The notes beneath the pieces were generated by a model. That model made no database searches, was not told the origin of the DNA, and saw nothing but the letters and a program-made list of their open reading frames with translations. A stretch of DNA of 64,000 nt from Flaviaestuariibacter flavus (GTDB lineage: Bacteria > Bacteroidota > Bacteroidia > Chitinophagales > Chitinophagaceae): NCBI RefSeq assembly GCF_004337505.1, contig NZ_SJZI01000008.1, forward strand, positions 296,767-360,766. Direction: 5' to 3'. The position numbers and the translations under genes are program-made. Below, piece after piece: positions 1 through 64,000 of the stretch (its first letter is position 1; each line of letters begins with the position of its first letter).

Positions 1-28
1 GAGCGGATGCCTGCGGCATCCGCTCTTT
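1..28. terminator. Hairpin terminator at window start
   Basis: Two perfect 10-bp arms (gagcggatgc and gcatccgctc) with a 5-nt loop are followed by TTT. It probably ends a gene left of the window. A very similar hairpin recurs at 17971-18001. Confidence 0.7.
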
Positions 29-86
29 GCTTTTGATGCTCAATCCGAGTAAAGATTCAAACAGTAATGAATGTCAAACAGAGGCA

Positions 87-109
87 CCCCTCTCCGCTTC
101 GGAGAGGGG
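87..109. repeat. Short GC-rich palindrome
   Basis: The arms cccctctccg and cggagagggg surround a 3-nt loop and are followed by a GGGGGTGAGGT tail just before the MgtC start. Related purine/pyrimidine-rich palindromes occur near 17890-17918 and 18060-18096. This looks like one member of an interspersed repeat family. It lies in the leader of the MgtC gene, which argues against the longer reading frame that begins at 71. Confidence 0.55.
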
Positions 110-136
110 AAGGGGGTGAGGTCGTATCTTCACCCC

Positions 137-769
137 ATGCTCCCGATTGAAGAAATACTGAAGCAGCTTGGCCTCGTCCTGCTTGTGGGCGGGCTGATCG
201 GTGCCGAGCGCGAGTTTCGCAGCAAGTCGGCCGGATTCCGCACCATGATCCTGATCTGTCTCGGCTCCTGGGTCTTCACATCGCTGTCGATGACCATCTC
301 GCATACCACCGACGACCGTATTGCCTCGAATATCGTAACGGGTATCGGCTTTCTCGGCGCCGGAGTCATCTTCAAATCCGACAACCGCATCAACGGCATC
401 ACCACCGCGGCGACCATCTGGGTGGCGGCCGCCCTCGGCATGGGCATCGCCGACGGCGCCTACGCGCTGGTGCTCTGCTCCACGGCCGTGGTATTGCTCG
501 TGCTCTGGATGCTTACAACGCTCGAGCGGGTCATGGACCGGGTCAACCAGTCGCACACCTACCGCATCGTAGCCGATTACAAGGAAAACCTGCTGAAAGA
601 ATATGAGCAGCTGTTCGATGAATGCAACCTGAGTTATAAGCGGCTCAAGCGTACCAAGCGCGGCGACAGCATCATCGGGATGTGGTATGCGCAGGGCACC
701 GAGAAGAACCACAACAAGTTTACAAAGCAGCTGATGCACCATCCCTCGGTGCGCGAGTTCGAGTTCTAG
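137..769 (+). CDS. MgtC/SapB family membrane protein
   Basis: This 210-residue protein starts at the ATG at 137 (MLPIEEILKQLG); an upstream in-frame ATG at 71 would add 22 residues that translate a palindromic repeat. The N-terminal part has about four hydrophobic helices with the family signature GGLIGAEREFRSKSAGFRT and a GIGFLGAGVIFK segment. The C-terminal third is soluble and polar. MgtC/SapB proteins are linked to Mg2+ homeostasis and acid or macrophage survival, acting at the inner membrane rather than as proven transporters. The gene stands alone, with a repeat element immediately downstream. The family call is secure; the physiological role is not. Confidence 0.85.
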   Translation: MLPIEEILKQLGLVLLVGGLIGAEREFRSKSAGFRTMILICLGSWVFTSLSMTISHTTDDRIASNIVTGIGFLGAGVIFKSDNRINGITTAATIWVAAALGMGIADGAYALVLCSTAVVLLVLWMLTTLERVMDRVNQSHTYRIVADYKENLLKEYEQLFDECNLSYKRLKRTKRGDSIIGMWYAQGTEKNHNKFTKQLMHHPSVREFEF

Positions 770-778
770 GAGGGATAA

Positions 779-944
779 AGAGAAAGAACGCAGATTTTTT
801 TGATTGATTTGATTTGCGCAGCCTTCGACTATGCTCAGGCTGACAATGTCATGGTGAGCTTGCCGAACCATGCGTGCGTCAGCCAATCATAAAAAATCAC
901 AACTGATCTGCGTATTCCGCCCGCGGAATCAGCGTTCCTTCTCT
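779..944. repeat. Interspersed inverted-repeat element, family A copy 1
   Basis: It begins AGAGAAAGAACGCAG and ends with the near-complement CAGCGTTCCTTCTCT. The interior carries a second palindromic motif resembling CTTCGACTATGCTCAGG and a CATGGTGAGCTTGCCGAACC segment. The right arm holds CTGATCTGCGTATTCCGC followed by GCGGAATCAG. Copies 2 and 3 lie at 3622-3740 and 10113-10294. The right end overlaps the last codons of the minus-strand GT9 gene. Confidence 0.65.
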
Positions 945-1942
945 CCCGCAGGCTTCCACAGCCTCGCTTCAGCCGCTTTCACGAGGTTGCCGATATCGAT
1001 CTTTTTCATGCATTTGAAATGACCCAGCGGGCAGCGGTCGCGGCCGGTGTCGGTGCAGGGGCGGCACCACATTTTTTCCACCTGTATATCTACGGAATCA
1101 ACCGGGTTCCGACGTTGGTGGGCTTCGCCATAATAAGGACCATTGCCCTGCGCCGGAACGGTACTGCCCCAGACGGCGATCACGGGGCGCTTGAGTGCCG
1201 CGGCCACCTGCATCAGGTCGTGGTCGTGCGTCACCACCAGCTTGGCCTTGCGCAGCAGGTCGGCCTGCTCGTGGAAGGAAAACTTGCCACAGGCATTGTA
1301 GATCTTGCCCGGGTCGAGGTGTTGCAGCGTGTCGCCGTTTGCAGCATCGGCGGGGTCTCCCAGCACAATGATGGGATGCCCGAGCTGCGTACAGAAGATC
1401 GCCAGCTGCTCCATGGGCAGCCGGTTCGTGGGCGCGCCGCTGATCACCAGCGCCAGGAATCCCAGCTGGTGCGATGTAGGGATGTCGGAATAAGGCACCT
1501 CTTCCGACGCCGGGATGAAATAGTCGAGACCGGCGCCATCGTTTCCAATACCGAGCGGACGCAGGGCCTCGAAGTAGCGGTCAACCGTATGCTCGCGCGG
1601 AGGCCCGGGGCGGTGCCTGAACTCCATCAGGTGATCGGTCCAGCGGTGACGCGGGGCGCGGAGCGACCGGGTTTCGAGCACCTTCATCAGGTAGTGCGAC
1701 GTTGTGTTGTTCTGCAGGTCGATGATGTGGTCGTACGCTTCCGCCAGCAGCTTTTCGTTGAGCACCGGGCTCACATCGTAATCGAAATACGCATCGATAT
1801 TGGGATTGGTCCCGAGCGCGTCGCGGTATGCGCGCACGGCCAGGAGGTGCACGGTATGCCCCGCCCGCTTCAGGCAGCGGAACACCGGTGTTGCCTGCAC
1901 CAGGTTGCCGGTGCCGCCGAACAGGATAACCAGGATCTTCAT
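929..1942 (-). CDS. Glycosyltransferase family 9 (heptosyltransferase-like), second of pair
   Basis: This 337-residue GT-B protein starts MKILVILFGGTGNLVQATPVFRCLK, the usual N-terminus of ADP-heptose:LPS heptosyltransferases and other GT9 enzymes. The later segment VVTHDHDLMQVAAALKRPVIAVWGST matches the GT9 donor-binding region, and a Cys-containing CRPCTDTGRDRCPLGHFKCM stretch follows, as in many heptosyltransferases. It probably adds a sugar to lipid A core or a related glycolipid on the cytoplasmic face. Its ATG overlaps the stop of the upstream GT9 gene by 4 bp, so translation is likely coupled. The final residues (GEKER) are encoded by the end of a repeat element, so the native C-terminus may have been replaced. 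Confidence 0.85.
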   Translation of the reverse strand: MKILVILFGGTGNLVQATPVFRCLKRAGHTVHLLAVRAYRDALGTNPNIDAYFDYDVSPVLNEKLLAEAYDHIIDLQNNTTSHYLMKVLETRSLRAPRHRWTDHLMEFRHRPGPPREHTVDRYFEALRPLGIGNDGAGLDYFIPASEEVPYSDIPTSHQLGFLALVISGAPTNRLPMEQLAIFCTQLGHPIIVLGDPADAANGDTLQHLDPGKIYNACGKFSFHEQADLLRKAKLVVTHDHDLMQVAAALKRPVIAVWGSTVPAQGNGPYYGEAHQRRNPVDSVDIQVEKMWCRPCTDTGRDRCPLGHFKCMKKIDIGNLVKAAEARLWKPAGEKER

Positions 1943-2973
1943 GAGCGCCCTTTTTGAAGTATTTTAAACACTTTACCGGCAATCAGCAGCGGTGCAATAC
2001 CGCGCATGCAGGCCCGGTCGTTGGGACAGTCTTTGTTGCCGAACACCGACGAAGGCCGGCAGGCCAGCTCGATCTGCACCGCGTTGGCGGGATCCTGGCG
2101 CCAGCCGTAGAATCCCAGCCAGGGATGCGTGCCGCCCCACACAGATACTACCGGCACGCCGTAAAGCGAAGCGAGGTGCATATTGGCGGAGTCCATGCTG
2201 ATCATCACGTCGAGGCCGCCGATATGATCGAGCTCTTCTCCGAAGGACATCTTGCCGGCGAGGTTGCGCACCCGCGGGATCTCCTGCTGCCACGCATCAA
2301 ACTGGGCTGCGTCGCCCTTTCCGCCAAAAAGGAAAACACGGTTTTGCTCATCCCGGCAGATGTGGCGGATGGCTTCGGCCATCAGCTCCGGCGGGTAGGT
2401 CTTTTCACGAAAGGCCGCAAACGGCGCTATACCGATAAAGCGGATGCCGGCAGCAGTGCCCTGGCGCATATCCGGAGGAACGTTGGCCTCCGGGAACGCA
2501 TAGGGCGCCGAAAGTTCAACGGCGCAGCCCAGCGCGCCAAACACCTCCGCATAGCGCCGGTGCATCGGCTTCAGCGGGCGCAGCTGCTTGTTCTCGGCAC
2601 GGGTGAGTTCCTTCTTCTCGGCGCGGCCCTTGTCGAGCGCCGCGGCCGGTATGCCGGTAAAGCGGAAGTAGGCACGAAGTATCTTGGTGCGGAGCACGTT
2701 GTGCAGGTCGGCGATGCCGGTATAGCGTTCCTGGGACCGCAGCTCGCGGAAGAGGCGGTAAAGACCCGGCACGCCCTTATGCCGGCCTTTGAGATCGGCC
2801 GCTACAAAACGCAGGCGGGGTATGCCGTCGAAGAGCGGGCGCACAAAGGCGGTAGACACATAGGTAACCTCGAGCTCCGGGTTTTGGGCGAGCGCCAGGC
2901 GCAGCACGGGCACGGTCATGGCCACATCGCCGAGCGAGGAGAAGCGGAAGACGAGCAGGTGCGCGCGCGCCAC
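1939..2973 (-). CDS. Glycosyltransferase family 9 (heptosyltransferase-like), first of pair
   Basis: This 344-residue protein starts at GTG (MARAHLLVFRFSSLGDVAMTVPVLRLAL), which fits the canonical RFSSLGD N-terminus of GT9 enzymes; the GTG lies one base after the stop of the DUF4254 gene. Later features are IGIAPFAAFREKTYP, a SMDSANMHLASLYGVPVVSVWGGT donor-binding segment, and a C-terminal Cys-rich CRPSSVFGNKDCPNDRACM stretch. The order DUF4254, GT9, GT9 with overlaps of a few bases indicates a single operon for a surface glycolipid. The acceptor sugar cannot be read from the sequence. Confidence 0.87.
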   Translation of the reverse strand: MARAHLLVFRFSSLGDVAMTVPVLRLALAQNPELEVTYVSTAFVRPLFDGIPRLRFVAADLKGRHKGVPGLYRLFRELRSQERYTGIADLHNVLRTKILRAYFRFTGIPAAALDKGRAEKKELTRAENKQLRPLKPMHRRYAEVFGALGCAVELSAPYAFPEANVPPDMRQGTAAGIRFIGIAPFAAFREKTYPPELMAEAIRHICRDEQNRVFLFGGKGDAAQFDAWQQEIPRVRNLAGKMSFGEELDHIGGLDVMISMDSANMHLASLYGVPVVSVWGGTHPWLGFYGWRQDPANAVQIELACRPSSVFGNKDCPNDRACMRGIAPLLIAGKVFKILQKGRS

Positions 2974-2974
2974 G

Positions 2975-3583
2975 TTATTGTGCGGATTTCTGGTAAAGAA
3001 CCGGGTTGAGCGATTCGTCGTTGTACATCTTCATCTGCTTATACACCTTCATGTATTTGCGGCCGGCGGCGATGTCTTCCAGCAGCGCATCGATGGCACC
3101 CGAAAGGTCTTCGCGCTGTTGTAATAATACGGCCAGCTTCTCCCCTGCCTTCGCGCGGTGCTCGTCGGAAGCATCGGTACGCTCCGCCTCCACCTGCATG
3201 TGGTAGATCTTGAGCGCCAGGATGGACAGGCGATCGATGGCCCAGGCCGGGCTCTCGGTATTGATGGTGGCGCCGGTAAGCGGCCGCACGTCCTTGTACT
3301 GCTGCAGGAAATAGCTGTCGATATATTCCACCATATCGGTGCGCTCCTGGTTGGAGGAGTCGATGCGTCGCTTGATGGCGAGGGCACCCACCGGGTCGAT
3401 ATTCGGGTCGCGGATGATATCCTCGAGGTGCCACTGCACGGTGTCGATCCAGTTTTTCACGTAAAGCAGGTGCTCCAGCGAGCCGGCCGCATACGGATTG
3501 TTCACCGGCGTATCCACATGATCGTGCACGTGGTAGTCGGCGATGCTTTGCCGGAAGATCCGGTTGCAGGTATCGGAAATCAT
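2975..3583 (-). CDS. DUF4254 family protein
   Basis: This 202-residue, all-helical, soluble and charged protein has no signal peptide. It matches the DUF4254 pattern (DTVNPY-like segment at 27-31, LLYVKNWIDTVQWHLED, IKRRIDSSNQERTDMVE). In Bacteroidota this family is typically encoded next to GT9 glycosyltransferases, as here. Its function is unknown; the conserved placement at the head of the operon suggests a role in LPS or core assembly. An ATG start at 3583 leaves only the family A repeat upstream. Confidence 0.8.
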   Translation of the reverse strand: MISDTCNRIFRQSIADYHVHDHVDTPVNNPYAAGSLEHLLYVKNWIDTVQWHLEDIIRDPNIDPVGALAIKRRIDSSNQERTDMVEYIDSYFLQQYKDVRPLTGATINTESPAWAIDRLSILALKIYHMQVEAERTDASDEHRAKAGEKLAVLLQQREDLSGAIDALLEDIAAGRKYMKVYKQMKMYNDESLNPVLYQKSAQ

Positions 3584-3621
3584 AGCTGCAAATATAGATA
3601 AAGTGGCGCCTGCGGCGCCTT

Positions 3622-3740
3622 GAGAGAAAGAACGCAGATTTTTTATGATCTATTATGATGCGCGTAGATATCGGTACCAACATCCGCTCAAATCATAACC
3701 GATCTGCGTATTCCGCTGGCGGAATCAGTGTTCTTTCTCA
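3622..3740. repeat. Interspersed inverted-repeat element, family A copy 2
   Basis: It starts GAGAGAAAGAACGCAGATTTTTT and ends CAGTGTTCTTTCTCA. Like copy 1, its right arm contains GATCTGCGTATTCCGC followed by GGCGGAATCAG. The element separates the DUF4254 operon from a minus-strand MFS gene whose stop codon (3738-3740) is the last three bases of the repeat. Confidence 0.65.
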
Positions 3741-5012
3741 GCTCTCGGTATAGTTGAGATCCTTATGGAACGTCTCTTCCGTAAAGACTGCAGCCACCAC
3801 CGTCACTACCATCACCACGATGCCCGTGATCAGGCCCGCCTTCAGCAGCGACCAGCCCCAGCTGTCCTGGAAAAGCTCCTTGAACATCATGTTGATCAGC
3901 ACCAGCCCGCCGCGAACGAGGTTGGGAATGGTGGTGGCGGCGGTGGCGCGCAGGTTGGTGCCGAACTGCTCGGCGCCCATCGTAACGAAGATGGCCCAGA
4001 AGCCGGTGCTGAAGCCCAGGAAGGCGCAGATGCCGTACATGCGGGCGTCGCTGTTGTTCCAGCTGCTGAAGAAAAGAGCGATGCCGATGGCACAAAGCCC
4101 GTAGAACAGGAACAGGGCTTTCTTGCGGCTGCGGAAGGCCTGGCTCACAAAGCCGATGAGGATATCGCCGATGGCGATGCCGATATAGGCATACATGATG
4201 GCTTTCCCGCTCACGACGGCGTTGTCGCCGTAAAGGCCGCCGGCAAAGCGGTTGCTCAGGTTCACCAGCACCCCGATCACGTACCAGGTGGGCAGGCCGA
4301 TGAGGATGGCGAGGAAATATTTGCGAAAGCGCCGGCCGTTGTTGAAGAACATCAGCACGTTTCCGCGCGGCGCGTCGGATGCCCGGACCTCATGAAACAT
4401 GCCGCTCTCGGCGACGCGGATGCGGAGCAGCAGGAGGGCCACGCCGAGGCCGCCGCCGATCTTGTAGCAAAGCCGCCAGTTTTCATCGGTAAGCTGGAAG
4501 GTATAGAAGGCAGCCACCGCGCCGAAGAGCCCGATGCCGGCTACGAGCGAGGTGCCGACGCCGCGCTTCTCCTTCGGAAGCAGCTCGCTCACCAGCGTGA
4601 TGCCCGCGCCAAGCTCGCCGGCAAGGCCGATACCCGCCGCGAAGCGCGCCATCGCGTACTGCTCCACGGTTTGCACGTAGCCGGTGAGAAAGTTGGCCAC
4701 CGAATAAAGCAGGATGGAGCCGAAAAGCACGCTGAGGCGGCCTTTCTTATCGCCCATAATGCCCCAGCCGATGCCGCCGATCAGGAGGCCGACCATCTGC
4801 CAGTTGATGATATGGGTGGAAGCTGCCAGCACCGCTTTGGCATCGCCCATATTCACCCCGATACTGCGCAGCGAAGGCTCGCGCACGATGGTGAACAGCA
4901 GCAGGTCGTAGATGTCGACGAAATAGCCCAGGGCGGCCACGATGAGCGCCAGGCTGAAAAGGGATTGCCCTTTAAGTGCGGTATCAGAGGACAGCGTTGC
5001 GGTCTTTTTCAT
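3738..5012 (-). CDS. MFS transporter (metabolite:H+ symporter-like)
   Basis: This protein has about 424 residues and 12 predicted membrane segments. The first half contains GWGIMGDKKGRLSVL, a loop 2-3 motif close to the MFS consensus GxxxDRxGRR, and ARFAAGIGLAGELGAGITLVSELLPKEKRG, which resembles sugar or dicarboxylate MFS members. The start at 5012 (MKKTATLSSDTALKGQSL) is preferred over 5039, which would add MLKSTLFLP inside the upstream DedA gene; even so it overlaps the DedA stop by about 29 bp, suggesting translational coupling. The substrate is unknown. The stop codon sits in a family A repeat. Confidence 0.8.
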   Translation of the reverse strand: MKKTATLSSDTALKGQSLFSLALIVAALGYFVDIYDLLLFTIVREPSLRSIGVNMGDAKAVLAASTHIINWQMVGLLIGGIGWGIMGDKKGRLSVLFGSILLYSVANFLTGYVQTVEQYAMARFAAGIGLAGELGAGITLVSELLPKEKRGVGTSLVAGIGLFGAVAAFYTFQLTDENWRLCYKIGGGLGVALLLLRIRVAESGMFHEVRASDAPRGNVLMFFNNGRRFRKYFLAILIGLPTWYVIGVLVNLSNRFAGGLYGDNAVVSGKAIMYAYIGIAIGDILIGFVSQAFRSRKKALFLFYGLCAIGIALFFSSWNNSDARMYGICAFLGFSTGFWAIFVTMGAEQFGTNLRATAATTIPNLVRGGLVLINMMFKELFQDSWGWSLLKAGLITGIVVMVVTVVAAVFTEETFHKDLNYTES

Positions 5013-5661
5013 CGGTAGGAACAACGTGCTTTTTAGCAAAGAACAGTTTCCAGAGAACGGGCAGGGTGGTTACTCCGATGATGATGAGTACAACAGCCTC
5101 GATGTGATCTTCCAGCTTGATATGAAACCTTTCCCACACCCAATCGCGCAGGAAGTACCCACCCAGCATCATCGATGACACCCAGGCGATGGAGCCGAGA
5201 ATATTGTACAGGAGAAAAACGCCGAAGGGCATCCGTACGATGCCTGCAATGATCGGTGCAAACGTCCGGATCACCGGGAGAAATTTCGCCAGGAAGATCG
5301 TTCCCTTGCCATTCTTGTTGTAAAATTCCTGCGCCCGGAGCAGGTGCTTCTTGCGAAACAGCCAGGTTTCCTTCCGCTCATAGATCAGTGGGCCCGTTTT
5401 ATTTCCGAACCAGTAGCCAACGAGGTTCCCGATAACCGAAGCAATCATCACCAGGGAAAGAATCAGCGCCACCTTCCAGCCGGCAAATTCACCGTCACCA
5501 ATATGCTCACAGAATTTGACGATATACATACCGGCCGCAAACAGCAGCGAGTCGCCCGGGAGAAAAAAGCCGACAAACAAACCGGTCTCGGCAAAAATGA
5601 CGAACAGCAGGATATACAAGCCGCCGTTCTCGATGATCCAATGAATCAGGTTATTCAGCAT
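4984..5661 (-). CDS. DedA family membrane protein
   Basis: This 225-residue integral membrane protein has the DedA/VTT signature: FAETGLFVGFFLPGDSLLFAAG near residues 22-43 and FLAKFLPVIRTFAPIIAG in the second half, with conserved Arg and Pro. DedA proteins act in undecaprenyl-phosphate and phospholipid recycling and in membrane-potential homeostasis. The next gene (MFS) starts before this one ends, so the two are probably cotranscribed. The start is ATG at 5661; a 16-bp tandem duplication lies just upstream. Confidence 0.88.
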   Translation of the reverse strand: MLNNLIHWIIENGGLYILLFVIFAETGLFVGFFLPGDSLLFAAGMYIVKFCEHIGDGEFAGWKVALILSLVMIASVIGNLVGYWFGNKTGPLIYERKETWLFRKKHLLRAQEFYNKNGKGTIFLAKFLPVIRTFAPIIAGIVRMPFGVFLLYNILGSIAWVSSMMLGGYFLRDWVWERFHIKLEDHIEAVVLIIIGVTTLPVLWKLFFAKKHVVPTDEKDRNAVL

Positions 5662-5668
5662 TAAGAAA

Positions 5669-5704
5669 GGTTCTAGGGTTCTGAGGTTCTAGGGTTCTGA
5701 GGTT
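5669..5704. repeat. 16-bp tandem duplication
   Basis: Two exact copies of GGTTCTAGGGTTCTGA are followed by GGTT, between the DedA start and the stop of the symporter gene. It is a short simple repeat with no visible coding function. Confidence 0.8.
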
Positions 5705-5708
5705 GGGT

Positions 5709-6968
5709 TTATGCGGCCTGCGACACCGGGCCGGCGTTTTCGAGTTCGCCTTCCCACTTGCTCACCACGCTGGTGGCGATGGAGTTGCCCACCACGTTGG
5801 TGGCGGTACGGAACATATCGCAAAAGTGATCGATGGGCAGGATGAGGGCCACTCCCTCGGGAGGGATCTTGAACATGGCGCAGGTGGCCAGCACCACCAC
5901 CAGCGAAGCGCGCGGCACGCCGGCGATCCCCTTGGAGGTGAGCATCAGCACCAGCAGCATCGTCAGCTGCTCGCCGATCGGCATGTGAATGCCATAGGCC
6001 TGCGCGATGGCCAGCGAGGCGAAAGTCATATACATCATTGAGCCGTCGAGGTTGAACGAATAGCCCAGCGGCAGCACGAAGGCCACGATGCGGTCGCGGC
6101 AGCCGAAGCGCTCGAGCTCCTCGGTCAGTTTCGGGAAGACGGCCTCCGAACTTGTGGTGCTGAACGCCACCAGCAGCGGCGAGCCGATGCGGCGGAGCAG
6201 CTCGAAGATGCGGCCCTTGAGGATGAGACCGCCGGCCGTGAGCAGCAGCACCCACAGCAACAGGATGCCAAAGAGGAAGAGCAGGTAATAGCGCCAGTAA
6301 AAGCCGAGGATCTCGGTGCCGTTGGTGGCGATGACGCCGGCGATGGCCCCGAAAACGCCAAGCGGCGCGAAGTTCATGACGTAGTTGACGATCTTCAGCA
6401 CGATGTGCGATACGCGCTCGAGCGCCACCACCACGGGCCTGGCATAGTCGCCGATAGCGGCCGCGCCGACACCGAAGAAGATCGAGAACACCACGATCTG
6501 GAGGATCTCGTTGGCGGCCATCGCTTCCACGAAGCTTTTGGGCACCACGTGCTCCACGAAGTTTTGCAGCGAAAAGCTTTTGCCCTTCGTGGCCAGGTCG
6601 GCCAGACCGGCGGCATCACCCTTCGACAGGTTGATGTACTGTCCCGGCTGGAAATAATTCACGAGCAACATCCCGAGCAGCAGCGAGGCCAGCGAAGCGG
6701 TGATAAACCAGAGGATCGCCTTGCCGCCCACGCGGCCCACCACTTTGAGGTCGCCGAGCTTGGCGATGCCCACCACGAGGGTGGAGAAAACCAGCGGCGC
6801 GATGATCATCTGCACGAGGCGGATGAAGATGGTGCTCAGCAGCTTGATATTCTTGCCGAAGTCGGTACGGAATTGCGTGCTTCCATTATTAAATACATAG
6901 AGCCCCACCAGAAAGCCGAGCACCATGGCAACCAGGATATAAACGGTAAGCCTTGTTCCTTTATTCAT
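5709..6968 (-). CDS. Dicarboxylate/amino acid:cation symporter (DAACS)
   Basis: This protein of about 419 residues has the DAACS (GltP/DctA) fold. Key features are MIIAPLVFSTLVVGIAKLGD in the N-terminal half, the serine-rich helical hairpin AFSTTSSEAVFPK (HP1), FVLPLGYSFNLDGSMMYM (the NLDG substrate and ion site) and MLTSKGIAGVPRASLVVV (HP2). It imports C4-dicarboxylates or acidic amino acids with Na+ or H+. The ATG at 6968 (MNKGTRLTVYILV) is chosen over a GTG two codons upstream. The gene appears monocistronic, divergent from the amino-acid permease at 7125. Confidence 0.9.
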   Translation of the reverse strand: MNKGTRLTVYILVAMVLGFLVGLYVFNNGSTQFRTDFGKNIKLLSTIFIRLVQMIIAPLVFSTLVVGIAKLGDLKVVGRVGGKAILWFITASLASLLLGMLLVNYFQPGQYINLSKGDAAGLADLATKGKSFSLQNFVEHVVPKSFVEAMAANEILQIVVFSIFFGVGAAAIGDYARPVVVALERVSHIVLKIVNYVMNFAPLGVFGAIAGVIATNGTEILGFYWRYYLLFLFGILLLWVLLLTAGGLILKGRIFELLRRIGSPLLVAFSTTSSEAVFPKLTEELERFGCRDRIVAFVLPLGYSFNLDGSMMYMTFASLAIAQAYGIHMPIGEQLTMLLVLMLTSKGIAGVPRASLVVVLATCAMFKIPPEGVALILPIDHFCDMFRTATNVVGNSIATSVVSKWEGELENAGPVSQAA

Positions 6969-7124
6969 ATACACGCATTCGGAGGGCCGAAAATCGGAAA
7001 AAATAGCTTGTGGCGCGAAACTTAATTGCAGCGCGGGCTTCCGCCTGTATAAAACAACATTCCCCCGTATTACATTATTGCTTTATTTTACGACCTTATT
7101 ATCCGATCAAACAACTAATTGTTT

Positions 7125-8681
7125 ATGAGTCTGTTCATCAAGAAGCCCCTGGCCCAGATCATGGCGCAGGCGGCCGACAACGAAAAAGGCCTGAAGCGTA
7201 CGCTCGGTGCCGGTAACCTCGTTGCGCTGGGTATCGGAGCCATCATCGGCGCCGGTCTGTTCGTTCGCACCGCCGCCGCCGCCGGCCAGGCTGCCGGTCC
7301 GGCCGTAACGCTTTCCTTCATCATCGCCGCCATCGGCTGCGCCTTCGCCGGTCTTTGCTACGCCGAGTTCGCCTCGATGATCCCCATCGCCGGCTCCGCC
7401 TACGCCTATTCGTATGTGACCATGGGCGAGCTCATCGCCTGGATCATCGGCTGGGCCCTTATCATGGAATACGCGCTTGGTGCCGCCACGGTATCCATCG
7501 CCTGGAGTGAATACCTGAATAAGCTATTGGAGATCCTAATGGGAAAAGGGAATGGGGTTCCATATGAATGGTCGCACTCACCCTTTGAAAGCATGACCAT
7601 CGACGGGGTACTGCACCACGGCATCATCAACGCACCGGCCCTCGTCATCCTGCTGCTCCTCACGCTGCTGCTGATCCGCGGCACCCAGGAAAGCGCCATG
7701 GTGAACGCCATCATCGTTTTCATCAAGGTTGCCATCGTGATTCTCTTCATCGCCATCGGCTGGCAGTTCATCCGCCCCGAAAACCACACGCCTTATATGA
7801 TCCCTGCCGGCACCGCTCCCGTTGTCGATGCATCGGGCAAGGTGCTCCATAGCTACGACGGTGTGTTCAAGCATGGCTGGGGCGGCGTTCTCGGCGGCGC
7901 GGCCATCGTGTTCTTCGCCTTCATCGGCTTCGACGCCGTGTCTACCGCGGCACAGGAAGCCAAGAACCCGAAGCGCGACATGCCCATCGGCATCCTCGGC
8001 TCGCTGGTTGTCTGCACCATCCTCTACATCCTCTTCGGCCACGTGCTTACCGGCGTTGCTCCCTGGAAAGATTTCGTTGACCCCACCAAGGGCGCCGAGG
8101 CTTCCGTTGCCTATGCCATCTCGCAATACATGCACGGCTACGGCTGGCTCTCCACCGCCGTTACGGTGGCCATCCTCGCCGGCTTCTCCTCGGTGATCCT
8201 CGTGATGCTGATGGGCCAGAGCCGCATCTTCTACACGATGTCGAACGACGGCCTGCTCCCGAAAGCATTCGGCGACCTGCATCCCAAGTACAAGACGCCC
8301 TACAAGGCCAACTGGATCCTGTTCGTGTTCGTAGGCCTCTTTGCCGCCTTCGTTCCGGGCTCCGTTGCCGGCGACCTCACCTCCTTCGGTACCCTGTTCG
8401 CCTTTGTGCTGGTAAGCCTCGGCGTACTGATCCTCCGCCGCAAGGAGCCCGATATGGTTCGTCCCTTCCGCACGCCGGCCGCACCCGTGGTGTCGATCCT
8501 CGGCGCCGTTATCTGCACCGGTATGATCGTAGCCATCGACACGCGCACGCTGCTCGTGGCCTTTATCTGGATGATCATCGGCCTCGTCGTTTACTTTGCC
8601 TACAGCAAGAACCGCAGCGCCCTCCGCGCGCATGCCGACGTGCTGCCCACGGCATCCGACTTCGAGCGCACCCGCCCGTAA
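7125..8681 (+). CDS. APC family amino acid permease
   Basis: This protein of about 518 residues has 12-14 membrane segments and the APC/CAT signature. A cytosolic N-terminus (KRTLGAGNLVALGIGAIIGAGLFVRT) carries the GAIIGAG substrate-binding break of TM1, FFAFIGFDAVSTAAQEAKNPKRDMP is the TM6 region, and QSRIFYTMSNDGLLP follows. It resembles cationic amino acid transporters. The ATG at 7125 (MSLFIKKPLAQ) is taken; an in-frame TTG at 7119 is less likely. A strong terminator at 8701 marks a single-gene unit. Confidence 0.9.
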   Translation: MSLFIKKPLAQIMAQAADNEKGLKRTLGAGNLVALGIGAIIGAGLFVRTAAAAGQAAGPAVTLSFIIAAIGCAFAGLCYAEFASMIPIAGSAYAYSYVTMGELIAWIIGWALIMEYALGAATVSIAWSEYLNKLLEILMGKGNGVPYEWSHSPFESMTIDGVLHHGIINAPALVILLLLTLLLIRGTQESAMVNAIIVFIKVAIVILFIAIGWQFIRPENHTPYMIPAGTAPVVDASGKVLHSYDGVFKHGWGGVLGGAAIVFFAFIGFDAVSTAAQEAKNPKRDMPIGILGSLVVCTILYILFGHVLTGVAPWKDFVDPTKGAEASVAYAISQYMHGYGWLSTAVTVAILAGFSSVILVMLMGQSRIFYTMSNDGLLPKAFGDLHPKYKTPYKANWILFVFVGLFAAFVPGSVAGDLTSFGTLFAFVLVSLGVLILRRKEPDMVRPFRTPAAPVVSILGAVICTGMIVAIDTRTLLVAFIWMIIGLVVYFAYSKNRSALRAHADVLPTASDFERTRP

Positions 8682-8700
8682 CGCAACTACTTCCAATAGA

Positions 8701-8726
8701 AAAGCCGCTCCCCGAGCGGCTTTTTT
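8701..8726 (+). terminator. Rho-independent terminator after the permease
   Basis: The stem gccgctc/gagcggc has a 3-nt loop, is preceded by AAA and followed by six T residues. Confidence 0.88.
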
Positions 8727-8747
8727 CATAAATTTGCCGGCCTGCCC

Positions 8748-8824
8748 CCTTCGGCTGCGCTCAGGGTGACAGGTAATACAGAGACGGACAAGGGCATTGT
8801 CGTCCTGAGCGTAGCCGAAGGACA
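8748..8824. repeat. Inverted repeat with CCTTCGGCTGCGCTCAGG arms
   Basis: The left arm CCTTCGGCTGCGCTCAGG at 8748 is mirrored by CCTGAGCGTAGCCGAAGG ending at about 8821. The motif is of the TCATCCTGAGCG-type found in intergenic repeats of many genomes, and a related motif lies inside the family A element at 779-944. It fills the leader of yebC, which rules out the long N-terminal extension of that frame. Confidence 0.65.
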
Positions 8825-8861
8825 ACCTCAAAACCACAAAACCCCAAAACCCTATTCTATT

Positions 8862-9584
8862 ATGGGTCGCATATTCGAAGTACGCAAATCCGCCATGTTT
8901 GCCCGCTGGGACAAGATGGCCAAGAACTTTACCCGTATCGGCAAGGAGATCATCATCGCCGTGAAGGCCGGCGGCCCCGACCCCGGCACCAACGCCGCCC
9001 TCCGCCGCTGCTTCCAGAACGCCCGCAGCGTGGGCATGCCCAAAGACCGCGTGGAGGCCGCCATCAAGCGCGCCCAGGGCAAGGAACTGATCAACTACGA
9101 CGAGATCCTCTATGAAGGCTACGCGCCCCACGGCGTGGCCGTACTCGTGGAGACCGCCACCGACAACCACGTGCGCACCGTGGCCAACGTGAAGTCGATC
9201 TTCAACAAGGGCGGCGGCACGCTGGGCAACAGCGGCTCCGTGGCCTTCCAGTTCAAGAAGATGGGTGTATTCAAGCTGAAGCCCGAAGGCCTCAGCCAGG
9301 AAGACCTGGAGCTCGAACTCATTGACTTCGGCCTCGAAGAGCTCGGCGAAGGCACCGGCGAAAACGGCGAGGAAGTACTCGTGCTGCGCTGCGCCTTCCC
9401 CGACTTCGGCAACCTGCAGAAGGGCCTCGAGGAAAAAGGCATCAACCCGCTCAGCGCCGAGATCGAATGGATCCCTACCACCACCGTGGAGCTCAGTGAA
9501 GAGCAGGCCCAGGACGTGCTCAAGCTCGTAGACAAGCTGGAGCAGGATGAGGATGTGCAGAAGGTGTTTCACAACCTGCAGTGA
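8862..9584 (+). CDS. yebC: YebC/PmpR family regulatory protein
   Basis: This 240-residue cytosolic protein starts at ATG 8862 ([21 protein letters not shown]); the 32 upstream in-frame codons translate a palindromic repeat and are rejected. The family pattern is clear: [63 protein letters not shown]. YebC/PmpR proteins were described as transcriptional regulators, and some members (TACO1 and certain bacterial homologues) act on translation of proline stretches. The C-terminal third is acidic, as usual. It is followed by a perfect terminator. Confidence 0.92.
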
Positions 9585-9586
9585 GA

Positions 9587-9707
9587 TCGCAGATGTCAGA
9601 TCTCAGATTCCAGATTATCAGATTCCAGATTATAAAAAACGGATCGCTACGCGATCCGTTTTTTATTGACGCAAAATCTGAGATCTGACATCTGAGATCT
9701 GAGATAG
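9587..9707. repeat. Inverted repeat flanking a terminator (CAGATGTCAGATCTCAG units)
   Basis: The left arm, around 9590-9618, consists of CAGATGTCAGATCTCAGATT and further CAGATT units. The right arm, around 9675-9703, is its complement (AATCTGAGATCTGACATCTG). Between the arms lies the yebC terminator. The whole block can fold as a long hairpin and ends 9 bp before the next gene's start codon. Confidence 0.7.
9634..9665 (+). terminator. Rho-independent terminator after yebC
   Basis: AAAAAA, then stem cggatcg/cgatccg around a short loop, then TTTTTT. The symmetric A and T runs mean it could work in both directions. Confidence 0.88.
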
Positions 9708-9716
9708 CTTTGCACT

Positions 9717-10115
9717 ATGGAGCATCCCATCATTCTCTTCGACGGTGTGTGCAATTACTGCAATGCGATCGTTAATTGGGTGATGCGGATCGATCGCAAG
9801 GGCGTCTTTCGCTTTGCAACGCTGCAGTCGGCCACCGGCCAGCAACTGTTGCAGCAGCATGGCCTGGGGCCACAAGCGCCCGACTCGGTGGTGCTGATCG
9901 AGCATGGGAAAGCCTTTGTGAAGTCGGACGCCTCGCTGCGCATCGCCCACCACCTGCCCTGGTGGCTGCAGGAAGTACGCCTGCTTTGGATCGTGCCCCG
10001 CCCCTTCCGCGATGCCATCTATGATACCATCGCCCGCAACCGCTACAAGTGGTTTGGCAGGAAAGAAGCCTGTATGGTGCCGACGGCGGAGCAGCGGGCG
10101 CGCTTCCTGAAATAG
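9717..10115 (+). CDS. Thiol-disulfide oxidoreductase DCC family protein (DUF393)
   Basis: This 132-residue protein begins MEHPIILFDGVCNYCNAIVNWVMRIDRKG, the DCC family signature with its DGVCNYC redox motif near residues 10-16. The later segments SDASLRIAHHLPW and PRPFRDAIYDTIARNRYKWFGR complete the family. Members are small, predicted thioredoxin-fold proteins of unknown substrate. The start is ATG 9717. The stop overlaps the beginning of a family A repeat. Confidence 0.88.
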   Translation: MEHPIILFDGVCNYCNAIVNWVMRIDRKGVFRFATLQSATGQQLLQQHGLGPQAPDSVVLIEHGKAFVKSDASLRIAHHLPWWLQEVRLLWIVPRPFRDAIYDTIARNRYKWFGRKEACMVPTAEQRARFLK

Positions 10116-10294
10116 AGAAAGAACGCTGATCTCCTATAGAGCCGTCATTGCGAGCGCAGCGAAGCAATCCCCCTATCTATGGCACTGCTGCTTTACTTCG
10201 GGAATAGGGCAGTGCCATAGCTGTGGGGATTGCTTCGTCGTCTCCTTCCAGTCGTCTCCTCGCAATGACGGCATTAAAGGAGCGTTCTTTCTCT
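10113..10294. repeat. Interspersed inverted-repeat element, family A copy 3, with nested GTCATTGCGAGC palindrome
   Basis: The outer ends are AGAGAAAGAACGCTGAT and AGCGTTCTTTCTCT. Nested inside are CCGTCATTGCGAGCGCAGCG near 10142 and its complement around 10243-10271, and further inside a GGCACTGC / GCAGTGCC stem. It is a multi-layer hairpin between two convergent genes. Confidence 0.7.
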
Positions 10295-10306
10295 CCCATT
10301 CCTCCA

Positions 10307-11113
10307 TCAAAGACTGATCTCCCCCTGCATAAATAGCGCACATTTGCCGCTCATGAGCACGCGGTCGCCGTCGAGGGCGCACCAGAGGTCGCCGCCGCGG
10401 GGTGACTGCTGGCGGCAGTGCAGCTTTTGCGTGCCGAGCTTCTGCGCCCAGTAGGGCACTATGTTGCAGTGCGCCGAGCCCGTGACGGGATCTTCGGGAA
10501 TACCGGCACCGGGGTAAAAGCAGCGCGACACCACGTCGGCGGAGCGGCCTTTGGCGGTGACGATAACGCCGATGGTGTCGAGGTCTTTCATGATGGTGTA
10601 ATCCGGCTCCACGGCCAGCACCGCGTCTTCATCGGGCAGCACCACGAAGTAGTCGCGCGAGCGCAGGATCTCCACGGCATTGCTGATACCCAGCGAAGGC
10701 AGCAGCTGCTCCGGCACGTCGCAGGCTTCGGGCATGCGGGCGGGGAAGTCGAGCGTATAGAGGCCGTCTTTTGCCGAAGCCTTCAACGGGCCCACCTTCT
10801 GCGTGGTGAAGTGAATGTCCTGCACGTGCGGCTCGAGGAAATTCTTGATCACGTAGGTGGAGGCAAGCGTGGCGTGGCCGCAGAGATCGATCTCGTATTC
10901 GGGCGTGAACCAGCGGATATGATACGAGCCTTCGAGCCCGGCCTGGTCGTCTTCATTCTTCACGAAGAAGACCGTCTCGCTCAGGTTGTTCTCCATGGCG
11001 ATCTGTTGCATCAGCGCATCGTCGAGCCAGCCTTCGAGCGGGATGACGGCGGCGGGGTTTCCTTTAAAAACGCTTTCGGCAAAAGCGTCTACCTGGTAGA
11101 TGGGAAGTTTCAT
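10307..11113 (-). CDS. PhzF family phenazine-biosynthesis-like isomerase/epimerase
   Basis: This 268-residue protein starts MKLPIYQVDAFAESVFKGNPAAVIPL, the PhzF N-terminus, continues with MQQIAMENNLSETVFF (catalytic Glu in NLSETVF) and RWFTPEYEIDLCGHATLASTYV, and has EDPVTGSAHCNIVPYWA near the C-terminus. PhzF-fold proteins have two diaminopimelate-epimerase-like halves and isomerise small metabolites; only a few make phenazines, and no other phenazine genes are present. The start is ATG 11113. The natural substrate is unknown. Confidence 0.92.
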   Translation of the reverse strand: MKLPIYQVDAFAESVFKGNPAAVIPLEGWLDDALMQQIAMENNLSETVFFVKNEDDQAGLEGSYHIRWFTPEYEIDLCGHATLASTYVIKNFLEPHVQDIHFTTQKVGPLKASAKDGLYTLDFPARMPEACDVPEQLLPSLGISNAVEILRSRDYFVVLPDEDAVLAVEPDYTIMKDLDTIGVIVTAKGRSADVVSRCFYPGAGIPEDPVTGSAHCNIVPYWAQKLGTQKLHCRQQSPRGGDLWCALDGDRVLMSGKCALFMQGEISL

Positions 11114-11205
11114 GCGCTAAAAATAAACCGCGGTGGCCTTGGCGAAACGGTACAGTTACGGGCTTGTTTCTTCGAACAGTAGGGAAACGCGCGGGCGCGT
11201 TTTGT

Positions 11206-11299
11206 TCACGAAGGCACGACGGCGCAACGGCACGACGTTTATTTGGCGTACGCACATTTGTTTTTTCGTCGTGCCTTCGTGCCGTCGTGCCGTTGTGCA
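11206..11299. repeat. CACGAAGGCACGACG hairpin element, family C copy 1
   Basis: The left arm TTCACGAAGGCACGACGGCG continues into a CAACGGCACGACG unit. It is mirrored by a right arm CGTCGTGCCTTCGTGCCGTC followed by GTGCCGTTGTGCA. The loop is AT-rich. Other copies lie at 20803-20943, 34789-34880 and 46097-46318. Confidence 0.75.
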
Positions 11300-11392
11300 C
11301 CTGACCACTCGTGGTCAGCCGGTTACACGAATGCTGCCGATTATTAATGCCTCCGTGCAGAACGACAGGTTCGAGGTGGTGTTTAACCGCGG

Positions 11393-11663
11393 ATCAAGAT
11401 CCTGATGCTGCGCATCAGGATGACAGGAAGCCAAGAGGATATTGCGGGCGGCCCGGGTGGCAGTTGCAAGGCCGGGAGCCGCACCACGGGCCGCCCGGTT
11501 GTCTTCTTCAGGCCCTGTCATCCCGATCGCTTGCGATCGGGATCTGATGCTATCGCCCGCTCTTCATTCCGGCACCCCTCCGGGGTGCGGTTTTCAATTA
11601 ACGCCTGCTTACCCCGGGCTTACGCCCGGGGCTATAAAGCCGCCGCCCCTCCGGGGCGGTACG
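11393..11663. repeat. Cluster of short GC-rich palindromes
   Basis: In order there are GATCCTGATGCTGCGCATCAGG near 11396, ATCCCGATCGCTTGCGATCGGGAT around 11519, GGCACCCCTCCGGGGTGC around 11570, CCCCGGGCTTACGCCCGGGG around 11610 and CCGCCCCTCCGGGGCGG around 11644. Each is a separate near-perfect hairpin. A relative of the second one lies at about 46208-46233 inside another repeat. Confidence 0.7.
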
Positions 11664-11723
11664 CTACCAAGACAGTTTCAGACAGCCTCTAATGCTGTTT
11701 TATAAAAGAATTTTACGACACCA

Positions 11724-11939
11724 TCACCCGTATCGATCCTCCTTGCAAACTTGTTTTGACCCTCCAACAGGATGTTGATCCCCTCCCGCAAACCTGTTTT
11801 GCCCCTTTGACAAGGTGTTGAAGGCCTCCGCAAATTTGTTTTGGGCACTTAACAGCCTGTTGATCGCTTCCGCAAACTTGTTTTGGCCCTTCAACAGCCT
11901 GTTGATCGCTTCCGCAACGTTGAAATGCGGTTTCAACAT
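11724..11939 (-). CDS. Possible 71-residue repeat protein
   Basis: An ATG at 11939 opens a 71-codon frame whose core is a 14-residue repeat: AEAINRLLKGQNKF, AEAINRLLSAQNKF, AEAFNTLSKGQNRF. Asn, Gln and hydrophobic spacing would suit an amphipathic helix. The periodicity comes from a 42-bp DNA repeat, and the opposite strand is also open with its own 14-residue repeat, so coding is uncertain. I do not recognise the protein. It lies just downstream of the TRIC gene on the same strand. Confidence 0.3.
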   Translation of the reverse strand: MLKPHFNVAEAINRLLKGQNKFAEAINRLLSAQNKFAEAFNTLSKGQNRFAGGDQHPVGGSKQVCKEDRYG

Positions 11940-11990
11940 AGTGTTGTTCGGCCCCTGCAAAAAGGATTTGGAAGTGAACACATTATTGAA
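11744..11990. repeat. 42-bp tandem repeat (minisatellite)
   Basis: Units begin with CGCAAACTTGTTTTG-like sequence at about 11744, 11787, 11829, 11871, 11913 and 11956, spaced 42-43 bp. The four central units are the most alike and each contain a CAACAGCCTGTTGATCGCTT-like second half. The outer units have drifted. Confidence 0.8.
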
Positions 11991-12019
11991 AATCAATGAA
12001 TTCGGCTTTTCCCGTCCCG

Positions 12020-12652
12020 TCAGCCATTGAGTTCCGGCTGCTTGTAAAAACGGGGCAGCACCAGCTTGTAGCGTACGGCCAGCCAGCGGATGAGGAAGAT
12101 GAGGCCGATACAGAGGATCTTGGACACGTCTTCGTCGAGGGCAGAGCGGCGGAGGAAGTAGTAGGCCGTGCCGCCGGCGATGCAGGCGAGGGCATAGATC
12201 TCGCGGCGGAAGATGAGGGGTACTTTGTTGAGCAGCACGTCGCGGAGCACGCCGCCAAAGCAGGCCGACATGGTGCCAAGGGCCACGCACACGATGGCGC
12301 TGAACTCTTTCTGCACCGCTATCTCCAGCCCGATGATGGTAAAGAGCCCGATGCCCAGCGCGTCGAAAAGAAAGAGCGCCGTTTGCAGGTGCTTCAGGTA
12401 GGTGCCGAAGAACATGGTGGCCAGCGCCGACGACATGATGACGATGATGGCCGTGCTGTTATTGAGCCAGCTAACCGGCAGGTTGCCCACCAGGATGTCG
12501 CGCAGGGTGCCGCCGCCGATGGCGGTCACAAAGGCGATGATCAGCACCCCGAAGGGATCGAGGCGGCGCTCCATGGCCGAAAAGGCGCCCGCAATGGCGA
12601 AGGCGGCCGTGCCGAAGATGTCGATCAGGTGGAGGAACTGGGAGTAGTGCAT
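12020..12652 (-). CDS. Trimeric intracellular cation (TRIC) channel family protein
   Basis: This protein of about 210 residues has seven hydrophobic helices and two glycine-rich repeats typical of the UPF0126/TRIC fold: FVTAIGGGTLRDILVG (around 40-55) and GTMSACFGGVLRDVLLNKVPLI (around 125-146). Bacterial TRIC homologues form trimeric monovalent cation channels in the inner membrane. The ATG at 12652 (MHYSQFLHLIDIFGTAAFAIAGAFSAMERR) is chosen because the 29 codons upstream read through repeat DNA. It stands alone. Confidence 0.88.
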   Translation of the reverse strand: MHYSQFLHLIDIFGTAAFAIAGAFSAMERRLDPFGVLIIAFVTAIGGGTLRDILVGNLPVSWLNNSTAIIVIMSSALATMFFGTYLKHLQTALFLFDALGIGLFTIIGLEIAVQKEFSAIVCVALGTMSACFGGVLRDVLLNKVPLIFRREIYALACIAGGTAYYFLRRSALDEDVSKILCIGLIFLIRWLAVRYKLVLPRFYKQPELNG

Positions 12653-12703
12653 GGGCGTCAATCGTCTATCGTGAATCGTGAATGCGCGCGGCGCGGTTTG
12701 TAC

Positions 12704-12734
12704 GCCGCCGGTATCGCTTCGCGATACCGGCGGC
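12704..12734. repeat. Perfect 13-bp-arm hairpin
   Basis: The arms GCCGCCGGTATCG and CGATACCGGCGGC flank CTTCG. The hairpin abuts the next repeat directly. Confidence 0.75.
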
Positions 12735-12867
12735 GTCATTGCGAGCGAAGCGAAGCAAACTCCCTGACCTTAGGAATGACCGTATCCGGAAAAGCTTTTT
12801 TCGTAAATCTTCCGGTTTCAATCACCCTGCGTAATGCTGGAGTTTGCTTCGCTTCGCTCGCAATGAC
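12735..12867. repeat. GTCATTGCGAGCGAAGC inverted repeat with perfect 29-bp arms
   Basis: The left arm begins GTCATTGCGAGCGAAGCGAA and ends AACTCC at 12763. The right arm, 12839-12867, is its exact complement. The 75-bp interior shows no gene. The same motif is nested in the repeat at 10113-10294. The size and perfect terminal arms resemble a miniature mobile element, but no target-site duplication was established. Confidence 0.7.
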
Positions 12868-12914
12868 GGGCTATGCCCGTCGGCTTCGCAAACCCGAAGG
12901 ATAACCGAATATCC

Positions 12915-12949
12915 CAAAAAAAGCCGTGAAGCAAATACTTCACGGCTAA
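12915..12949 (-). terminator. Terminator of the E1 gene
   Basis: The stem agccgtgaa/ttcacggct has an 8-nt loop; on the minus strand it is followed by seven T residues. Confidence 0.82.
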
Positions 12950-12983
12950 TCTATTCACCATTGACTATTGACCATTCACCAAC

Positions 12984-15365
12984 TTACTCGGCCATCATCT
13001 CCAGCACCACGTCCTGGATCTCTTCGGCGTTGGGCTTGGAGAAGTAGTCGCCGTCGGAGCCGTAGGCGGGGCGGTGGGCCTTGGCCGTGATGGTGCGCGG
13101 CGCTACGTCGAGCCAGCGGTAGCCGCCCTGCTCTTCCATCACCTTGGTAAACATAAAGGCGGCGGCGCCACCGGGCACGTCTTCGTCGATGAAGGCGATG
13201 CGGTTGGTCTTCTTCAGCGAGTCGAGGATGCTGTGGTTGCTATCGAAGGGCAGCAGCGTTTGTACGTCCACCACCTCGCAGCTCACGCCCTGCTGCTCCA
13301 GCAGCTGCGCGGCCTCCAGCACCACGCGCAGCGTGGAGCCGTAGGTGACGAGGGTGATGTCGGCGCCTTCGCGTACCACTTCGGGGATGCCCAGGGGCAC
13401 GGTGTAGTCGAGCAGGTTGGCCGGCAGCTGCTCCTTCAGGCGGTAGCCGTTGAGGCATTCCACCACGATGCCGGGATCGTTGGCGCGGAGCAGGGTGTTG
13501 TACATACCCACGGCCTGCGTCATGTTGCGGGGCACGCATACGTGCATGCCGCGGAGGGCGTTGAGCACCATGCCCATGGGCGAGCCGCTGTGCCAGATGC
13601 CTTCGAGGCGGTGACCGCGGGTGCGCACGATGATGGGGCAGCTTTGCTGGCCCTTGGTGCGGTAGTGCAGGGTGGCTACGTCGTCGCTCAGGGGCTGGAG
13701 GCCATAAAGCAGGTAGTCGAGGTATTGAATTTCAGCGATGGGACGCAGGCCGCGCATGGCAAGGCCGATGCCCTGGCCCATGATGGTGAGCTCGCGGATG
13801 CCGGTGTCGAAGATGCGCTCCTCGCCGTACTTGGCCTGCAGGCCCGCGAAGCCCTGGTTCACGTCGCCGATGTATCCAAGGTCTTCACCAAAGGCAACCA
13901 CCTTTTTGTTGGCCGCAAAGAGCTGGTCGAAATAATTATTGAGCACCTCGAAGCCGTTGACGTTGGCGGCATCGGCGGCAAATTCCGCCTTCACCACAGG
14001 TACCTTGAGCGCGCTCTTCGGGCCTTCGTTGTATAAATAGGTGTTGTACAGCTCCTTGTTTTCGGTGCGCAGGTCGTTGTAGTAATCGCGCAGCCAGTAG
14101 GCGGCTTCGTTGTTGCCGGTGGCGAGCAGGGCCGCGTTGAGGGTGCGGAGCACGTCGCGGCGCAGGGGCTCGCGCTGGCCGGTGAGTTCTTTGGTTAATG
14201 CGTTGAGCTTATCCGCGGCGGCGGGCAGCTTGGCGGCCACGTCCTGCAGCAGGTCGGCGGCGCGGTTCACCTGGGCCTTGATGGGCGCGAGGTAGCCATC
14301 CCAGGCGGCCTGCCTGGAGGCGCGCACTTCTTCACGTACGGCAACGTCGATCTCGTCGAGTTCTTCTACCGAAGCGAGGGCATTTTCAACGATCCACTCG
14401 CGCATCTTCACGAGGCCGTCCCACTGGCGCTCCCACTCGAGGCGCTCGGTGCCTTTGTAGCGCTCGTGCGAGCCGGAGGTGGAGTGGCCCTGGGGCTGGG
14501 TGATCTCCTCTACGTGGAAAAGCACGGGGGTATGCGTTTCGCGGGCGATGCGGATGCCTTCCTCGAAGGTTTCGCAGAGGGAGGCATAGTCCCAGCCTTT
14601 TACTTTATAGATCTGGAAGCCGTTGGTGCCGTCTTCCTTCTGGAAGCCTTTCAGCACTTCGGAAATAGAGGCTTTGGTGGTCTGGTATTTCTTCGGAACC
14701 GAGATGCCGTAGCCATCGTCCCACACGAACACGGCCAGGGGCACCTGGAGCACGCCGGCGGCGTTGATGGTTTCCCAGAATTGGCCTTCGGAGGTGGAGG
14801 CGTCGCCGATGGTGGTGAAGCACACCTCGTTGCCGTTGCGGGAGAGGTCCGTTTCGTCCTCTAGTCCTTTGATGTTGCGGAAGCAGCGCGAGGCGAAGGC
14901 GAGGCCGAGGCCGCGCACCATCTGGCCGGCGGTGGGGGCGATATCGGAGGAGACGTTCTTGCGCTCGGTGAGGGGGAGCCAGTTGCCGGCATCGTCTACC
15001 CAGCGGGTGGCAAAGTGGCCGTTCATCTGGCGGCCGGCCGAGAAGGGCTCGCGCTCGAGGCTCGGGTCGGCATACAGCTGGGCGAAGAACTGGTCGACGG
15101 TGGCGAGGCCGGAGGCAAACATGAAGGTCTGGTCGCGGTAGTAGCCCGAGCGGAAGTCGCCGGGCTGGAAGAACTTGGCCATGGCCACCTGGGCCACTTC
15201 CTTGCCGTCGCCGAAGATGCCGAACTTGGCCTTCCCGGTGAGTACTTCCTTACGTCCCAGCAGGCTGGTTTCACGACTGAGCACCACCCAGCGGTAATCC
15301 TGCAGCACTTCTTCCCGGAATTTGTCGAAGGACAGCACCTCCGCAGACTCGTTCATGTGTTCCAT
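12984..15365 (-). CDS. Branched-chain 2-oxoacid dehydrogenase E1, alpha and beta fused
   Basis: This 793-residue thiamin-diphosphate enzyme joins E1-alpha (about 1-400) to E1-beta (about 470-793). The alpha half carries the ThDP motif from IGDASTSEGQFWETINAAG to VWDDGYGIS and the phospho-loop-like QGHSTSGSHERYKG. The beta half begins NNYFDQLFAANKKVVAFGEDLGYIGDVNQGFAGL and includes IAEIQYLDYLLYGLQPLSDD and DEDVPGGAAAFM. It decarboxylates 2-oxoisovalerate-type acids for branched-chain acyl-CoA, the precursors of iso-fatty acids common in Bacteroidota. E2 and E3 are not adjacent. A terminator follows; the gene is monocistronic. Confidence 0.9.
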   Translation of the reverse strand: MEHMNESAEVLSFDKFREEVLQDYRWVVLSRETSLLGRKEVLTGKAKFGIFGDGKEVAQVAMAKFFQPGDFRSGYYRDQTFMFASGLATVDQFFAQLYADPSLEREPFSAGRQMNGHFATRWVDDAGNWLPLTERKNVSSDIAPTAGQMVRGLGLAFASRCFRNIKGLEDETDLSRNGNEVCFTTIGDASTSEGQFWETINAAGVLQVPLAVFVWDDGYGISVPKKYQTTKASISEVLKGFQKEDGTNGFQIYKVKGWDYASLCETFEEGIRIARETHTPVLFHVEEITQPQGHSTSGSHERYKGTERLEWERQWDGLVKMREWIVENALASVEELDEIDVAVREEVRASRQAAWDGYLAPIKAQVNRAADLLQDVAAKLPAAADKLNALTKELTGQREPLRRDVLRTLNAALLATGNNEAAYWLRDYYNDLRTENKELYNTYLYNEGPKSALKVPVVKAEFAADAANVNGFEVLNNYFDQLFAANKKVVAFGEDLGYIGDVNQGFAGLQAKYGEERIFDTGIRELTIMGQGIGLAMRGLRPIAEIQYLDYLLYGLQPLSDDVATLHYRTKGQQSCPIIVRTRGHRLEGIWHSGSPMGMVLNALRGMHVCVPRNMTQAVGMYNTLLRANDPGIVVECLNGYRLKEQLPANLLDYTVPLGIPEVVREGADITLVTYGSTLRVVLEAAQLLEQQGVSCEVVDVQTLLPFDSNHSILDSLKKTNRIAFIDEDVPGGAAAFMFTKVMEEQGGYRWLDVAPRTITAKAHRPAYGSDGDYFSKPNAEEIQDVVLEMMAE

Positions 15366-15474
15366 GGGGCAAAAATAAGCGCTTCGGGCTCGGTACCGTT
15401 AAAAATTGCCGCTTCGTCGGCGGAGGTGCCGTGATTTAACGTAAAGGCGTAATTTTGGAGGCAACCCCATCAAA

Positions 15475-15915
15475 ATGAAGCGTTTCCTGATCGCCTCCGC
15501 CCTCTTTTTCGCAGCCTTTTCCGGCCATGCCCAGTCGGCTGCCGACACCAGCGCGCTGCGCCTGCCCGAGCTGGAGTTCGACTTCGGCAAGATCCCCCAG
15601 GGCAAGCCGGTATTCCACCGCTTCGAGGTGGTGAACGGCGGCGTCGGGCCGCTGGTGCTGAGCAATGTGCAGGCTTCCTGCGGCTGCACCACGCCGGAGT
15701 GGGACCGCGAGCACCCGATCGCCGCGGGCAGCAAGGGTGAGATCAAGGTGGGCTATAATGCCGCCGCCAACGGACCGTTTGAAAAAATTATTACGATCAC
15801 ATACAACGGTTCCGGAACGAAAGTCATCAAGATAAAGGGTGAGGTATGGCAGGCTCCTGCCGGCCCGGCCCCTGTTAACCAATCTGTTCAATTCTTAAAA
15901 CAACAAATACAGTAA
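15475..15915 (+). CDS. DUF1573 domain protein, first copy
   Basis: This 146-residue exported protein has a Sec signal peptide (MKRFLIASALFFAAFSGHAQ, cleavage after about residue 20) and one DUF1573 Ig-like domain: FDFGKIPQGKPVFHRFEVVNGG, NVQASCGCTTPEW, GEIKVGYNAAANGPFEKIITI. The SCGCTTP motif is the family hallmark. DUF1573 resembles ASH/HYDIN-type beta-sandwich domains; a structural or carrier role in the periplasm is possible but unproven. It is followed after 4 bp by a paralogue. Confidence 0.87.
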   Translation: MKRFLIASALFFAAFSGHAQSAADTSALRLPELEFDFGKIPQGKPVFHRFEVVNGGVGPLVLSNVQASCGCTTPEWDREHPIAAGSKGEIKVGYNAAANGPFEKIITITYNGSGTKVIKIKGEVWQAPAGPAPVNQSVQFLKQQIQ

Positions 15916-15919
15916 GACA

Positions 15920-16393
15920 ATGAGAAAGCTCCTCCTCGCCGCCGCCCTCCTCGTTGGCGGCCTGGCTGCCCAAGCCCAGGAAAAAGTTGACAACGCCGTT
16001 AAGATCAGCACCGAGCGCTACGACTTCGGTAAGATCAAGCAGGGCGTTCCGGTAAACACGGCCTTTGAGATCAAGAACATCTCCGACAAGCCCCTCGTGA
16101 TCGAAAGCGCTACCGGCTCCTGCGGCTGCACCACCCCCACGGTTCCCAAAGAGCCCATCGCTCCCGGCGCCACCGCCAAGCTGCCCGTTAACTACAACGC
16201 CGCCGCTATGGGTGTGTTCAACAAGACCGTTACCGTGAAGTTCGCCGGCATCACCGAGCCCAAGGTACTCACCATCACCGGCGAGACCCTCGACGAAGCT
16301 GCTTACACTAAGTACCAGGCTGAAAAGCCCGTTGACACCAAGACCAAGGTGAAGAACGGCGGTACCAAAGAGAAGACCAAGGTGAAAGCCTGA
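15920..16393 (+). CDS. DUF1573 domain protein, second copy
   Basis: This 157-residue paralogue of the previous gene has a signal peptide (MRKLLLAAALLVGGLAAQAQ) and the same motifs (YDFGKIKQGVPVNTAFEIKN, TGSCGCTTPTVPK, LPVNYNAAAMGVFNKTVTVKF). It differs by a lysine-rich tail (KTKVKNGGTKEKTKVKA). The 4-bp gap shows an operon and a recent tandem duplication with divergence. A strong terminator follows at 16435. Confidence 0.87.
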   Translation: MRKLLLAAALLVGGLAAQAQEKVDNAVKISTERYDFGKIKQGVPVNTAFEIKNISDKPLVIESATGSCGCTTPTVPKEPIAPGATAKLPVNYNAAAMGVFNKTVTVKFAGITEPKVLTITGETLDEAAYTKYQAEKPVDTKTKVKNGGTKEKTKVKA

Positions 16394-16434
16394 GGAATAA
16401 CGAATATCGATCAGAGAAAATCGAATATCGAAGT

Positions 16435-16463
16435 AAAAAGCCCCGACCTGCGTCGGGGCTTTT
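16435..16463 (+). terminator. Terminator after the DUF1573 pair
   Basis: AAAA, stem agccccgac/gtcggggct, short loop, TTTT. Confidence 0.85.
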
Positions 16464-16464
16464 G

Positions 16465-16640
16465 CATTTAATGCTCAATATTCAATGCTCAATTTTCAAT
16501 TTTCAAGGCGGATAGCTCCACTTGAGAGTTGTACATTGAACATTGATTATTGAATATTTTCATCTCCTTCCGTCGCTGACCTGTCCAACGTTTTGCAGAT
16601 TACCCCATTGCCACATTACGCCATTACCCCATTACCTTTG
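16465..16640. repeat. AT-rich degenerate short repeats
   Basis: It contains runs of AATGCTCAATATTCAATGCTC and CAATTTTCAATTTTCAA near 16470-16507, ACATTGAACATTGATTATTGAA near 16530-16553, and CCCCATTGCCACATTACGCC near 16604-16635. These repetitive leaders are common before genes in this group and are unlikely to be coding. They lie in the upstream extension of the aminotransferase frame. Confidence 0.55.
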
Positions 16641-16644
16641 CCTC

Positions 16645-17868
16645 ATGCTGCAGATCTCCCAGCGCGGCCAGCAGATGCCGCCCTCTCCTATCCGGAAGCT
16701 TGTACCTTTCGCCGAAGCCGCCAAGAAGCGCGGCATGCATGTTTATCACCTCAATATCGGCCAGCCCGACGTGGAAACGCCGCCCGCCATCCTGGATGCG
16801 GTGCGTCATGCCGACATCAAGGTGCTCGAGTACAGTCACAGCGCCGGAAACGAAAGCTACCGCCGCAAGCTCACCGGCTATTATAAAAAGGTAGGCATCA
16901 ACGTAACGCCGGAAGAGATCATCGTCACCACGGGCGGCTCCGAGGCCATCCAGTTCGGCTTCTTCACCTGCCTCAACCCCGGCGACGAGGTGATCGTGCC
17001 CGAGCCCTATTATGCCAACTACAACGGCTTCGCCGTGGCGGCGGGCGTTACCGTGGTACCCATCACGGCCCGCATCGAAAACGGCTTTGCCCTGCCGCCG
17101 ATCGCCGACTTCGAAAAGGTGATCACGCCGAAAACGCGCGCCATCATCGTGTGCAATCCCAATAACCCCACCGGTTACCTCTACAGCCGCGCCGAGATGG
17201 AAGCGCTGAAGGAGATTTGTCTTAAGCACGACCTGTACCTGTTTTCCGACGAAGCCTACCGCGAGTTTTGCTATGACGGCGCCTATATCAGCGCCCTGCA
17301 CCTCGAGGGTATGGACCAGCACGTGGTGCTGATGGACACCGTGAGCAAGCGCTACAGCGCCTGCGGTGCCCGCCTCGGGGCTTTCGTTACCAAGAACAAG
17401 GAAGTGCTGGCAGCGGCGATGAAGTTCGCCCAGGCCCGCCTCTCCCCTCCCGGCCTAGCCCAGATCATGGGTGAAGCGGCGGTAGACCTGCCCGATTCGT
17501 ATTTCGACGCACCCAAGGCTGAATACCAGGCCCGCCGCGACCTATTGGTGAGCCGCCTCAATGCCATGGAAGGCGTGTTCTGCCCCAACCCGGGCGGCGC
17601 CTTTTACGCCATCGCCCGCCTCCCCATCGACGACTCCGATGCCTTTTGCCAATGGCTGCTCGAGTCCTTTGAGCTCGATGGCAAAACCGTCATGCTGGCG
17701 CCCGCAACCGGCTTCTATGGCACGCCCGGCCTCGGCAGGAACGAGGTGCGCCTTGCCTACGTGCTCAACCGCACCGACCTCAGCGAGGCCATGGATTGCC
17801 TGGAGGCAGCGCTGAAAGTGTACCCGGGTCGGGTGCTCAGCAATGAAACTGCGGCAGCGACGGTATAG
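16645..17868 (+). CDS. Pyridoxal-phosphate-dependent aminotransferase (class I/II)
   Basis: This 407-residue fold-type I aminotransferase starts MLQISQRGQQMPPSPIRKLVPFAEAAKKRG. Visible family elements are YHLNIGQPDVETP, the VTTGGSEAIQFG phosphate-site segment, CNPNNPTGYLYS with the substrate-binding Asn, FSDEAYREFCYDG with the PLP-binding Asp and Tyr, and a Lys in DTVSKRYSACGARLG that forms the Schiff base. It probably acts on aspartate or aromatic or other neutral amino acids; the exact substrate is not evident. ATG 16645 is used; the 34 upstream codons cover low-complexity repeats. Confidence 0.88.
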   Translation: MLQISQRGQQMPPSPIRKLVPFAEAAKKRGMHVYHLNIGQPDVETPPAILDAVRHADIKVLEYSHSAGNESYRRKLTGYYKKVGINVTPEEIIVTTGGSEAIQFGFFTCLNPGDEVIVPEPYYANYNGFAVAAGVTVVPITARIENGFALPPIADFEKVITPKTRAIIVCNPNNPTGYLYSRAEMEALKEICLKHDLYLFSDEAYREFCYDGAYISALHLEGMDQHVVLMDTVSKRYSACGARLGAFVTKNKEVLAAAMKFAQARLSPPGLAQIMGEAAVDLPDSYFDAPKAEYQARRDLLVSRLNAMEGVFCPNPGGAFYAIARLPIDDSDAFCQWLLESFELDGKTVMLAPATGFYGTPGLGRNEVRLAYVLNRTDLSEAMDCLEAALKVYPGRVLSNETAAATV

Positions 17869-17970
17869 ACCGCACGCGTAAAACCCATCCCCAGCCCTTC
17901 CCAAAGGGAAGGGGGCGTCTCGGGAAGTGTTACAGTGTTTGGAACAGTCTTCAATTTGACGCAATACTAC

Positions 17971-18001
17971 AAAGAGCGGATGCCGTAGGTATCCGCTCTT
18001 T
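17971..18001 (+). terminator. Terminator after the aminotransferase
   Basis: The stem agagcggatgcc / ggtatccgctct has one mismatch and is followed by TTT. It closely matches the hairpin at 1-28. The 295-base gap 17869-18163 otherwise shows only GC-rich palindromes near 17890-17918 and 18060-18096. Confidence 0.75.
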
Positions 18002-18163
18002 GTATTAGTAGCACCGAACAGAAAACTGGTTGAAACAATAGTAAACTACCCGAGAGTCACCCCTCCCCACCCGGGGACGGGCCGGGGGTGGGGCCAGCTC
18101 ATCCGCGGAGGCACAGCATTTGCATAATCGCTTTCATCACTTCATCTAAAACTCACCCCCTCT

Positions 18164-19102
18164 ATGGCACATAGTGAAAACTACGGCAGCTGGCATGCCG
18201 ACAATGAATTCCAGCCCAATGAAGGCAAGACCGGCATCGTCAACGTCGGGCAAACGGAGCGTCTCTTCAGCACCGCGATGGGCGCCTTCCTGCTTTCCTC
18301 CGGACTGGGCAACCTGTTCAAGCATCCCATCAACGGACTGGTGAAGACGGCCATCGGCGGCTTCCTGCTGTACCGCGGCACCTCGGGCAATTGTCCCCTG
18401 TACAGCGCCCTCGGCAAGCAGGCCGGCGTGGAGCGTACCGACGCCATCAACATCCGCACGAACCTGATCGTGAACAAGCCGAAGGATGAAGTGTACCGCT
18501 TCTGGCGCAAGCTCGAAAACCTGCCCCTTTTCATGAAGCACCTCGCTGCGGTTACCGAGATCGATGAAAAGCATTCCCACTGGGAAGCCATGATCCCCGG
18601 CGGCATCGGCCGTATCAAGTGGAACGCCGAGATCGTTAAGGAAGAAGAAGGCTATATGATCGGCTGGCAGTCGATCCCCAACGCCACGATTTCCAACGCC
18701 GGCAAGGTGGTCTTCCACGATGCCCTCGGCGGGCAGGGTACGGAGCTCGAAGTGGTGATCTCCTACCATGCACCTGCCGGTGAGCTCGGCGCGGGCATCG
18801 CCAAGGCACTCAACCCGGTATTTGAGCGCATCATCCGCCAGGACGTGATGAACTTCAAGGAGTACATCGAAACAAAGCACAACGGCGGCCCGGGGGCATC
18901 TTCCTCCGCGGGTGCAGCCCCCGGCTCGTCTTCAGGCGCGGCCGCCGGTGGCACCGGCTCGGGAGCGGCTTACGGCAACACGCCGCAGGGCTCACAGCCC
19001 GCGAGCGGCAACGCCCCCGGTAATACAGGCAGCACACCCTCCATGCATGCCAACCCGGGTAACAGTGCCAGCAACGACAACCCCGGCTACCAGGCACATT
19101 AA
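18164..19102 (+). CDS. DUF2892-like membrane segment plus SRPBCC (polyketide cyclase-type) domain protein
   Basis: In this 312-residue protein, residues about 25-95 carry a DUF2892-like pair of hydrophobic segments (ERLFSTAMGAFLLSSGLGNL, TAIGGFLLYRGTSGNCPLYSALG). Residues about 105-230 form an SRPBCC/START-like domain (IVNKPKDEVYRFWRKLENLPLFMKHLAAVTEID, IKWNAEIVKEEEGYMIGWQS, GGQGTELEVVISYHAP). The last 70 residues are a Gly/Ser/Ala/Pro/Asn-rich disordered tail. Such proteins occur alone or near stress genes and are predicted membrane-anchored lipid-binding proteins. ATG 18164 fits; no operon partner is seen. Confidence 0.82.
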   Translation: MAHSENYGSWHADNEFQPNEGKTGIVNVGQTERLFSTAMGAFLLSSGLGNLFKHPINGLVKTAIGGFLLYRGTSGNCPLYSALGKQAGVERTDAINIRTNLIVNKPKDEVYRFWRKLENLPLFMKHLAAVTEIDEKHSHWEAMIPGGIGRIKWNAEIVKEEEGYMIGWQSIPNATISNAGKVVFHDALGGQGTELEVVISYHAPAGELGAGIAKALNPVFERIIRQDVMNFKEYIETKHNGGPGASSSAGAAPGSSSGAAAGGTGSGAAYGNTPQGSQPASGNAPGNTGSTPSMHANPGNSASNDNPGYQAH

Positions 19103-19121
19103 ACAACAAAGACCAGGAAAA

Positions 19122-19160
19122 TAAAAAGCCTTCCGTGCATCCGCGGGAGGCTTTTGCTTT
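19122..19160 (+). terminator. Terminator after the SRPBCC gene
   Basis: AAAAAGCCTTCC pairs imperfectly with GGGAGGCTTTT around the sequence GTGCATCCGC and is followed by a T-rich stretch. Confidence 0.65.
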
Positions 19161-19228
19161 TGTCCCGCACCGCCCTCCGGCCTTTCGCAACGCAGGGCAG
19201 CGGGCGCCTTCCTATCTTCACCGCTGCT

Positions 19229-20560
19229 ATGCGCACGTTATTTACCGACTTCAAGATCGAAAAACGCCTGCTGACCGCCCTCGCCGAAGGCGGCTACGAG
19301 CAGGCTACGCCCATCCAGGAAAATGTGTTCTCCCTCGCCATGAGCGGCGCCGATGTATGCGGTATCGCGCAGACCGGCACCGGCAAAACCCTGGCCTACC
19401 TCCTGCCCCTGCTCAACAGCTGGAAGTACGACAAGGCCAAGGAGCCAACGATGGTAGTGCTGGTGCCCACCCGCGAGCTGGTAATCCAGGTTGTGGAAAC
19501 GGCGCAGCGGCTCACCGAAAAGATGGGTACCACCATCGTCGGCATTTATGGTGGGGTCAACATCAACACACAGCGCCTGCAACTGCAGTCGACGGGCGCC
19601 GACCTGATCGTGGCTACGCCCGGCCGCTTTTACGACCTGGCCGTCACCGGCGGCTTCAAGGTGCGGAGCGTGCGCAAGCTGGTGCTCGACGAAGTGGATG
19701 AAATGCTCAACCTCGGCTTCCGCGCGCAGCTGCGCAACATCCTCGAGCTGCTGCCGCAGCGGCGGCAAAACCTGCTCTTTTCGGCAACGATGATTCCCGA
19801 GGTGGAAACCTTTGTTGATGAATACTTCCAGGACCTGCAACGCGTGGAGGCGGCCCCCGCCGGCACACCGGTGGAAAGCATTTCGCAATGGGCCTACGAA
19901 GTGCCGAACTTCCATACCAAGATCAACCTGCTGCGCCTCCTGCTGCGCGACCCCGACCTGAGCCGGGTGATCGTGTTTGCCGCTACCAAGTCGCTCGCCA
20001 ACGACATCCACGAGCTGCTGGCGCAAGATGACCCCGAGATGGTGGGATTGATCCATTCCAACAAAGAGCAGAATTACCGTATTGCTACGGTGCGCCGCTT
20101 CGCCGAAGGCACGCTGCGGGTGCTCATCGCCACCGATATCGTGGCGCGCGGCATCGACATTTCCGGCGTCAGCCATGTCATCAACTTCGATCTGCCTGAA
20201 GAATCCGCGCAGTATATTCACCGCATCGGGCGCACCGGCCGCGCCGACCAGAAAGGCAGCGCCATCTCCTTCCTGCTGCCGAAAGATGAAGCAGCGCGTG
20301 AAGCCATCGAAGCGCTCATGGGATTCGCCATCCCGGTGCGGGAATTACCGGACGACCTGGAAATCTCCACCCAGCTGACCAAAGACGAAATCCCGAAGGA
20401 GTTTATCGAGGAAGCCGCACCACCGAAGAAATACGAGGGCGGCGGGGCCTTCCACGAAAAGAAGGCGAAAAACAAAAAAGTTAACACGGTGATCAGCCGC
20501 AAGGAGCGCATGATGAAAAAATACGGCAAGCCCATCAAGCGCAGCGGCCGCAAAAAATAA
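19229..20560 (+). CDS. DEAD-box-family ATP-dependent RNA helicase
   Basis: This 443-residue helicase starts at ATG 19229 (MRTLFTDFKIEKRLLTALAEGG). The motifs are all present: Q motif (ATPIQ, 26-30), Walker A AQTGTGKT (47-54), VPTRELV, ATPGRFYD, motif II as DEVD rather than DEAD in LVLDEVDEMLNLGF, SAT in LLFSATM, then ATDIVARGIDI and HRIGRTGRADQKG. The basic tail (KKAKNKKVNTVISRKERMMKKYGKPIKRSGRKK) probably binds RNA. Likely roles are ribosome assembly or cold adaptation. It is followed after 3 bp by VF530, so an operon is likely. Confidence 0.9.
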   Translation: MRTLFTDFKIEKRLLTALAEGGYEQATPIQENVFSLAMSGADVCGIAQTGTGKTLAYLLPLLNSWKYDKAKEPTMVVLVPTRELVIQVVETAQRLTEKMGTTIVGIYGGVNINTQRLQLQSTGADLIVATPGRFYDLAVTGGFKVRSVRKLVLDEVDEMLNLGFRAQLRNILELLPQRRQNLLFSATMIPEVETFVDEYFQDLQRVEAAPAGTPVESISQWAYEVPNFHTKINLLRLLLRDPDLSRVIVFAATKSLANDIHELLAQDDPEMVGLIHSNKEQNYRIATVRRFAEGTLRVLIATDIVARGIDISGVSHVINFDLPEESAQYIHRIGRTGRADQKGSAISFLLPKDEAAREAIEALMGFAIPVRELPDDLEISTQLTKDEIPKEFIEEAAPPKKYEGGGAFHEKKAKNKKVNTVISRKERMMKKYGKPIKRSGRKK

Positions 20561-20563
20561 CCC

Positions 20564-20776
20564 ATGACGCACAACGACCCGTTGCACGGAAAGACCCTGG
20601 CGGTAATTCTCGAAACACTCCTGGCGCGATATGGCTGGGACGGACTCGCCGCGCGCATCCCGGTGAACTGCTTCCGGAATGATCCCAGCATCAAATCAAG
20701 TCTCACTTTTCTGCGCAAAACACCGTGGGCGCGCAAAAAGGTGGAAGACCTGTATATCAGTTCACTCGATCATTAA
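20564..20776 (+). CDS. VF530 family DNA-binding protein (DUF2132)
   Basis: This 70-residue protein has the full VF530 pattern: [34 protein letters not shown] and [26 protein letters not shown]. The family is a small helical fold reported to bind DNA, with unknown physiological role. It begins three bases after the helicase stop codon, so the two are almost certainly cotranscribed. Confidence 0.88.
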
Positions 20777-20802
20777 GATTCGGCCGCGAGCGGCCTCGTC
20801 CA

Positions 20803-20943
20803 CAACAACACAACAGCACGAAGGCACGACGTTGTTTTATTATACGCTCCAATAGTTCCAATGAGCTGGCAATCGCACCCGCAATGGGTGTTGCGTACAG
20901 GCATATTTTTGATCGCGCCGTGGTGCCGTAGCGCCTTCGTGCA
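20803..20943. repeat. CACGAAGGCACGACG hairpin element, family C copy 2
   Basis: The left arm (CACAACAACACAACAGCACG then AAGGCACGACG) is mirrored by the right arm (GCGCCGTGGTGCCGTAGCGC then CTTCGTGC). It is less symmetric than the other copies and has a longer, AT-richer centre. Confidence 0.6.
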
Positions 20944-20972
20944 AAAAAAGAGGGCCGCAAGGCCCTCGTTGA
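20944..20972 (-). terminator. Terminator of the SDR gene
   Basis: On the minus strand, stem gagggcc/ggccctc with loop TTGC is followed by seven T residues. Confidence 0.82.
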
Positions 20973-20974
20973 AA

Positions 20975-21679
20975 CTATTTGCCGGGTTGGCTTGGCCGCA
21001 CTTCGATCTTGCTCGGCAGGGTGCGCGGGTGCATCCGCAGCAGGTCTACCACGATCTGGCCGATATCCTCCGGCTGGATCTTCCAGGCATCGGCTTCGTT
21101 CGGTGTATGATTGTTGAAATGCGTGGCTACCGAGCCGGGCATGATGGTGGTGACCTTGATGCCGTACTTCCGCAGGTCGAGCATGACGGCCTGGGTAAAG
21201 CCCACGAGGCCGAACTTGCTGGCGTTATAGGCAGAGGCGTTCTCGAAGAAATTGGTGCCCGCCAGCGAAGCCAGCGTGATGAGGTATCCCTTCGAGGCCT
21301 TCAGTGCGTCGATAGAGGCTTTCACGGTGTTGAACACACCGGTAAGGTTGGTGTCGATCGTTTCGCGCCACTGCTCGTAGCTGAGCTGATCGATCGGTGC
21401 GAAATGGCCCACACCCGCATTGGCGAGTACGAGGTCGAGCTGGCCAAAATGCTCCAGCACGGCTTCAATGGCCTTTTGCTCCGAGGCAGCGTCGGCCACC
21501 TGCGAGGCGATGCCCAGCACCCGCGACGGGTCGCCGCTCAATTCCCTGGCGGCCGCCAGCGCGGCGTCCTCGTGGCGGCTCGTGATGGCTACGCGCATTC
21601 CCTGTTCCAGTAAGGCTTTCGCAACTCCGAACCCGATGCCTTTCGAGCCACCGGTGATATAGGCTACTTTATCCTGCAT
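20975..21679 (-). CDS. Short-chain dehydrogenase/reductase
   Basis: This 234-residue classical SDR has the NAD(P) motif TGGSKGIG (9-16), LVLANAGVG, catalytic Ser in LITLASLAGT, and YNASK holding the Tyr-x-x-x-Lys pair, then IMPGSVATHFNNH. It resembles generic 3-oxoacyl-ACP reductase-type SDRs that act on small alcohols or ketones; no pathway is indicated. The gene has its own terminator and is on the same strand as the adjacent uronan locus, 90 bp away from the GH88 stop, but it is not one of the uronate-specific SDRs. Confidence 0.85.
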   Translation of the reverse strand: MQDKVAYITGGSKGIGFGVAKALLEQGMRVAITSRHEDAALAAARELSGDPSRVLGIASQVADAASEQKAIEAVLEHFGQLDLVLANAGVGHFAPIDQLSYEQWRETIDTNLTGVFNTVKASIDALKASKGYLITLASLAGTNFFENASAYNASKFGLVGFTQAVMLDLRKYGIKVTTIMPGSVATHFNNHTPNEADAWKIQPEDIGQIVVDLLRMHPRTLPSKIEVRPSQPGK

Positions 21680-21768
21680 AAGATTTCTTTCTTTTTAGAA
21701 AGCGAATCTAGGTGCCGGCCAGATGCCACACAACGGTGCAGTATGCCGCCACGTTACTCCCGCCCTTA

Positions 21769-22977
21769 TCAGTTACGCGCGGCGTTCAATGCGCGGTAGC
21801 GCAACAGCGCTTCCACGAAATAATAATCCGCATAAGTCAGCGCTACATCCACCTCGGAGCCCGCGGGCAGGTGCCCTACACTGTGTCGCAGCAGGAAGCC
21901 GCCATTGGTGCCCGGCGTCGCCCGGTAGCCGGCACTCATCAGTGTATGCAGTATTGTGGTTGCGGCCGCTGTATAACGTTTACTCATTTTCGCATCACTG
22001 TATCCCTGCAACTCAAGCAGTGCCGACGCGATGATGGCCGCTGCCGACGCGTCGCGCGGGGCATCGGGAATACCCGGCGGATCGAAATCCCAGAAAGGGA
22101 TCTTATCCGCCGGCAGGCGCGGGTGCTCCAGCAGGAAGCCAGCGATGCCCTGCGCCTGCTCCATGAAGCGCGGGTCGCGGGTTTCGCGGTACATGAGTGT
22201 ATATCCGTAAAGCCCCCAGGCCTGTCCGCGTGCCCATGCGGATGCATCCGCATAGCCCTGCGCCGTACGCTTCTGCAGCACGGCACCCGTAGCGCTGTCG
22301 TAATTGACCACGTGGTACGAACTGTAGTCGGGACGGAAATGATTCGCCAGCGTCGTCTCCGCATGCTTCAGCGCAATATTGCGGAATGAGGGGTCACCAC
22401 TCTCCCGGCTTGCCCAGAAAAGCAACTCCAGGTTCATCATGTTGTCAATGATCACCAGGAACTCACCCGGCTTTGCATTCCAGGAACGGATGGCCCCGAC
22501 TTTTGCATTGAAGCGCGTGGCAAGCGAGCGCGCCGACTGTAGTAATACGGAACGATATTCCGGCTTCGGATCAATGCGCAGGGCATTGCCGTAGCTGCAA
22601 TACATCATGAAGCCCAGGTCGTGCGTGGAAGTGTTGTACTGTTCTTTTTCCAGCAGGGGCAACACACGCACCGCTTCGCGGTAGAGTGCCGAATCCTTTG
22701 TTGCCTCAAACAGGCAGAGCAGCGTGCCCGGGTAAAAGCCGCTGCACCACCAGCCGGAGCCGCTGGTGGTGAGCTGGCCCGTCTTCGGGTCCCAGTTGCG
22801 GGGCAGCTTGCCGGCAGGCAGCCCGCGCAGCAACATTTTGTACTGCGCGGCACTTTGCTGCAGCACGCTGTCCGAAGCCGGCAGCAACTGCTGCTTCGCG
22901 TTGCGGCGCGCAGGCGAACATCCTGCCAGCAGGCAGCCACCAAGCAGCATTGCAAATAGCGTTCGACCGATATACAT
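21769..22977 (-). CDS. GH88 unsaturated glucuronyl hydrolase (lipoprotein)
   Basis: This 402-residue lipoprotein starts at ATG 22977 with lipobox LLAGC (Cys20). It is an alpha6/alpha6-barrel glycoside hydrolase of family 88: SGWWCSGFYPGTLLCLFEAT, STHDLGFMMYCSYG with Asp120, VIIDNMMNLELLFWAS with Asp178, and ARGQAWGLYGYTLMYRETRDP. The two Asp residues match the catalytic pair of bacterial unsaturated glucuronyl hydrolases, which hydrate the C4-C5 double bond of lyase products to release unsaturated uronic acid. It is the last gene of the susC-susD-kduD-kduI block, 16 bp after kduI. A longer upstream frame overlaps kduI and is rejected. Confidence 0.9.
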   Translation of the reverse strand: MYIGRTLFAMLLGGCLLAGCSPARRNAKQQLLPASDSVLQQSAAQYKMLLRGLPAGKLPRNWDPKTGQLTTSGSGWWCSGFYPGTLLCLFEATKDSALYREAVRVLPLLEKEQYNTSTHDLGFMMYCSYGNALRIDPKPEYRSVLLQSARSLATRFNAKVGAIRSWNAKPGEFLVIIDNMMNLELLFWASRESGDPSFRNIALKHAETTLANHFRPDYSSYHVVNYDSATGAVLQKRTAQGYADASAWARGQAWGLYGYTLMYRETRDPRFMEQAQGIAGFLLEHPRLPADKIPFWDFDPPGIPDAPRDASAAAIIASALLELQGYSDAKMSKRYTAAATTILHTLMSAGYRATPGTNGGFLLRHSVGHLPAGSEVDVALTYADYYFVEALLRYRALNAARN

Positions 22978-22993
22978 CAGTAAAGAATGACGT

Positions 22994-23824
22994 TTAGCGC
23001 ATCGACACCAGCGGCACGGGATCAACGTCGGTATAATCGCGGTTCTCGCCGGCCATGCCCCAGATAAAGCCGTAATTGGAAGTGCCGCAACCGGAGTGGA
23101 TCGACCAGGGCGGCGAAATGATCGCATCGTGGTTGGCTACTACCAGGTGACGCGTTTGCTGCGGCTCACCCATGAAGTGAAACACGCGCTGATCTTCCGG
23201 CAGGTTGAAATAAAAGTATGCCTCCATCCGGCGCGAGTGCAGGTGGGCCGGCATTGTATTCCACACCGATCCGGGCTCGAGGATGGTGAGCCCCATCACG
23301 AGCTGGCAGCTCTGAATGCCATCGGCATGAATATACTTGTAAATGGTGCGGTGGTTGCTGGTAGCCGCGTCGCCGACTGTCACCGGGGCGGCTTCATCGC
23401 GGGTGAACTTCCGGGTGGGATGCGTTGTATGCGCGGGTGCCGACAGCAGGTAAAACACGGCCGGCTGCGTGGGGTCGGTACTGCGGAAGGTGACCGTTTC
23501 GGTCCCGCGACCTACGTAAAGACATTCGAGTTTACCGAGTTCATAAGATTCTGAACCGGCCGTAACCGTGCCCGCGCCACCTACATTGATGATGCCGAGC
23601 TCGCGGCGCTCGAGGAAAAAATTTGCTTTCAGTTCGGTATGTGTTCCGAGCGTAAGTGCGTCTCCCGCCGGCATGGCGCCGCCCACCACCATCCGGTCGT
23701 AGTGCGTATATACCAGCTTCAGTTGACCGGGTGTCATCAGACCTTCCACGAGAAAGTTCCGGCGGAGTGTATCAGTGTCCATGGCTGCGGTTTCGGCGCG
23801 GCCGTTTTCAAAACGTATTTCCAT
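22994..23824 (-). CDS. kduI: 5-keto-4-deoxyuronate isomerase
   Basis: This 276-residue, two-cupin enzyme converts 4-deoxy-L-threo-5-hexosulose uronate to 3-deoxy-D-glycero-2,5-hexodiulosonate. The zinc ligands are visible as His194, His196 (PAHLHSRRMEAYFYF), Glu201 and His243 (WSIHSGCG), the same spacing as in the E. coli enzyme. Length is standard. It lies between kduD and the GH88 gene on the same strand with short gaps, so the block should process unsaturated uronate released by GH88. The start is ATG 23824. Confidence 0.95.
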   Translation of the reverse strand: MEIRFENGRAETAAMDTDTLRRNFLVEGLMTPGQLKLVYTHYDRMVVGGAMPAGDALTLGTHTELKANFFLERRELGIINVGGAGTVTAGSESYELGKLECLYVGRGTETVTFRSTDPTQPAVFYLLSAPAHTTHPTRKFTRDEAAPVTVGDAATSNHRTIYKYIHADGIQSCQLVMGLTILEPGSVWNTMPAHLHSRRMEAYFYFNLPEDQRVFHFMGEPQQTRHLVVANHDAIISPPWSIHSGCGTSNYGFIWGMAGENRDYTDVDPVPLVSMR

Positions 23825-23856
23825 TGTATTCTTAAAAGTCGGTTTTAATAAAAGGG

Positions 23857-24627
23857 TCAGCGGCCCATCCAGCCGCCGTCAACGGTGAGAATGGTGCCGT
23901 GCACGTAAGCGGACGCCTCTGAAGCGAGGAAAACAGTCGGCCCGACAAAGTCTTCCGGATCGCCCCATCGCCCGGCGGGGATCCGCCCCAGGATGGACGC
24001 GCTGCGCTCCGGGTCGGCACGGAGTGCTTCGGTGTTGTCGGTGGAGATATAGCCCGGCGCGATGCCGTTGACATTGATCCCTTTCCCGGCCCACTCGTTG
24101 GCGAAGGCTTTGATGAGCGAGGCAAGCGCGCCTTTGCTGGCGGCATAGCCCGGCACATTGATGCCGCCCTGGAAAGACAGCAGCGAGCAGGTGCAGATGA
24201 TCTTGCCGCCACCCCGCGCGAGCATCGTCTTGCCCACTTCGCGGGTAAGGATAAAGACGGAGTCGAGGTTAATGGCCAGCACGCGGTCCCAGTAGTCGTC
24301 GGAATGCTCGGCCGCGGGGGCGCGCAGGATGGTGCCGGCGTTGTTTACTAGAATATCGATATCGGGATGATCCGCCAGCACCTGTTTGATGAAGGCGTAG
24401 AGCGCATCGCGGTTACCCATATCGGCAGAATAAGACCAGAAGCGACGTCCGGCCGCCTGCACGGAGCGCTCGGTGTCGCTGCCGGGCTGCAGGCTTGCCG
24501 ATACACCGATGATGTCGGCGCCGGCTTCAGCAAGACCGAGGGCCATGGCAGCCCCGATGCCGCGGCTGCAGCCCGTGACGAGCGCTTTTTTCCCGGTGAG
24601 GTCGAATAGGGAAGTTCTGTTGTTCAT
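23857..24627 (-). CDS. kduD: 2-deoxy-D-gluconate 3-dehydrogenase / KduD reductase
   Basis: This 256-residue SDR has TGCSRGIG as NAD motif, ILVNNAGTILRAPAAEHSDDYWDRVLAINLDS, catalytic Ser in CTCSLLSFQGG, YAASK, and the KduD-typical INVNGIAPGYISTDNTEALRADPERS followed by RIPAGRWGDPEDF. It reduces 3-deoxy-D-glycero-2,5-hexodiulosonate to 2-keto-3-deoxygluconate. It is preceded by a terminator-like hairpin after susD (24656-24681), so expression may be lower than that of susCD. Confidence 0.93.
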   Translation of the reverse strand: MNNRTSLFDLTGKKALVTGCSRGIGAAMALGLAEAGADIIGVSASLQPGSDTERSVQAAGRRFWSYSADMGNRDALYAFIKQVLADHPDIDILVNNAGTILRAPAAEHSDDYWDRVLAINLDSVFILTREVGKTMLARGGGKIICTCSLLSFQGGINVPGYAASKGALASLIKAFANEWAGKGINVNGIAPGYISTDNTEALRADPERSASILGRIPAGRWGDPEDFVGPTVFLASEASAYVHGTILTVDGGWMGR

Positions 24628-24655
24628 GATTTACAATTGATCAATTCCGTTACAT

Positions 24656-24681
24656 ATAAAAAAGGCCCCGGGCGGGGCCTG
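24656..24681 (-). terminator. Intercistronic terminator-like hairpin between susD and kduD
   Basis: On the minus strand AGGCCCC/GGGGCCT pair around a 4-nt loop, followed by a TTTTTTTAT tract. It sits in the 62-bp gap between susD and kduD and would partly stop transcription after susD. Confidence 0.8.
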
Positions 24682-24689
24682 CAAATTAG

Positions 24690-26249
24690 TTAGTATCCGG
24701 GGTTTTGCGGTATCGGCATTTGCGTGTTGGTATCGATCTCACGCTGCGGGATGGGCAGCAGGAGGTGATCGCGGGTGACGGCGCCCTGCAGTTCGGCCAG
24801 CGGCGGCGTTGGATTCTGGTACTGGGCGTAGTGGCGCGAATACTCAATGGCAAAATGGGCCTTCAGCACTGCCTCGGCCGTAATGGTGCTGAACGTGGTG
24901 TTGTAGCGCACCAGATCGAACCAGCGCTGGTTTTCAAATGCGAATTCCACCCGGCGCTCGTCGGCCAGCAGCTTTTCAAAGTCGGCCACCGAAGTGATGG
25001 CAGCAGGGTTGATCGCCCCGTTGCCTGCGCGCTGGTGCACCTGGCTGATCAGGCCGACGCTTGCCGGCGTGTTGCCCTGCGCTTCGGCAAGCATCAGCAG
25101 GATGTCGGCAAAACGCAGCACCGGCCAGTCGTTTTCCGCGTCACCGGTCACCGTTACCGGCGAGATGTATTTCTTCACGTAAAGATCCGGGTTAGGGCCG
25201 GCGCCGTAAGCGGCGATCAGCGTCACTTTGCGGGCGGTGCCGTTGGTGGCGGTATCCACCTTCCCGGCAACGGAGTCGATGTCATAGGTAGGGTGGTTCC
25301 AGCCGCGGTTCTGTCCGCTGACGATGCCGCCGTTGAGTGCGGCGAAGTCATTGGCAAAGGGCGAGCCAAGCCCAAGACCACCGGATTTGAAGCGCACGGC
25401 GAAAAGGATCTCTTTGCCCATCTCCGTGCCCGGCGCGAAGATCTCCGCGTAGGTGGGGGCCAGCCCGTAGCCACTGTTGGCGATCACATCCTGGAGCAGC
25501 GTGATCGCTTCCGCCTTCCGGCCCTGGGTGAGGTAAACCTTGGCCAGCATTCCTTTGGCGGCCCAGCTGGTGGCGCGGCCGATGTCGGCCGGTGCCTGCT
25601 GCCCGAAGCGGGCGGTGCTCATCGAAGCGATGGCGGTCTTCAGGTCGGCCTCAATAAACCGGTACATATCGGCAACGCTTGAGCGACCGATGGAAAAAGC
25701 CGCGTTGGGACCGATCGGCTCGTGCACCAGGAACACGCCGCCGTACAGGCGAACAAGGTTGAAGTAGTGGTAGGCGCGGATAAAGAGCGCTTCTCCCCCA
25801 ACCTGCTTCAGGTCGGCTTCAGCTACCGGCAGGGAAACACCGGTGAAGGAGGTAGCGCCCGCGGCCGGGTCGTACTTTACCCCGATCTTTTGCAACAGCA
25901 GGTTGGCGTTGCGGATATTGGCATAGGTGGCCAGCCAGTACTGCAGCACGTTGTCGTGTGTTGGCGGCACCGAAAACATATCGAGCTTATTGAGATCGAG
26001 GTTGTCGGAGCTGGAGCTGTTGGTGACACCCTGCTTGGAATTGTCGGTACGCAGCTCCGTGAGCCGCCACTCGGTGGTGAGCGGCGCCTGCATGCCGTTG
26101 TATACGCCGGTGAGGGCCGACTTCAGTTCCGGCAGGTTGCTGTAATAGGTAGCCGAGCTCAGGTTGTTCTGCGGAACCGTTTCGATGTTTTTGCGGCAGG
26201 ACACGAGTGCCAGCAACGACAGTCCGAGGAAATAATATCTGGAGTTCAT
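24690..26249 (-). CDS. susD: SusD/RagB family starch-binding-like outer-membrane lipoprotein
   Basis: This 519-residue SusD-like lipoprotein has lipobox LVSC with Cys18. The N-terminal SusD-like TPR region includes LSSATYYSNLPELKSALTGVYNGMQ and QVGGEALFIRAYHYFNLVRLYGGVFLVHEP, and the C-terminal RagB part includes YISPVTVTGDAENDWPVLRFADILLMLAEAQ, ERRVEFAFENQRWFDLVRY and LLPIPQREIDTNTQMPIPQNPGY. It caps the SusC channel and binds polysaccharide at the cell surface. It is 18 bp downstream of susC. The ligand is inferred, from neighbours, to be alginate or a similar uronan. Confidence 0.95.
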   Translation of the reverse strand: MNSRYYFLGLSLLALVSCRKNIETVPQNNLSSATYYSNLPELKSALTGVYNGMQAPLTTEWRLTELRTDNSKQGVTNSSSSDNLDLNKLDMFSVPPTHDNVLQYWLATYANIRNANLLLQKIGVKYDPAAGATSFTGVSLPVAEADLKQVGGEALFIRAYHYFNLVRLYGGVFLVHEPIGPNAAFSIGRSSVADMYRFIEADLKTAIASMSTARFGQQAPADIGRATSWAAKGMLAKVYLTQGRKAEAITLLQDVIANSGYGLAPTYAEIFAPGTEMGKEILFAVRFKSGGLGLGSPFANDFAALNGGIVSGQNRGWNHPTYDIDSVAGKVDTATNGTARKVTLIAAYGAGPNPDLYVKKYISPVTVTGDAENDWPVLRFADILLMLAEAQGNTPASVGLISQVHQRAGNGAINPAAITSVADFEKLLADERRVEFAFENQRWFDLVRYNTTFSTITAEAVLKAHFAIEYSRHYAQYQNPTPPLAELQGAVTRDHLLLPIPQREIDTNTQMPIPQNPGY

Positions 26250-26267
26250 TAGTTCGCTTTTAGAGTA

Positions 26268-29200
26268 TTAGAAGTTCACATCCACACCAAAGAGGAAAGT
26301 TTTCGGCAGGGGGAAGCCGCCGCGCTGGTAGCCGTCGATGAGCGGCGTGTCGTAGGTGCCGCCGGTAGTGCGGGCCTCGGGGTTGATGCCGCGATAGCCG
26401 GATGCGAAGTGATAGTACATATTCTGCGCGGTAAAGTAGAAACGCGCCGAGCTAAGCTTGATGGCCTTTGTCAGCTTCGAAGGCAGGGTATAGCCGACGA
26501 TCAGCTCGCGCACCGCCCAGAACGAAGCATCCTCCACCATGATGTCGGTAGCCACCCAGCTGATGTTGCCGTTGGTGAAATAAGGCGTCTTACCGTCACC
26601 GGGGTTGCCCGGGCTGATCCAGCGGTTTGCGGTGTAAGCCCGGTTGGTACGCTTCGTTTCGTTGTAGCCGGCATCGCCGTTCACCAGCTGCCCGCCCTGC
26701 GAGCCCTGGAGGAGGAAGCTCACATCGAAATTACCGAAGGTGATGTTGTTCTGCAGGCCCCAGTTGAAGTCCGGGTAAGGATTACCGATCACGGTGCGGT
26801 CATTGGCATCGATCTTCTTATCGCCGTTGATGTCGGCGATCTTGATACCTCCTGCCGAGAAATAAGACGTGGACAGCTGCGTGCTGTAACCGGCGGCCTT
26901 GAGGGAATCGGCCTCGGCCTGCGAGCGGAAAACGCCGTCGGTCTTGTAGCCCCAGTACTGCACCAGCGGCGAGCCGATGATGTTGCGGTAGTTGTCATCG
27001 CGCTCACCAACGCTGGCAAAGAAGGGCTGGCCATCCAGCTCCAGGAGCTTGTTGCGGTTGCGCGCGATATTTCCCGTGGCGGTCCAGCGGATGCCTTTGC
27101 GGTTGATGATGCCCACGGAGAGCTCCGCCTCGATACCGGTATTCTGCAGGCGTCCTACGTTGTTCCATACCTGGGTAGCACCGGTAATGCCCAGGGTCGA
27201 CTGCTTCAGGAGCAGGCTTTCGGTCTTCGACTGGTACATATCCAGCGACAGGGTCACCCGGTTTGCAAACAGCCCGAGGTCCATACCACCGTTAAAAGAG
27301 AACGTGCGTTCCCAGGTGATGTCGGGGTTAGCGAGAACGCCGGGAGTGGCGATCTGGCCGGGATTGACAGTACCGGTACCGGCACCGAGCGGGTAGCTCG
27401 TTGGAACCAGCAGATCGAGATAAGCGAAGGGAACGATCCGGTTGTTACCGGTGGCGCCATAGCTCCCGCGGAACTTCAGGTTGCTGACAGCGCGCAGGTT
27501 TTCCATGAACTTCTCCTGGCTGGCCACCCAGCCCAGCGATACAGCAGGAAAGGTACCCCACTTGCGGCCCGGTGCGAAAAAGGAGCTGCCGTCGCTGCGG
27601 AGGCTGACGGAAGCGAGGTACCGGTCTTTAAAGCTATAGCTTACGCGGCCCAGCACGGAGTTAAGGCCCCAGCGGTCTTTGGCATCGAAGGTGGCCGTGC
27701 GGTCGATGACGGTAGCCGATGCGATGGAAGGAATTTTGTCATTCGGGAAATCGCTGCCCGTGATCTGGCGAATATTGGACGTATTGCGCTCGGTGGTGAA
27801 GCCGGCAACCGCGTTGATGCTGTGTTTGCCGAAGCGACGGTTGTACGACAGTGTATTTTCGGAAAGAAGGTCCACGACCGTGTTGTCATTGAACACGCCC
27901 CGGTTGGTAGAGCCTTCGGCGCGCGCACCACGGTTGTCGTAGCGGACGCGGTTCACGTAGTTCACATAAACGCTTCCCGATGTTTTGAAATCGAGTCCCG
28001 GGATAATGTTCACCGTCAGGTCGGCAGAAGTCAGCATCCGGTAATTACTGGTGATGTCGGTCGCGTTTTCCATGATCGACTTCGGCGTGTTGTTCGACGT
28101 GCTGAAGGGATCGATGTTGCTCGTGGTGCTCCAGAACGTGCCGTCGGGCATGGTGCCGCTGTAGGGGCGGCCGTTAAAGTGACGGGCCTGGACAAAATCG
28201 CCCGGCTTCACGTTCGCCCACTGCGGCAGCCCGTTGGCAAAGGCCGCCGTCCGGTCGTTATGGATCACCGGCAGGTACGAGTAGAAACGCACAAAATCCA
28301 TGAAGTTCACCGAAGGCTGCTCGCGGCGGATATACGAAGGATTGAGGTTGAGGCTCACCTTCACCCGCTTGCTCAGATCAGCATCCATGCGGGCACGAAC
28401 GTTATACTTGTCGTACTCGCTGTGGTACATGAGTCCCTGGTCGCGCTGGAAGCCGCCGGAGAGGAAATAGCGTACCGCATTGCTGCCGCCCGATACATTG
28501 AGCTGCACGTTGGTCACGTTGGCATTGCGCAGGGCTTCCTGCTGCCAGTCCGTAGAAAAGCCCACGATCTCGTTCTCGAGCACATAAGCGGCGCGCTCGT
28601 TGTTGGCGATGAGGTTTGTATTACCGGTCCACAGCGGGTCCTTCGAGCGGAGCGATGCTTCATAATAAAGCAGGTTGGCGTACTCGGTACTCGTCATCAC
28701 GTCGTAAGTCTTGTAGGCCTGCTTCACACCGGTGGAAAACTTGACATTGTACTTCGTCTTGCCGGCCTTGCCCGCCTTGGTGGTGATGAGGATTACACCG
28801 GCCGAGCCACGCGAGCCGTAGATGGCCGCCGAAGCCGCGTCTTTCAGCACTTCAATCGACTGTACGTCGGCGGGGTTGACAAAGGAAAAGCCGTCAACGG
28901 GGTGGCCGTCCACCACCACGAGGGGCTCGGAGTTGGCGTTGATGGAGGTTTGTCCCCGCACGCGGATCTTGGTGTCGGAGCCTGCCTCCGATGAAATATT
29001 CTGCACCTGCACGCCGGCAATGCGGCCCTGCAGGGCCTGGTCCACGCGCGACACAGGCGCTTCATCGAGCTTTTCGTTCTGGTACTTCGAAACGGCGCCC
29101 GTCAGGTGCGACTTGCGCTGCGTGCCGTAGCCGATCACCACCACTTCATCCATTGCCTTCGTGTTGCGCTGGAGGCGTACCTCGATGGTGGACTGGCTGC

Positions 29201-29462
29201 CGATGGCAATGGTTTGTGTGGTGTAACCCACGTAAGAAACGATGATGGTTTTGGCACCCGGGACCACCTGCAATTTGAAGGTGCCGTCGGCAGCGGAAAC
29301 GGCCGGGGATGCTTTTTTGTCGGAGAGGATGCTGACACCCGAGAGTGCTTCGCCGGTTGCCGCGTCGAGCACCTTGCCGCTGACTTCTTTTTGCTGGGCC
29401 TGCACACCCAGCAGGACCAGGAGTTGCAGCACGGCTGTCAGCAGGAGCTTTCTCAATTTCAT
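26268..29462 (-). CDS. susC: SusC/RagA family TonB-linked outer-membrane transporter
   Basis: This protein of about 1064 residues starts at ATG 29462 (MKLRKLLLTAVLQLLVLLGVQAQ, a Sec signal); an in-frame ATG eight codons upstream is possible. Order of parts: a carboxypeptidase-like regulatory domain (VSGKVLDAATGEALSGVSI), a TonB-box-like MDEVVVIGYGTQRKSHLTGAVS, a plug domain (ALQGRIAGVQV, VLKDAASAAIYGSRGSAGVILITTK) and a 22-strand barrel ending FLFGVDVNF. It imports oligosaccharides with SusD using TonB energy. It heads the block susC-susD-kduD-kduI-GH88 and diverges from gntR, with operators in between. Confidence 0.95.
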   Translation of the reverse strand: MKLRKLLLTAVLQLLVLLGVQAQQKEVSGKVLDAATGEALSGVSILSDKKASPAVSAADGTFKLQVVPGAKTIIVSYVGYTTQTIAIGSQSTIEVRLQRNTKAMDEVVVIGYGTQRKSHLTGAVSKYQNEKLDEAPVSRVDQALQGRIAGVQVQNISSEAGSDTKIRVRGQTSINANSEPLVVVDGHPVDGFSFVNPADVQSIEVLKDAASAAIYGSRGSAGVILITTKAGKAGKTKYNVKFSTGVKQAYKTYDVMTSTEYANLLYYEASLRSKDPLWTGNTNLIANNERAAYVLENEIVGFSTDWQQEALRNANVTNVQLNVSGGSNAVRYFLSGGFQRDQGLMYHSEYDKYNVRARMDADLSKRVKVSLNLNPSYIRREQPSVNFMDFVRFYSYLPVIHNDRTAAFANGLPQWANVKPGDFVQARHFNGRPYSGTMPDGTFWSTTSNIDPFSTSNNTPKSIMENATDITSNYRMLTSADLTVNIIPGLDFKTSGSVYVNYVNRVRYDNRGARAEGSTNRGVFNDNTVVDLLSENTLSYNRRFGKHSINAVAGFTTERNTSNIRQITGSDFPNDKIPSIASATVIDRTATFDAKDRWGLNSVLGRVSYSFKDRYLASVSLRSDGSSFFAPGRKWGTFPAVSLGWVASQEKFMENLRAVSNLKFRGSYGATGNNRIVPFAYLDLLVPTSYPLGAGTGTVNPGQIATPGVLANPDITWERTFSFNGGMDLGLFANRVTLSLDMYQSKTESLLLKQSTLGITGATQVWNNVGRLQNTGIEAELSVGIINRKGIRWTATGNIARNRNKLLELDGQPFFASVGERDDNYRNIIGSPLVQYWGYKTDGVFRSQAEADSLKAAGYSTQLSTSYFSAGGIKIADINGDKKIDANDRTVIGNPYPDFNWGLQNNITFGNFDVSFLLQGSQGGQLVNGDAGYNETKRTNRAYTANRWISPGNPGDGKTPYFTNGNISWVATDIMVEDASFWAVRELIVGYTLPSKLTKAIKLSSARFYFTAQNMYYHFASGYRGINPEARTTGGTYDTPLIDGYQRGGFPLPKTFLFGVDVNF

Positions 29463-29492
29463 AATAGCAAGTTTGTATTGGTACAATCGATG

Positions 29493-29511
29493 GCACAGGG
29501 AGCCCCTGTGC
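29493..29511 (-). promoter_or_regulatory. Hairpin in the susC 5' leader
   Basis: GCACAGGG-AGC-CCCTGTGC is a perfect 8-bp stem with a 3-nt loop about 30 bp upstream of the susC start codon. It would form in the leader RNA and could affect stability or translation. Confidence 0.55.
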
Positions 29512-29541
29512 GGACTAAAAGTAGAGATAAAATTGGTTGAC
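29512..29541 (-). promoter_or_regulatory. Possible susC promoter
   Basis: On the minus strand, ATTG followed after 18 bases by TACTTTTA approximates the Bacteroidota consensus TTTG-N19-TANNTTTG. The -33-like part falls inside the GntR operator at 29531-29546, which would suit repression. The fit is imperfect. Confidence 0.3.
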
Positions 29542-29546
29542 CAATT
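29531..29546. promoter_or_regulatory. GntR/FCD-type operator, susC-proximal
   Basis: AATTGGTTGACCAATT is a palindrome with a 2-bp centre. It matches the AATTGGTNNACCAATT type bound by FadR-subfamily GntR regulators (PdhR and LldR sites are similar). A second copy is 103 bp away, next to gntR itself. Confidence 0.8.
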
Positions 29547-29623
29547 GGGCCGCCACCCGCCCGGTGCGACATATGCCGCAAAATGAAATTTCTACCCGAT
29601 TGAAAATAAACATGTTACAATTT

Positions 29624-29639
29624 CCGGTAACGCTACCGG
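29624..29639. promoter_or_regulatory. LacI-type operator in the susC-gntR gap
   Basis: CCGGTAACGCTACCGG is a palindrome with one mismatch and a central CG typical of LacI-family sites. It differs by one base from the perfect palindrome upstream of the lacI-like gene at 44331-44346. The outer flanks AATTT/AAATT extend the symmetry. Confidence 0.75.
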
Positions 29640-29648
29640 AAATTTCTT

Positions 29649-29664
29649 GATTGGTCGACCAATT
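29649..29664. promoter_or_regulatory. GntR/FCD-type operator, gntR-proximal
   Basis: ATTGGTCGACCAAT (29650-29663) is a perfect 14-bp palindrome, the same family as the site at 29531. It lies about 50 bp before the gntR start and just upstream of a -7-like TAACCTTG at 29686-29693, consistent with autoregulation. Confidence 0.8.
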
Positions 29665-29712
29665 TTTTTACGCGTTTTTTTTGCGTAACCTTGTTGCCCA
29701 ATCGACCTGCTT

Positions 29713-30426
29713 ATGAAAGAAGACGTGCTGTCGACCTTCCGGGAGATCTCCATCGAAAAACCGGTGGATGTGATCATCCGCCAGATCAAGGAGCTGCTGG
29801 TATCCGGCGCGCTCCAGCCGGGCGACAAACTGCCCCCGGAGCGCAAGCTCTCCGAGCAGCTCGGCGTTGGCCGCACGCATGTGCGCGAGGCCCTGCGCCG
29901 CCTGGAGTTCTACGGGATCCTGCGCACGCGCCCCCAGAGCGGCACTTTCGTGGCCAGCATTGGCATCAGCGCCCTTGAAAACCTCATCTCCGATGTGTTG
30001 CAGATCGAGGCGCCCTCTTTCGTATCGCTTGTAGAAACACGGGTGCTGCTCGAAGTGGCTTCCGTGGAGCTCGCCTGCGAACGCCGCACCGACGACGACC
30101 TGGGACGCCTGCGCCAGTCGCTCGAAAGCTACCTCGGGCGCGCGCGCCTCGGCGTAAAAGCGGTGGAGGAAGACCTTATGTTTCACCTCGCCATCGCCGA
30201 CGCCAGCAAGAACCGCGCGCTCAAGTCGCTCCTGCTCATCATCATACCCGATATCATCGCCAACTACTCGCTTTTCAAGGTGTGCGACACCGTTACCAAC
30301 AAAGCCCTCGCCGAGCACGAGGCCCTCTTCGAGGCCATCCGTGCCGGAGACGGTGTGCGCGGTGCCGCCCTCATGAAGGAGCACCTGCAGGGTGTGATGA
30401 ATTTTGCCCGCTCGCTTGTTCAATAA
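29713..30426 (+). CDS. GntR family transcriptional regulator, FadR/FCD subfamily
   Basis: This 237-residue regulator has an N-terminal winged helix (VIIRQIKELLVSGALQPGDKLPPERKLSEQLGVGRTHVREALRRLEFYGILRTRPQSGTFV, about 20-80) and a C-terminal FCD effector domain (DLMFHLAIADASKNRAL, EHEALFEAIRAGD, LMKEHLQGVMNFARSL) with the Asp/His residues used for metal and ligand binding. It heads an operon with PL6, an SDR and a PL38-like lyase and is divergent from susC. The two ATTGGTNNACCAAT palindromes in the divergent gap are its likely operators. In uronate systems the ligand is often KDG or a related sugar acid; that is inference here. Confidence 0.92.
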   Translation: MKEDVLSTFREISIEKPVDVIIRQIKELLVSGALQPGDKLPPERKLSEQLGVGRTHVREALRRLEFYGILRTRPQSGTFVASIGISALENLISDVLQIEAPSFVSLVETRVLLEVASVELACERRTDDDLGRLRQSLESYLGRARLGVKAVEEDLMFHLAIADASKNRALKSLLLIIIPDIIANYSLFKVCDTVTNKALAEHEALFEAIRAGDGVRGAALMKEHLQGVMNFARSLVQ

Positions 30427-30441
30427 AGCCCCGTCCTCACC

Positions 30442-32712
30442 ATGAACCCTGCCATCCGCAAACTGCTTGCCTCCCTCCTGCTCCTGCCCGCCGCGGCCTC
30501 CGCGCAAATGCCGATCGATTCGCTCAACAAGGCCGTGCGTACGGCCCGTCCCGGCGACACCCTGGTGATCGCCGACGGCACCTACCGCGACGTGTCGCTC
30601 AATTTCCTTGCCCGCGGTGATGCCGCAAAACCCATCGTGGTGCGGGCGGCAAGCCCGGGCGGCGTGCGTCTTACCGGCACCTCCACCCTCCGCGTCGGCG
30701 GCACGGGCATCGAGGTCCAGGGCCTCTATTTTACCTCGGGCTATTCACCCGGCGGCGCCGTCATCGAATTCCGCAGCGGCAAGGAGGTTGCCAACGGCTG
30801 CCGCATCACGCAGTGCGCCATCGTGGACTATAACCCGCCGGCCCGCGAGACCGAATCATCGTGGATCCTGCTCTATGGCCGCAACAACCGCTTCGACCAC
30901 AACAGCATTTCGGGCAAGCGCAACCTCGGGGTCACCTTCGCGGTCATTCTCGACGAGGAGCGCAACCAGCAAAACAACCACAGCATCGATCACAACTGGT
31001 TCGGGCCGCGGCCCAACCTGGGCTCCAATGGTGGGGAAACGATCCGCGTCGGCACTTCGCAGTCTTCGCTCTCTTCATCGCGCACGCAGATCGTCGAAAA
31101 TTTCTTCGAAGCCTGCGACGGCGAGGTGGAAGTGATCTCCATCAAGTCGTGCGACAACGTGATCCGCAACAATACCTTCTTTGAAAGTGCCGGCGTGCTG
31201 GCCCTGCGCCACGGTCACCGCAACCTGGTTGAGGGCAATGCTTTCATCGGAAACCGCAAGCCCAACACGGGTGGCGTGCGGGTAATCAATGAAGGTCATA
31301 CCATCCGCAACAACTACTTCTCGGGGCTTACCGGCGACCGCTTCTTCGCAGCCCTGGCCATTATGAATGCCGTGCCCAATTCGCTGCCCAACCGCTACCA
31401 CCAGGTGAAGGACGTGACCATCTCCAACAATACCTGGGTGGACTGCGATCATATCCAGTTCAACGTAGGCAAGGACAATGAGCGTACGCTCGCGCCGGAG
31501 AACGTGACGCTTTCGGGCAATACCTTTTACAACAAGTCTTCCGATACCGTATTCGTTGCCTATGAGAAACCTACCGGCTTCCGTTTCGAAAACAATAAGG
31601 TGAGCACCCGCACGGGACGCTTTGCAGTGGCTGGTTTTACTGAAACCAAAATGCCGAAGCCCCAAAACCGCACCGGCGCCGTTGCGCGCGGACTTTGCGG
31701 TGCCTCCTGGTACCGTCCCGTGGCTGAGCGTAAAAGGCAACTCTCGGGAAAGGTGATCAACGTACCGGCAGGACAGAACACCGTCCTGAAAGCCGTTACC
31801 AGCGCTAACTGGGGCGATGTGCTCCGGCTTACCGACACCGGCACGTACCTGCTCGACGCGGGTGTATTCCTGCACGCTTACCTGCGCATCGAAGGGGGCA
31901 CTGTGCAGCGCCCGAAGATCCGCTACAACGGCCGGAGCGGGAAGACGACGCTGTTTACCATTGCTGATGACGCGGGCGCCCTTGAGCTGCGCCACCTGGC
32001 ATTCGATAATGATGCATTCGACGGACTGGCATCGGCCACGGCAGCCGTAGGTCCCGCCCTGCAAATGAAGGGCACCTACAGTGCCTGGATCGACGACTGC
32101 GAATTTTACAATTACACCGAAGGCTCGATGAGTGCCTTCAGGGCGGCGCGCAACACGATGGCCGATACGCTCCGCTTCACCAACTGCCTTTTCCGCGACA
32201 TGTCGGGCGACGCCATCTACCTCGCCGCGGAAAAAGACGACGCGGGGCGATACAGCGCCGAGTATGTAGAAATACGGAACTGCGCCTTCTACAAGGTGCT
32301 GGGCAGCGCGGTAGACCTGTACCGGGGCGGCTCCGACGAGAGCACCACCGGTCCCACCATCATCGTGGACCACTGCGTGCTCGAAGACGTGAACAACCGC
32401 GAGCGTGGCGCCGGGCTTCGGCTGCTGGGTGTGCAAAACATCACCGTGCGCAACACCCTATTTGCCAACACCGGCCGCGGCGGCGCGGCCATCCGCCTCG
32501 ACGAAACCAACTGGGACAAGATCGCCATCAGCAACTGCGCGCTCTACAACTCGGGGCGTGTGTCGTCGTTCTGGGGCAAGGCCGTTACCGGGCCGATGTT
32601 CACCGCGAAGCCGCAGTACCGCGCGGCGACACAATATGATTTTCATTTAACAAAAGGAACGTCGCTGGCCGGCAAGGCCACCGACGGCGGCCCCATCGGG
32701 CTGCTTCCCTAA
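30442..32712 (+). CDS. Polysaccharide lyase family 6 (alginate lyase / chondroitinase B-like)
   Basis: This 756-residue secreted protein has a signal peptide ending in SAQ at residue 22. The N-terminal half is a PL6 right-handed beta-helix: ADGTYRDVSLNF, SGKRNLGVTFAVIL, SNGGETIRVGTS, then IKSCDN with Lys235 and LALRHGHRNLVEGNAFIGN with Arg256; the 21-residue Lys-Arg spacing equals that of the catalytic pair of the alginate lyase AlyGC. The C-terminal half is a second beta-helix, as in dimeric two-domain exolytic PL6 enzymes. It cleaves alginate by beta-elimination, most probably periplasmic or surface-attached. It follows gntR by 15 bp and precedes the SDR by 18 bp. Confidence 0.92.
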   Translation: MNPAIRKLLASLLLLPAAASAQMPIDSLNKAVRTARPGDTLVIADGTYRDVSLNFLARGDAAKPIVVRAASPGGVRLTGTSTLRVGGTGIEVQGLYFTSGYSPGGAVIEFRSGKEVANGCRITQCAIVDYNPPARETESSWILLYGRNNRFDHNSISGKRNLGVTFAVILDEERNQQNNHSIDHNWFGPRPNLGSNGGETIRVGTSQSSLSSSRTQIVENFFEACDGEVEVISIKSCDNVIRNNTFFESAGVLALRHGHRNLVEGNAFIGNRKPNTGGVRVINEGHTIRNNYFSGLTGDRFFAALAIMNAVPNSLPNRYHQVKDVTISNNTWVDCDHIQFNVGKDNERTLAPENVTLSGNTFYNKSSDTVFVAYEKPTGFRFENNKVSTRTGRFAVAGFTETKMPKPQNRTGAVARGLCGASWYRPVAERKRQLSGKVINVPAGQNTVLKAVTSANWGDVLRLTDTGTYLLDAGVFLHAYLRIEGGTVQRPKIRYNGRSGKTTLFTIADDAGALELRHLAFDNDAFDGLASATAAVGPALQMKGTYSAWIDDCEFYNYTEGSMSAFRAARNTMADTLRFTNCLFRDMSGDAIYLAAEKDDAGRYSAEYVEIRNCAFYKVLGSAVDLYRGGSDESTTGPTIIVDHCVLEDVNNRERGAGLRLLGVQNITVRNTLFANTGRGGAAIRLDETNWDKIAISNCALYNSGRVSSFWGKAVTGPMFTAKPQYRAATQYDFHLTKGTSLAGKATDGGPIGLLP

Positions 32713-32730
32713 CTCCATAATCAACGAAAG

Positions 32731-33483
32731 ATGAAACTGAACGGAAAAGTAGCAATTGTAACCGGCGGCGCCCGCGACATCGGCCGCGAGGTATCGCTGA
32801 AGCTCGCCCAGCAGGGAGCCCGCGTGGTGCTGAATTATTTTGGCTCTGAGGCCGAGGCCCGGGAAACGAAATCCATGATCGAAGCCGCCGGCGGCACCTG
32901 CCTGCTGGTGCAGGGCGACATGACCAAGTGGGACGAAGTGCAGGCACTGGTAGAGAAAACCCGCGCGGCATTTGGCAACGAGATCCACATCCTTGCCAAC
33001 GTAGTGGGCGGCCTCTTTGGTCGGAAAACAGTTGACGAGCAGGATGAAGCCTGGTACGACCTCGTGATGAACGTGAATATGAAGAGCGTGTTCTTCACCA
33101 CCAAGGCCGTTGCCCCGAACATGCCGGCCGGCAGCACCATCATCAACTTCAGCTCGCAGGCAGCCCGCGACGGCGGCGGCGGCGGTGCTTCCCTGTATGC
33201 CACGGCAAAAGGCGCGGTGATGACCTACACGCGCGCCATGGCAAAGGAGCTCGGTCCCAAAGGCATCCGTGTTAACTCGGTTGCCCCCGGCATGATCGCC
33301 ACCTCCTTCCATGACCGCTTCACCAAGCCCGAGATCCGCGCCAATGTAGCCGCGTCCACACCCCTGCGCCGCCAGGGCGACGCGGCCGATGTAGCCGACC
33401 TCGTGGTATACCTCGCCTCCAACGAATCGGCCTTCCTCACCGGCACCAACGTCGACATCAACGGCGGCACCTACTTCTCTTAA
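32731..33483 (+). CDS. SDR, probable 4-deoxy-L-erythro-5-hexoseulose uronate (DEH) reductase
   Basis: This 250-residue SDR has TGGARDIG as nucleotide motif, NYFGSEAEARE (favours NADPH), a Ser in INFSSQAARDGGGGGASLYATAKGA with Tyr-x-x-x-Lys, and GMIATSFHDRF. It sits between the PL6 and PL38-like lyase genes, as in alginate operons of Bacteroidota where such an SDR reduces DEH to 2-keto-3-deoxygluconate. The glycine run at about 149-153 is unusual but harmless in a loop. The substrate is inferred from context; the fold is certain. Confidence 0.82.
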   Translation: MKLNGKVAIVTGGARDIGREVSLKLAQQGARVVLNYFGSEAEARETKSMIEAAGGTCLLVQGDMTKWDEVQALVEKTRAAFGNEIHILANVVGGLFGRKTVDEQDEAWYDLVMNVNMKSVFFTTKAVAPNMPAGSTIINFSSQAARDGGGGGASLYATAKGAVMTYTRAMAKELGPKGIRVNSVAPGMIATSFHDRFTKPEIRANVAASTPLRRQGDAADVADLVVYLASNESAFLTGTNVDINGGTYFS

Positions 33484-33500
33484 CGGCAAAACAAGCGCAC

Positions 33501-34709
33501 ATGAAAGCGATCATCCGTATTGGATTCATGGCCCTGACCCTCGCCGGCTGCGCGGGCCTGAAGGCTTCCAACCCGCCCACGGCACCGCAGGTGTTTGTGC
33601 TCAATGGCGACGCGCTCAAGGCCAACAGGGCCCGCATTGCCGCCCGCGACGCTGCCCTCCAGCCGGCCTATAAGCAGTTGCTGCGGGAGGCCGACAAGGC
33701 CCTCAAAGAGGGGCCCTTCACGGTGATGGACAAAAAGAACGACCCGCCAAGCGGCGACCGGCACGATTATATGAGCCTGGCGCCCTACTTCTGGCCCGAC
33801 CCTACGAAGAAGGATGGGCTGCCCTATATCCGCAAGGACGGGCAGACCAACCCGGAGGTGAAGGACTATAAGGACAAGGAGTACATGCCGCAGATGTGCG
33901 CGCTGGTGCAAACGCTGTCGCTGGCCTACTATTTCTCCGGCGACGAACGCTATGCCGCACATGCCGCCCTGTTGGTAAAGACCTGGTTTCTGAATCCGGA
34001 TACGAAGATGAATCCCAACCTCAACTTCGGGCAGGCCATCAAGGGACAGAACACGGGCCGTGGTGCCGGCCTGATTGACGTGCGGCACTTTATGAAAGTG
34101 ATCGACGGCCTCGGCCTCATCAAGGGTTCGAAATACTGGAATGCCGCCGATGAAAAAAGCATGCAGCGCTGGTTTGCCGACTTTCTAAACTGGATGCAGA
34201 CGAGCCCCACCGGCCGCGACGAGCTCGCCGCGAAGAACAACCACGGCACCTATTACGATGCGCTCCGCCTTTCGATGGCGCTCTATGTGGACAGCACCGA
34301 CCTCGCCCGCCGCGTGGTGGCCAGCGCGCAGAACCGCCTCGACTACCAGATGGATGAAGAAGGTAAGTTCCCGAAGGAAATGGAGCGTACCATCGCCCTG
34401 CACTACAACACTTTCGACCTCGACGCATTTTTCATGATCGCGTCCATGGCCGAAAAGCTGGGCATCGACTTCTGGCACCAGGCTACACCCAGCGGCAAAT
34501 CGCTGCAGAAAGGCTTCGACTTCCTCCACCCCTACCTGAGCAAAAAGAAGGAATGGACGGGCCAGCAGATCAAGCCATTTGATTTTGAGGAAGCCTACCC
34601 GATCTTGCTCTGGGCGGCGAAGAAATACGGCTGCGGCAGCTGCCCTTCCGAAGTGGATGCGTTGGCGGGTAATGAAGCACCGAAGCTTCGCGAGAAGCTG
34701 CTGTTCTAA
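33501..34709 (+). CDS. Alginate/glucuronan lyase-like lipoprotein (PF05426 type, PL38-like)
   Basis: This 402-residue lipoprotein has lipobox LAGC (Cys17). The alpha/alpha-toroid lyase domain contains MSLAPYFWPDPTKKDGLPYI, NNHGTYYD with Asn246-Asn247-His248 and Tyr251/Tyr252 as the likely catalytic group, and LHYNTFDLDAFFMIASMAEKLG. It most resembles the PL38 lineage, for which glucuronan and mannuronate-rich alginate cleavage are known. It is 17 bp after the SDR and ends the plus-strand block with a strong terminator. It complements PL6 and PL17 in the same locus. Confidence 0.82.
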   Translation: MKAIIRIGFMALTLAGCAGLKASNPPTAPQVFVLNGDALKANRARIAARDAALQPAYKQLLREADKALKEGPFTVMDKKNDPPSGDRHDYMSLAPYFWPDPTKKDGLPYIRKDGQTNPEVKDYKDKEYMPQMCALVQTLSLAYYFSGDERYAAHAALLVKTWFLNPDTKMNPNLNFGQAIKGQNTGRGAGLIDVRHFMKVIDGLGLIKGSKYWNAADEKSMQRWFADFLNWMQTSPTGRDELAAKNNHGTYYDALRLSMALYVDSTDLARRVVASAQNRLDYQMDEEGKFPKEMERTIALHYNTFDLDAFFMIASMAEKLGIDFWHQATPSGKSLQKGFDFLHPYLSKKKEWTGQQIKPFDFEEAYPILLWAAKKYGCGSCPSEVDALAGNEAPKLREKLLF

Positions 34710-34733
34710 GGAATCGCTTATAACATACTCTGA

Positions 34734-34761
34734 AATGCCGGCCGTTGGCCGGCATTTTTTT
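34734..34761 (+). terminator. Terminator of the gntR-PL6-SDR-PL38 block
   Basis: The perfect stem atgccggcc/ggccggcat with loop GTT is followed by seven T residues. Confidence 0.92.
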
Positions 34762-34788
34762 GCGCTCCGGGCCTGCGGCCCTGCGCTT

Positions 34789-34880
34789 GCACAACGGCAC
34801 GACGGCGCAACGACACGACGAAGAATCATTTATTATTTAAAACGTAAACGTCGTGCCTTCGTGCCGTAGCGCCGTTGTGA
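34789..34880. repeat. CACGAAGGCACGACG hairpin element, family C copy 3
   Basis: CACAACGGCACGACGGCGCA plus ACGACACGACG on the left pairs with CGTCGTGCCTTCGTGCCGTA plus GCGCCGTTGTG on the right across an AT-rich centre. It separates the two convergent blocks of the polysaccharide locus. Confidence 0.72.
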
Positions 34881-34902
34881 AAAAGACTGCATGGCACAAA
34901 TG

Positions 34903-34931
34903 AAAAGGGCAACGATTGCCGTTGCCCCTTT
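34903..34931 (-). terminator. Terminator of the PL17-esterase block
   Basis: On the minus strand GGGCAACG/CGTTGCCC pair around 5 nt, followed by TTTTCA. Confidence 0.75.
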
Positions 34932-34952
34932 GTCGTTTCATAGGTGCTTGTT

Positions 34953-35858
34953 CTATATGACGCCAACCTCTTTCAGGAAGGCGATGATCTCCTGGTTGAT
35001 CTCGCTGTTCTTATCCTTATCGAATTTGCCATGCTGACCGCCCGGCACCGTGATGAATTTCGTCTTTACGCCTGCTTCGGTAAGGCGCTGGTGCAACAGC
35101 ACCGAATGCTGGTAGGGTACCGTAGGATCAGCGTCGCCGTGAACGATGAAGATGGGCGGCGTATTCTTGCTGATATAGCTTACCGGCGACACGGAAGCCG
35201 CGAACCCCTTGTCCTGCGCATGCGTGCCGAGCCAGGCTGTGGCCGACCGGCTGGTCTTGTCCTTGCCATAACCCCAGTCCCACACATCGGTGATGCCGTA
35301 CTTATCGACAATAGCCGCCACCTTGATGTTCTTCTTAGTAGCGCAATTGCCATCGAAGCGATGATCGTTGGCCAGCATGCCGCCCATGAGGGCGAGGTGC
35401 CCGCCCGCGGAGCCGCCCATGATCACGATTCGCTCCGGGTCGATGTTGAGCTCTTTAGCATGCTCTACGAGGTAGATCAGCGCGCAACGCGTGTCTTCCA
35501 CCGCCGCAGGCGCCGTGGCCTGGCCGGTGAGGCGGTACTCGATATTCGCAACCGCGAAGCCGGCCTTGAAGAAAGTATTGAAGCCGCTCTGCGACTCTTT
35601 CACACCCTTATTCCAACCACCGCCGTGTATGTTGATGATCGCGGGGGCAGGCTTGCCAGCGGGCGGCAGGTAAAGGTCCATTCGCCCATCCCATTCGCCC
35701 ACCTTCGTATACACAACGTTGAGCCGGCTGCTGTAGCCTCCGGGTGTAACTACCGGCCTGAAGCCGGCACTGTCTTCCTGCGCCTGCAGCTGTTGCCCGC
35801 AAAGGCATGCGGACAACAGGGCAGCGCAAATAATGAGAGTCTTCCTTGAACGGTTCAT
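34953..35858 (-). CDS. Alpha/beta hydrolase, putative carbohydrate esterase
   Basis: This 301-residue exported hydrolase has a signal peptide (MNRSRKTLIICAALLSACLCGQQLQAQ). Motifs are the oxyanion HGGGWNKG, nucleophile GGSAGGH (Ser), Asp in FIVHGDADPTVPY, and a C-terminal His in GGQHGKF. It resembles BD-FAE/acetyl-esterase type hydrolases. As the last gene of the lyase block it could remove acetyl groups from O-acetylated (bacterial) alginate or another decorated uronan. The Cys at 18 could alternatively make it a lipoprotein (LLSAC). The enzyme class is firm; the substrate is inferred. Confidence 0.83.
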   Translation of the reverse strand: MNRSRKTLIICAALLSACLCGQQLQAQEDSAGFRPVVTPGGYSSRLNVVYTKVGEWDGRMDLYLPPAGKPAPAIINIHGGGWNKGVKESQSGFNTFFKAGFAVANIEYRLTGQATAPAAVEDTRCALIYLVEHAKELNIDPERIVIMGGSAGGHLALMGGMLANDHRFDGNCATKKNIKVAAIVDKYGITDVWDWGYGKDKTSRSATAWLGTHAQDKGFAASVSPVSYISKNTPPIFIVHGDADPTVPYQHSVLLHQRLTEAGVKTKFITVPGGQHGKFDKDKNSEINQEIIAFLKEVGVI

Positions 35859-35867
35859 AGGTATCGG

Positions 35868-38800
35868 TTAATGGATGATAAGTGCTTTTCGCTTGATATC
35901 TGTGTTGGCACCTACTACACGCACGAAGTACATGCCGGGCGCCATACCGGAAACAGTGATCTCGGCGGTGGCGAAGCCATTTTGCGGAATAAACACGTTG
36001 CGGCGCGCAACCTCCTGGCCGGAGAGATTGTACACGAGCACATAGCCCAGGTCGGACTCCGTACTGAACACACGCACCCGCAGCGTCCCGCTGCCGATCA
36101 TGTAGGCCTGCAGGTTGTCTTCCGAAGTGCCCGTTGCCGGCAGCACCGTGATGCGTGCATTGGTGTAAATGAAATTGTAGTTGTTCGACACACCCGGCGT
36201 GAATGTGATCGGATAATAACCCGGAGCAGAGCTTTGCGTCGCCGTGGTGGTAACGGTCGGTGCGGTGGTGAGATTGGCCAGGGTTTCATTACGCTTAAAG
36301 CCGGTAACCGTTGTGCGGAGCACAGGATTGGGATCGCCGACCATACGCGTGGTATCGAAGGCACGGAACGTGAGGTTGGCCTTGGCTACCGTCAGCGTCT
36401 GCGACACGGCCGTGGCCGGGAAGAAGAACTGGTTGCCGGCCTGCGTAGCGGTGATTGTAGCGGTGCCCGCACCAACGATGTGGATCTGCCCGTTGGTGTT
36501 GATGGTTGCCACCGCGGGGTTGCTGCTGGTAAGCACCACCGGGATCGAATTGTTATCGCTTGTTATGCCCGTAGCGAAGTCGGCATCACCGTAAGTCTTT
36601 GCAGGCAGGGCATTAAATGTGATCGCCTGTGCCGCGCGCGGGCTTACCGTCAGCGTTCCCGGGATATAGGTAATGTCGTAGTTGGTGGCCCCCGCGCCCG
36701 ATACGGTGATCGGGTAGGTCCCCACCGGCGAAGCTGTCGTAGCGGTCGTTGTCGCCAGGGGCTGCGCGGTAAGCACTGCCTGGCTTTCACCATTTACAAA
36801 GCCGGTGTAGGTCACCGTCAGCGTCGGGTTCGGATCACCAAGGGGTCGTGTGATGTCGTCGGCTTTGATGCTCAGCGGGGTCTTGTTCACCACAAGCGTT
36901 TGAGTAACGTCGGCAGCCGGGTAAAAGCCGTCAGAGGTTTGCGTGGCACGGATTATCGTCGATCCTACCCCGGTGATATGAATCTGCCCGCTGCTGCTGA
37001 TCGTTGCTACCGCGGGGTTGCTGCTGCTGTACTGAACGGGTGTCGCAGTATTCTGTGTCAGCACACCCGCGGTGAAGTCGGCGGAGCCGTAGGTCTTCGG
37101 GGCGATGGGGTTGAACAGGAAAGGATTCGCCGGTGGACGCGCGCCGATGCTGAAGGCGCCGAAGGTGCTGTAGGTGGTGTCAATCACGTTGTTCACGTTG
37201 TCACCGGTAGCATAGGGCGCCGACCAGGTGGTGCCGTTATTGGTGATGATGCCGATCGAGGAGTCGGCAAAGCTTGCAAAGGCGGATCCTTCCAGTGCCG
37301 GCGTCCAGCGGAATTGCAGGTCGGCATTGCCGCTGCCGTTATTACGCGCAATGTTCCAGACGGCATCCACCAGCGTCTGCCGCTCCTGGAGCGTCAGCGG
37401 CGTACCGGTGGGAAGACCGTTGTTCGTGATGCCGGTGAAGGTGGAGACAGAGAAGTCGGACACCGCCGCCGGTGTGATCATTACCGGGAGGTAATTGCCG
37501 GGAACACCCACCGGGAACATGGTGGCAGTCGTGAGGGCGTTGCGGCGCAGCACGCCCTGTGCGCCTGCGCCGTTGGTGGCGGTGATGAAATAGTTGGTGG
37601 CACCGGGCGAGCCGCCAAGCGTGGCGCCTGCACCCAGTTCCAGCACGTCGCCGCCGCGGATCGTTACCGGCGCATTGAGTGCGAGCATTCCTGAAACGGT
37701 GGCAGAATTGTTGGTGGTAGCCGTGGCGTTGAAGGTTATGTTGTGGATGCCTGCCGGAGCTGTTGCCGCGCTGCTCATGCCAAAGGGCGCCGGGGTAGCC
37801 GCGTTGATGGTATAGTCGATGCCATCCTGGTAAACCAGGTTGCCGGTAAGCGATACTGAGCCGCCGGCACCGAAGCCGCCGGGATTGGCGGAAAGCAGGT
37901 GCGCGCCGGCACCGCTGAAGATGAGCGTGGTGCCCGTTGCCGTAGCTGTCATGGGCTGGGTGAGGTACACCGAGTCGCCGGAGCCGGTGACGCTGGCAAC
38001 GCGGGAGCCGGCGGCAATGCCTGGGCCGCTGATGGTCATGCCGCGCTGCAGACCGGTTATGGCGGTAGCGCCTTTGAGAATGTACGAACCAGCCGTTGTC
38101 GTTGCGGTGCCGTTAAAAGCTGCCAGCGGGGCACGGGCGGTAAAGCCGCCGGCGCCGTTGAGCGTGGCCGTGCCGAAGTTAAGCCGCCCCCATACCGATG
38201 CGTTGTTGGATACGGTGATGTCTTGCTGGAGCGTTACATCGGCGCCATCGGCAACGATGAGCGAAGGCACGCTGATGGAACCGATACCGGATACGGTTTG
38301 CGGCACCGTGCCGGCCAGCAGCAGCTCGTTGGTGGAAGCTGCGGGTGCCTGCAGGCTGCCGTTTGCTTCGATGTTTCCAAGCACCACGGTCTGACCGCTG
38401 CTGTGCGTGATAAAGGTGCTGCCGGGGGTGATCTGAAGTGTATCGATGCGGTTCACCGGGCCGTCGGCGGTCACGGTCGCGCCGTTCTCCACCACCACGT
38501 TGGCAAAGGATTTCCGGTTGAAGAAGACACCGAAGCCGGTTGCGGGGTTTGAGGCCTTGAAATGAATAAAGGACCCGGGACGAAAATCCACCGGCATAAA
38601 GGTCGACGAAGAAGCCATCGGGCTGTAGCCGCCTTCATAATAGAGGTGCGCACCCGCCTCGAAAACCACCCATTGCTCCGAAGACTGCGAGCTGTTGCCG
38701 AAGGGATAGGCGGCCGAAGCGGCGGTGATATTGGTGGTAAACTTAGAGCCGGCGGTGAAGATAAAGGAGCCCGGCGTACCGGCGGTGCCATTGGCGATGC

Positions 38801-39287
38801 GTGCCTGCAGCGGGGTGATCATACCGAAAGCACCGCTGCAACGACCGGTACCGGTGATTGCAAACACCATGCTGCCCGTTGAGTTGCCAAGCAGCACCGT
38901 GCAGCCACTTTCAATTACGAAGTCCTCGCCAGCCCCGCCACTGACGGTGATGGTGCTGGTGCCGCTCGTGGGACGGTTGAAGACGATGTTGGCGCCGTTC
39001 ACAAATTTGATCTGCCCGCAAGTGATACTGGCATTCAGGTTTACCGAGTCCTGGCCCGTGTTGGGCGTTGATCCACCGAGGTTGGAGCCATCGAACACCA
39101 GGATATCGGTGGCGCCCGTTGACGAGGCACGGGTGGTGCCGCCGCCGTTGATCGACGTGTTCCAGTTGGATGCCGTGTTGATATTGGAGTTGGAGGCGCC
39201 GGTAGCACCGACCCAGTAGTAAACGGTCTGGGCCTGTGCGGCGGTGATGCCCAGCAGCACCAGGCAGGTAAGTAGAACTCTCTTCAT
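35868..39287 (-). CDS. Large secreted MBG-domain protein with type IX secretion C-terminal domain
   Basis: This 1139-residue protein has a Sec signal (MKRVLLTCLVLLGITAAQAQ), a long Ser/Thr/Gly/Ala-rich beta-solenoid-like N-terminal region (about 25-720), then alternating Big-2-like (YSSSNPAVATISSSGQIHI; LTSSNPAVATINTNGQIHI) and MBG/YDG-type repeats (DPNPTLTVTYTGFVNGE; DPNPVLRTTVTGFKRNE), and a type A T9SS sorting domain at the end (LVYNLSGQEVARRNVFI, GMYFVRVVGANTDIKRKALIIH). It should be exported across the outer membrane and attached to the surface. Its position among uronan lyases and transporter genes suggests substrate adhesion or scaffolding. No catalytic motif is visible. Confidence 0.85.
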   Translation of the reverse strand: MKRVLLTCLVLLGITAAQAQTVYYWVGATGASNSNINTASNWNTSINGGGTTRASSTGATDILVFDGSNLGGSTPNTGQDSVNLNASITCGQIKFVNGANIVFNRPTSGTSTITVSGGAGEDFVIESGCTVLLGNSTGSMVFAITGTGRCSGAFGMITPLQARIANGTAGTPGSFIFTAGSKFTTNITAASAAYPFGNSSQSSEQWVVFEAGAHLYYEGGYSPMASSSTFMPVDFRPGSFIHFKASNPATGFGVFFNRKSFANVVVENGATVTADGPVNRIDTLQITPGSTFITHSSGQTVVLGNIEANGSLQAPAASTNELLLAGTVPQTVSGIGSISVPSLIVADGADVTLQQDITVSNNASVWGRLNFGTATLNGAGGFTARAPLAAFNGTATTTAGSYILKGATAITGLQRGMTISGPGIAAGSRVASVTGSGDSVYLTQPMTATATGTTLIFSGAGAHLLSANPGGFGAGGSVSLTGNLVYQDGIDYTINAATPAPFGMSSAATAPAGIHNITFNATATTNNSATVSGMLALNAPVTIRGGDVLELGAGATLGGSPGATNYFITATNGAGAQGVLRRNALTTATMFPVGVPGNYLPVMITPAAVSDFSVSTFTGITNNGLPTGTPLTLQERQTLVDAVWNIARNNGSGNADLQFRWTPALEGSAFASFADSSIGIITNNGTTWSAPYATGDNVNNVIDTTYSTFGAFSIGARPPANPFLFNPIAPKTYGSADFTAGVLTQNTATPVQYSSSNPAVATISSSGQIHITGVGSTIIRATQTSDGFYPAADVTQTLVVNKTPLSIKADDITRPLGDPNPTLTVTYTGFVNGESQAVLTAQPLATTTATTASPVGTYPITVSGAGATNYDITYIPGTLTVSPRAAQAITFNALPAKTYGDADFATGITSDNNSIPVVLTSSNPAVATINTNGQIHIVGAGTATITATQAGNQFFFPATAVSQTLTVAKANLTFRAFDTTRMVGDPNPVLRTTVTGFKRNETLANLTTAPTVTTTATQSSAPGYYPITFTPGVSNNYNFIYTNARITVLPATGTSEDNLQAYMIGSGTLRVRVFSTESDLGYVLVYNLSGQEVARRNVFIPQNGFATAEITVSGMAPGMYFVRVVGANTDIKRKALIIH

Positions 39288-39297
39288 ATAGCAGTTT

Positions 39298-40620
39298 TTA
39301 CGAGTCGATTGAATGTAATTCCGGTTTGGTTGCGACTACGGCAGTTGCGGGCTGCCGCTTGCTGATAAACGTGATACAGGCCCAGGCCAGCGGCACCAGC
39401 ACCGCGCCCAGGATAAAGAACGAGCTGTAGCCGCTGCGCGTGATAAAGGGCACCGACCAGGTCACCAGGAGCGTGCCGACGACGGCAGCAGTGCCGCTCA
39501 TCCCCGCTACCGTGCCTACGTTGCGGCCATGGAAGTAATCAGAAGGCAGGGTTTGAATGTTGTTGATGATAAACTGGAACCCGAACAGCGTGGTGCTGAT
39601 GAGGCCGATGGCCAGCGGGATGTTTTCGCGCAGCGACTGCAGGTAAAAGGCAGTAGCCGCCAGCGAGCCGAGCATAAGGGCAGAGCCGATGGTGATGGCT
39701 TCCTTGCGGGCACGCGGCGCGGCCACACCGCGGCGCATGCGGGCAGAGGCATAGAAGCCTCCGAGCAGTCCGCCAACAGCTGCCATCAGGTAGGGAAACC
39801 AGGCAAAGGCAGCCACCTGCTTGATGTCGAACTGGAACTGCTCCTTCAGGAAGGTGGGCAGCCAGGTAACGAAGAGCCACCACACGGGGTCGGCGAAGAA
39901 GCGCGCCAGCAGGATGCTCCAGGTTTGCCGGAAGCTCAGGAGCTGCCGCCAGCTGTGGGGCTTTTCACCGTCAGCGACAGGTGTCGTATTTCTACGGTCC
40001 AGGATGTGCGCGCGCTCACGCTCCGAAAGCCAGGGGTGTTTGTCGGGGCCCGCTTTGTTCACCAGCAGCCAGGGAATGACCCACACCACGCCCAGCAGCG
40101 CGATCACCACGAAGGTGCTGCGCCAGCCGAAGGCCGAGTACAGCGCCGCGATAGCGGGTGCCGCCACCACCCCGCCCAGCGAGGCACCTGCCCCGAAGAT
40201 GCCCTGGGCGATGCCGCGCTCGCGTGCCGGGAACCACTCGGCGTTGCTCTTGGTGGCGCCGGGCCAGTTACCGGCCTCGCTCATGCCGAGCAGAAAGCGG
40301 AACACGTTGAAGGAAGCCAGCGAGCGGGCCACCGCGTGCAGCGCGATGGAAGCACTCCAGGCCAGGATCGAGAGCGTCATGCCGAGGCGGGTGCCGATGG
40401 CATCCATCATCTTTCCCGTCGCCGTTTGCCCGATAGCATAAGCGATCATAAAAAAGGTGGTGATAAGGGCCAGCGCGCTCTTGTTGTCCACATCGGCGAT
40501 GCCGAACTCCTTGTATATATACGGCCACATGATGTTGATGGCGCTCCGGTCTATATAATTGATCACCGTTGCCATGCCTATCAGGGCTATGATCCACCAG
40601 CGCAGTCCGTTCAGTTTCAT
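39298..40620 (-). CDS. MFS transporter, hexuronate (ExuT-like, ACS family)
   Basis: This 440-residue, 12-helix transporter begins MKLNGLRWWIIALIGMATVINYIDRSAINIMWPYI, the typical start of anion:cation symporters such as ExuT. Other signatures are GMSEAGNWPGATKSNAEWFPARERGIAQGIFGAGASLGG and DPVWWLFVTWLPTFL. In alginate and pectin loci this family imports unsaturated or saturated uronate monomers across the inner membrane. It lies 10 bp from each neighbour, so it is cotranscribed with the lyases. Confidence 0.9.
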   Translation of the reverse strand: MKLNGLRWWIIALIGMATVINYIDRSAINIMWPYIYKEFGIADVDNKSALALITTFFMIAYAIGQTATGKMMDAIGTRLGMTLSILAWSASIALHAVARSLASFNVFRFLLGMSEAGNWPGATKSNAEWFPARERGIAQGIFGAGASLGGVVAAPAIAALYSAFGWRSTFVVIALLGVVWVIPWLLVNKAGPDKHPWLSERERAHILDRRNTTPVADGEKPHSWRQLLSFRQTWSILLARFFADPVWWLFVTWLPTFLKEQFQFDIKQVAAFAWFPYLMAAVGGLLGGFYASARMRRGVAAPRARKEAITIGSALMLGSLAATAFYLQSLRENIPLAIGLISTTLFGFQFIINNIQTLPSDYFHGRNVGTVAGMSGTAAVVGTLLVTWSVPFITRSGYSSFFILGAVLVPLAWACITFISKRQPATAVVATKPELHSIDS

Positions 40621-40629
40621 ATAGCGTTG

Positions 40630-41673
40630 TTATTGGGTAAGCGGGATGTTCGACACCCCCTGGGCCGCGCCCCTTACCTGGTTATCGGCCCACACCTTGT
40701 TGCCCACGGCATTGCCGACGCTGCCCGTAAGCTTCACCATCACCCCGTAGCCGGCGGCGTTGACCGTGCAGTCGTTTGTCTTGAATTCATTGTAGTTGCC
40801 CCAGCCGGCTACCGCCACGTGTACCTGGTAGCCGTCCAGGAGGGCCGAGCCCGTGGGGTTGAAGCCCACATTGTTCTCGATGCGCCAGTAATTGCCCTTC
40901 ACGTCGATCCAGGAGTCGGCAGCATTGGCGCCGGAGATGCCGTCGGAGTTGAAGCGGTTGCCGCGCACGAGGCCGCCGGTGGTGCCTTCCTTGATGTCGA
41001 CGCATTCCGCCGCTACACCGGGGCCGATAATATTGTCGAGCACCTGGTTGGAGTCGCTCCGGTCGGGATCCCCGTTGGTATAGGTGGGCCAGTTGCTTTT
41101 GGCAGAGCCGATATACACGCCTTCGCCATAGTCGGGCGTTTCGATGCCGGTGTTCACGATCGTGCAGCGGCGGATGAGATTGCGGGAACTATGCCGGCGC
41201 AGGTGGATGCCCTCCTCCCCGATGCCGTCAACCCGCACGGAATCAATCTCGCTATCATGAATACCGTCGGCCATAATGCCCTTGAGCCCGTTGCGCAGCG
41301 TAATGCCACGCACGGTCCAATAGTCGGCCTGCAGGTGCAGCACGTAGCCGGTGCTGGTTGAGCCGCCGTCGAGGATGGCGGCGCGGCTGCCACGCAGCGT
41401 CACCGGGTTTGCGGCGGTACCAGCGCGGTCGGCGGCAACAACGAAGCCGCCGCTGTACACCCCGTCAGCCAGCACGATATCGTCACCGGGCTGGGCGTTG
41501 AGCAAGGCGTCCTTCAGCTCATTGCTGGTGCGCACATTCACAGTACGCAGCGGGCGGATGACCACCGGCGGCGGTGTTACGGGTGCCGGCGTTACCGGCG
41601 GCGTCATGGGCTCGCCTTTGCCGCAGGCCAGGAGCATCACGCAGTAATAAAGCAACATCGATTTCATTTGCAT
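40630..41673 (-). CDS. Right-handed beta-helix lipoprotein, probable polysaccharide lyase
   Basis: This protein has about 347 residues with lipobox LLAC and a Pro/Thr-rich linker (TPPVTPAPVTPPPVV). A parallel beta-helix follows: LKDALLNAQPGDDIVLADGVYSGGFVV is the opening shared with PL6/chondroitinase B-like proteins, then GEEGIHLRRHSSRNLIRRCTIVNTG, YGEGVYIGSAKSNWP, ECVDIKEGTTGGLVRGNRF with a Lys that may be catalytic, and SWIDVKGNYWRIENNVG. It may be a PL6, PL9 or PL31-type enzyme, but I cannot assign a family. Surface anchoring and the gene's position between kdgF and an MFS gene argue for uronan cleavage. Confidence 0.72.
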   Translation of the reverse strand: MQMKSMLLYYCVMLLACGKGEPMTPPVTPAPVTPPPVVIRPLRTVNVRTSNELKDALLNAQPGDDIVLADGVYSGGFVVAADRAGTAANPVTLRGSRAAILDGGSTSTGYVLHLQADYWTVRGITLRNGLKGIMADGIHDSEIDSVRVDGIGEEGIHLRRHSSRNLIRRCTIVNTGIETPDYGEGVYIGSAKSNWPTYTNGDPDRSDSNQVLDNIIGPGVAAECVDIKEGTTGGLVRGNRFNSDGISGANAADSWIDVKGNYWRIENNVGFNPTGSALLDGYQVHVAVAGWGNYNEFKTNDCTVNAAGYGVMVKLTGSVGNAVGNKVWADNQVRGAAQGVSNIPLTQ

Positions 41674-41683
41674 GAGTTGAAAC

Positions 41684-42031
41684 TCAGGATTTGAGAAAAT
41701 CTTCGCGCACCGGGCTGAACGTGTCGATCAGCACGCCGGCTTCAAGACATACCGCCCCATGAATAACGTTCGGCGGCACATAAAACGCATCACCGGCCCG
41801 CAGGATCTTTTTCTCCCCGCCGATCTCCACTTCAAACATACCACGCTCCACGTGGGTGATCTGCGTATGATAGTGCTGGTGCAGGGTACCTACACCGCCT
41901 TTTTCAAACTCCACTTTCACCACCATCAGGCTCTCGTCGTAAGCCATGATTTTACGGCGCATACCCGGCGCCGTGGGCTCCCAGGCGATGTCCGCATTCT
42001 CAATAAACACTTTGGTACCAGTTGCTTCCAT
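41684..42031 (-). CDS. kdgF: Cupin, KdgF-type unsaturated uronate linearisation enzyme
   Basis: This 115-residue single-cupin protein starts at ATG 42031 (MEATGTKVFIENADIAWEP). The metal set is His51, His53, Gln57 and His91 in GTLHQHYHTQITHVERG and VPPNVIHGAV, the KdgF arrangement. KdgF speeds ring opening of 4,5-unsaturated uronate monomers from pectin or alginate to the linear keto form. It is 25 bp downstream of PL17, which makes those monomers. A longer frame upstream lies inside PL17 and is rejected. Confidence 0.9.
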   Translation of the reverse strand: MEATGTKVFIENADIAWEPTAPGMRRKIMAYDESLMVVKVEFEKGGVGTLHQHYHTQITHVERGMFEVEIGGEKKILRAGDAFYVPPNVIHGAVCLEAGVLIDTFSPVREDFLKS

Positions 42032-42056
42032 TATCTGAATTTTAATCACTAACAAT

Positions 42057-44243
42057 TTACTGAATTTGCCTGCCATTAACCAGCACAGCAAAGGGCCCGG
42101 TCCAGCCCAGCGTTTGTCCGTCCACGGCAGTCTCATGCTTTGCAGCCGCATCGAAGTCGGCATTGCTCTGCAACACCAGCACCCGGTCGTTACCCGAGCG
42201 GAAAGCCGCAACCGTACAGGTGGCATCGTCACGCAGCAGTCGCAGTTCCCGCACGGAAGGATAAGCTCCGTAGGAGAACTCTGCAACGGGATCGTACTGC
42301 CCGTGGATCTCCACGATATTGAAAAAGGTTTCGTTGCCGCCCCGCTTCCGCAGGATGTAGGCCGGCTCACGGCGCAGGTTGAACGAGGGATCGTTGGCAC
42401 CGCTCCGCACCAGCAGGATCGTGGCCGAATCACGCACCAGCGATGAGATCGTATAATAGGTGCGGTTGTTCAGAAACGTGAACTGCGCCACCGTGTCTTT
42501 TACCGAAGCCTCGGCTTCCTTCCAGAGAAACTGGTAGCCGTTCTTTGTGCCCAGCGCCTTTTGCGTGGCCCCGCCGGTCTTATACGGAAAAGAGGTTTGA
42601 ATAAGTTGCCCGCCGTATTGATACGGAAGGTCGTATTGATGCTGCGTGGCCGACTGCGCACCGAAGAGATCCACCAGCAGGCGCCGCCTGCCGGGCAGCT
42701 GCAGCAGGTAAAGGGAGCGGCGCATCTTCACATCGCCATAGGCATGGTCTTCTTTTGCGCTCACAGCCTGCACCTGCGTGCCGTCGCTGCTGTAAAGCTT
42801 TTCGGCATGGTACTTCCCGGCAATGGTCTCATTGGCATTGAAGTGCGAGGCTTCATCAACAACGAGCGTGCTGTGCGCAATGGTCTGCGCCGCCCAGCTC
42901 TTGTTCTCGGGCAGGTAGCGGCCGCCGAACTTCTGCTCCACGCCAACAAAACGCACCGAGCCATAGTCCTGCAACACCTCGGATCCGCGATCGAAAAGCG
43001 AGATGCCAAGCTGGTCGTAGTGCCCGTGCGAAAGGCCGTGGCTGGCGTATTTGAAAACCACCGTCGTGAGGTCCTTGCTGCCGCCGGAGCGCATCAGCGA
43101 GATGCCGCCTTCGTCGCCCCGTGCGCCGTCGGTATAGGATACGGACTTATACGGGAAGACCAGCGTGCCCCTGACGGCGGCCAGGTCGGCGGCTATCAGC
43201 GCGCCGCCGCGGTGCAGGATCACCCGGTCCTGCTTTTGGGCCACGGCCGCAAGGCCGGGCAGCGGGCCGTATACATCGCGGGCAATGGCGATGGCGGTCA
43301 CCAGCTCGCTGGAGGTGTAATCCTTATCCTTGAGGATGTCGTTGAAGGGCAGGAACACACCGTTGCTGTTGGTCTGCTGGAGCCCTGCCTCGAGCGCCTT
43401 GCGAAGAATCTGGTCACGATGCTGGAAGATTTTCAGCTCCGGCTTCGCCTTGTGCAGCGCGTTGGCGAACATATAAAAAGGCAGGATGGCGTAGCGAACG
43501 TAGTAAGGTCCTTCGGTATAATAGCCGTCGGGCGAAAAGAGCCCGTCGAGCTGGGCCACAAAGCCGCTCTTTCGGTTTTTGTCGGTACCATAGAGTGCCA
43601 TCTCCACCCAGTCGTTGTTATCGGTGGCGATGCCGGCGATGCCCACCCCGGCGCAGGCCCACACGCCGTGGTTGTGAATGAGGTCGAACCAGGATTTGAG
43701 GTCTTTGGTAACAAAGTCCACTTCGGGGCGGAGGGCGCCGTCGGCGATCGTCTTGCGGTCGGCGGCGGAGAGGGCGGGCTGCACCAGGTCGTAGGCCATG
43801 CCGGCATACACGAGCCAGTTGGCGTCGTTGAGGGCCTGCCAGAAGATGCGGCCCGGCGACGACGAGGTGGCCTCGGGGTGATTCTTCAGCGTTGGGTTGA
43901 GGACGGCGTATTTGAGCAGCACCGAGCGTACAAGGGCAGCATAGCGGGCGTCGCCGGTAAGCTGGTAAAGCAGGCCCGCGTTGAAGATGAGGGTATAGTT
44001 GGCCTTGTGGCGGTCGTGGGTATAGCCGCCGGCCGGATCTTTCGGAAAGGGAACGTCTACGTCCTTGCCCAGCCACGCATCCACCTCTCCTTTCAGGTCG
44101 GTGTAAGAGCGCTGGAGCAGCGGGTAGCGGGCCAGCTGACCGCGGAGCGACACCAGCTCGGCGCGCGTGGCGAAGGCCCGCGGGTGCTGGGCGGCGGCCC
44201 CTTGGGCGGCCAGGAAAAGCAGGAACAAAGCAATCAGTCGCAT
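42057..44243 (-). CDS. PL17 oligoalginate lyase (heparinase II/III-like)
   Basis: This 728-residue exported enzyme has a signal peptide (MRLIALFLLFLAAQGAAAQ). The alpha/alpha-toroid domain (about 25-380) contains IHNHGVWACAGVG with Asn191-His192 and SPDGYYTEGPYYVRYA (240-252) with the candidate catalytic tyrosines. The C-terminal heparinase II/III beta-sheet domain begins around 390 with YASHGLSHGHYDQLGISLFDRG. Length and motifs match PL17 exolytic oligoalginate lyases such as Alg17C, which release unsaturated monomer. It heads the six-gene minus-strand block and diverges from lacI. Confidence 0.93.
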   Translation of the reverse strand: MRLIALFLLFLAAQGAAAQHPRAFATRAELVSLRGQLARYPLLQRSYTDLKGEVDAWLGKDVDVPFPKDPAGGYTHDRHKANYTLIFNAGLLYQLTGDARYAALVRSVLLKYAVLNPTLKNHPEATSSSPGRIFWQALNDANWLVYAGMAYDLVQPALSAADRKTIADGALRPEVDFVTKDLKSWFDLIHNHGVWACAGVGIAGIATDNNDWVEMALYGTDKNRKSGFVAQLDGLFSPDGYYTEGPYYVRYAILPFYMFANALHKAKPELKIFQHRDQILRKALEAGLQQTNSNGVFLPFNDILKDKDYTSSELVTAIAIARDVYGPLPGLAAVAQKQDRVILHRGGALIAADLAAVRGTLVFPYKSVSYTDGARGDEGGISLMRSGGSKDLTTVVFKYASHGLSHGHYDQLGISLFDRGSEVLQDYGSVRFVGVEQKFGGRYLPENKSWAAQTIAHSTLVVDEASHFNANETIAGKYHAEKLYSSDGTQVQAVSAKEDHAYGDVKMRRSLYLLQLPGRRRLLVDLFGAQSATQHQYDLPYQYGGQLIQTSFPYKTGGATQKALGTKNGYQFLWKEAEASVKDTVAQFTFLNNRTYYTISSLVRDSATILLVRSGANDPSFNLRREPAYILRKRGGNETFFNIVEIHGQYDPVAEFSYGAYPSVRELRLLRDDATCTVAAFRSGNDRVLVLQSNADFDAAAKHETAVDGQTLGWTGPFAVLVNGRQIQ

Positions 44244-44278
44244 CTCGGAATCCGTGGTTTTGCGGGGTGAAACCTGTT

Positions 44279-44311
44279 TAAAATTAGACCGGCCGGGAGC
44301 GCCCGGCCAAA
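44279..44311 (-). promoter_or_regulatory. Predicted promoter of the PL17 block
   Basis: On the minus strand TTTG (44308-44311) and TAATTTTA (44279-44286) are 21 bases apart, close to the Bacteroidota TTTG/TANNTTTG pattern. The spacer is filled by the palindrome GGCCGGGAGCGCCCGGCC (44291-44308), a possible further protein site. The LacI-type operators begin 8 bases upstream of the -33 element. Confidence 0.5.
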
Positions 44312-44318
44312 TAAATTG

Positions 44319-44346
44319 CCGGAAGCGTTACCGGTAACGTTACCGG
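44319..44346. promoter_or_regulatory. Two overlapping LacI-type operators
   Basis: CCGGAAGCGTTACCGG (44319-44334) and the perfect palindrome CCGGTAACGTTACCGG (44331-44346) share a CCGG. Both have the central CG typical of LacI-family sites. The same 16-mer with one change is at 29624-29639 in the susC-gntR gap. Confidence 0.82.
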
Positions 44347-44396
44347 GATTCGTTTCGGAAATGAAGTACCTTTCCCTGTCCGAACAGCTTCCCGAT

Positions 44397-45416
44397 ATGA
44401 ACAAGCAGGCGACCATTAAAGACATTGCCAAGGCGCTCAATATTTCCGTATCCACGGTGTCGCGCGCGCTGCGCAACGCCCCCGACATCAAAGCCGAAAC
44501 GCGCAATGCCGTGCTCGCCCTCTCGGAGGAGCTGAGCTATCAGCCGAGCCGCCTTGCCCTCTCCTTCCAGCAGCGGCAGACGCATACCATCGGCGTTATC
44601 GTGCCCAACCTTGACTGGGTGCTGTCGCAGATGGTAAAGGGCATCGACGAGGTGGCCCTCGAGGCCGGCTATACCGTGATGGTGTGCCAGAGCAACGAAT
44701 CCTTCGGCCGCGAGATGGTCAATACCCGCCGCCTGCTCGACTCGCTGGTAGACGGCTTTATCATCTCGGTGTCGAGCGAGACCAAGGTCTTCGACCACTT
44801 CCGGAAGATCCGGCAGAAGAACATGCCCATGGTCTTCTTTGACCGGGTGAGCCCCGAGATGGCCGGGCCGCGGGTGCGTCTCGACAACCAGGACGGTGGC
44901 TTCCAGGCCACCGAGCACCTCATCGAACAGGGCTACCGCCGCATCGCCATCCTCGCCGGCCCGCGCAACCTGGGCATCGGCAACGAGCGCCTCGAAGGCT
45001 ACCTCGCCGCACTTAAGAAATACCGCATCAAGCCCGACCCGGACATGATCCGCTACTGCGACTTCAACCAGCAGAAAGCCTTTGAGGCCACCAACGACCT
45101 GCTCCGCCTCAAGAAGCGCCCCGAAGCCATCTTTACCATCTCCGACCGCATGGCCATCGGCGCCATGCTCGCCATCAAGGACTGGAACCTTCGGATGCCC
45201 GAGGACATCGGCCTGGTGGGCTTTAACAACGAGCCGGCCATGGGCCTGCTTACCCCGGCCATATCAAGCGTGGAGCAGCCGGCCTTCGAGCTCGGCAAGA
45301 CGGCTGCCAAGCTGTTTATCGAGCGGATGCACAACGACGGGGATATGGAAGACACCGAGATCGTGCTGCGGCCCAAACTGTTCGTGAGGGCTTCGTCGCT
45401 GAAGAAGGGATTGTAA
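44397..45416 (+). CDS. LacI family transcriptional regulator
   Basis: This protein of about 339 residues starts at ATG 44397 (MNKQATIKDIAKALNISVSTVSRALRNAPDIKAETRNAV, the LacI HTH and hinge); an ATG at 44361 is also possible but falls near the operators and a -7-like TACCTTTC. The periplasmic-binding-like effector domain includes IGVIVPNLDWVLSQMVKGIDE, FFDRVSPEMAGPRVRLDNQDGGFQATEHLIEQGYRRIAILAGP and ISDRMAIGAMLAIKD. It is divergent from the PL17 block and is the likely binder of the CCGGTAACGTTACCGG sites at both divergent promoters. The effector is unknown. Confidence 0.92.
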   Translation: MNKQATIKDIAKALNISVSTVSRALRNAPDIKAETRNAVLALSEELSYQPSRLALSFQQRQTHTIGVIVPNLDWVLSQMVKGIDEVALEAGYTVMVCQSNESFGREMVNTRRLLDSLVDGFIISVSSETKVFDHFRKIRQKNMPMVFFDRVSPEMAGPRVRLDNQDGGFQATEHLIEQGYRRIAILAGPRNLGIGNERLEGYLAALKKYRIKPDPDMIRYCDFNQQKAFEATNDLLRLKKRPEAIFTISDRMAIGAMLAIKDWNLRMPEDIGLVGFNNEPAMGLLTPAISSVEQPAFELGKTAAKLFIERMHNDGDMEDTEIVLRPKLFVRASSLKKGL

Positions 45417-45643
45417 CAACCCGGGCGCCCTTTGTCTCCGGAAGGCATTACCCAAAATAAGACCCACAGCTCCTTTTGATTTTGTAGCCGCACGGCTACA
45501 GGATACCCTCCGATTGAGCCCGTTCCCGGCGGCGGCGTTCCCGAACTTCCGCATTTGTTTGGGAAACGGCCCCGTTTTGCGCAACAAAAAGCTCTTCCTT
45601 TTTTGGCCCTGTTTTCTCATTAGAAAAGCAAAACAAGTTTTTA

Positions 45644-46063
45644 ATGCCCCGAGGCCCCATTCTGATTATTGAAGACGACCTGGACGACCAGGAGGTATTT
45701 GTAGACGCGATCGAAAGCCTGAACCTGGGCATACCCATCCGCTGCTTTGAGCGGGCTAGGGCCGCGATCCAATACCTTTCTGAAACCGAAGACATGCCCT
45801 ATATCGTCATCTCCGACGTGAACATGCCCGAGATGACCGGCTTTGAATTCCGCCGCATCATCAAGGAGGATCCGTTCCTGGCTTCCAAGGGAGTGCCTTT
45901 TATCATCATCTCCACCGACGCCAGCAAGGTTGCCGTGCGCCACGCGCATGCGCTCAGCGTGCAGGGCTATTTCGAAAAGCCGCGCACTGTCGACGATATC
46001 TGCAAGATGTTCCGGACCATCTTTGATTACTGGGAGCTGTGCCGCCACATCAACAATACATGA
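45644..46063 (+). CDS. Single-domain response regulator (receiver only)
   Basis: This 139-residue CheY-like receiver has an acidic pocket IIEDDLDDQ, phospho-acceptor Asp in VISDVNMPEMTGFEF, Thr/Ser in IIISTDAS and Lys in GYFEKPR. The EDDLDDQEVF start is typical of Rcp1-type receivers that pair with hybrid or phytochrome-like histidine kinases. No kinase is nearby and there is no output domain, so it should act by protein interaction or phosphotransfer. Confidence 0.88.
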   Translation: MPRGPILIIEDDLDDQEVFVDAIESLNLGIPIRCFERARAAIQYLSETEDMPYIVISDVNMPEMTGFEFRRIIKEDPFLASKGVPFIIISTDASKVAVRHAHALSVQGYFEKPRTVDDICKMFRTIFDYWELCRHINNT

Positions 46064-46096
46064 CGGATATTCAGGACGGGCCTGCGGCCCTTTTTG

Positions 46097-46318
46097 TTCA
46101 CGAAGGCACGACGGCGCGACGACGCAACGAAATGTGTTATCGCGATCTGATTCCGATACAATAAGTCCGTGGTATTAACGGGCCGCTGAATAGCAGCAGT
46201 CCGATTGTCATCCCGATCGCAGGCGATCGGATCCGTTCCTGTCCTTTCAGCAGAGTTCAGTCAGTAATGTTTCTGAAACAAAAAGCGTCGTGTCTTCGTG
46301 CCGTCGTGCCGTTGTGAA
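46097..46318. repeat. CACGAAGGCACGACG hairpin element, family C copy 4
   Basis: The left arm TTCACGAAGGCACGACGGCG is mirrored by the right arm near 46285-46318 (GCGTCGTGTCTTCGTGCCGT then CGTGCCGTTGTGAA). The longer interior contains ATCCCGATCGCAGGCGATCGG, a relative of a palindrome at about 11519, so one repeat is nested in another. It occupies most of the 285-base gap 46064-46348. Confidence 0.68.
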
Positions 46319-46340
46319 TAAAGGCCGCTTGCGGCCTTCT
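46319..46340 (-). terminator. Probable terminator of the PAP2 gene
   Basis: The stem aaggccgc/gcggcctt with a TT loop is followed on the minus strand by a short T-rich stretch. Confidence 0.55.
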
Positions 46341-46348
46341 GCCAGCAA

Positions 46349-47056
46349 CTACTCCCGCCCCTGCGCAGCCGCCTGCCCGGCTTCGCGGTCGGAGCGCTTC
46401 TTCAGGCGCTCCATCAGCCCGATGGCCAGCAGCAGCCAGGCAAGGCCGATACAGAGCCCGGCCACCACGTCGCTCGCATAATGCACGCGGAGGTACACCC
46501 GGCTGAAGCCGATGAGCAGTGCGAAGGCCGGAAGCAGCACGGCCGCCACGTATTTATACGGCCGTGGGATCTTTGTTTTGAAGATCAGGTAGACCAGCAA
46601 TCCGTAGAAGATAAAGGCAGAGGTGGCGTGCCCGCTCGGAAAGCTGAAGTTGTGGAGCGGCCCGATCAGCGGGCCCGGCGGGCGCTGCCGCTGGAAAGCG
46701 TCCTTCATAAAAAAGTTGATCACGTAGCCACCGATGCCGATGACACCAACCTCCACCGCACGCTTCCAGTTGCGGCGGAGCAGGTAGTTCAGCACCAGGA
46801 TGCTATACGCGATCTGCAGGAAGGTACCCGACGCGCAATAGGTAACGGCCTTCATGAAGGCCGTAAGGCCATCGTCGCGGCGCGGCGCGAGGTAAGTAAA
46901 CACGAGCTGGTCTGCCTGCACCTCTTTTTTCCAAAGCACCTCATGCATAATAAAAATGAAAAAGCCCAGCGCTCCAATAAAAAGCAGGAGCAGCAGCAGC
47001 ACCCGGCCGGGAAGCTTTTGGAAATACCGCCGGAGAAAACCGTTGCGCATGTCCAT
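46349..47056 (-). CDS. PAP2 superfamily membrane phosphatase
   Basis: This protein has about 235 residues and six hydrophobic segments. The three PAP2 motifs are present: KDAFQRQRP (motif 1), FPSGHATS (motif 2) and SRVYLRVHYASDVVAG (motif 3) with the catalytic His. These enzymes dephosphorylate lipid phosphates such as phosphatidic acid, PGP or undecaprenyl diphosphate at the outer face of the inner membrane. It is monocistronic, divergent from the response regulator at 47210. ATG at 47056 or two codons later. Confidence 0.9.
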   Translation of the reverse strand: MDMRNGFLRRYFQKLPGRVLLLLLLFIGALGFFIFIMHEVLWKKEVQADQLVFTYLAPRRDDGLTAFMKAVTYCASGTFLQIAYSILVLNYLLRRNWKRAVEVGVIGIGGYVINFFMKDAFQRQRPPGPLIGPLHNFSFPSGHATSAFIFYGLLVYLIFKTKIPRPYKYVAAVLLPAFALLIGFSRVYLRVHYASDVVAGLCIGLAWLLLAIGLMERLKKRSDREAGQAAAQGRE

Positions 47057-47209
47057 GCCGGTGGCGATGGAATAATTGGGCCAGCGGTAGTCGTCTTCGA
47101 GGGCGGTCGCTGCAACAAAAAAATCCTTCGCCGAAAGGAAAACCCTTATCTGGCCTGTTTTCTGTTGCTGTTAGCTACTTTTGACCCTCCTTAGCTACTA
47201 CTAAATATC

Positions 47210-47596
47210 ATGAATATCCGAAAGCAGGTGCTTTACGCGGATGATGATCCTGATGACCAGGACATCATGAAGCAGCTATTCCTGGAGTACCCGGAATACG
47301 ATCTCCACACCTTTGGTGATGGAACCGACCTTATTGAACACCTCCTGAAATTTCCCCACCTTGTTTGCCTGGTGATACTCGACCACAACATGCCGCTGTT
47401 GTCGGGAAGGGAAGCGCTGCAACGGATCCGGCTATTGCTGCCCGATAACCCGTTGCCGGCCATACTTTACACGACAACGATATCACCGCTCCTCGATGCG
47501 GAAGCTTCGGGGCTGGGTGCTGTCCCCTTTAAAAAGCCGACATCCTTTTCAGAGATCAGGGAAAGCCTGAAAAAAATGGTACAGTATTGTGAATAG
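47210..47596 (+). CDS. Single-domain response regulator (receiver only)
   Basis: This 128-residue receiver has YADDDPDDQDIMKQLF (acidic pocket), VILDHNMPLLSGREAL (phospho-Asp), YTTTISP (Thr) and PFKKPTSF (Lys). It belongs to the same DDxDDQ type as the regulator at 45644 but is clearly diverged from it. No cognate kinase gene is adjacent. Two hairpins follow. Confidence 0.87.
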   Translation: MNIRKQVLYADDDPDDQDIMKQLFLEYPEYDLHTFGDGTDLIEHLLKFPHLVCLVILDHNMPLLSGREALQRIRLLLPDNPLPAILYTTTISPLLDAEASGLGAVPFKKPTSFSEIRESLKKMVQYCE

Positions 47597-47604
47597 ACAA
47601 AAAA

Positions 47605-47690
47605 GGGACTGCCTTTGCGGGCAGTCCCCCGGTCCGCTACCGGCTGGTAGTGGCTAAGGAAACGGCCCTGGTCTTAACCGGGGCCTTTTT
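47605..47690 (+). terminator. Two hairpins after the response regulator
   Basis: The first is gggactgcc...ggcagtccc (47605-47628) without a T tract. The second, ggccctggt/accggggcc (47664-47685), is followed by five T residues and is a good terminator. Confidence 0.75.
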
Positions 47691-48133
47691 CATAACCCAA
47701 ATAGAAAAGCTGACCTAAGCCGGTTAAAAACCATCCGTAGGTCAGCCCCTGATGAAACCGCACAAGCACCGGAAATAATGTGCCAAATCAATCGCTGCTT
47801 CGTGGGCGTGATACGCTTGTAAGTGAGAGTACTTACGGCCTTGCCGGTTTCCGCTTAGACGATGCAATCCCGCTCCCGGCGGATACCTTTTTGGCACGTT
47901 TCTCGTTTTTGATAAATCCGCTAACCTTGAAGACACCTTTTTACGTTATTGCCTGACCGTATTTACACGGGTCAACGCTCAAAATGAAACACAACGGAAT
48001 CTTGCCGCTTGGCATTCCTGCCAGCAGGTGAGTATCCGATGAAAAGAAGCCCCTCCATAGGGGCTTTTTTTATGCTGGCAAATGCGCTCCTTCGACCCCG
48101 GTCGCAACGCTCTTTCCAATACACCAAGATGAC
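47691..48133. other. Unassigned interval ending in a strong terminator
   Basis: There is no convincing gene in about 440 bases. Visible are CTGACCTA...TAGGTCAG around 47711-47745, GTAAGTGAGAGTACTTAC around 47819, and a plus-strand terminator (AGCCCC TCCATA GGGGCT then seven T) at 48046-48071 that no plus-strand gene explains. On the minus strand a GTG-started 64-codon frame (47742-47936) and an unstarted basic frame are open; neither is recognisable. It may encode a small RNA or a short protein. Confidence 0.45.
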
Positions 48134-48625
48134 TTATCTAGGCCTGCCCGGAAGCTGTTCCAGAATTGTGCTTACAATCGCATCGGGTTCCTGCCCGATC
48201 GGAATGCAAAGGGCATATGGCGGACGCTCCAATGCCTCCAGTTGCGAAGCCAGCAGCTCCGGTGCCATATAATGCCCCTGCCGCCTTTTCAGGCGGCTGC
48301 GCAGCACCGCCTCCGGGCCATCCAGCAAGATCCATATGGGCTCCTGCCTTAGATCCTGTCTTAAATGCCGGCGATAAATTTCACGCAGCGCCGAGCAGGC
48401 CAGTACCGCTCCTCCCTGCTCCCGGGTGGCAAGCAAACGCGCGAGCCGCTGCAACCACGGCATCCGGTCTGCATCGGTAAGCGGAATACCCTGACTCATT
48501 TTCCTGATATTTTCCGGGCTGTGGTAATCGTCGGCATCGAAAAACGGGAGGGACAAACGGCGGGCCAGCAGCTTCCCGATCGTGCTCTTGCCGCTGCCCG
48601 TTACACCCATGACGATGACGATCAT
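48134..48625 (-). CDS. gntK: Gluconokinase (GntK type)
   Basis: This 163-residue P-loop kinase has VMGVTGSGKSTIGKLLA (Walker A, residues 7-14), FFDADDYHSPENIRKMSQGIPLTDADRMPWLQRL (the gluconokinase signature with DADxxHxxxN) and ACSALREIYRRHLR. It phosphorylates gluconate to 6-phosphogluconate for the pentose phosphate or Entner-Doudoroff route. Length is standard. It is not a KDG kinase (those are PfkB-type), but it lies 3 kb from the uronan locus. The start is ATG 48625. Confidence 0.92.
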   Translation of the reverse strand: MIVIVMGVTGSGKSTIGKLLARRLSLPFFDADDYHSPENIRKMSQGIPLTDADRMPWLQRLARLLATREQGGAVLACSALREIYRRHLRQDLRQEPIWILLDGPEAVLRSRLKRRQGHYMAPELLASQLEALERPPYALCIPIGQEPDAIVSTILEQLPGRPR

Positions 48626-48802
48626 AGTTTAAGATAATAAAAACAGCATCACCAGGGTGAAAGGCTTTCACGGAACCGGGAAGTGCGGAGGCATCAGCGC
48701 ATCGGCGTTATCCGTATAAGTTCGGATCGCTACCGTTGCCGGGCTCCTGCCAAAACCTCCCGGTTCAAATCTTGCCCATGATAAGAAATTGTAATATTGC
48801 GG

Positions 48803-51800
48803 ATGCGCTCACCTACCAAACTGCTGCTTACCCTTTTCCTGATAATAACATCATCCGCTGTTTTTGCACAACCGGGCAAAGGGCCCTACACCCACCGCCA
48901 GCTCGACTCGCTGCACCTGCTGGCCCAGCTATTTTCACCCCGTACATATACGCCGGCACCGCTTACCGCAGCCAGGGGCGGCATGCGCCGGGGCAAGGCC
49001 CTCCGGCAGGCGGCCCCCGTGGCGGGACCAGGACGATTTGCAGCGGTTTGCTCCGACACTTCCAGCCGTGTCTTTCTGCAAACTGACTCCATTACCTTCT
49101 ATAGCAACGACCCTTACCTCACCCGCGACGGCCATATCCTGCTCTCCGGCCAATATTCTAAATGGAACGGCACCTTAACAAATAAGGGCTTCATGCAAAA
49201 GACCGATCAGAAGGGAAATACGGTCTGGCTGCATACCTACGACAGCCTGCGAAGCCTCCAGCGCTACAATTATATAAATTATACGAAGGTGCTCGAACTG
49301 CGCGACGGCTCGCTTTTCCTGGTTGGGCGCACCAATCGCACCTCCGGCAGCAACGACGATATCATTTTCACCAAAACCGATGCGCAGGGAAACATCATTT
49401 GGACAAAGCTGTATAAGTCGCGTTTGTGGCCCCGTGCCGGCAATGGCAGCAGCGATTATTGGGTGCCCCACGAGGTCAAAGAAGATCCGCAGACCGGCGA
49501 CATCTATATTTCCAATACCTTTTGGGATCACGACCGGGGCCTCACAAAGTTGAGCGCATCGAATGGGGCAATACTCTGGAGCCGCTGCTACGAAATGGCT
49601 TCCTACACGGTCTTCGACGGACCGCTCGGGCTCGATATCCTCCCGAACGAGCTCCGGTATTTCGGCCGCTGCCTGAGTTACACCCAATCCATTGTCAGCA
49701 TCTACCGGCTGAACAAGGTTACCGGTGACACTTTGCAAACGCTCTATTTCCAGGTGGCAGATTCCCTGGCAGGCAAGCTCGACTTTTTGGGTAACGAACC
49801 GATGGCCAAACTGCAAAATGGTGGCTATGCCCTCGGTGGAAAGTGTTACGGGCAATACCAGTATATGTACAATGGACAAACGCCGCTCTGCCAGGCAGCG
49901 GTGCTGGAGCTTGATAGCAACCTGGCCTTTGTAAAAGCATACGCCTTTCGCAATTACATCGAAAGCAACGGCTACAATTCAAGGGTCAGCGTGTTTCCCG
50001 ACGGATCGGCCTTATTCACCATGCTGAAATTTTACAGCGGCTACACCGCCGATCTGTATTATACCCAGACGGCAAACGGACAGATCATCAAGAACCGGAA
50101 AAAGCAGTACAATGGCGAAGGGTTTCCGCAGCAGCCTGCTGCGTTGCGTCTGCCCGGCGGCGGCGACCTGGTGGTGCGGATGATGGGCGATAGCGCCGCC
50201 GACAAATCAAAGACGGAGTTTTTAACGATGCACCCCTCCGATACGGCTTCCTTTTGCGTGGGCTATGACGATAATGCCACAACGCTCTATTACTTCCGGT
50301 ACCGGCCCTATCATTGGGGGTTGGATAGCATCGCCGTCAACGTGATCGAGGAGTCCGGTACAAAAACCCTCGGCCTCGCAGATGAGACACCCAACAAACT
50401 ACAGGGATGCTATACCGTGTCGTATTGCGACTCCCTTTCGGTGACACCTGTGGCACCCGTCATTTGCTTGTCGCAATCATTGGATGTTACGGTTCGCAAG
50501 AACGCTGCCTGCGGAGCACTTGTTCGGTTTACCTATGATACAAGTGCCGTGCAGTCCGCAGCCTATATCAATGATACCACGGTGCGCTTCCGGTTCCGGC
50601 GGGCATGGACGGGCAACATCATCGCCCACCTGGAGGGATGCACGCCCATCACCGATACCGTTGCCGTCCGGGTGCTGCAGGCACAGGCTTCTTTAAACCT
50701 CGGTCCCGACCGCGAACTCTGTCCCGGCAACAGTATTTTGCTCAACGCACATGCCGGCTATGCTTCTTACACGTGGCAGAATGGTTCCACTGACTCTACC
50801 TTCGTCGTCACCGGGCCCGGGCTTTACTACGTGGTCACTACCGATGCCTGCGGCGGGGTGTCCCGCGATTCCGTTACGATCAGTGCGGCGCCCCCGATTC
50901 CCTTCAGTGCCGGTCCGGACCGCACTAAGTGCAACGCGGATTCCATACAACTTACAGCCACTCCCGGTTTCATATCGTACAACTGGAGCAACAACTATTT
51001 GATCAGCTCACTCACCACGCAGTCCGTTGTAGTGCGTCCTGTACGCGACACCGCCTACTATGTCCGGGCCGAAAAAACTCCCGGATGTTTCGCTTATGAT
51101 ACCGTCCGCATCACCGTGCTTCACTCACCGCCGATTGCGCTGGGTGCTGACCGGCGGTTTTGCGCTGGTGACAGCGCCCTGCTCGATGCGGGTCCCGGGT
51201 TTGCACGATACAGCTGGAGCAATGGAGGCGTCACGCCCGTCATCATTGTACGAACGCCCGGCGAATACCGGGTGCAGGGCACGACGCTGCAAGGGTGCAA
51301 TAGTTTCGATACGGTGCTCGTTTTGCCACCGTACCCCTTGCCGGTACCGGCGCTTGACAAGAACAGCGGGCTATGCTCCGGAACGGTTCGCGTTCTTTCG
51401 CCCGGGGTCTTTGACAGCTATGCCTGGAATACGGGTGCCACTTCACCCGGCATTACGGTTGGGGCGGTCGGTCGTTATGCTGTAGTGGTAACGGATGCAA
51501 ACGGGTGCCGGGCCGAAGACAGTACAACTATCGCTGTCATCCACCCGCTGCCGGCACACTTTCTTCCACCCGATACCGCGCTCTGCTCCTACGGCAGCCT
51601 CGATTTACGACCGGCTGGAGCTTTTAACCGGTATAGCTGGAGCAACGGGTCCGCCGAGCCGGCTCTGAAGATCTCGGCGCCCGGGCGGTACTGGCTCCGG
51701 GTTATTGACGCAAACAATTGTTCCGGCAGCGACACGGTGCTGGTTACTCCGAAAGAATGCCTGAAAGGACTATATGTTCCCACGGCATTTACTCCCAACC

Positions 51801-52039
51801 GCGATGGGAAGAATGACCGTTTAAAAGGGATGTTGTTCGGCACGGCGAAAGCCTATTTGTTCCGCATCTACAACCGGTGGGGCGAGGTCGTCTTCCAAAC
51901 CACGGACCCCGCAACCGGCTGGGATGGCACCGTCGGCGGCATGCCGCTGGAAAGTACTGTCTTCATCTGGACCTGCACTTACTGGCTCGAAGGCGAAGCG
52001 CCGGCATCCGAAAAAGGAACCTTTGTCCTGGTCCGGTAG
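48803..52039 (+). CDS. Large secreted protein with gliding-motility type (type B) T9SS C-terminal domain
   Basis: This protein of about 1078 residues starts at ATG 48803 (MRSPTKLLLTLFLIITSSAVFAQ, signal peptide). The N-terminal half (about 90-480) looks like a beta-propeller of WxxxY-type strands (TKTDAQGNIIWTKLYKSR, LTKLSASNGAILWSRCYEM). The C-terminal half is a row of Ig/PKD-like repeats, each with LDAGPGFARYSWSNGGVTP-like text. The end, FTPNRDGKNDRLKG ... LFRIYNRWGEVVFQTTDPATGWDGT, is the CHU_C/gliding-motility-associated sorting domain. It is exported by type IX secretion, probably to the cell surface. The ligand is unknown. Confidence 0.87.
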   Translation: MRSPTKLLLTLFLIITSSAVFAQPGKGPYTHRQLDSLHLLAQLFSPRTYTPAPLTAARGGMRRGKALRQAAPVAGPGRFAAVCSDTSSRVFLQTDSITFYSNDPYLTRDGHILLSGQYSKWNGTLTNKGFMQKTDQKGNTVWLHTYDSLRSLQRYNYINYTKVLELRDGSLFLVGRTNRTSGSNDDIIFTKTDAQGNIIWTKLYKSRLWPRAGNGSSDYWVPHEVKEDPQTGDIYISNTFWDHDRGLTKLSASNGAILWSRCYEMASYTVFDGPLGLDILPNELRYFGRCLSYTQSIVSIYRLNKVTGDTLQTLYFQVADSLAGKLDFLGNEPMAKLQNGGYALGGKCYGQYQYMYNGQTPLCQAAVLELDSNLAFVKAYAFRNYIESNGYNSRVSVFPDGSALFTMLKFYSGYTADLYYTQTANGQIIKNRKKQYNGEGFPQQPAALRLPGGGDLVVRMMGDSAADKSKTEFLTMHPSDTASFCVGYDDNATTLYYFRYRPYHWGLDSIAVNVIEESGTKTLGLADETPNKLQGCYTVSYCDSLSVTPVAPVICLSQSLDVTVRKNAACGALVRFTYDTSAVQSAAYINDTTVRFRFRRAWTGNIIAHLEGCTPITDTVAVRVLQAQASLNLGPDRELCPGNSILLNAHAGYASYTWQNGSTDSTFVVTGPGLYYVVTTDACGGVSRDSVTISAAPPIPFSAGPDRTKCNADSIQLTATPGFISYNWSNNYLISSLTTQSVVVRPVRDTAYYVRAEKTPGCFAYDTVRITVLHSPPIALGADRRFCAGDSALLDAGPGFARYSWSNGGVTPVIIVRTPGEYRVQGTTLQGCNSFDTVLVLPPYPLPVPALDKNSGLCSGTVRVLSPGVFDSYAWNTGATSPGITVGAVGRYAVVVTDANGCRAEDSTTIAVIHPLPAHFLPPDTALCSYGSLDLRPAGAFNRYSWSNGSAEPALKISAPGRYWLRVIDANNCSGSDTVLVTPKECLKGLYVPTAFTPNRDGKNDRLKGMLFGTAKAYLFRIYNRWGEVVFQTTDPATGWDGTVGGMPLESTVFIWTCTYWLEGEAPASEKGTFVLVR

Positions 52040-52368
52040 GAGCGCTCAGCATACACAACTGTTCCGGGAGCAAACTAAAACGACCCGGCTCCGGTACCTA
52101 GATAACCAGATGTTTTGTAACAAAAGCCCTGCATGTCTTGCAGGGCTTTCTTCCTAACAGGCGGCGGGATAAGGTTGAACCGGCCAGTACGTTCTGTCCC
52201 CAAAGTGCCATCAGCAAAAACATCCTGGCTCACATTGTCGTGCTTTCAGGGCTGTCAATTTTTCGCTCTAAATGCAATTGCCCGGACGGCTATAGATAGC
52301 GCGTCCGCTCCTGAGATACGGTCAACCGGATCTACTCCAATTGCAGGGCAGCTGCAGACCTTATTTCC
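52040..52368. other. Intergenic region with one terminator
   Basis: Besides the terminator at 52122-52153 I see nothing coding or structured in these 329 bases. Confidence 0.5.
52122..52153 (+). terminator. Terminator after the large secreted protein gene
   Basis: The stem agccctgca/ttgcagggct with loop TGTC is preceded by AAAA and followed by TTCTT. Confidence 0.75.
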
Positions 52369-52872
52369 TTATTTCTTCTTAAACTGCTTCCTGAACTTTT
52401 TCAGCAGCTTGCGGCTACCCTTGGCCGTATAGGCGCCCGCCAGCAGACCGCTGGCCGTGTACAAACCCACGGAAAGAACGTCGCCCCAGAAGCTGCCTCC
52501 GGTTACCGGTTTTGATCGCTCCTCCCGCTCCCACGGTTCCAATGCCCCCAGGTCGCTATCTCCCTGACGGCGGTGCCACCAAAGGGTACCCAGTCCAAGC
52601 GCCCCACCAATAATTCCTCCCCAGAGCAGCGTGTCTTTCTTATTACTGGCATCGATCAGGCCAAAAGCAATAGCCGCCGTCAAAAGCTCAAGGGCGAACT
52701 CCACGTTCTGTGTGTGGCTCATCTTTCCTTTGCCTTTATGATGGTGATTACCTGATACCGCAGGCATCAGCTTGCGGCCCGACTTTTTCTCAACCGCATG
52801 GATAAGCTCCTGCATGAGACCCAACGAGGATAAACCAATTGCACCGCGCTTCATAGAATCTGTTATGGTCAT
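52369..52872 (-). CDS. Hypothetical small membrane protein
   Basis: I do not recognise this 167-residue protein. It has a basic, His-rich segment (GNHHHKGKGKMSHTQ, about 41-55), two hydrophobic stretches (VEFALELLTAAIAFGLIDA and TLLWGGIIGGALGLGTLWW), an acidic linker, a third Gly/Ala-rich hydrophobic segment (LSVGLYTASGLLAGAYTA) and a strongly basic tail (KGSRKLLKKFRKQFKKK). It could be a DUF-type inner-membrane protein of the four-helix glycine-zipper kind. ATG at 52872 is the first start; one at 52851 is possible. It is flanked by gaps and not in an operon. Confidence 0.6.
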   Translation of the reverse strand: MTITDSMKRGAIGLSSLGLMQELIHAVEKKSGRKLMPAVSGNHHHKGKGKMSHTQNVEFALELLTAAIAFGLIDASNKKDTLLWGGIIGGALGLGTLWWHRRQGDSDLGALEPWEREERSKPVTGGSFWGDVLSVGLYTASGLLAGAYTAKGSRKLLKKFRKQFKKK

Positions 52873-53174
52873 GAACTTTTCGGACTGTCGACCAAAGGGG
52901 ATGCCAAGAGCGTTAATTCCGTATTATGCTTTTAGCCTGAGCTTCCAGCACATCTGAGGCTTGTTGAATCTGACTGGTTAGAAAAAGGCCGCTGATTCCG
53001 ATGCTTGTCCCTGTCATGGTAACCGCTTCGGCAATGTGCGAACGGACAATTCAAAGGGCAGCTCAACCCGCCCAGTAACGCAATTAAAAAGGTGGCGGCC
53101 CGTGCGCCACCTTTTTTACTTTTTCGGTAAATTGATTTTCGTATCCATGAAACCGTGACTTAATACCAACCAGC
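52873..53174. other. Intergenic region with one terminator-like hairpin
   Basis: The only structure seen is AAAAGGTGGCGGCCCGTGCGCCACCTTTTTT at about 53089-53119, a bidirectional terminator-like hairpin with no plus-strand gene upstream of it in the gap. Confidence 0.55.
53089..53119. terminator. Hairpin AAGGTGGCG / CGCCACCTT with T run
   Basis: The 9-bp stem has a 7-nt loop and is followed by TTTT; on the minus strand it also carries A/T flanks. It lies upstream of the GLPGLI gene rather than after an evident gene. Confidence 0.65.
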
Positions 53175-53999
53175 ATGAAACTCCTGCTTTCGATCATCCT
53201 GCTCCTCCTCGCGGCATCTCCGCAACGCGCCGGTGCCCAGGTATACGACAGTGCCTTCCTGAGGGTACACTATAATTTTTATTTCCGGTCCGACACGACA
53301 AAAACGCCATACCTGAACGATGTTTTCGTGCTTGATGTAGGGAAACGGTACACGAAATTCCTGAGCGCCAACCGGATGATCATCGACTCGATGCTGACCG
53401 AACAATTCAACCGCCAGAAAAATGACGAGAGCGGATCCTACAAGATTGACCTCCGAAACGCGCCCGTCTCCGGTTCTACGGTGGTGATGTTGCGCAGCAC
53501 CCGCACCAATGTTTTCACCGTTGCCGACAAGCTTGGTTTTTACAACTACCGCTATATCGACACACTGAAACAGGTTGCGTGGCAGATCCTTACCGACACC
53601 CTGAATATCTTCGGCTACCACTGTATCAGGGCCACTACTTCTTTTCGCGGCCGCAACTACGAAGCCTGGTTCACGCCGCAGATCCCTGTTTCTGCCGGTC
53701 CCCATAAGTTTTTCGGCCTGCCCGGGCTTATTCTCCGCATCTGCGACTCCGAGAAGCTGTTTGATTACCAGGTCAGCGCTTTGCGGGTACTTAAGCAGCC
53801 GGCGCCGGTCTTCATTACCCAATCCAACTTTTCGTTCATTTCGCGGAAGGAGCACCGGCGCCTCACCCGTTTTATGATCGAGGACCCGGACGGCTTTTCG
53901 GCCAGCCAGGGAATCACGTACCACACCAAAAGCGTAGACGGCCAGACCAATCCGCCGCCGCCGCCAAAACGCAAATACATGCCGCTGGAGCTCGAATAA
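53175..53999 (+). CDS. GLPGLI family protein
   Basis: This 274-residue exported protein has a signal peptide (MKLLLSIILLLLAASPQRAGAQ). The name-giving motif appears as AGPHKFFGLPGLILRICDSEK near residue 175, after YHCIRATTSFRGRNYEAWFTPQIPVS. The C-terminus PPKRKYMPLELE resembles other family members that end in PIELE. GLPGLI proteins are periplasmic, of unknown function, and are usually encoded beside a TonB-dependent-receptor-like barrel, as here (gap about 170 bp). Confidence 0.9.
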   Translation: MKLLLSIILLLLAASPQRAGAQVYDSAFLRVHYNFYFRSDTTKTPYLNDVFVLDVGKRYTKFLSANRMIIDSMLTEQFNRQKNDESGSYKIDLRNAPVSGSTVVMLRSTRTNVFTVADKLGFYNYRYIDTLKQVAWQILTDTLNIFGYHCIRATTSFRGRNYEAWFTPQIPVSAGPHKFFGLPGLILRICDSEKLFDYQVSALRVLKQPAPVFITQSNFSFISRKEHRRLTRFMIEDPDGFSASQGITYHTKSVDGQTNPPPPPKRKYMPLELE

Positions 54000-54169
54000 A
54001 GGACCCATGAATCCCGGCTGCGTGGCAAAGAAAAAGTTACAGGTGACCCTATTCCCGATGAAAATGCAATCAACAGGTACATGAACGGCAGCTTCACGCC
54101 ATTGAAGCCCGCTGCCCGCAAAAGCAGCAGGACCATAGCCATGGGCTGCCGCCAGCGGTTCTTATTCTG

Positions 54170-56803
54170 ATGCTGGCCGGTGACCAGGCCTTTTCACAGG
54201 GAGAGGTCCGCCTGGCGGGCAGCGTCACCGACCCGGAAAGCCTCCCGCTCAGCGGCGTGTCGGTAACCGCCACCGACCCGAAATCCAAAGCCATCATCGC
54301 ATACGCGTTTTCGGGCAACGACGGACTATTCGAGCTCCGTTACCCGCCACGCCCTTCGGATTCGCTGGAGCTGACCTTTTCATTGATCGGATACGGCCCG
54401 AAATTGCTGCATCTGGCGCGCAGCGCGCAGAGCAGCCTCCGGATCGTGCTCGCGCCCAAACCGATCGAGCTGCCGGAATTCAACGTAAAGACAGGCCCGG
54501 TGGTAGCCGGCAGGGATACGATCGTATACCAGGCCGGCCAGTTCCGGCAGCTGGGCGACAAAGCCATCGGCGATGTTATTGCCCGTTTTCCGGGCATTGA
54601 AGTGCGTCCCAACGGCCAGATCTTGTACAACGGGCGCCCGATTATCAAATACTATATCGAGGGCGTGGACCTGCTCGATGACCGCTATAGCCTTGCCAAC
54701 CGCAACCTGCCGTCGGAATATGTCGACAAGGTTCAGATCCTGGAAAATCACCAGCCCATACGCGCGCTCGACAGCTTTGCCCTTTCCAACCGGGCGGCTA
54801 TCAACATCAAACTGAAAAACAATGTCCGGATGCGGCTTATCGGGCGGGCGGAACTCGGCCTGGGTGCCACGCCGCTGCTTTCCGAAGACCAGGTTGTCGC
54901 CATCCGGCTCAGGCGGAACCTCCAGTTCCTGAATGTGGCGAAGTTCAACAATACCGGCGCCGACAATTCCCAGGACCTCGCATCGCTCAATGGCAACGAG
55001 AATACCGGCTTCACCCGGAACCGGACTGCAAAGCGCGACCTGCTTGCAATTCCCAACCCGGGCACCCCGGATATCAACAAAAGCCGTTACCTGCTGAACC
55101 GCCAGTCGGTAGTTTCCGGCAATTACCTGTTCCCGCTGCGCAAAGAGGCAACCCTGCGGCTGCATGCGAGCTATGTGAACGACAGGATACGGAAAACAAT
55201 GGAACAGGCATCCGTGTATAAAACGCCGACCGCAACGATTGGTATCGACGAACGGGTTGGAATGCGCACCGATATGGAGCGCTTCGAAGCCGACCTAGCA
55301 CTGGAGAAGAACCAGAAAAAGCAATATGCCGCGCATAGTGTCCGGGTAAAACTCTGGAACGCAAAAGACGTATCGGATACCTACAACGGCGCGAGCTTCA
55401 TCGGGCAGACGCTGACGAACCCTTTCTTCGACCTCCGCTTCAGTTCCCGGCTTATCCGGGCCAATCGTAAGCTGGCGCAGGAGCTGTATTCCGTAGCAGG
55501 GTACTACCGCAACGCGCAGCGCCTCGAAGTGTTGCCGGGGCTTTATCCCGCAATTTTCAATACCGCACCCGGGTACGACGGCTTTTCACAAACGGGCATT
55601 TACGAATTGAAATATGCCGAAAGTTATTTCGCGGTCCGCGGGTTCGGTAAACGGGTGCAGAAGCAATACAAGGTCGGGGTTTCCGGCCAGCTGGCATCGG
55701 TTGGTTCCGACCTCCGGTTCCGGTACGCCGACGAATCCAAATATGCGCCCGACAGCTTCGCCAATGACCTGAATTCAGCCAACCTCTTCCTGTACCAGGA
55801 GAGCGAATGGAGCTATAAGGACGAGGTCTTTTCTGCAAAGCTGAAGCTACCCTGGGGGATCAATTTCCTGTCCTACGGCGATTCGCTGCACTCCTTCGGC
55901 GACAGCCGCAAGCGGGTCATCGTCAATCCTTTCCTTTCGGGTTCGATGAGGGTCCTAAAAAAGATGACACTCGACGGCTCGATAGCGTACAGCCAGAATT
56001 TCACCGACATCCTTTCTACCTACCGGGGATATATTTTCAACACGTATCGCAATGCAACGCGGAATAATGCCCTCGTGGACAAGCAGGATTTGCTTTCCGC
56101 AACCCTCGGACTCTCGTACAACAACCCGGTGAAGGGGCTTTCGTGGTCGGTTTCGCATACCCGGTCGCAGATCACGAGCGGCCTCATCGACCGGACCCGC
56201 TTTAACGGCCAGCTGCAGGACCGATCGGCGGAAGCGGTTCGCAACACCACCAGCAACAATAGCGTCGCGGTGTCGGTGGGCAAATACATCTGGGAGCTGA
56301 AAACCGCGACCAACATCGCGATGGATTATGGTGTCAGCTCAGCACCCCAATTCTTCGAAAACAGTATGGTCCGTTCCCGGACGAACGTCCTCAACTTCAG
56401 CGCCGGCGTTTCATCCGGCCTCAGCGAGAAGTTGTCGCTGAATTACCGGCTGGTGATATCCAGGAACCGGTCGCGCTTAGATCAGGAAAAGAACTTTTTC
56501 GAGGCCACCCAAACCCGGCACGTCGCCTCCGTCAACTATGCGCCGGTTCGCAAGCTGATCCTGCGCGTCACTTCCGAATATTATGTCATCAGCGGCACCG
56601 CGACGGAGCGGCAGCCGGCAAACTTCACGGATTTATCGCTGCGGTATTTCCTGAAAAACAAGTCGGAACTGGAGCTGAGCACCACCAATATCCTGGATAC
56701 GCGATCCTATACCTGGGCGTCTTCCTTCGAATACCTGTCGTTGTTCCGGCGCTATGAAACGCGCCCTTTCCAGGTGCTGCTGAAATACGCATTCACTTTC
56801 TAA
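54170..56803 (+). CDS. TonB-receptor-like outer-membrane beta-barrel with carboxypeptidase-like regulatory domain
   Basis: This 877-residue protein has the GLPGLI-partner architecture: CarboxypepD_reg-like domain (VRLAGSVTDPESLPLSGVSVTA, about 13-100), a plug-like part (QLGDKAIGDVIARFPGIEVRPNGQILYNGRPIIKYYIEGVDLLDDRYSLANRNLPSEYVDKVQILENHQP) and a long barrel ending LLKYAFTF. The N-terminus (MLAGDQAFSQ) is too short for a signal peptide. In-frame codons upstream read AVLILMLAGDQAFSQ without a usual start, while a neighbouring frame supplies MGCRQRFL, so a frameshift or non-standard start near 54160 is possible. Its cargo is unknown. Confidence 0.85.
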   Translation: MLAGDQAFSQGEVRLAGSVTDPESLPLSGVSVTATDPKSKAIIAYAFSGNDGLFELRYPPRPSDSLELTFSLIGYGPKLLHLARSAQSSLRIVLAPKPIELPEFNVKTGPVVAGRDTIVYQAGQFRQLGDKAIGDVIARFPGIEVRPNGQILYNGRPIIKYYIEGVDLLDDRYSLANRNLPSEYVDKVQILENHQPIRALDSFALSNRAAINIKLKNNVRMRLIGRAELGLGATPLLSEDQVVAIRLRRNLQFLNVAKFNNTGADNSQDLASLNGNENTGFTRNRTAKRDLLAIPNPGTPDINKSRYLLNRQSVVSGNYLFPLRKEATLRLHASYVNDRIRKTMEQASVYKTPTATIGIDERVGMRTDMERFEADLALEKNQKKQYAAHSVRVKLWNAKDVSDTYNGASFIGQTLTNPFFDLRFSSRLIRANRKLAQELYSVAGYYRNAQRLEVLPGLYPAIFNTAPGYDGFSQTGIYELKYAESYFAVRGFGKRVQKQYKVGVSGQLASVGSDLRFRYADESKYAPDSFANDLNSANLFLYQESEWSYKDEVFSAKLKLPWGINFLSYGDSLHSFGDSRKRVIVNPFLSGSMRVLKKMTLDGSIAYSQNFTDILSTYRGYIFNTYRNATRNNALVDKQDLLSATLGLSYNNPVKGLSWSVSHTRSQITSGLIDRTRFNGQLQDRSAEAVRNTTSNNSVAVSVGKYIWELKTATNIAMDYGVSSAPQFFENSMVRSRTNVLNFSAGVSSGLSEKLSLNYRLVISRNRSRLDQEKNFFEATQTRHVASVNYAPVRKLILRVTSEYYVISGTATERQPANFTDLSLRYFLKNKSELELSTTNILDTRSYTWASSFEYLSLFRRYETRPFQVLLKYAFTF

Positions 56804-56997
56804 CCGGCGCCGGGTGCCCGTACTTTCATTTCCGGAAGAAGTTTCGGCCGCAACCGCCGCCAGGCGACGATCGCACTTATTATTTCGGCCAGGCCACCCA
56901 CCGTAAAACAACTGCCCCCGGCTTTTCCCGATCGATGGCTCGTTGGGTACCGGAACGAAAAAGCCGTGGACTTTCATCCGCGGCTTGAACCGATTCA

Positions 56998-57049
56998 GAG
57001 GAGCCGGTTTGAAGGGCCATCCGCCGGCTGGCGGATATGAATCCAATGC
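56998..57049 (-). pseudogene. Degenerate tRNA-Met 3'-half copy
   Basis: On the minus strand, GCATTGGATTCATATCCGCC, a palindromic GGCGGA insert and a T-arm-like segment ending in GGCTCCTC follow the anticodon-arm to acceptor order of the tRNA-Met gene at 59493-59566, with many changes. It has no 5' half. Confidence 0.5.
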
Positions 57050-57088
57050 ACAAAAAGCCCTCCAATGGAGGGCTCTGTGAGGTACCGG
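57042..57088. repeat. Direct repeat 1 (tRNA-Met terminator unit)
   Basis: TCCAATG, AAAAAGCCCTCC, GGAGGGCT, TGAGGTACCGGG in order. The same order recurs at 59354-59400, and the terminator part recurs next to the intact tRNA (59463-59500). The two copies bracket the segment 57089-59353. Confidence 0.65.
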
Positions 57089-57258
57089 GAAAGAGACAAA
57101 TAGCTGACTTGCTGAGTAATCTAATTCGGCTAGCTGGGCTAAAATGAGCTTCTATTCAAATCCGATGTTACGCGGTTCGCACCTTATCCTGCATGACCTA
57201 GTGGCTGCCCGGATTTAACCTATTTAACATGGTCAAACTGCGGGTGGAGACACGAACA

Positions 57259-57501
57259 CTAGGCTCCAATACCACTTGCGAGCTGAAAACGAACAAGAAC
57301 GTGGGAGGGGTAATGATCAGCGCTGACGATTTCCAGGAAAGCAGCATCCTTGTGAACGTATTTCGATAGTGCCTGCTGGTAGTGCAGAAGAAACGTGCTT
57401 TCCTTTTCCGGTTGCGTGAGCAGCCTTTCCTCTGCAGCACTTTCTGGAACCAGCTTTATCGAGCATATGCTTGAGTTTAATTTCTCTACCCTATATTTCA
57501 T
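57259..57501 (-). CDS. Small hypothetical protein
   Basis: This 80-residue frame starts at ATG 57501 (MKYRVEKLNSSICSIKLVPE) after an AT-rich leader (AAGGTTTAAATCATTATC). It is mixed charged and hydrophobic, predicted soluble, with no signal peptide and no recognised domain. Composition is less GC-rich than the window as a whole. It lies inside the segment bracketed by tRNA-Met fragments. A frame of equal length in another register overlaps it. Confidence 0.45.
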   Translation of the reverse strand: MKYRVEKLNSSICSIKLVPESAAEERLLTQPEKESTFLLHYQQALSKYVHKDAAFLEIVSADHYPSHVLVRFQLASGIGA

Positions 57502-58068
57502 GATAATGATTTAAACCTTTTTTGTACGGCGTCTTTACAAATCTATTATTGGACAACAAGAAAAAGAGTGATCCCTGAACAAAATCTCCATACACGTTCG
57601 CGACGTCGCCAAAGCAGCCCACTTGCAAGCAATACGCGCCAAACTGATCCAGGGCGACTACAACGAACCGGCATGGCTCGTTGCTGCACTCACCGGTGTA
57701 GATAAACGCTCGCCTATTGCAGCAGTGAGGTGCCCAACCGCTTTCCGCCGCATCAGAACCTCAACAAATAGCCAAGATCCGGAGTGCACGGCAATCCGGC
57801 GAAGAATTCTGTTCGTGCCGGACGGCAAGGCACGATGATCTATGGGGCCTGTTACTGATCTGAACGGGTCGGCCTGGGTCTTTGTTACCATTGACCGTTT
57901 GAGGTTTAGCAAAGTATTGGCGCATCCTTCCGGAATAAAAGCCTACTTTCACCGTGTTATTTGAGCCTCGCATTAGTGATCGTTAATTATCCTGCTTCAA
58001 CCGCACCTTAGTTAGTCCCTTACTTCTTGCTTTCCTCAAGCTTTTTAAATTTTTAATTACACAAGAAC
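57502..58068. other. Gap with a possible decayed reading frame
   Basis: Between 57567 and 57838 one plus-strand frame reads LNKISIHVRDVAKAAHLQAI and then RAKLIQGDYNEPAWLVAALT, protein-like text with no good start (CTG, or TTG at 57623) and an Arg-rich end. I cannot identify it; it may be a gene remnant. 57960-58068 is the AT-rich leader of the RRM gene. Confidence 0.35.
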
Positions 58069-58368
58069 ATGAACATTTATGTTTCGAACCTGAGCTTCAA
58101 CCTGCAGGATCAAGATCTGGGAGATTTTTTCGCTCCTTATGGAGAGGTAACTACTGCTAAAATCATAACTGACCGCGAAACGGGCAGATCGAGAGGTTTT
58201 GGTTTCGTTGAAATGTCGGATGACGCTGCTTCCAGAAAAGCAATCGCCGAACTGAACGAAACTTCTTTTGATGGCAGAACAATCAAAGTATCGGAAGCCA
58301 AGGCGAAAGAAGACCTTCCCGCCCGCAATTTTAGCGGTGGTGGTAATTACAATAACAACCGTTATTAA
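58069..58368 (+). CDS. RNA recognition motif (RRM) protein
   Basis: This 99-residue protein has one RRM: RNP2 IYVSNL (3-8) and RNP1 RGFGFVEM (42-49), then a short Asn/Gly/Tyr-rich tail (FSGGGNYNNNRY). Small RRM proteins of this type are abundant in Bacteroidota and cyanobacteria and are often cold-induced RNA chaperones. The long AT-rich leader (over 100 bases) would suit post-transcriptional or cold control. A strong terminator follows at 58384. Confidence 0.92.
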   Translation: MNIYVSNLSFNLQDQDLGDFFAPYGEVTTAKIITDRETGRSRGFGFVEMSDDAASRKAIAELNETSFDGRTIKVSEAKAKEDLPARNFSGGGNYNNNRY

Positions 58369-58383
58369 TAGCATCCTACGTCA

Positions 58384-58417
58384 AAAAAAGCCCGGTTCTG
58401 AACCGGGCTTTTTTTAT
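58384..58417 (+). terminator. Terminator after the RRM gene
   Basis: AAAAAAA, stem agcccggttc/gaaccgggct, TTTTTTT. Confidence 0.92.
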
Positions 58418-58701
58418 CCCCAGCCGGCAAAGAACGCCAAATACCCTCTCGGAAGGTGGCGCACAAGTATCGCAAAGAGAATACCCTGCAGCTCTTAATA
58501 CGCAACCGGAATACTCTGGAGATTTACACTATTGCCATCATTGGCTAACAACTCTGTATGCGGGTTTTCCGGCCCGTTAATTTCACCAGGATCTTCCTCC
58601 GGTCTTATGTTCCTGGATTCGGGCACACTGATAAGTTTGCTGCGAGGCGTTCACGGAAGATACCTGAAGCAATGACGCAAGTGTAAAATTCAACCCAAGC
58701 A
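58418..58701. other. Intergenic region, nothing recognised
   Basis: These 284 bases between the RRM terminator and the DUF4265 gene show no gene or clear structure. Confidence 0.5.
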
Positions 58702-59160
58702 ATGGATACAACCCGCCCAAATATTAAAATAGATCTCCCTTATGACGACAACGGTACGCTGAAGTTTGAAAAAGTGCTGTGCCGGCAAATAGGCGATTAC
58801 TATTTGGTTTCCTCAATTCCTGTCTTTTCCCATGCGGTGGCCTTTGGAGATATTATTTTATTGGAGGAAGACAATGGAAATTTCTACGTCGATACAGTTA
58901 TCTCCCCGTCGGGCCATAGTGTGATACAAATCATGATAAAAAAACCTGAATTCATTGAGAGACTTCTCAAAACCCTTCATGATTTGGGCATCGAAGCCAC
59001 CACGCGCGCCGATGAATTTTACCTGGTCGTTGACGTGCCGCCTCGGATAAATTTCTCCCAATTGACAAGCATTTTAGAAAAATACGCCGAGAGTGAAATA
59101 ATTGCATATCGGCATGCGTGTATCAGCGATGAACATTTACTTTCTTGTACAAAGAATTAA
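58702..59160 (+). CDS. DUF4265 family protein
   Basis: This 152-residue soluble protein has DUF4265 text: FEKVLCRQIGDYYLVSSIPVFSHAVAFGDIILLEEDNGNFYVDTVISPSGHSVIQIM. The C-terminal half (FIERLLKTLHDLGIEATTRADEFYLVVDVPP) suggests an ACT-like ferredoxin fold. The family is scattered in bacteria, often in accessory regions, and its function is unknown; some members neighbour polymorphic-toxin genes. The gene is markedly more AT-rich than the window average and stands alone between tRNA-Met fragments, which suggests transfer. Confidence 0.8.
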   Translation: MDTTRPNIKIDLPYDDNGTLKFEKVLCRQIGDYYLVSSIPVFSHAVAFGDIILLEEDNGNFYVDTVISPSGHSVIQIMIKKPEFIERLLKTLHDLGIEATTRADEFYLVVDVPPRINFSQLTSILEKYAESEIIAYRHACISDEHLLSCTKN

Positions 59161-59353
59161 TATTTTTTGGCCGCTAATTCGTAATAGTCACTTTGAAAAG
59201 GCCACCAATATCTATTTCCAAATCACATCCGGTTCGACAACAATCTGAACCGAAAGTAAAAGAGGCTTTTGCCGAAAAACCGGAAGCCTCCCTAAGGCAC
59301 CGGGCAACAGATTGTGATCGCCCACTGCCTGTATGCAGATATCCCTCAGAGAC

Positions 59354-59400
59354 TCCAATGTAAAAAGCCCTCTGGTGGGAGGGCTTTTGAGGTACCGAGG
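59354..59400. repeat. Direct repeat 2 (tRNA-Met terminator unit)
   Basis: TCCAATG, AAAAAGCCCTCT, GGGAGGGCTTTTGA, GGTACCGAGG in the same order as at 57042-57088. The hairpin agccctc/gagggct inside is a terminator on the minus strand. Confidence 0.7.
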
Positions 59401-59448
59401 AGCAGACTTGAACTGCCGTCCGCCAACCGGCGGATATAAATCCGATGC
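59393..59448 (-). pseudogene. tRNA-Met 3'-half copy
   Basis: On the minus strand GCATCGGATTTATATCCGCC is followed by GGTTGGCGGA and then GGCAGTTCAAGTCTGCTCCT and CGGTA. From the T arm to the discriminator it is identical to the tRNA gene next to it (59493-59566). The anticodon loop is altered and a TCCGCC/GGCGGA palindrome replaces the variable region. The 5' half is missing. Confidence 0.75.
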
Positions 59449-59462
59449 ATTTGTGTAAAAGT

Positions 59463-59488
59463 AAAAGCCCTCCGATTGGAGGGCTTTT
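59463..59488 (-). terminator. Terminator of tRNA-Met
   Basis: On the minus strand AAAAGCCCTCC / GGAGGGCTTTT follow the tRNA 3' end by five bases. Confidence 0.82.
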
Positions 59489-59492
59489 GAGG

Positions 59493-59566
59493 TACCGAGG
59501 AGCAGACTTGAACTGCCGACCTTCGGGTTATGAATCCGATGCTCTAACCAGCTGAGCTACCTCGGC
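59493..59566 (-). tRNA. tRNA-Met (anticodon CAT)
   Basis: The 74-nt cloverleaf reads acceptor GCCGAGG with CCTCGGT (first pair G-U), D arm GCTCAGCTGGTTAGAGC, anticodon arm TCGGA-TTCATAA-CCCGA with CAT in the loop (the last stem pair is A-C), variable AGGTC, T arm GGCAG-TTCAAGT-CTGCT, discriminator A. CCA is not encoded. The lack of initiator features suggests elongator Met; an Ile tRNA with lysidine cannot be fully excluded. Confidence 0.9.
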
Positions 59567-59732
59567 CACTGTCCGCCGAAGCTGTAGCCGTGGCGGAAAG
59601 GGCTGCAAAAATAAGGAGATCAGCCGTTTCCAACAAACTAAATTCGAAAATCGGGAACCAGGGTGCAAACAAACCCGAGATGACGCCGCCCCCAATCTAT
59701 TCCGGAATACGTACCTTTTCGCAAACCCTGGT

Positions 59733-61487
59733 ATGCGCATCACGGCCTTCCTGTTATTGCTGCTTCTTTCCTGCACTGCCGCCGCGCAGCAGGCACTCTC
59801 CTACCGCGTCCGGCCCGACACGGCGCGGCGTACCATCAGTGTGGAGCTCACCGTGCCCGGCGCGCCTAAAGTCTTCAACCTTGCCACCTACGCACATCCC
59901 GAATACGACGACCGCTACTGGCGCTACGTGCGTGACCTCAGGGTTGCCGGGGGCAGCGTTCGTCGCCTCGACAGCGCGCTCTGGGAGCTCACCCATGAAG
60001 CCGGCGGCGACGCCCTGGTCAGCTACCGCGTGGAGCTGCCACAGGCCGAAGGCTTTCGTCCCGCATGGCGCCCGCACCTGGGCAGCGGCATCGCCCTGCT
60101 GGGCGGGCCGCACACCTTTCTATACCCCACCTCGATGCCGGCAGTGGCAGCACAGGTGCAGCTGGAGCTGCCCCAGGACTGGAAAGTGTTTACGGCGCTG
60201 GCGCCGGCCGCGCCGGGCCTTTGGCGCGCCCCGGATATCGCCGCGCTCATGGATGCGCCGATCCTCGCCGGCCGCATCGCCTCCCGCAGTCATTTCAGCA
60301 AAGAGGCGACGCACGTGGTCGCTTATGCCTCACCGGCCGCCGACGGCCTGCTGGATAAACTCAACAGCGAGCTCATGGCGCTGACCGCGCAAGCCGGGCG
60401 ACTCTTCGGCGGATACCCCTTCAAATCCTACTGGTTTCTGCTGCAGGACAGCGCCTATGGCGGCCTCGAACACGCCGCCAGCGCCACGCTCGGCGTTTCT
60501 TCCGAACGACTGCGCGGGCCGGAGCGGGCGGAGGAACTGGCGGATATCGCACACGAATACCTGCATGCCTGGAACCTGGTGGCCCTGCGCCCCAGGGGCT
60601 ATGGCGGGCTGACCTGGAAAAACCCCGGCCCGGCCCGCGAGCTCTGGTTCAGTGAAGGCTTCACGCTTTATTATGCCGACCTGCTGCTGCGCCGCGCGCG
60701 GCTGCCGGTTCCGGACAGCACCCGCGCCGATCACCTGCGCACGGTGCTCGAATCCTACTACCGCAACAGCGGCAACTACCTGCTGCCGCCCGCCCGCGTG
60801 AGCCTCGACGCCAACGCCACCCCGGGCAGCCTCGGCGACTACAACGCCAGCCCCCACCAGCAGGGTGAGGTCATTGCCACATTGCTCGACTGGAAGATCC
60901 GCACGGCCACCGGCGGCGCAAAAACGCTCGACGATTTCATGCGGCGCTTTTACCAGCGCTTCCGCGGTAAAGGGTTTACGGAGACAGATATAAAGCAGGA
61001 GGCCGAAAGCATTTGCAGCTGCCGGCTCGATACGTTCTTTAACAGCTATATCAACAACGGCCGGGAGCTGCCGGTTGCCGCAACACTGGCCGAAATGGGC
61101 TGGCGCTTCACCCGCCAAACCGTCACCGACAGCAGCGGCGGCGCGCCCCGCCCCGACGTCGATATGTATGCCTGGCAGGACGCGCAGGGGATCCTGCGGC
61201 TCGGGCTCAACCGCCCTAACAGCTGCTGGACAGCCGCGGGTCTGCACACCGGCGACGAGTTGCTCGCCTTTGGCGGCAGTACGGTGACCACCCAGCGCGA
61301 ATTCTTCAGCCGGATGCGGGCAATCAAGGTGGGCGAGATCGTAGGTGTTGCCATAAGAAAAGACGGGCGCCCTCAATTGGTACGGGCAACCGTCACGCCC
61401 GCCACACGGGAGGCGGTGCACCTTACGCCCGCAAGGACCTCGCCGGCAATGGAACGCCTGCGCGCAGCCTGGCTGCGGGGTCAATAG
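59733..61487 (+). CDS. M61 family metallopeptidase (glycyl aminopeptidase type) with PDZ domain
   Basis: This 584-residue exported peptidase has a signal peptide (MRITAFLLLLLLSCTAAAQ). An N-terminal beta domain (about 20-170) precedes the catalytic domain with HEYLHAWN (zinc ligands His274 and His278, catalytic Glu275) and ELWFSEGFTLYYADL (third ligand Glu308). A PDZ domain lies near 490-560 (GILRLGLNRPNSCWTAAGLHTGDELLAFGG). M61 enzymes remove N-terminal Gly or Ala. Its stop overlaps the convergent downstream gene by 7 bp. Confidence 0.92.
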   Translation: MRITAFLLLLLLSCTAAAQQALSYRVRPDTARRTISVELTVPGAPKVFNLATYAHPEYDDRYWRYVRDLRVAGGSVRRLDSALWELTHEAGGDALVSYRVELPQAEGFRPAWRPHLGSGIALLGGPHTFLYPTSMPAVAAQVQLELPQDWKVFTALAPAAPGLWRAPDIAALMDAPILAGRIASRSHFSKEATHVVAYASPAADGLLDKLNSELMALTAQAGRLFGGYPFKSYWFLLQDSAYGGLEHAASATLGVSSERLRGPERAEELADIAHEYLHAWNLVALRPRGYGGLTWKNPGPARELWFSEGFTLYYADLLLRRARLPVPDSTRADHLRTVLESYYRNSGNYLLPPARVSLDANATPGSLGDYNASPHQQGEVIATLLDWKIRTATGGAKTLDDFMRRFYQRFRGKGFTETDIKQEAESICSCRLDTFFNSYINNGRELPVAATLAEMGWRFTRQTVTDSSGGAPRPDVDMYAWQDAQGILRLGLNRPNSCWTAAGLHTGDELLAFGGSTVTTQREFFSRMRAIKVGEIVGVAIRKDGRPQLVRATVTPATREAVHLTPARTSPAMERLRAAWLRGQ

Positions 61488-62263
61488 CGGGTGCTGCCCG
61501 GCTGCTTTTCCACGAGGTATTTCCAGTATCGCCGAGGCATATGCTGCACCTGCAGGCGCGTGTTCTTCCGGGCGGCGATGTTGACGCTTTTGAAATACTG
61601 CCTCCACAGCTGCTGGTAAAAAGCTTCTTCCGGGTCATAAACGGCAGCCACTTCGCGCCCGCCGGCGGCGGCTTCCGAAAATTGTATTTCTACGGCATGC
61701 GTCCGCGCGCCGTCGTAATGAATGCCGTAGCGCCGTCGCCCGTCGTAGATCAGCCAGCGCTGGTCGGCATAGCGGGTGGTAAAATGCTTGGCGATGAGCG
61801 GCAACACGTCGTGGTCCGGCTCAATCAGCGCATAATAAAGACCATCGGCCGTTTTCTGGAAACGCACGAAGGCCTCCATCCGGTGCTGCTCCTTCCATAC
61901 CTTGCGCGCCACTTGCGACACGGCTAGTACATCCGGGTGACTGAAGTCCTGCTCTACCGATCCTTCACTGGCAAACACGTAGCTCACATAGCGCAGCAGC
62001 GTGTTTGCGATTCCCGCCTCGTCGGCAAGGAAACATTGGGATACCGCCTGCAGTCCTTCGGCACTCAGCTTGCGCTGCAGGCCGCGCCACACGCGCTGTG
62101 CATGCGCTTCAAGAAAACGCGCTTCGTGCACGGCACCAAAAATAGTTCCCTGGAAGCGGTCTCTTCGGCACAGGTCTACGGCTTCGAATTTATAATCGAA
62201 TACATCGAACACCGCGCAGAGCCAGCCTTCGAAACTGCCGTCATACAACACCGTCTGCAGCAT
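61481..62263 (-). CDS. Putative DNA metabolism protein (TIGR03915/DUF4130 family)
   Basis: This 260-residue protein has the family pattern: LYDGSFEGWLCAVFDVFDYKFEAVDL, FLADEAGIANTLLRYVSYVF, HPDVLAVSQVARKVWKEQHRMEAFVRFQKTADGLYYALIEPDHDVLPLIAKHFTTRYADQRWLIYD, GRRRYGIHYDG. The family is almost always encoded with the radical SAM gene found just upstream here (1-bp overlap) and is thought to act in DNA repair or modification; some versions are fused to a uracil-DNA glycosylase domain. No UDG domain is present in this copy. The exact reaction is unknown. Confidence 0.88.
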   Translation of the reverse strand: MLQTVLYDGSFEGWLCAVFDVFDYKFEAVDLCRRDRFQGTIFGAVHEARFLEAHAQRVWRGLQRKLSAEGLQAVSQCFLADEAGIANTLLRYVSYVFASEGSVEQDFSHPDVLAVSQVARKVWKEQHRMEAFVRFQKTADGLYYALIEPDHDVLPLIAKHFTTRYADQRWLIYDGRRRYGIHYDGARTHAVEIQFSEAAAGGREVAAVYDPEEAFYQQLWRQYFKSVNIAARKNTRLQVQHMPRRYWKYLVEKQPGSTRY

Positions 62264-63519
62264 CAGAAAATGGTAAGCTGCGGTGAATGATTGGCGGCGT
62301 ACTTGCTTTGCGCGCCGCCCAGGATAAAGCCGCGGATCTGGTCGGCGCTGTACTCCCGGCGCAGGCCGGTGCCGGTACGCAGGTCGAGGAAGTAGCGGGC
62401 CCGGTTGGCAGCGATATTGAAGCGTTTCAGGTGCTCCCAGGTCAGCTTTGTGAAGCGCCGTGCCTCCCAGATCTTTTGCGCCGACTTCAGCCCGATGCCC
62501 GGCACCCGCCGGATGAGATCGAGGTCGGCGGTGTTCACATCAACCGGGAACTGGTGCAGGTTGCGCAGCGCCCATTGCAGCTTCGGATCCACCTGCAGAT
62601 CCAGGAAAGGCTCGTCGGCTGCAAGGATCTCGTTCACGTCAAAACCATAATAACGCAGCAGCCAGTCGGCCTGGTAAAGCCGGTTTTCGCGGATCATGGG
62701 TACCGGCGTTCCGATGGAGGGCAGGCGGCTGTCGTCGCTGATGGGCACATAGCCGGAGTAATAAACGCGCTTCAGCTTCATGTTCTTGTAAAAAGAATCG
62801 GAGAGCAGTAGAATCTGGCGGTCGCTTTCCGGCGATGCGCCCACCACGAGTTGCGTGCTCTGGCCTGCCGGCGCGAAGAGCGGCGCTTTCACCAGCGTTT
62901 TCCGCTCGTCGCGGTTGGCGATGATGCGCTCCTTCAGCACGGTCATGGGCCGGATGACATCTTCGGTCTTCTTTTCGGGCGCCAGCAATTGCAAACTTTG
63001 CTCGGTCGGAAGCTCCATGTTCACACTGAGGCGGTCGGCATAAAGCCCCGCGGCCTCGAGCAGCTCCGGGCTCGCGCCGGGGATGGCCTTCAGGTGGATA
63101 TAGCCGTTAAAGCGGTGCTCCGTGCGCAGCTTCTTCGCAATCTGCACCAGGCGCTCCATCGTATAGTCGGGATCCCTGAAGATCCCCGAGCTCAGGAAAA
63201 GCCCCTCGATATAATTCCGGCGGTAAAAATTGATGGTCAGGTCCACCACCTCCTCCACGGTGAAGGCGGCGCGCTTCACATCGTTGCTGCGGCGGCTCAC
63301 GCAATAAGCGCAGTCGAAAATGCAGTGGTTGGTGAGCAGGATCTTCAGCAGCGACACGCAGCGTCCGTCTTCGGTGTACGCATGGCAGATGCCCATGCCT
63401 TCGGCATTGCCCAATCCCTTTTCCTTGTTCTTCCGGCTGCTCCCGCTGGAGCTGCAGGAAACATCATATTTTGCCGCATCCGCGAGGATCGAAAGCTTCT
63501 CCAACACCCGTTCGTTCAT
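62263..63519 (-). CDS. Putative DNA modification/repair radical SAM protein (TIGR03916 family)
   Basis: This 418-residue radical SAM enzyme has the cluster motif CIFDCAYC (Cys66, Cys70, Cys73) after LKILLTNH. Further motifs are GLFLSSGIFRDPDYTMERL, GYIHLKAIPGASPELLEAAGLYADRLSVNMELP and a C-terminal helix-hairpin-helix (VDVNTADLDLIRRVPGIGLKSAQKIWEAR, about 318-346) that suggests DNA binding. It is translationally coupled to the TIGR03915 gene. The pair is widespread, but its substrate is unresolved. Confidence 0.92.
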   Translation of the reverse strand: MNERVLEKLSILADAAKYDVSCSSSGSSRKNKEKGLGNAEGMGICHAYTEDGRCVSLLKILLTNHCIFDCAYCVSRRSNDVKRAAFTVEEVVDLTINFYRRNYIEGLFLSSGIFRDPDYTMERLVQIAKKLRTEHRFNGYIHLKAIPGASPELLEAAGLYADRLSVNMELPTEQSLQLLAPEKKTEDVIRPMTVLKERIIANRDERKTLVKAPLFAPAGQSTQLVVGASPESDRQILLLSDSFYKNMKLKRVYYSGYVPISDDSRLPSIGTPVPMIRENRLYQADWLLRYYGFDVNEILAADEPFLDLQVDPKLQWALRNLHQFPVDVNTADLDLIRRVPGIGLKSAQKIWEARRFTKLTWEHLKRFNIAANRARYFLDLRTGTGLRREYSADQIRGFILGGAQSKYAANHSPQLTIF

Positions 63520-63643
63520 AGGTCCGTTTGATCCCCGAATTTACTAAACAGGTTAGCAAAAAAGGGTCGGCGCAGCTCGCTTTGTGATGCTCCTAACGAA
63601 TGTTTAATGAATGGAAAAATCCGGGCGGAAAACTGCGACATTT

Positions 63644-64000
63644 TTATCCCGTTTGCGAATCGGGGGCTTCCACCGGCTTCGACTGGGCGGAACCTTTCTG
63701 GCGGAGGAAAATGGTGAAGAGGATCATGACGCCCACCGACAGGAATTCACTCTGCCAGTTCTGAAAAGATTCGAACCAAAGCTTGCTGTTACCCAGGAAC
63801 TGGAAGGCGGACTCGAGCGGCTTGCCCAGCCGTGCCTGCTCCTGGTTAAAAGATTTGAGACTGCCATACCAGTGCAGCACAAACGAAAGCAGGAAGAGCA
63901 GGAACAACACGATGCTGAGGGAGTTTTCATAGAACTTCAGGATCCAGCCGCCCTTCTTCACGGGCCAGGGCGTATCCGGTCCCGGCGGCTTGTCGTCGTG
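63644..64000 (-). CDS. DUF6766-like small membrane protein (5' end beyond window)
   Basis: The frame is open to the window edge and the text before the first GTG (DDKPPGPDTPWPVKKGGWIL) looks coding, so this is a partial gene. Two membrane segments are seen (ENSLSIVLFLLFLLSFVLHWYG and EFLSVGVMILFTIFLRQKGSA) with a polar loop QEQARLGKPLESAFQFLGNSKLWFESFQNWQ between them, matching the DUF6766 pattern. Function is unknown. The short tail (SKPVEAPDSQTG) is the true C-terminus. Confidence 0.78.
   Translation of the reverse strand, partial: HDDKPPGPDTPWPVKKGGWILKFYENSLSIVLFLLFLLSFVLHWYGSLKSFNQEQARLGKPLESAFQFLGNSKLWFESFQNWQSEFLSVGVMILFTIFLRQKGSAQSKPVEAPDSQTG

Follow-up and report, generated by a model that had tools for sequence, protein, structure and literature searches.

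The Ssn/NTS system of Neisseria reportedly combines a single-strand nuclease with hairpin repeats. It shares with the units described here a small stand-alone GIY-YIG nuclease and short palindromic repeats, whereas here the hairpin is embedded in a partial tRNA gene that adjoins the complete one, and both the hairpin and the tRNA arm that carries it vary by tRNA. The cyanobacterial tRNA-fMet group I intron, which is associated with a homing endonuclease, homes to the anticodon loop of a tRNA-Met gene, but no intron is present here; the tRNA is intact, with a truncated copy beside it. REP/RAYT and the Rickettsia palindromic elements are short dispersed palindromes, some of them in RNA genes, whereas the palindrome described here accompanies a GIY-YIG gene and tRNA fragments. 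A parallel for the explanation preferred below is SegB of phage T6, a free-standing GIY-YIG homing endonuclease that is found alongside tRNA genes for many isotypes and whose cleavage is thought to trigger tandem amplification of a tRNA-gene-bearing segment (PMC13096335). The shared feature is a GIY-YIG nuclease beside tRNA genes and the difference is one of setting (phage genes rather than genome contigs of Bacteroidota), and the word "hairpin" is absent from the main text of that article. Word searches of the open-licence literature returned no report of GIY-YIG genes accompanied by hairpin-swapped tRNA fragments on bacterial chromosomes, and the consulted sections of PMC9897764 and PMC1564403 contain no description of such units.

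The window, a 64-kb stretch of the Flaviaestuariibacter flavus genome, contains a single tRNA gene identified by ARAGORN, tRNA-Met(CAT), which is accompanied by partial copies of itself as follows.

59491-59566, minus strand: intact tRNA-Met gene, anticodon CAT (ARAGORN)
59463-59488, minus strand: terminator-like inverted repeat behind the intact tRNA-Met
59391-59449, minus strand: half copy A of tRNA-Met
59419-59434, no strand: palindrome TCCGCC-AACC-GGCGGA in half copy A (single-strand DNA fold)
59363-59388, minus strand: second terminator copy, behind half copy A
57098-59362, no strand: AT-rich segment from half copy A to the third unit (GC 0.456)
58702-59160, plus strand: gene with a DUF4265 domain (PF14085, 6e-20)
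58069-58368, plus strand: gene for a small RRM RNA-binding protein (PF00076, 1.3e-22; NF058537, 2.1e-36)
57052-57097, minus strand: remnant C, a decayed acceptor tail with the third terminator copy (repeat family D1)
56998-57050, minus strand: half copy B of tRNA-Met, which carries the hairpin and has a decayed T arm (repeat family D3)
57020-57035, no strand: palindrome TCCGCC-GGCT-GGCGGA in half copy B (single-strand DNA fold)

The initial annotation was right to describe a 3'-half copy and a second terminator next to tRNA-Met, and also a decayed third copy 2.3 kb away, although this last unit (56998-57097) is made of two pieces, remnant C and half copy B. In half copy A, the 5' side of the anticodon stem and the anticodon loop are followed by the hairpin and then by a T arm and an acceptor strand that match the intact gene exactly. 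What had been overlooked is that both half copies carry the palindrome TCCGCC-N4-GGCGGA in place of the 3' anticodon stem and variable loop, whereas the intact tRNA-Met lacks it; both lie on the strand of the neighbouring tRNA, of which they are hairpin-swapped fragments. A search pattern derived from the two half copies (the palindrome plus TATNAATCC) had two matches in the window and none in 100 dinucleotide-preserving shuffles, with up to three mismatches allowed. These units are probably nuclease-less remnants of a minimal tRNA-parasitic GIY-YIG/hairpin element of Bacteroidota.

The arrangement had previously been read as a classic tRNA-targeted genomic island that has lost its integrase, and an AT-rich segment does lie between directly repeated tRNA 3' ends; its GC content (0.456 against 0.584 for the window) was matched or undercut by none of 247 equal-sized windows. 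The missing integrase was likewise borne out, with no match among six segment ORFs searched against Pfam and four searched against PHROGs. The repeats, however, are not identical to the tRNA 3' end, as both hold a palindrome that is missing from the intact gene; GIY-YIG genes are found at related sites, and copies occur upstream of the tRNA too. Taken together with the lack of an integrase match, these observations make an integrase footprint very unlikely, and for the repeats they contradict the island reading. What is retained of the earlier reading is that the copies look like the footprint of something inserting at tRNA genes. The description of the segment genes as orphans holds only in part, since two of them encode the RRM protein and the DUF4265 protein, the latter occurring in 8 of 60 genomes from the family, the window's own among them. 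A profile search of 55000-62000 found no GIY-YIG relic (the best E value, 3.5, being noise) and no GIY-YIG gene between tRNA-Met and its fragment.

The palindrome recurs at the same position beside tRNA-Met across Bacteroidota, and the gap of ~300 bp between the intact tRNA-Met and the half copy is often filled by a gene for a GIY-YIG nuclease of ~82 amino acids. A full Met-type unit consists of this gene, an intact tRNA-Met and a hairpin-bearing tRNA fragment, with TCCGCC-N4-GGCGGA in the anticodon arm of the fragment, directly after the anticodon; tandem arrays, tandem half copies and nuclease-less forms also exist. A pattern scan of GTDB returned at least 118 loci, and among the 118 listed, all of which were used for the phylum tallies, 65 had a tRNA-Met within 700 bp, 54 had a GIY-YIG ORF and 73 had one or both. 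All 93 matches near a tRNA-Met in these 118 loci were on the strand of the tRNA-Met. Positive loci among those listed amounted to 69 of 85 in Bacteroidota, 3 of 3 in Fidelibacterota and LCP-89, and 0 of 28 in other named phyla. The palindrome occurs outside tRNA fragments too, and no tRNA-Met and no GIY-YIG ORF lay within 700 bp of 16 of the listed Bacteroidota loci. Several of these 16 were tRNA-like by eye or at edges.

Spacing and T-stem counts were taken from the first 80 of the at least 118 loci, where 31 of the 68 near matches were upstream and 37 downstream of the intact tRNA. Counted by loci (a manual tally among those listed), 32 had downstream and 22 had upstream matches, with L094 alone contributing six. 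Downstream matches 279-420 bp from the tRNA had a GIY-YIG ORF within 66 bp in 20 of 21 cases in the first 80 loci. In 20 of these 21 widely spaced units the ORF stops 0-66 bp short of the fragment, and such a tight arrangement on one strand would suit a function at the RNA level: the tRNA, the GIY-YIG mRNA and the hairpin fragment would be transcribed together, and the mRNA would be stabilised or regulated by the tRNA-like 3' end. Such a function is nevertheless improbable, as a terminator is present between tRNA and ORF in many of the units viewed and the copies upstream of the tRNA are left unexplained. The T-stem letters, readable in 40 of 47 loci (L074 and L088 being one genome), agreed between the fragment and the neighbouring tRNA in 33 of the 40, compared with 4.7% of cross pairs and in none of 10,000 permutations to this extent (first 80 loci). 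Alternatively, gene conversion after transfer could produce this agreement.

A Met-type GIY-YIG match of at least 110 bits was found in 10 of 13 palindrome-positive genomes (all but G030, G171 and G362) and in 1 of 20 pattern-free genomes (G024, at the truncated locus L307), counts that are not independent, since 6 of the 10 positives were among the sources of the profile. As the Met rows were found largely via the palindrome, the link between palindrome and GIY-YIG gene is inflated for Met, a bias avoided by the tree test on non-Met rows given below.

An empty-site comparison via the M61 peptidase neighbouring the locus in the window was precluded by loss of synteny within the genus, the best relative having 29% identity. 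The junction between tRNA-Met and era was therefore used instead, so the empty-site evidence concerns this junction rather than the window site itself. From 120 era places, 90 regions were read, and 51 junctions were obtained. A gap of 42-226 bp with no hairpin copy was seen in 40 of these (10 viewed, the remainder judged by gap length and the TCCGCC pattern), and 11 had long gaps, 7 of them with other sequence. A hairpin half copy was present in 4 of the 51, accompanied by the GIY-YIG gene in three and alone in one. As with a homing endonuclease, the gene is found at some orthologous sites and is absent at others. The terminator is unrepeated in two of the four filled junctions (G268 and G395).

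The initial annotation had held that the same arrangement in all relatives would indicate old tandem duplication. Not all relatives share it: in addition to the few filled junctions, 12 of 396 genomes from the order, the window's own included, have the strict palindrome form. Plain tandem duplication and decay of tRNA-Met, with no mobile agent, could account for the resemblance of fragments to the neighbouring tRNA, for tandem half copies and for two genomes (G340 and G217) with tandem intact tRNA-Met genes and no hairpin copy. Decay would not yield one palindrome at one position in many genera, though, nor would it place a GIY-YIG gene between the tRNA and its fragment. The recurrence of palindrome and gene together contradicts this explanation, which is extremely unlikely.

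The genome from which the window is taken also contains nuclease-bearing units, at Met (contig C50), Val (a tandem array with a 351-bp period) and Asp. Because another tRNA-Met of this genome does have a GIY-YIG gene, the copy in the window was classed as a nuclease-less derivative. GIY-YIG relatives adjoin many other tRNAs with fragments, the hairpin being in the anticodon, D or T arm. A tRNA was found within ~1.5 kb in 17 of 18 lower-scoring GIY-YIG loci (a count that includes two units of one array, L312 and L324, and L328 from the window's own genome) and in 22 of 30 phylum-sample loci (tRNAs on either strand, with none found by ARAGORN in the other 8), compared with 1 of 20 control loci. 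The identity of the tRNA tracks the GIY-YIG tree better than any of 200 shuffles, and this holds without the Met rows. On viewing by eye, 13 of 17 loci had a hairpin in the tRNA fragment; it is imperfect in L356 and L357 and absent in L351 and L358, and L339 and L345 were not counted with a hairpin. The count from an automatic hairpin finder (73 of 98 GIY-YIG loci) was dropped, as several of its hairpins were terminators.

The single GIY-YIG domain typical of the Ssn family (PF01541) was found in all 30 Met-type members of alignment A1, for which 30 of 48 rows were chosen by excluding broken, short and near-duplicate rows, so that invariant residues refer to the chosen rows. For one Met-type protein the nearest PDB sequences were the UPF0213 proteins 1ywl (E = 1.5e-5) and 1zg2 (2.2e-4), entries listed as hypothetical proteins with no function given. 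Carriage by phage, plasmid or virus was considered and rejected: one Met-type protein retrieved two weak phage records and one weak plasmid record, and three viral contigs had the palindrome pattern.

The domain in common with Ssn also bears on the possibility that the units serve the host, with an Ssn/NTS-like GIY-YIG protein, hairpins as its targets and tRNA genes as tolerated harbours, tuning DNA uptake or recombination rather than spreading themselves. Two non-tRNA GIY-YIG genes of the window's own genome lie between inverted GTCAT-type repeats and L358 is surrounded by GTCATTTCGA-type repeats, both in keeping with such a pair. Patchiness at orthologous sites, tandem arrays and nuclease-less scars look selfish instead, and a host-serving pair is a serious alternative but a doubtful one.

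If the units derive from a tRNA-parasitic element, the nuclease would cut DNA, perhaps in single-stranded form, either in an arm of the tRNA or at the hairpin. Repair would duplicate the adjacent half of the tRNA gene, in many cases along with the terminator or promoter, and the hairpin would end up in the truncated copy. Only events leaving one intact tRNA would survive. In the window, the enzyme gene would have been lost or never have entered, an enzyme supplied in trans by the unit on contig C50 may have acted there, and two units would have trapped the 2.26-kb segment between them. Whether this extends to a phylum-wide class of minimal mobile elements seems to us evenly balanced; each would consist of one GIY-YIG gene and a hairpin-swapped tRNA fragment, diversified over many isoacceptors, cutting tRNA arms (possibly on folded single-stranded DNA), with repair duplicating half of the tRNA and the essential tRNA always surviving.

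Repeated tRNA 3' ends do not prove an integrase. If the element reading is true, one agent would account for both the partial tRNA copies and the recurrent palindromes in many Bacteroidota genomes, and small GIY-YIG proteins without an assignment would gain a target and a role. It would also supply ready pairs of enzyme and hairpin, ordered by tRNA, with which the choice of DNA hairpins by GIY-YIG proteins could be tested.

The tRNA-Met locus of the window, which comes from a draft genome of 3.96 Mb, reads as follows on the minus strand from position 59566:

from 59566, minus strand, intact tRNA-Met(CAT)
next, minus strand, terminator
59391-59449, minus strand, half copy A of tRNA-Met
next, minus strand, second terminator
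next, AT-rich segment of 2.26 kb
next, minus strand, decayed acceptor tail and third terminator
56998-57050, minus strand, half copy B of tRNA-Met

The T arm and acceptor strand are common to half copy A and the intact gene, and in both half copies the letters 3' of the anticodon loop are substituted by the palindrome TCCGCC-N4-GGCGGA. Folded as single-stranded DNA, half copy A forms the palindrome hairpin plus the T arm at -10.1 kcal/mol (z -2.3); the fold of half copy B is weaker (z -1.2). The AT-rich segment carries one RRM gene and one DUF4265 gene. The initial annotation was right that partial tRNA-Met copies and terminator repeats surround a segment that is AT-richer than its surroundings, the computed GC being 0.456 vs 0.584 for the window. 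Its further reading, tRNA-targeted integration with loss of the integrase, is unsupported, and we prefer to regard the copies as what is likely left of a tRNA-associated GIY-YIG/hairpin element, here in nuclease-less form. Elsewhere in the window (61481-63519, minus strand), a radical SAM protein with a helix-hairpin-helix motif adjoins a DUF4130 protein, a pair common in bacteria.

A relaxed pattern was present in 5 of 58 genomes, including F. flavus itself. Across the order, 12 of 396 genomes carried TCATATCCGCC-N4-GGCGGA, none of them containing the reversed control pattern. Locus tallies are based on a palindrome scan of GTDB contigs, which returned at least 118 stretches. Among the 118 loci listed, tRNA-Met lay within 700 bp of the palindrome in 65 and a GIY-YIG ORF was found in 54, with either or both in 73 and both in 46; near matches shared the strand of tRNA-Met in 93 of 93 cases. 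Positive loci among those listed comprised 69 of 85 in Bacteroidota, 3 of 3 in Fidelibacterota and LCP-89, 1 of 2 with no phylum given, and 0 of 28 in other phyla, where the matches look like chance. Upstream matches listed are mostly 5'-half copies, and downstream ones mostly 3'-half copies. Within the first 80 of the at least 118 loci, 37 matches were downstream and 31 upstream of the intact tRNA-Met. Of the downstream matches, 21 lay at 279-420 bp, with a GIY-YIG ORF no more than 66 bp away in 20; another 16 lay at 18-198 bp, with no GIY-YIG ORF in the locus in 13. The window belongs to this short-spaced class. Tandem Met arrays occur in two loci (L162 and L133). In Sphingobacterium paludis (L096:1183-2160), two hairpin 5'-half copies accompany three tandem intact tRNA-Met genes and a stop-broken GIY-YIG reading frame, and one Met-type unit (L321, G042:C10) has its palindrome in the D arm rather than the anticodon arm.

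The T-stem letters vary among species and were the same in fragment and adjoining tRNA in 33 of 40 loci (from the first 80 of at least 118), vs 4.7% agreement in cross pairs; the observed sum was reached by 0 of 10,000 permutations. The fragment is therefore made, or kept uniform, locally, the palindrome staying constant while the T-stem letters follow the local tRNA. All 30 Met-type proteins matched PF01541, and an alignment of these 30 selected rows has Y5, Y16, G18, R26, H30, N31 and E63 invariant; the closest solved structures to one such protein are UPF0213 proteins. GIY-YIG matches of at least 110 bits were found in 10 of 13 palindrome-positive genomes, 6 of these 10 having supplied profile rows, vs 1 of 20 genomes checked to lack the strict pattern.

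Among 90 family regions read, 51 have era downstream of tRNA-Met and in the same orientation, with a gap of 42-226 bp in 40 and a longer one in 11. Four of the long gaps (G171, G193, G268 and G395) hold a hairpin half copy, and three of these also contain a GIY-YIG gene; the terminator repeat is present in G171 and G193 and absent in G268 and G395. The remaining seven are filled with other sequence.

Units were also found at other tRNAs. In the same profile search, 17 of 18 lower-scoring GIY-YIG loci had a tRNA within about 1.5 kb, and among the loci listed the hairpin sits in the anticodon arm for Ala, Arg and Val, in the D arm for Leu, Arg and Pro, and in the T arm for Leu and Glu; most of these hairpins are perfect, some imperfect. 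In a sample of 61 genomes from the phylum, 33 gave a match to a Val-type query. A tRNA stood beside 22 of 30 loci listed for this query vs 1 of 20 M61-gene control loci, the single control being the window itself, and a hairpin fragment was present in 13 of 17 such loci listed, including Val, Ala, Asp, Gly, Lys and Asn. The identity of the tRNA changes 25 times on a tree of 77 GIY-YIG proteins, built from few columns and with 43 of 74 inner branches open, compared with at least 35 changes in 200 shuffles; the 39 non-Met rows alone give 23 changes vs at least 26. Tandem GIY-YIG units at tRNA-Pro (L318, G380) carry a CCCCGCC..GGCGGGG-type hairpin in the D arm, some of the altered copies being called tRNA-Pro by ARAGORN, and fragments of tRNA-Leu and tRNA-Glu (L319, L329) have a T arm lengthened by a CCCTGCCTG..CAGGCAGGG hairpin.

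The F. flavus genome (G000) itself carries the following units:

C50, tRNA 151355-151427, palindrome 152029-152044, Met unit
G000:C43:112134-113188 (L184), contig end, Val(TAC) array of 351-bp units
G000:C2:497261-499350 (L183), contig end, Val(TAC) array of 351-bp units
C8, Asp unit

Each Val unit consists of a GIY-YIG gene, a hairpin-swapped tRNA-Val fragment and a terminator; the proteins are 100% identical across C43 and C2, perhaps a single array split by assembly. Three more small GIY-YIG genes had no tRNA in the stretches read around them. Those at C50:116282 (L187) and C44:76542 (L188) are flanked on both sides by inverted GTCAT-type repeats, in GTCATCCTGAGCGTAGCGAAGGATC-type or GTCATTGCGAGCGCAGCGAAGC-type pairs, and upstream repeats of the one at C42:3002 end in AGGATGACA. 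These repeat-flanked genes without a tRNA tie the tRNA-bound kind to nucleases with dispersed hairpin repeats, of which the Ssn family is an example.

The data show the anatomy, distribution and association of the GIY-YIG/hairpin units. Stand-alone GIY-YIG nucleases with target repeats are already known. According to PMC13096335, the phage GIY-YIG homing endonuclease SegB lies near tRNA genes, and a segment that contains tRNA-Tyr needs it to amplify in tandem; in the authors' view, its cut leads to recombination in which the tRNA gene takes part. SegB offers a helpful parallel for a cut-and-repair proposal (PMC13096335). Under this proposal, the enzyme would cut the tRNA arm or the hairpin and subsequent repair would produce the duplicated tRNA half; the intact copy would always be present because the tRNA is needed. 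GIY-YIG nucleases with target repeats or, like SegB, near tRNA genes are thus known types, but in the open-licence literature searched no description turned up of hairpin-swapped tRNA fragments paired with GIY-YIG genes.
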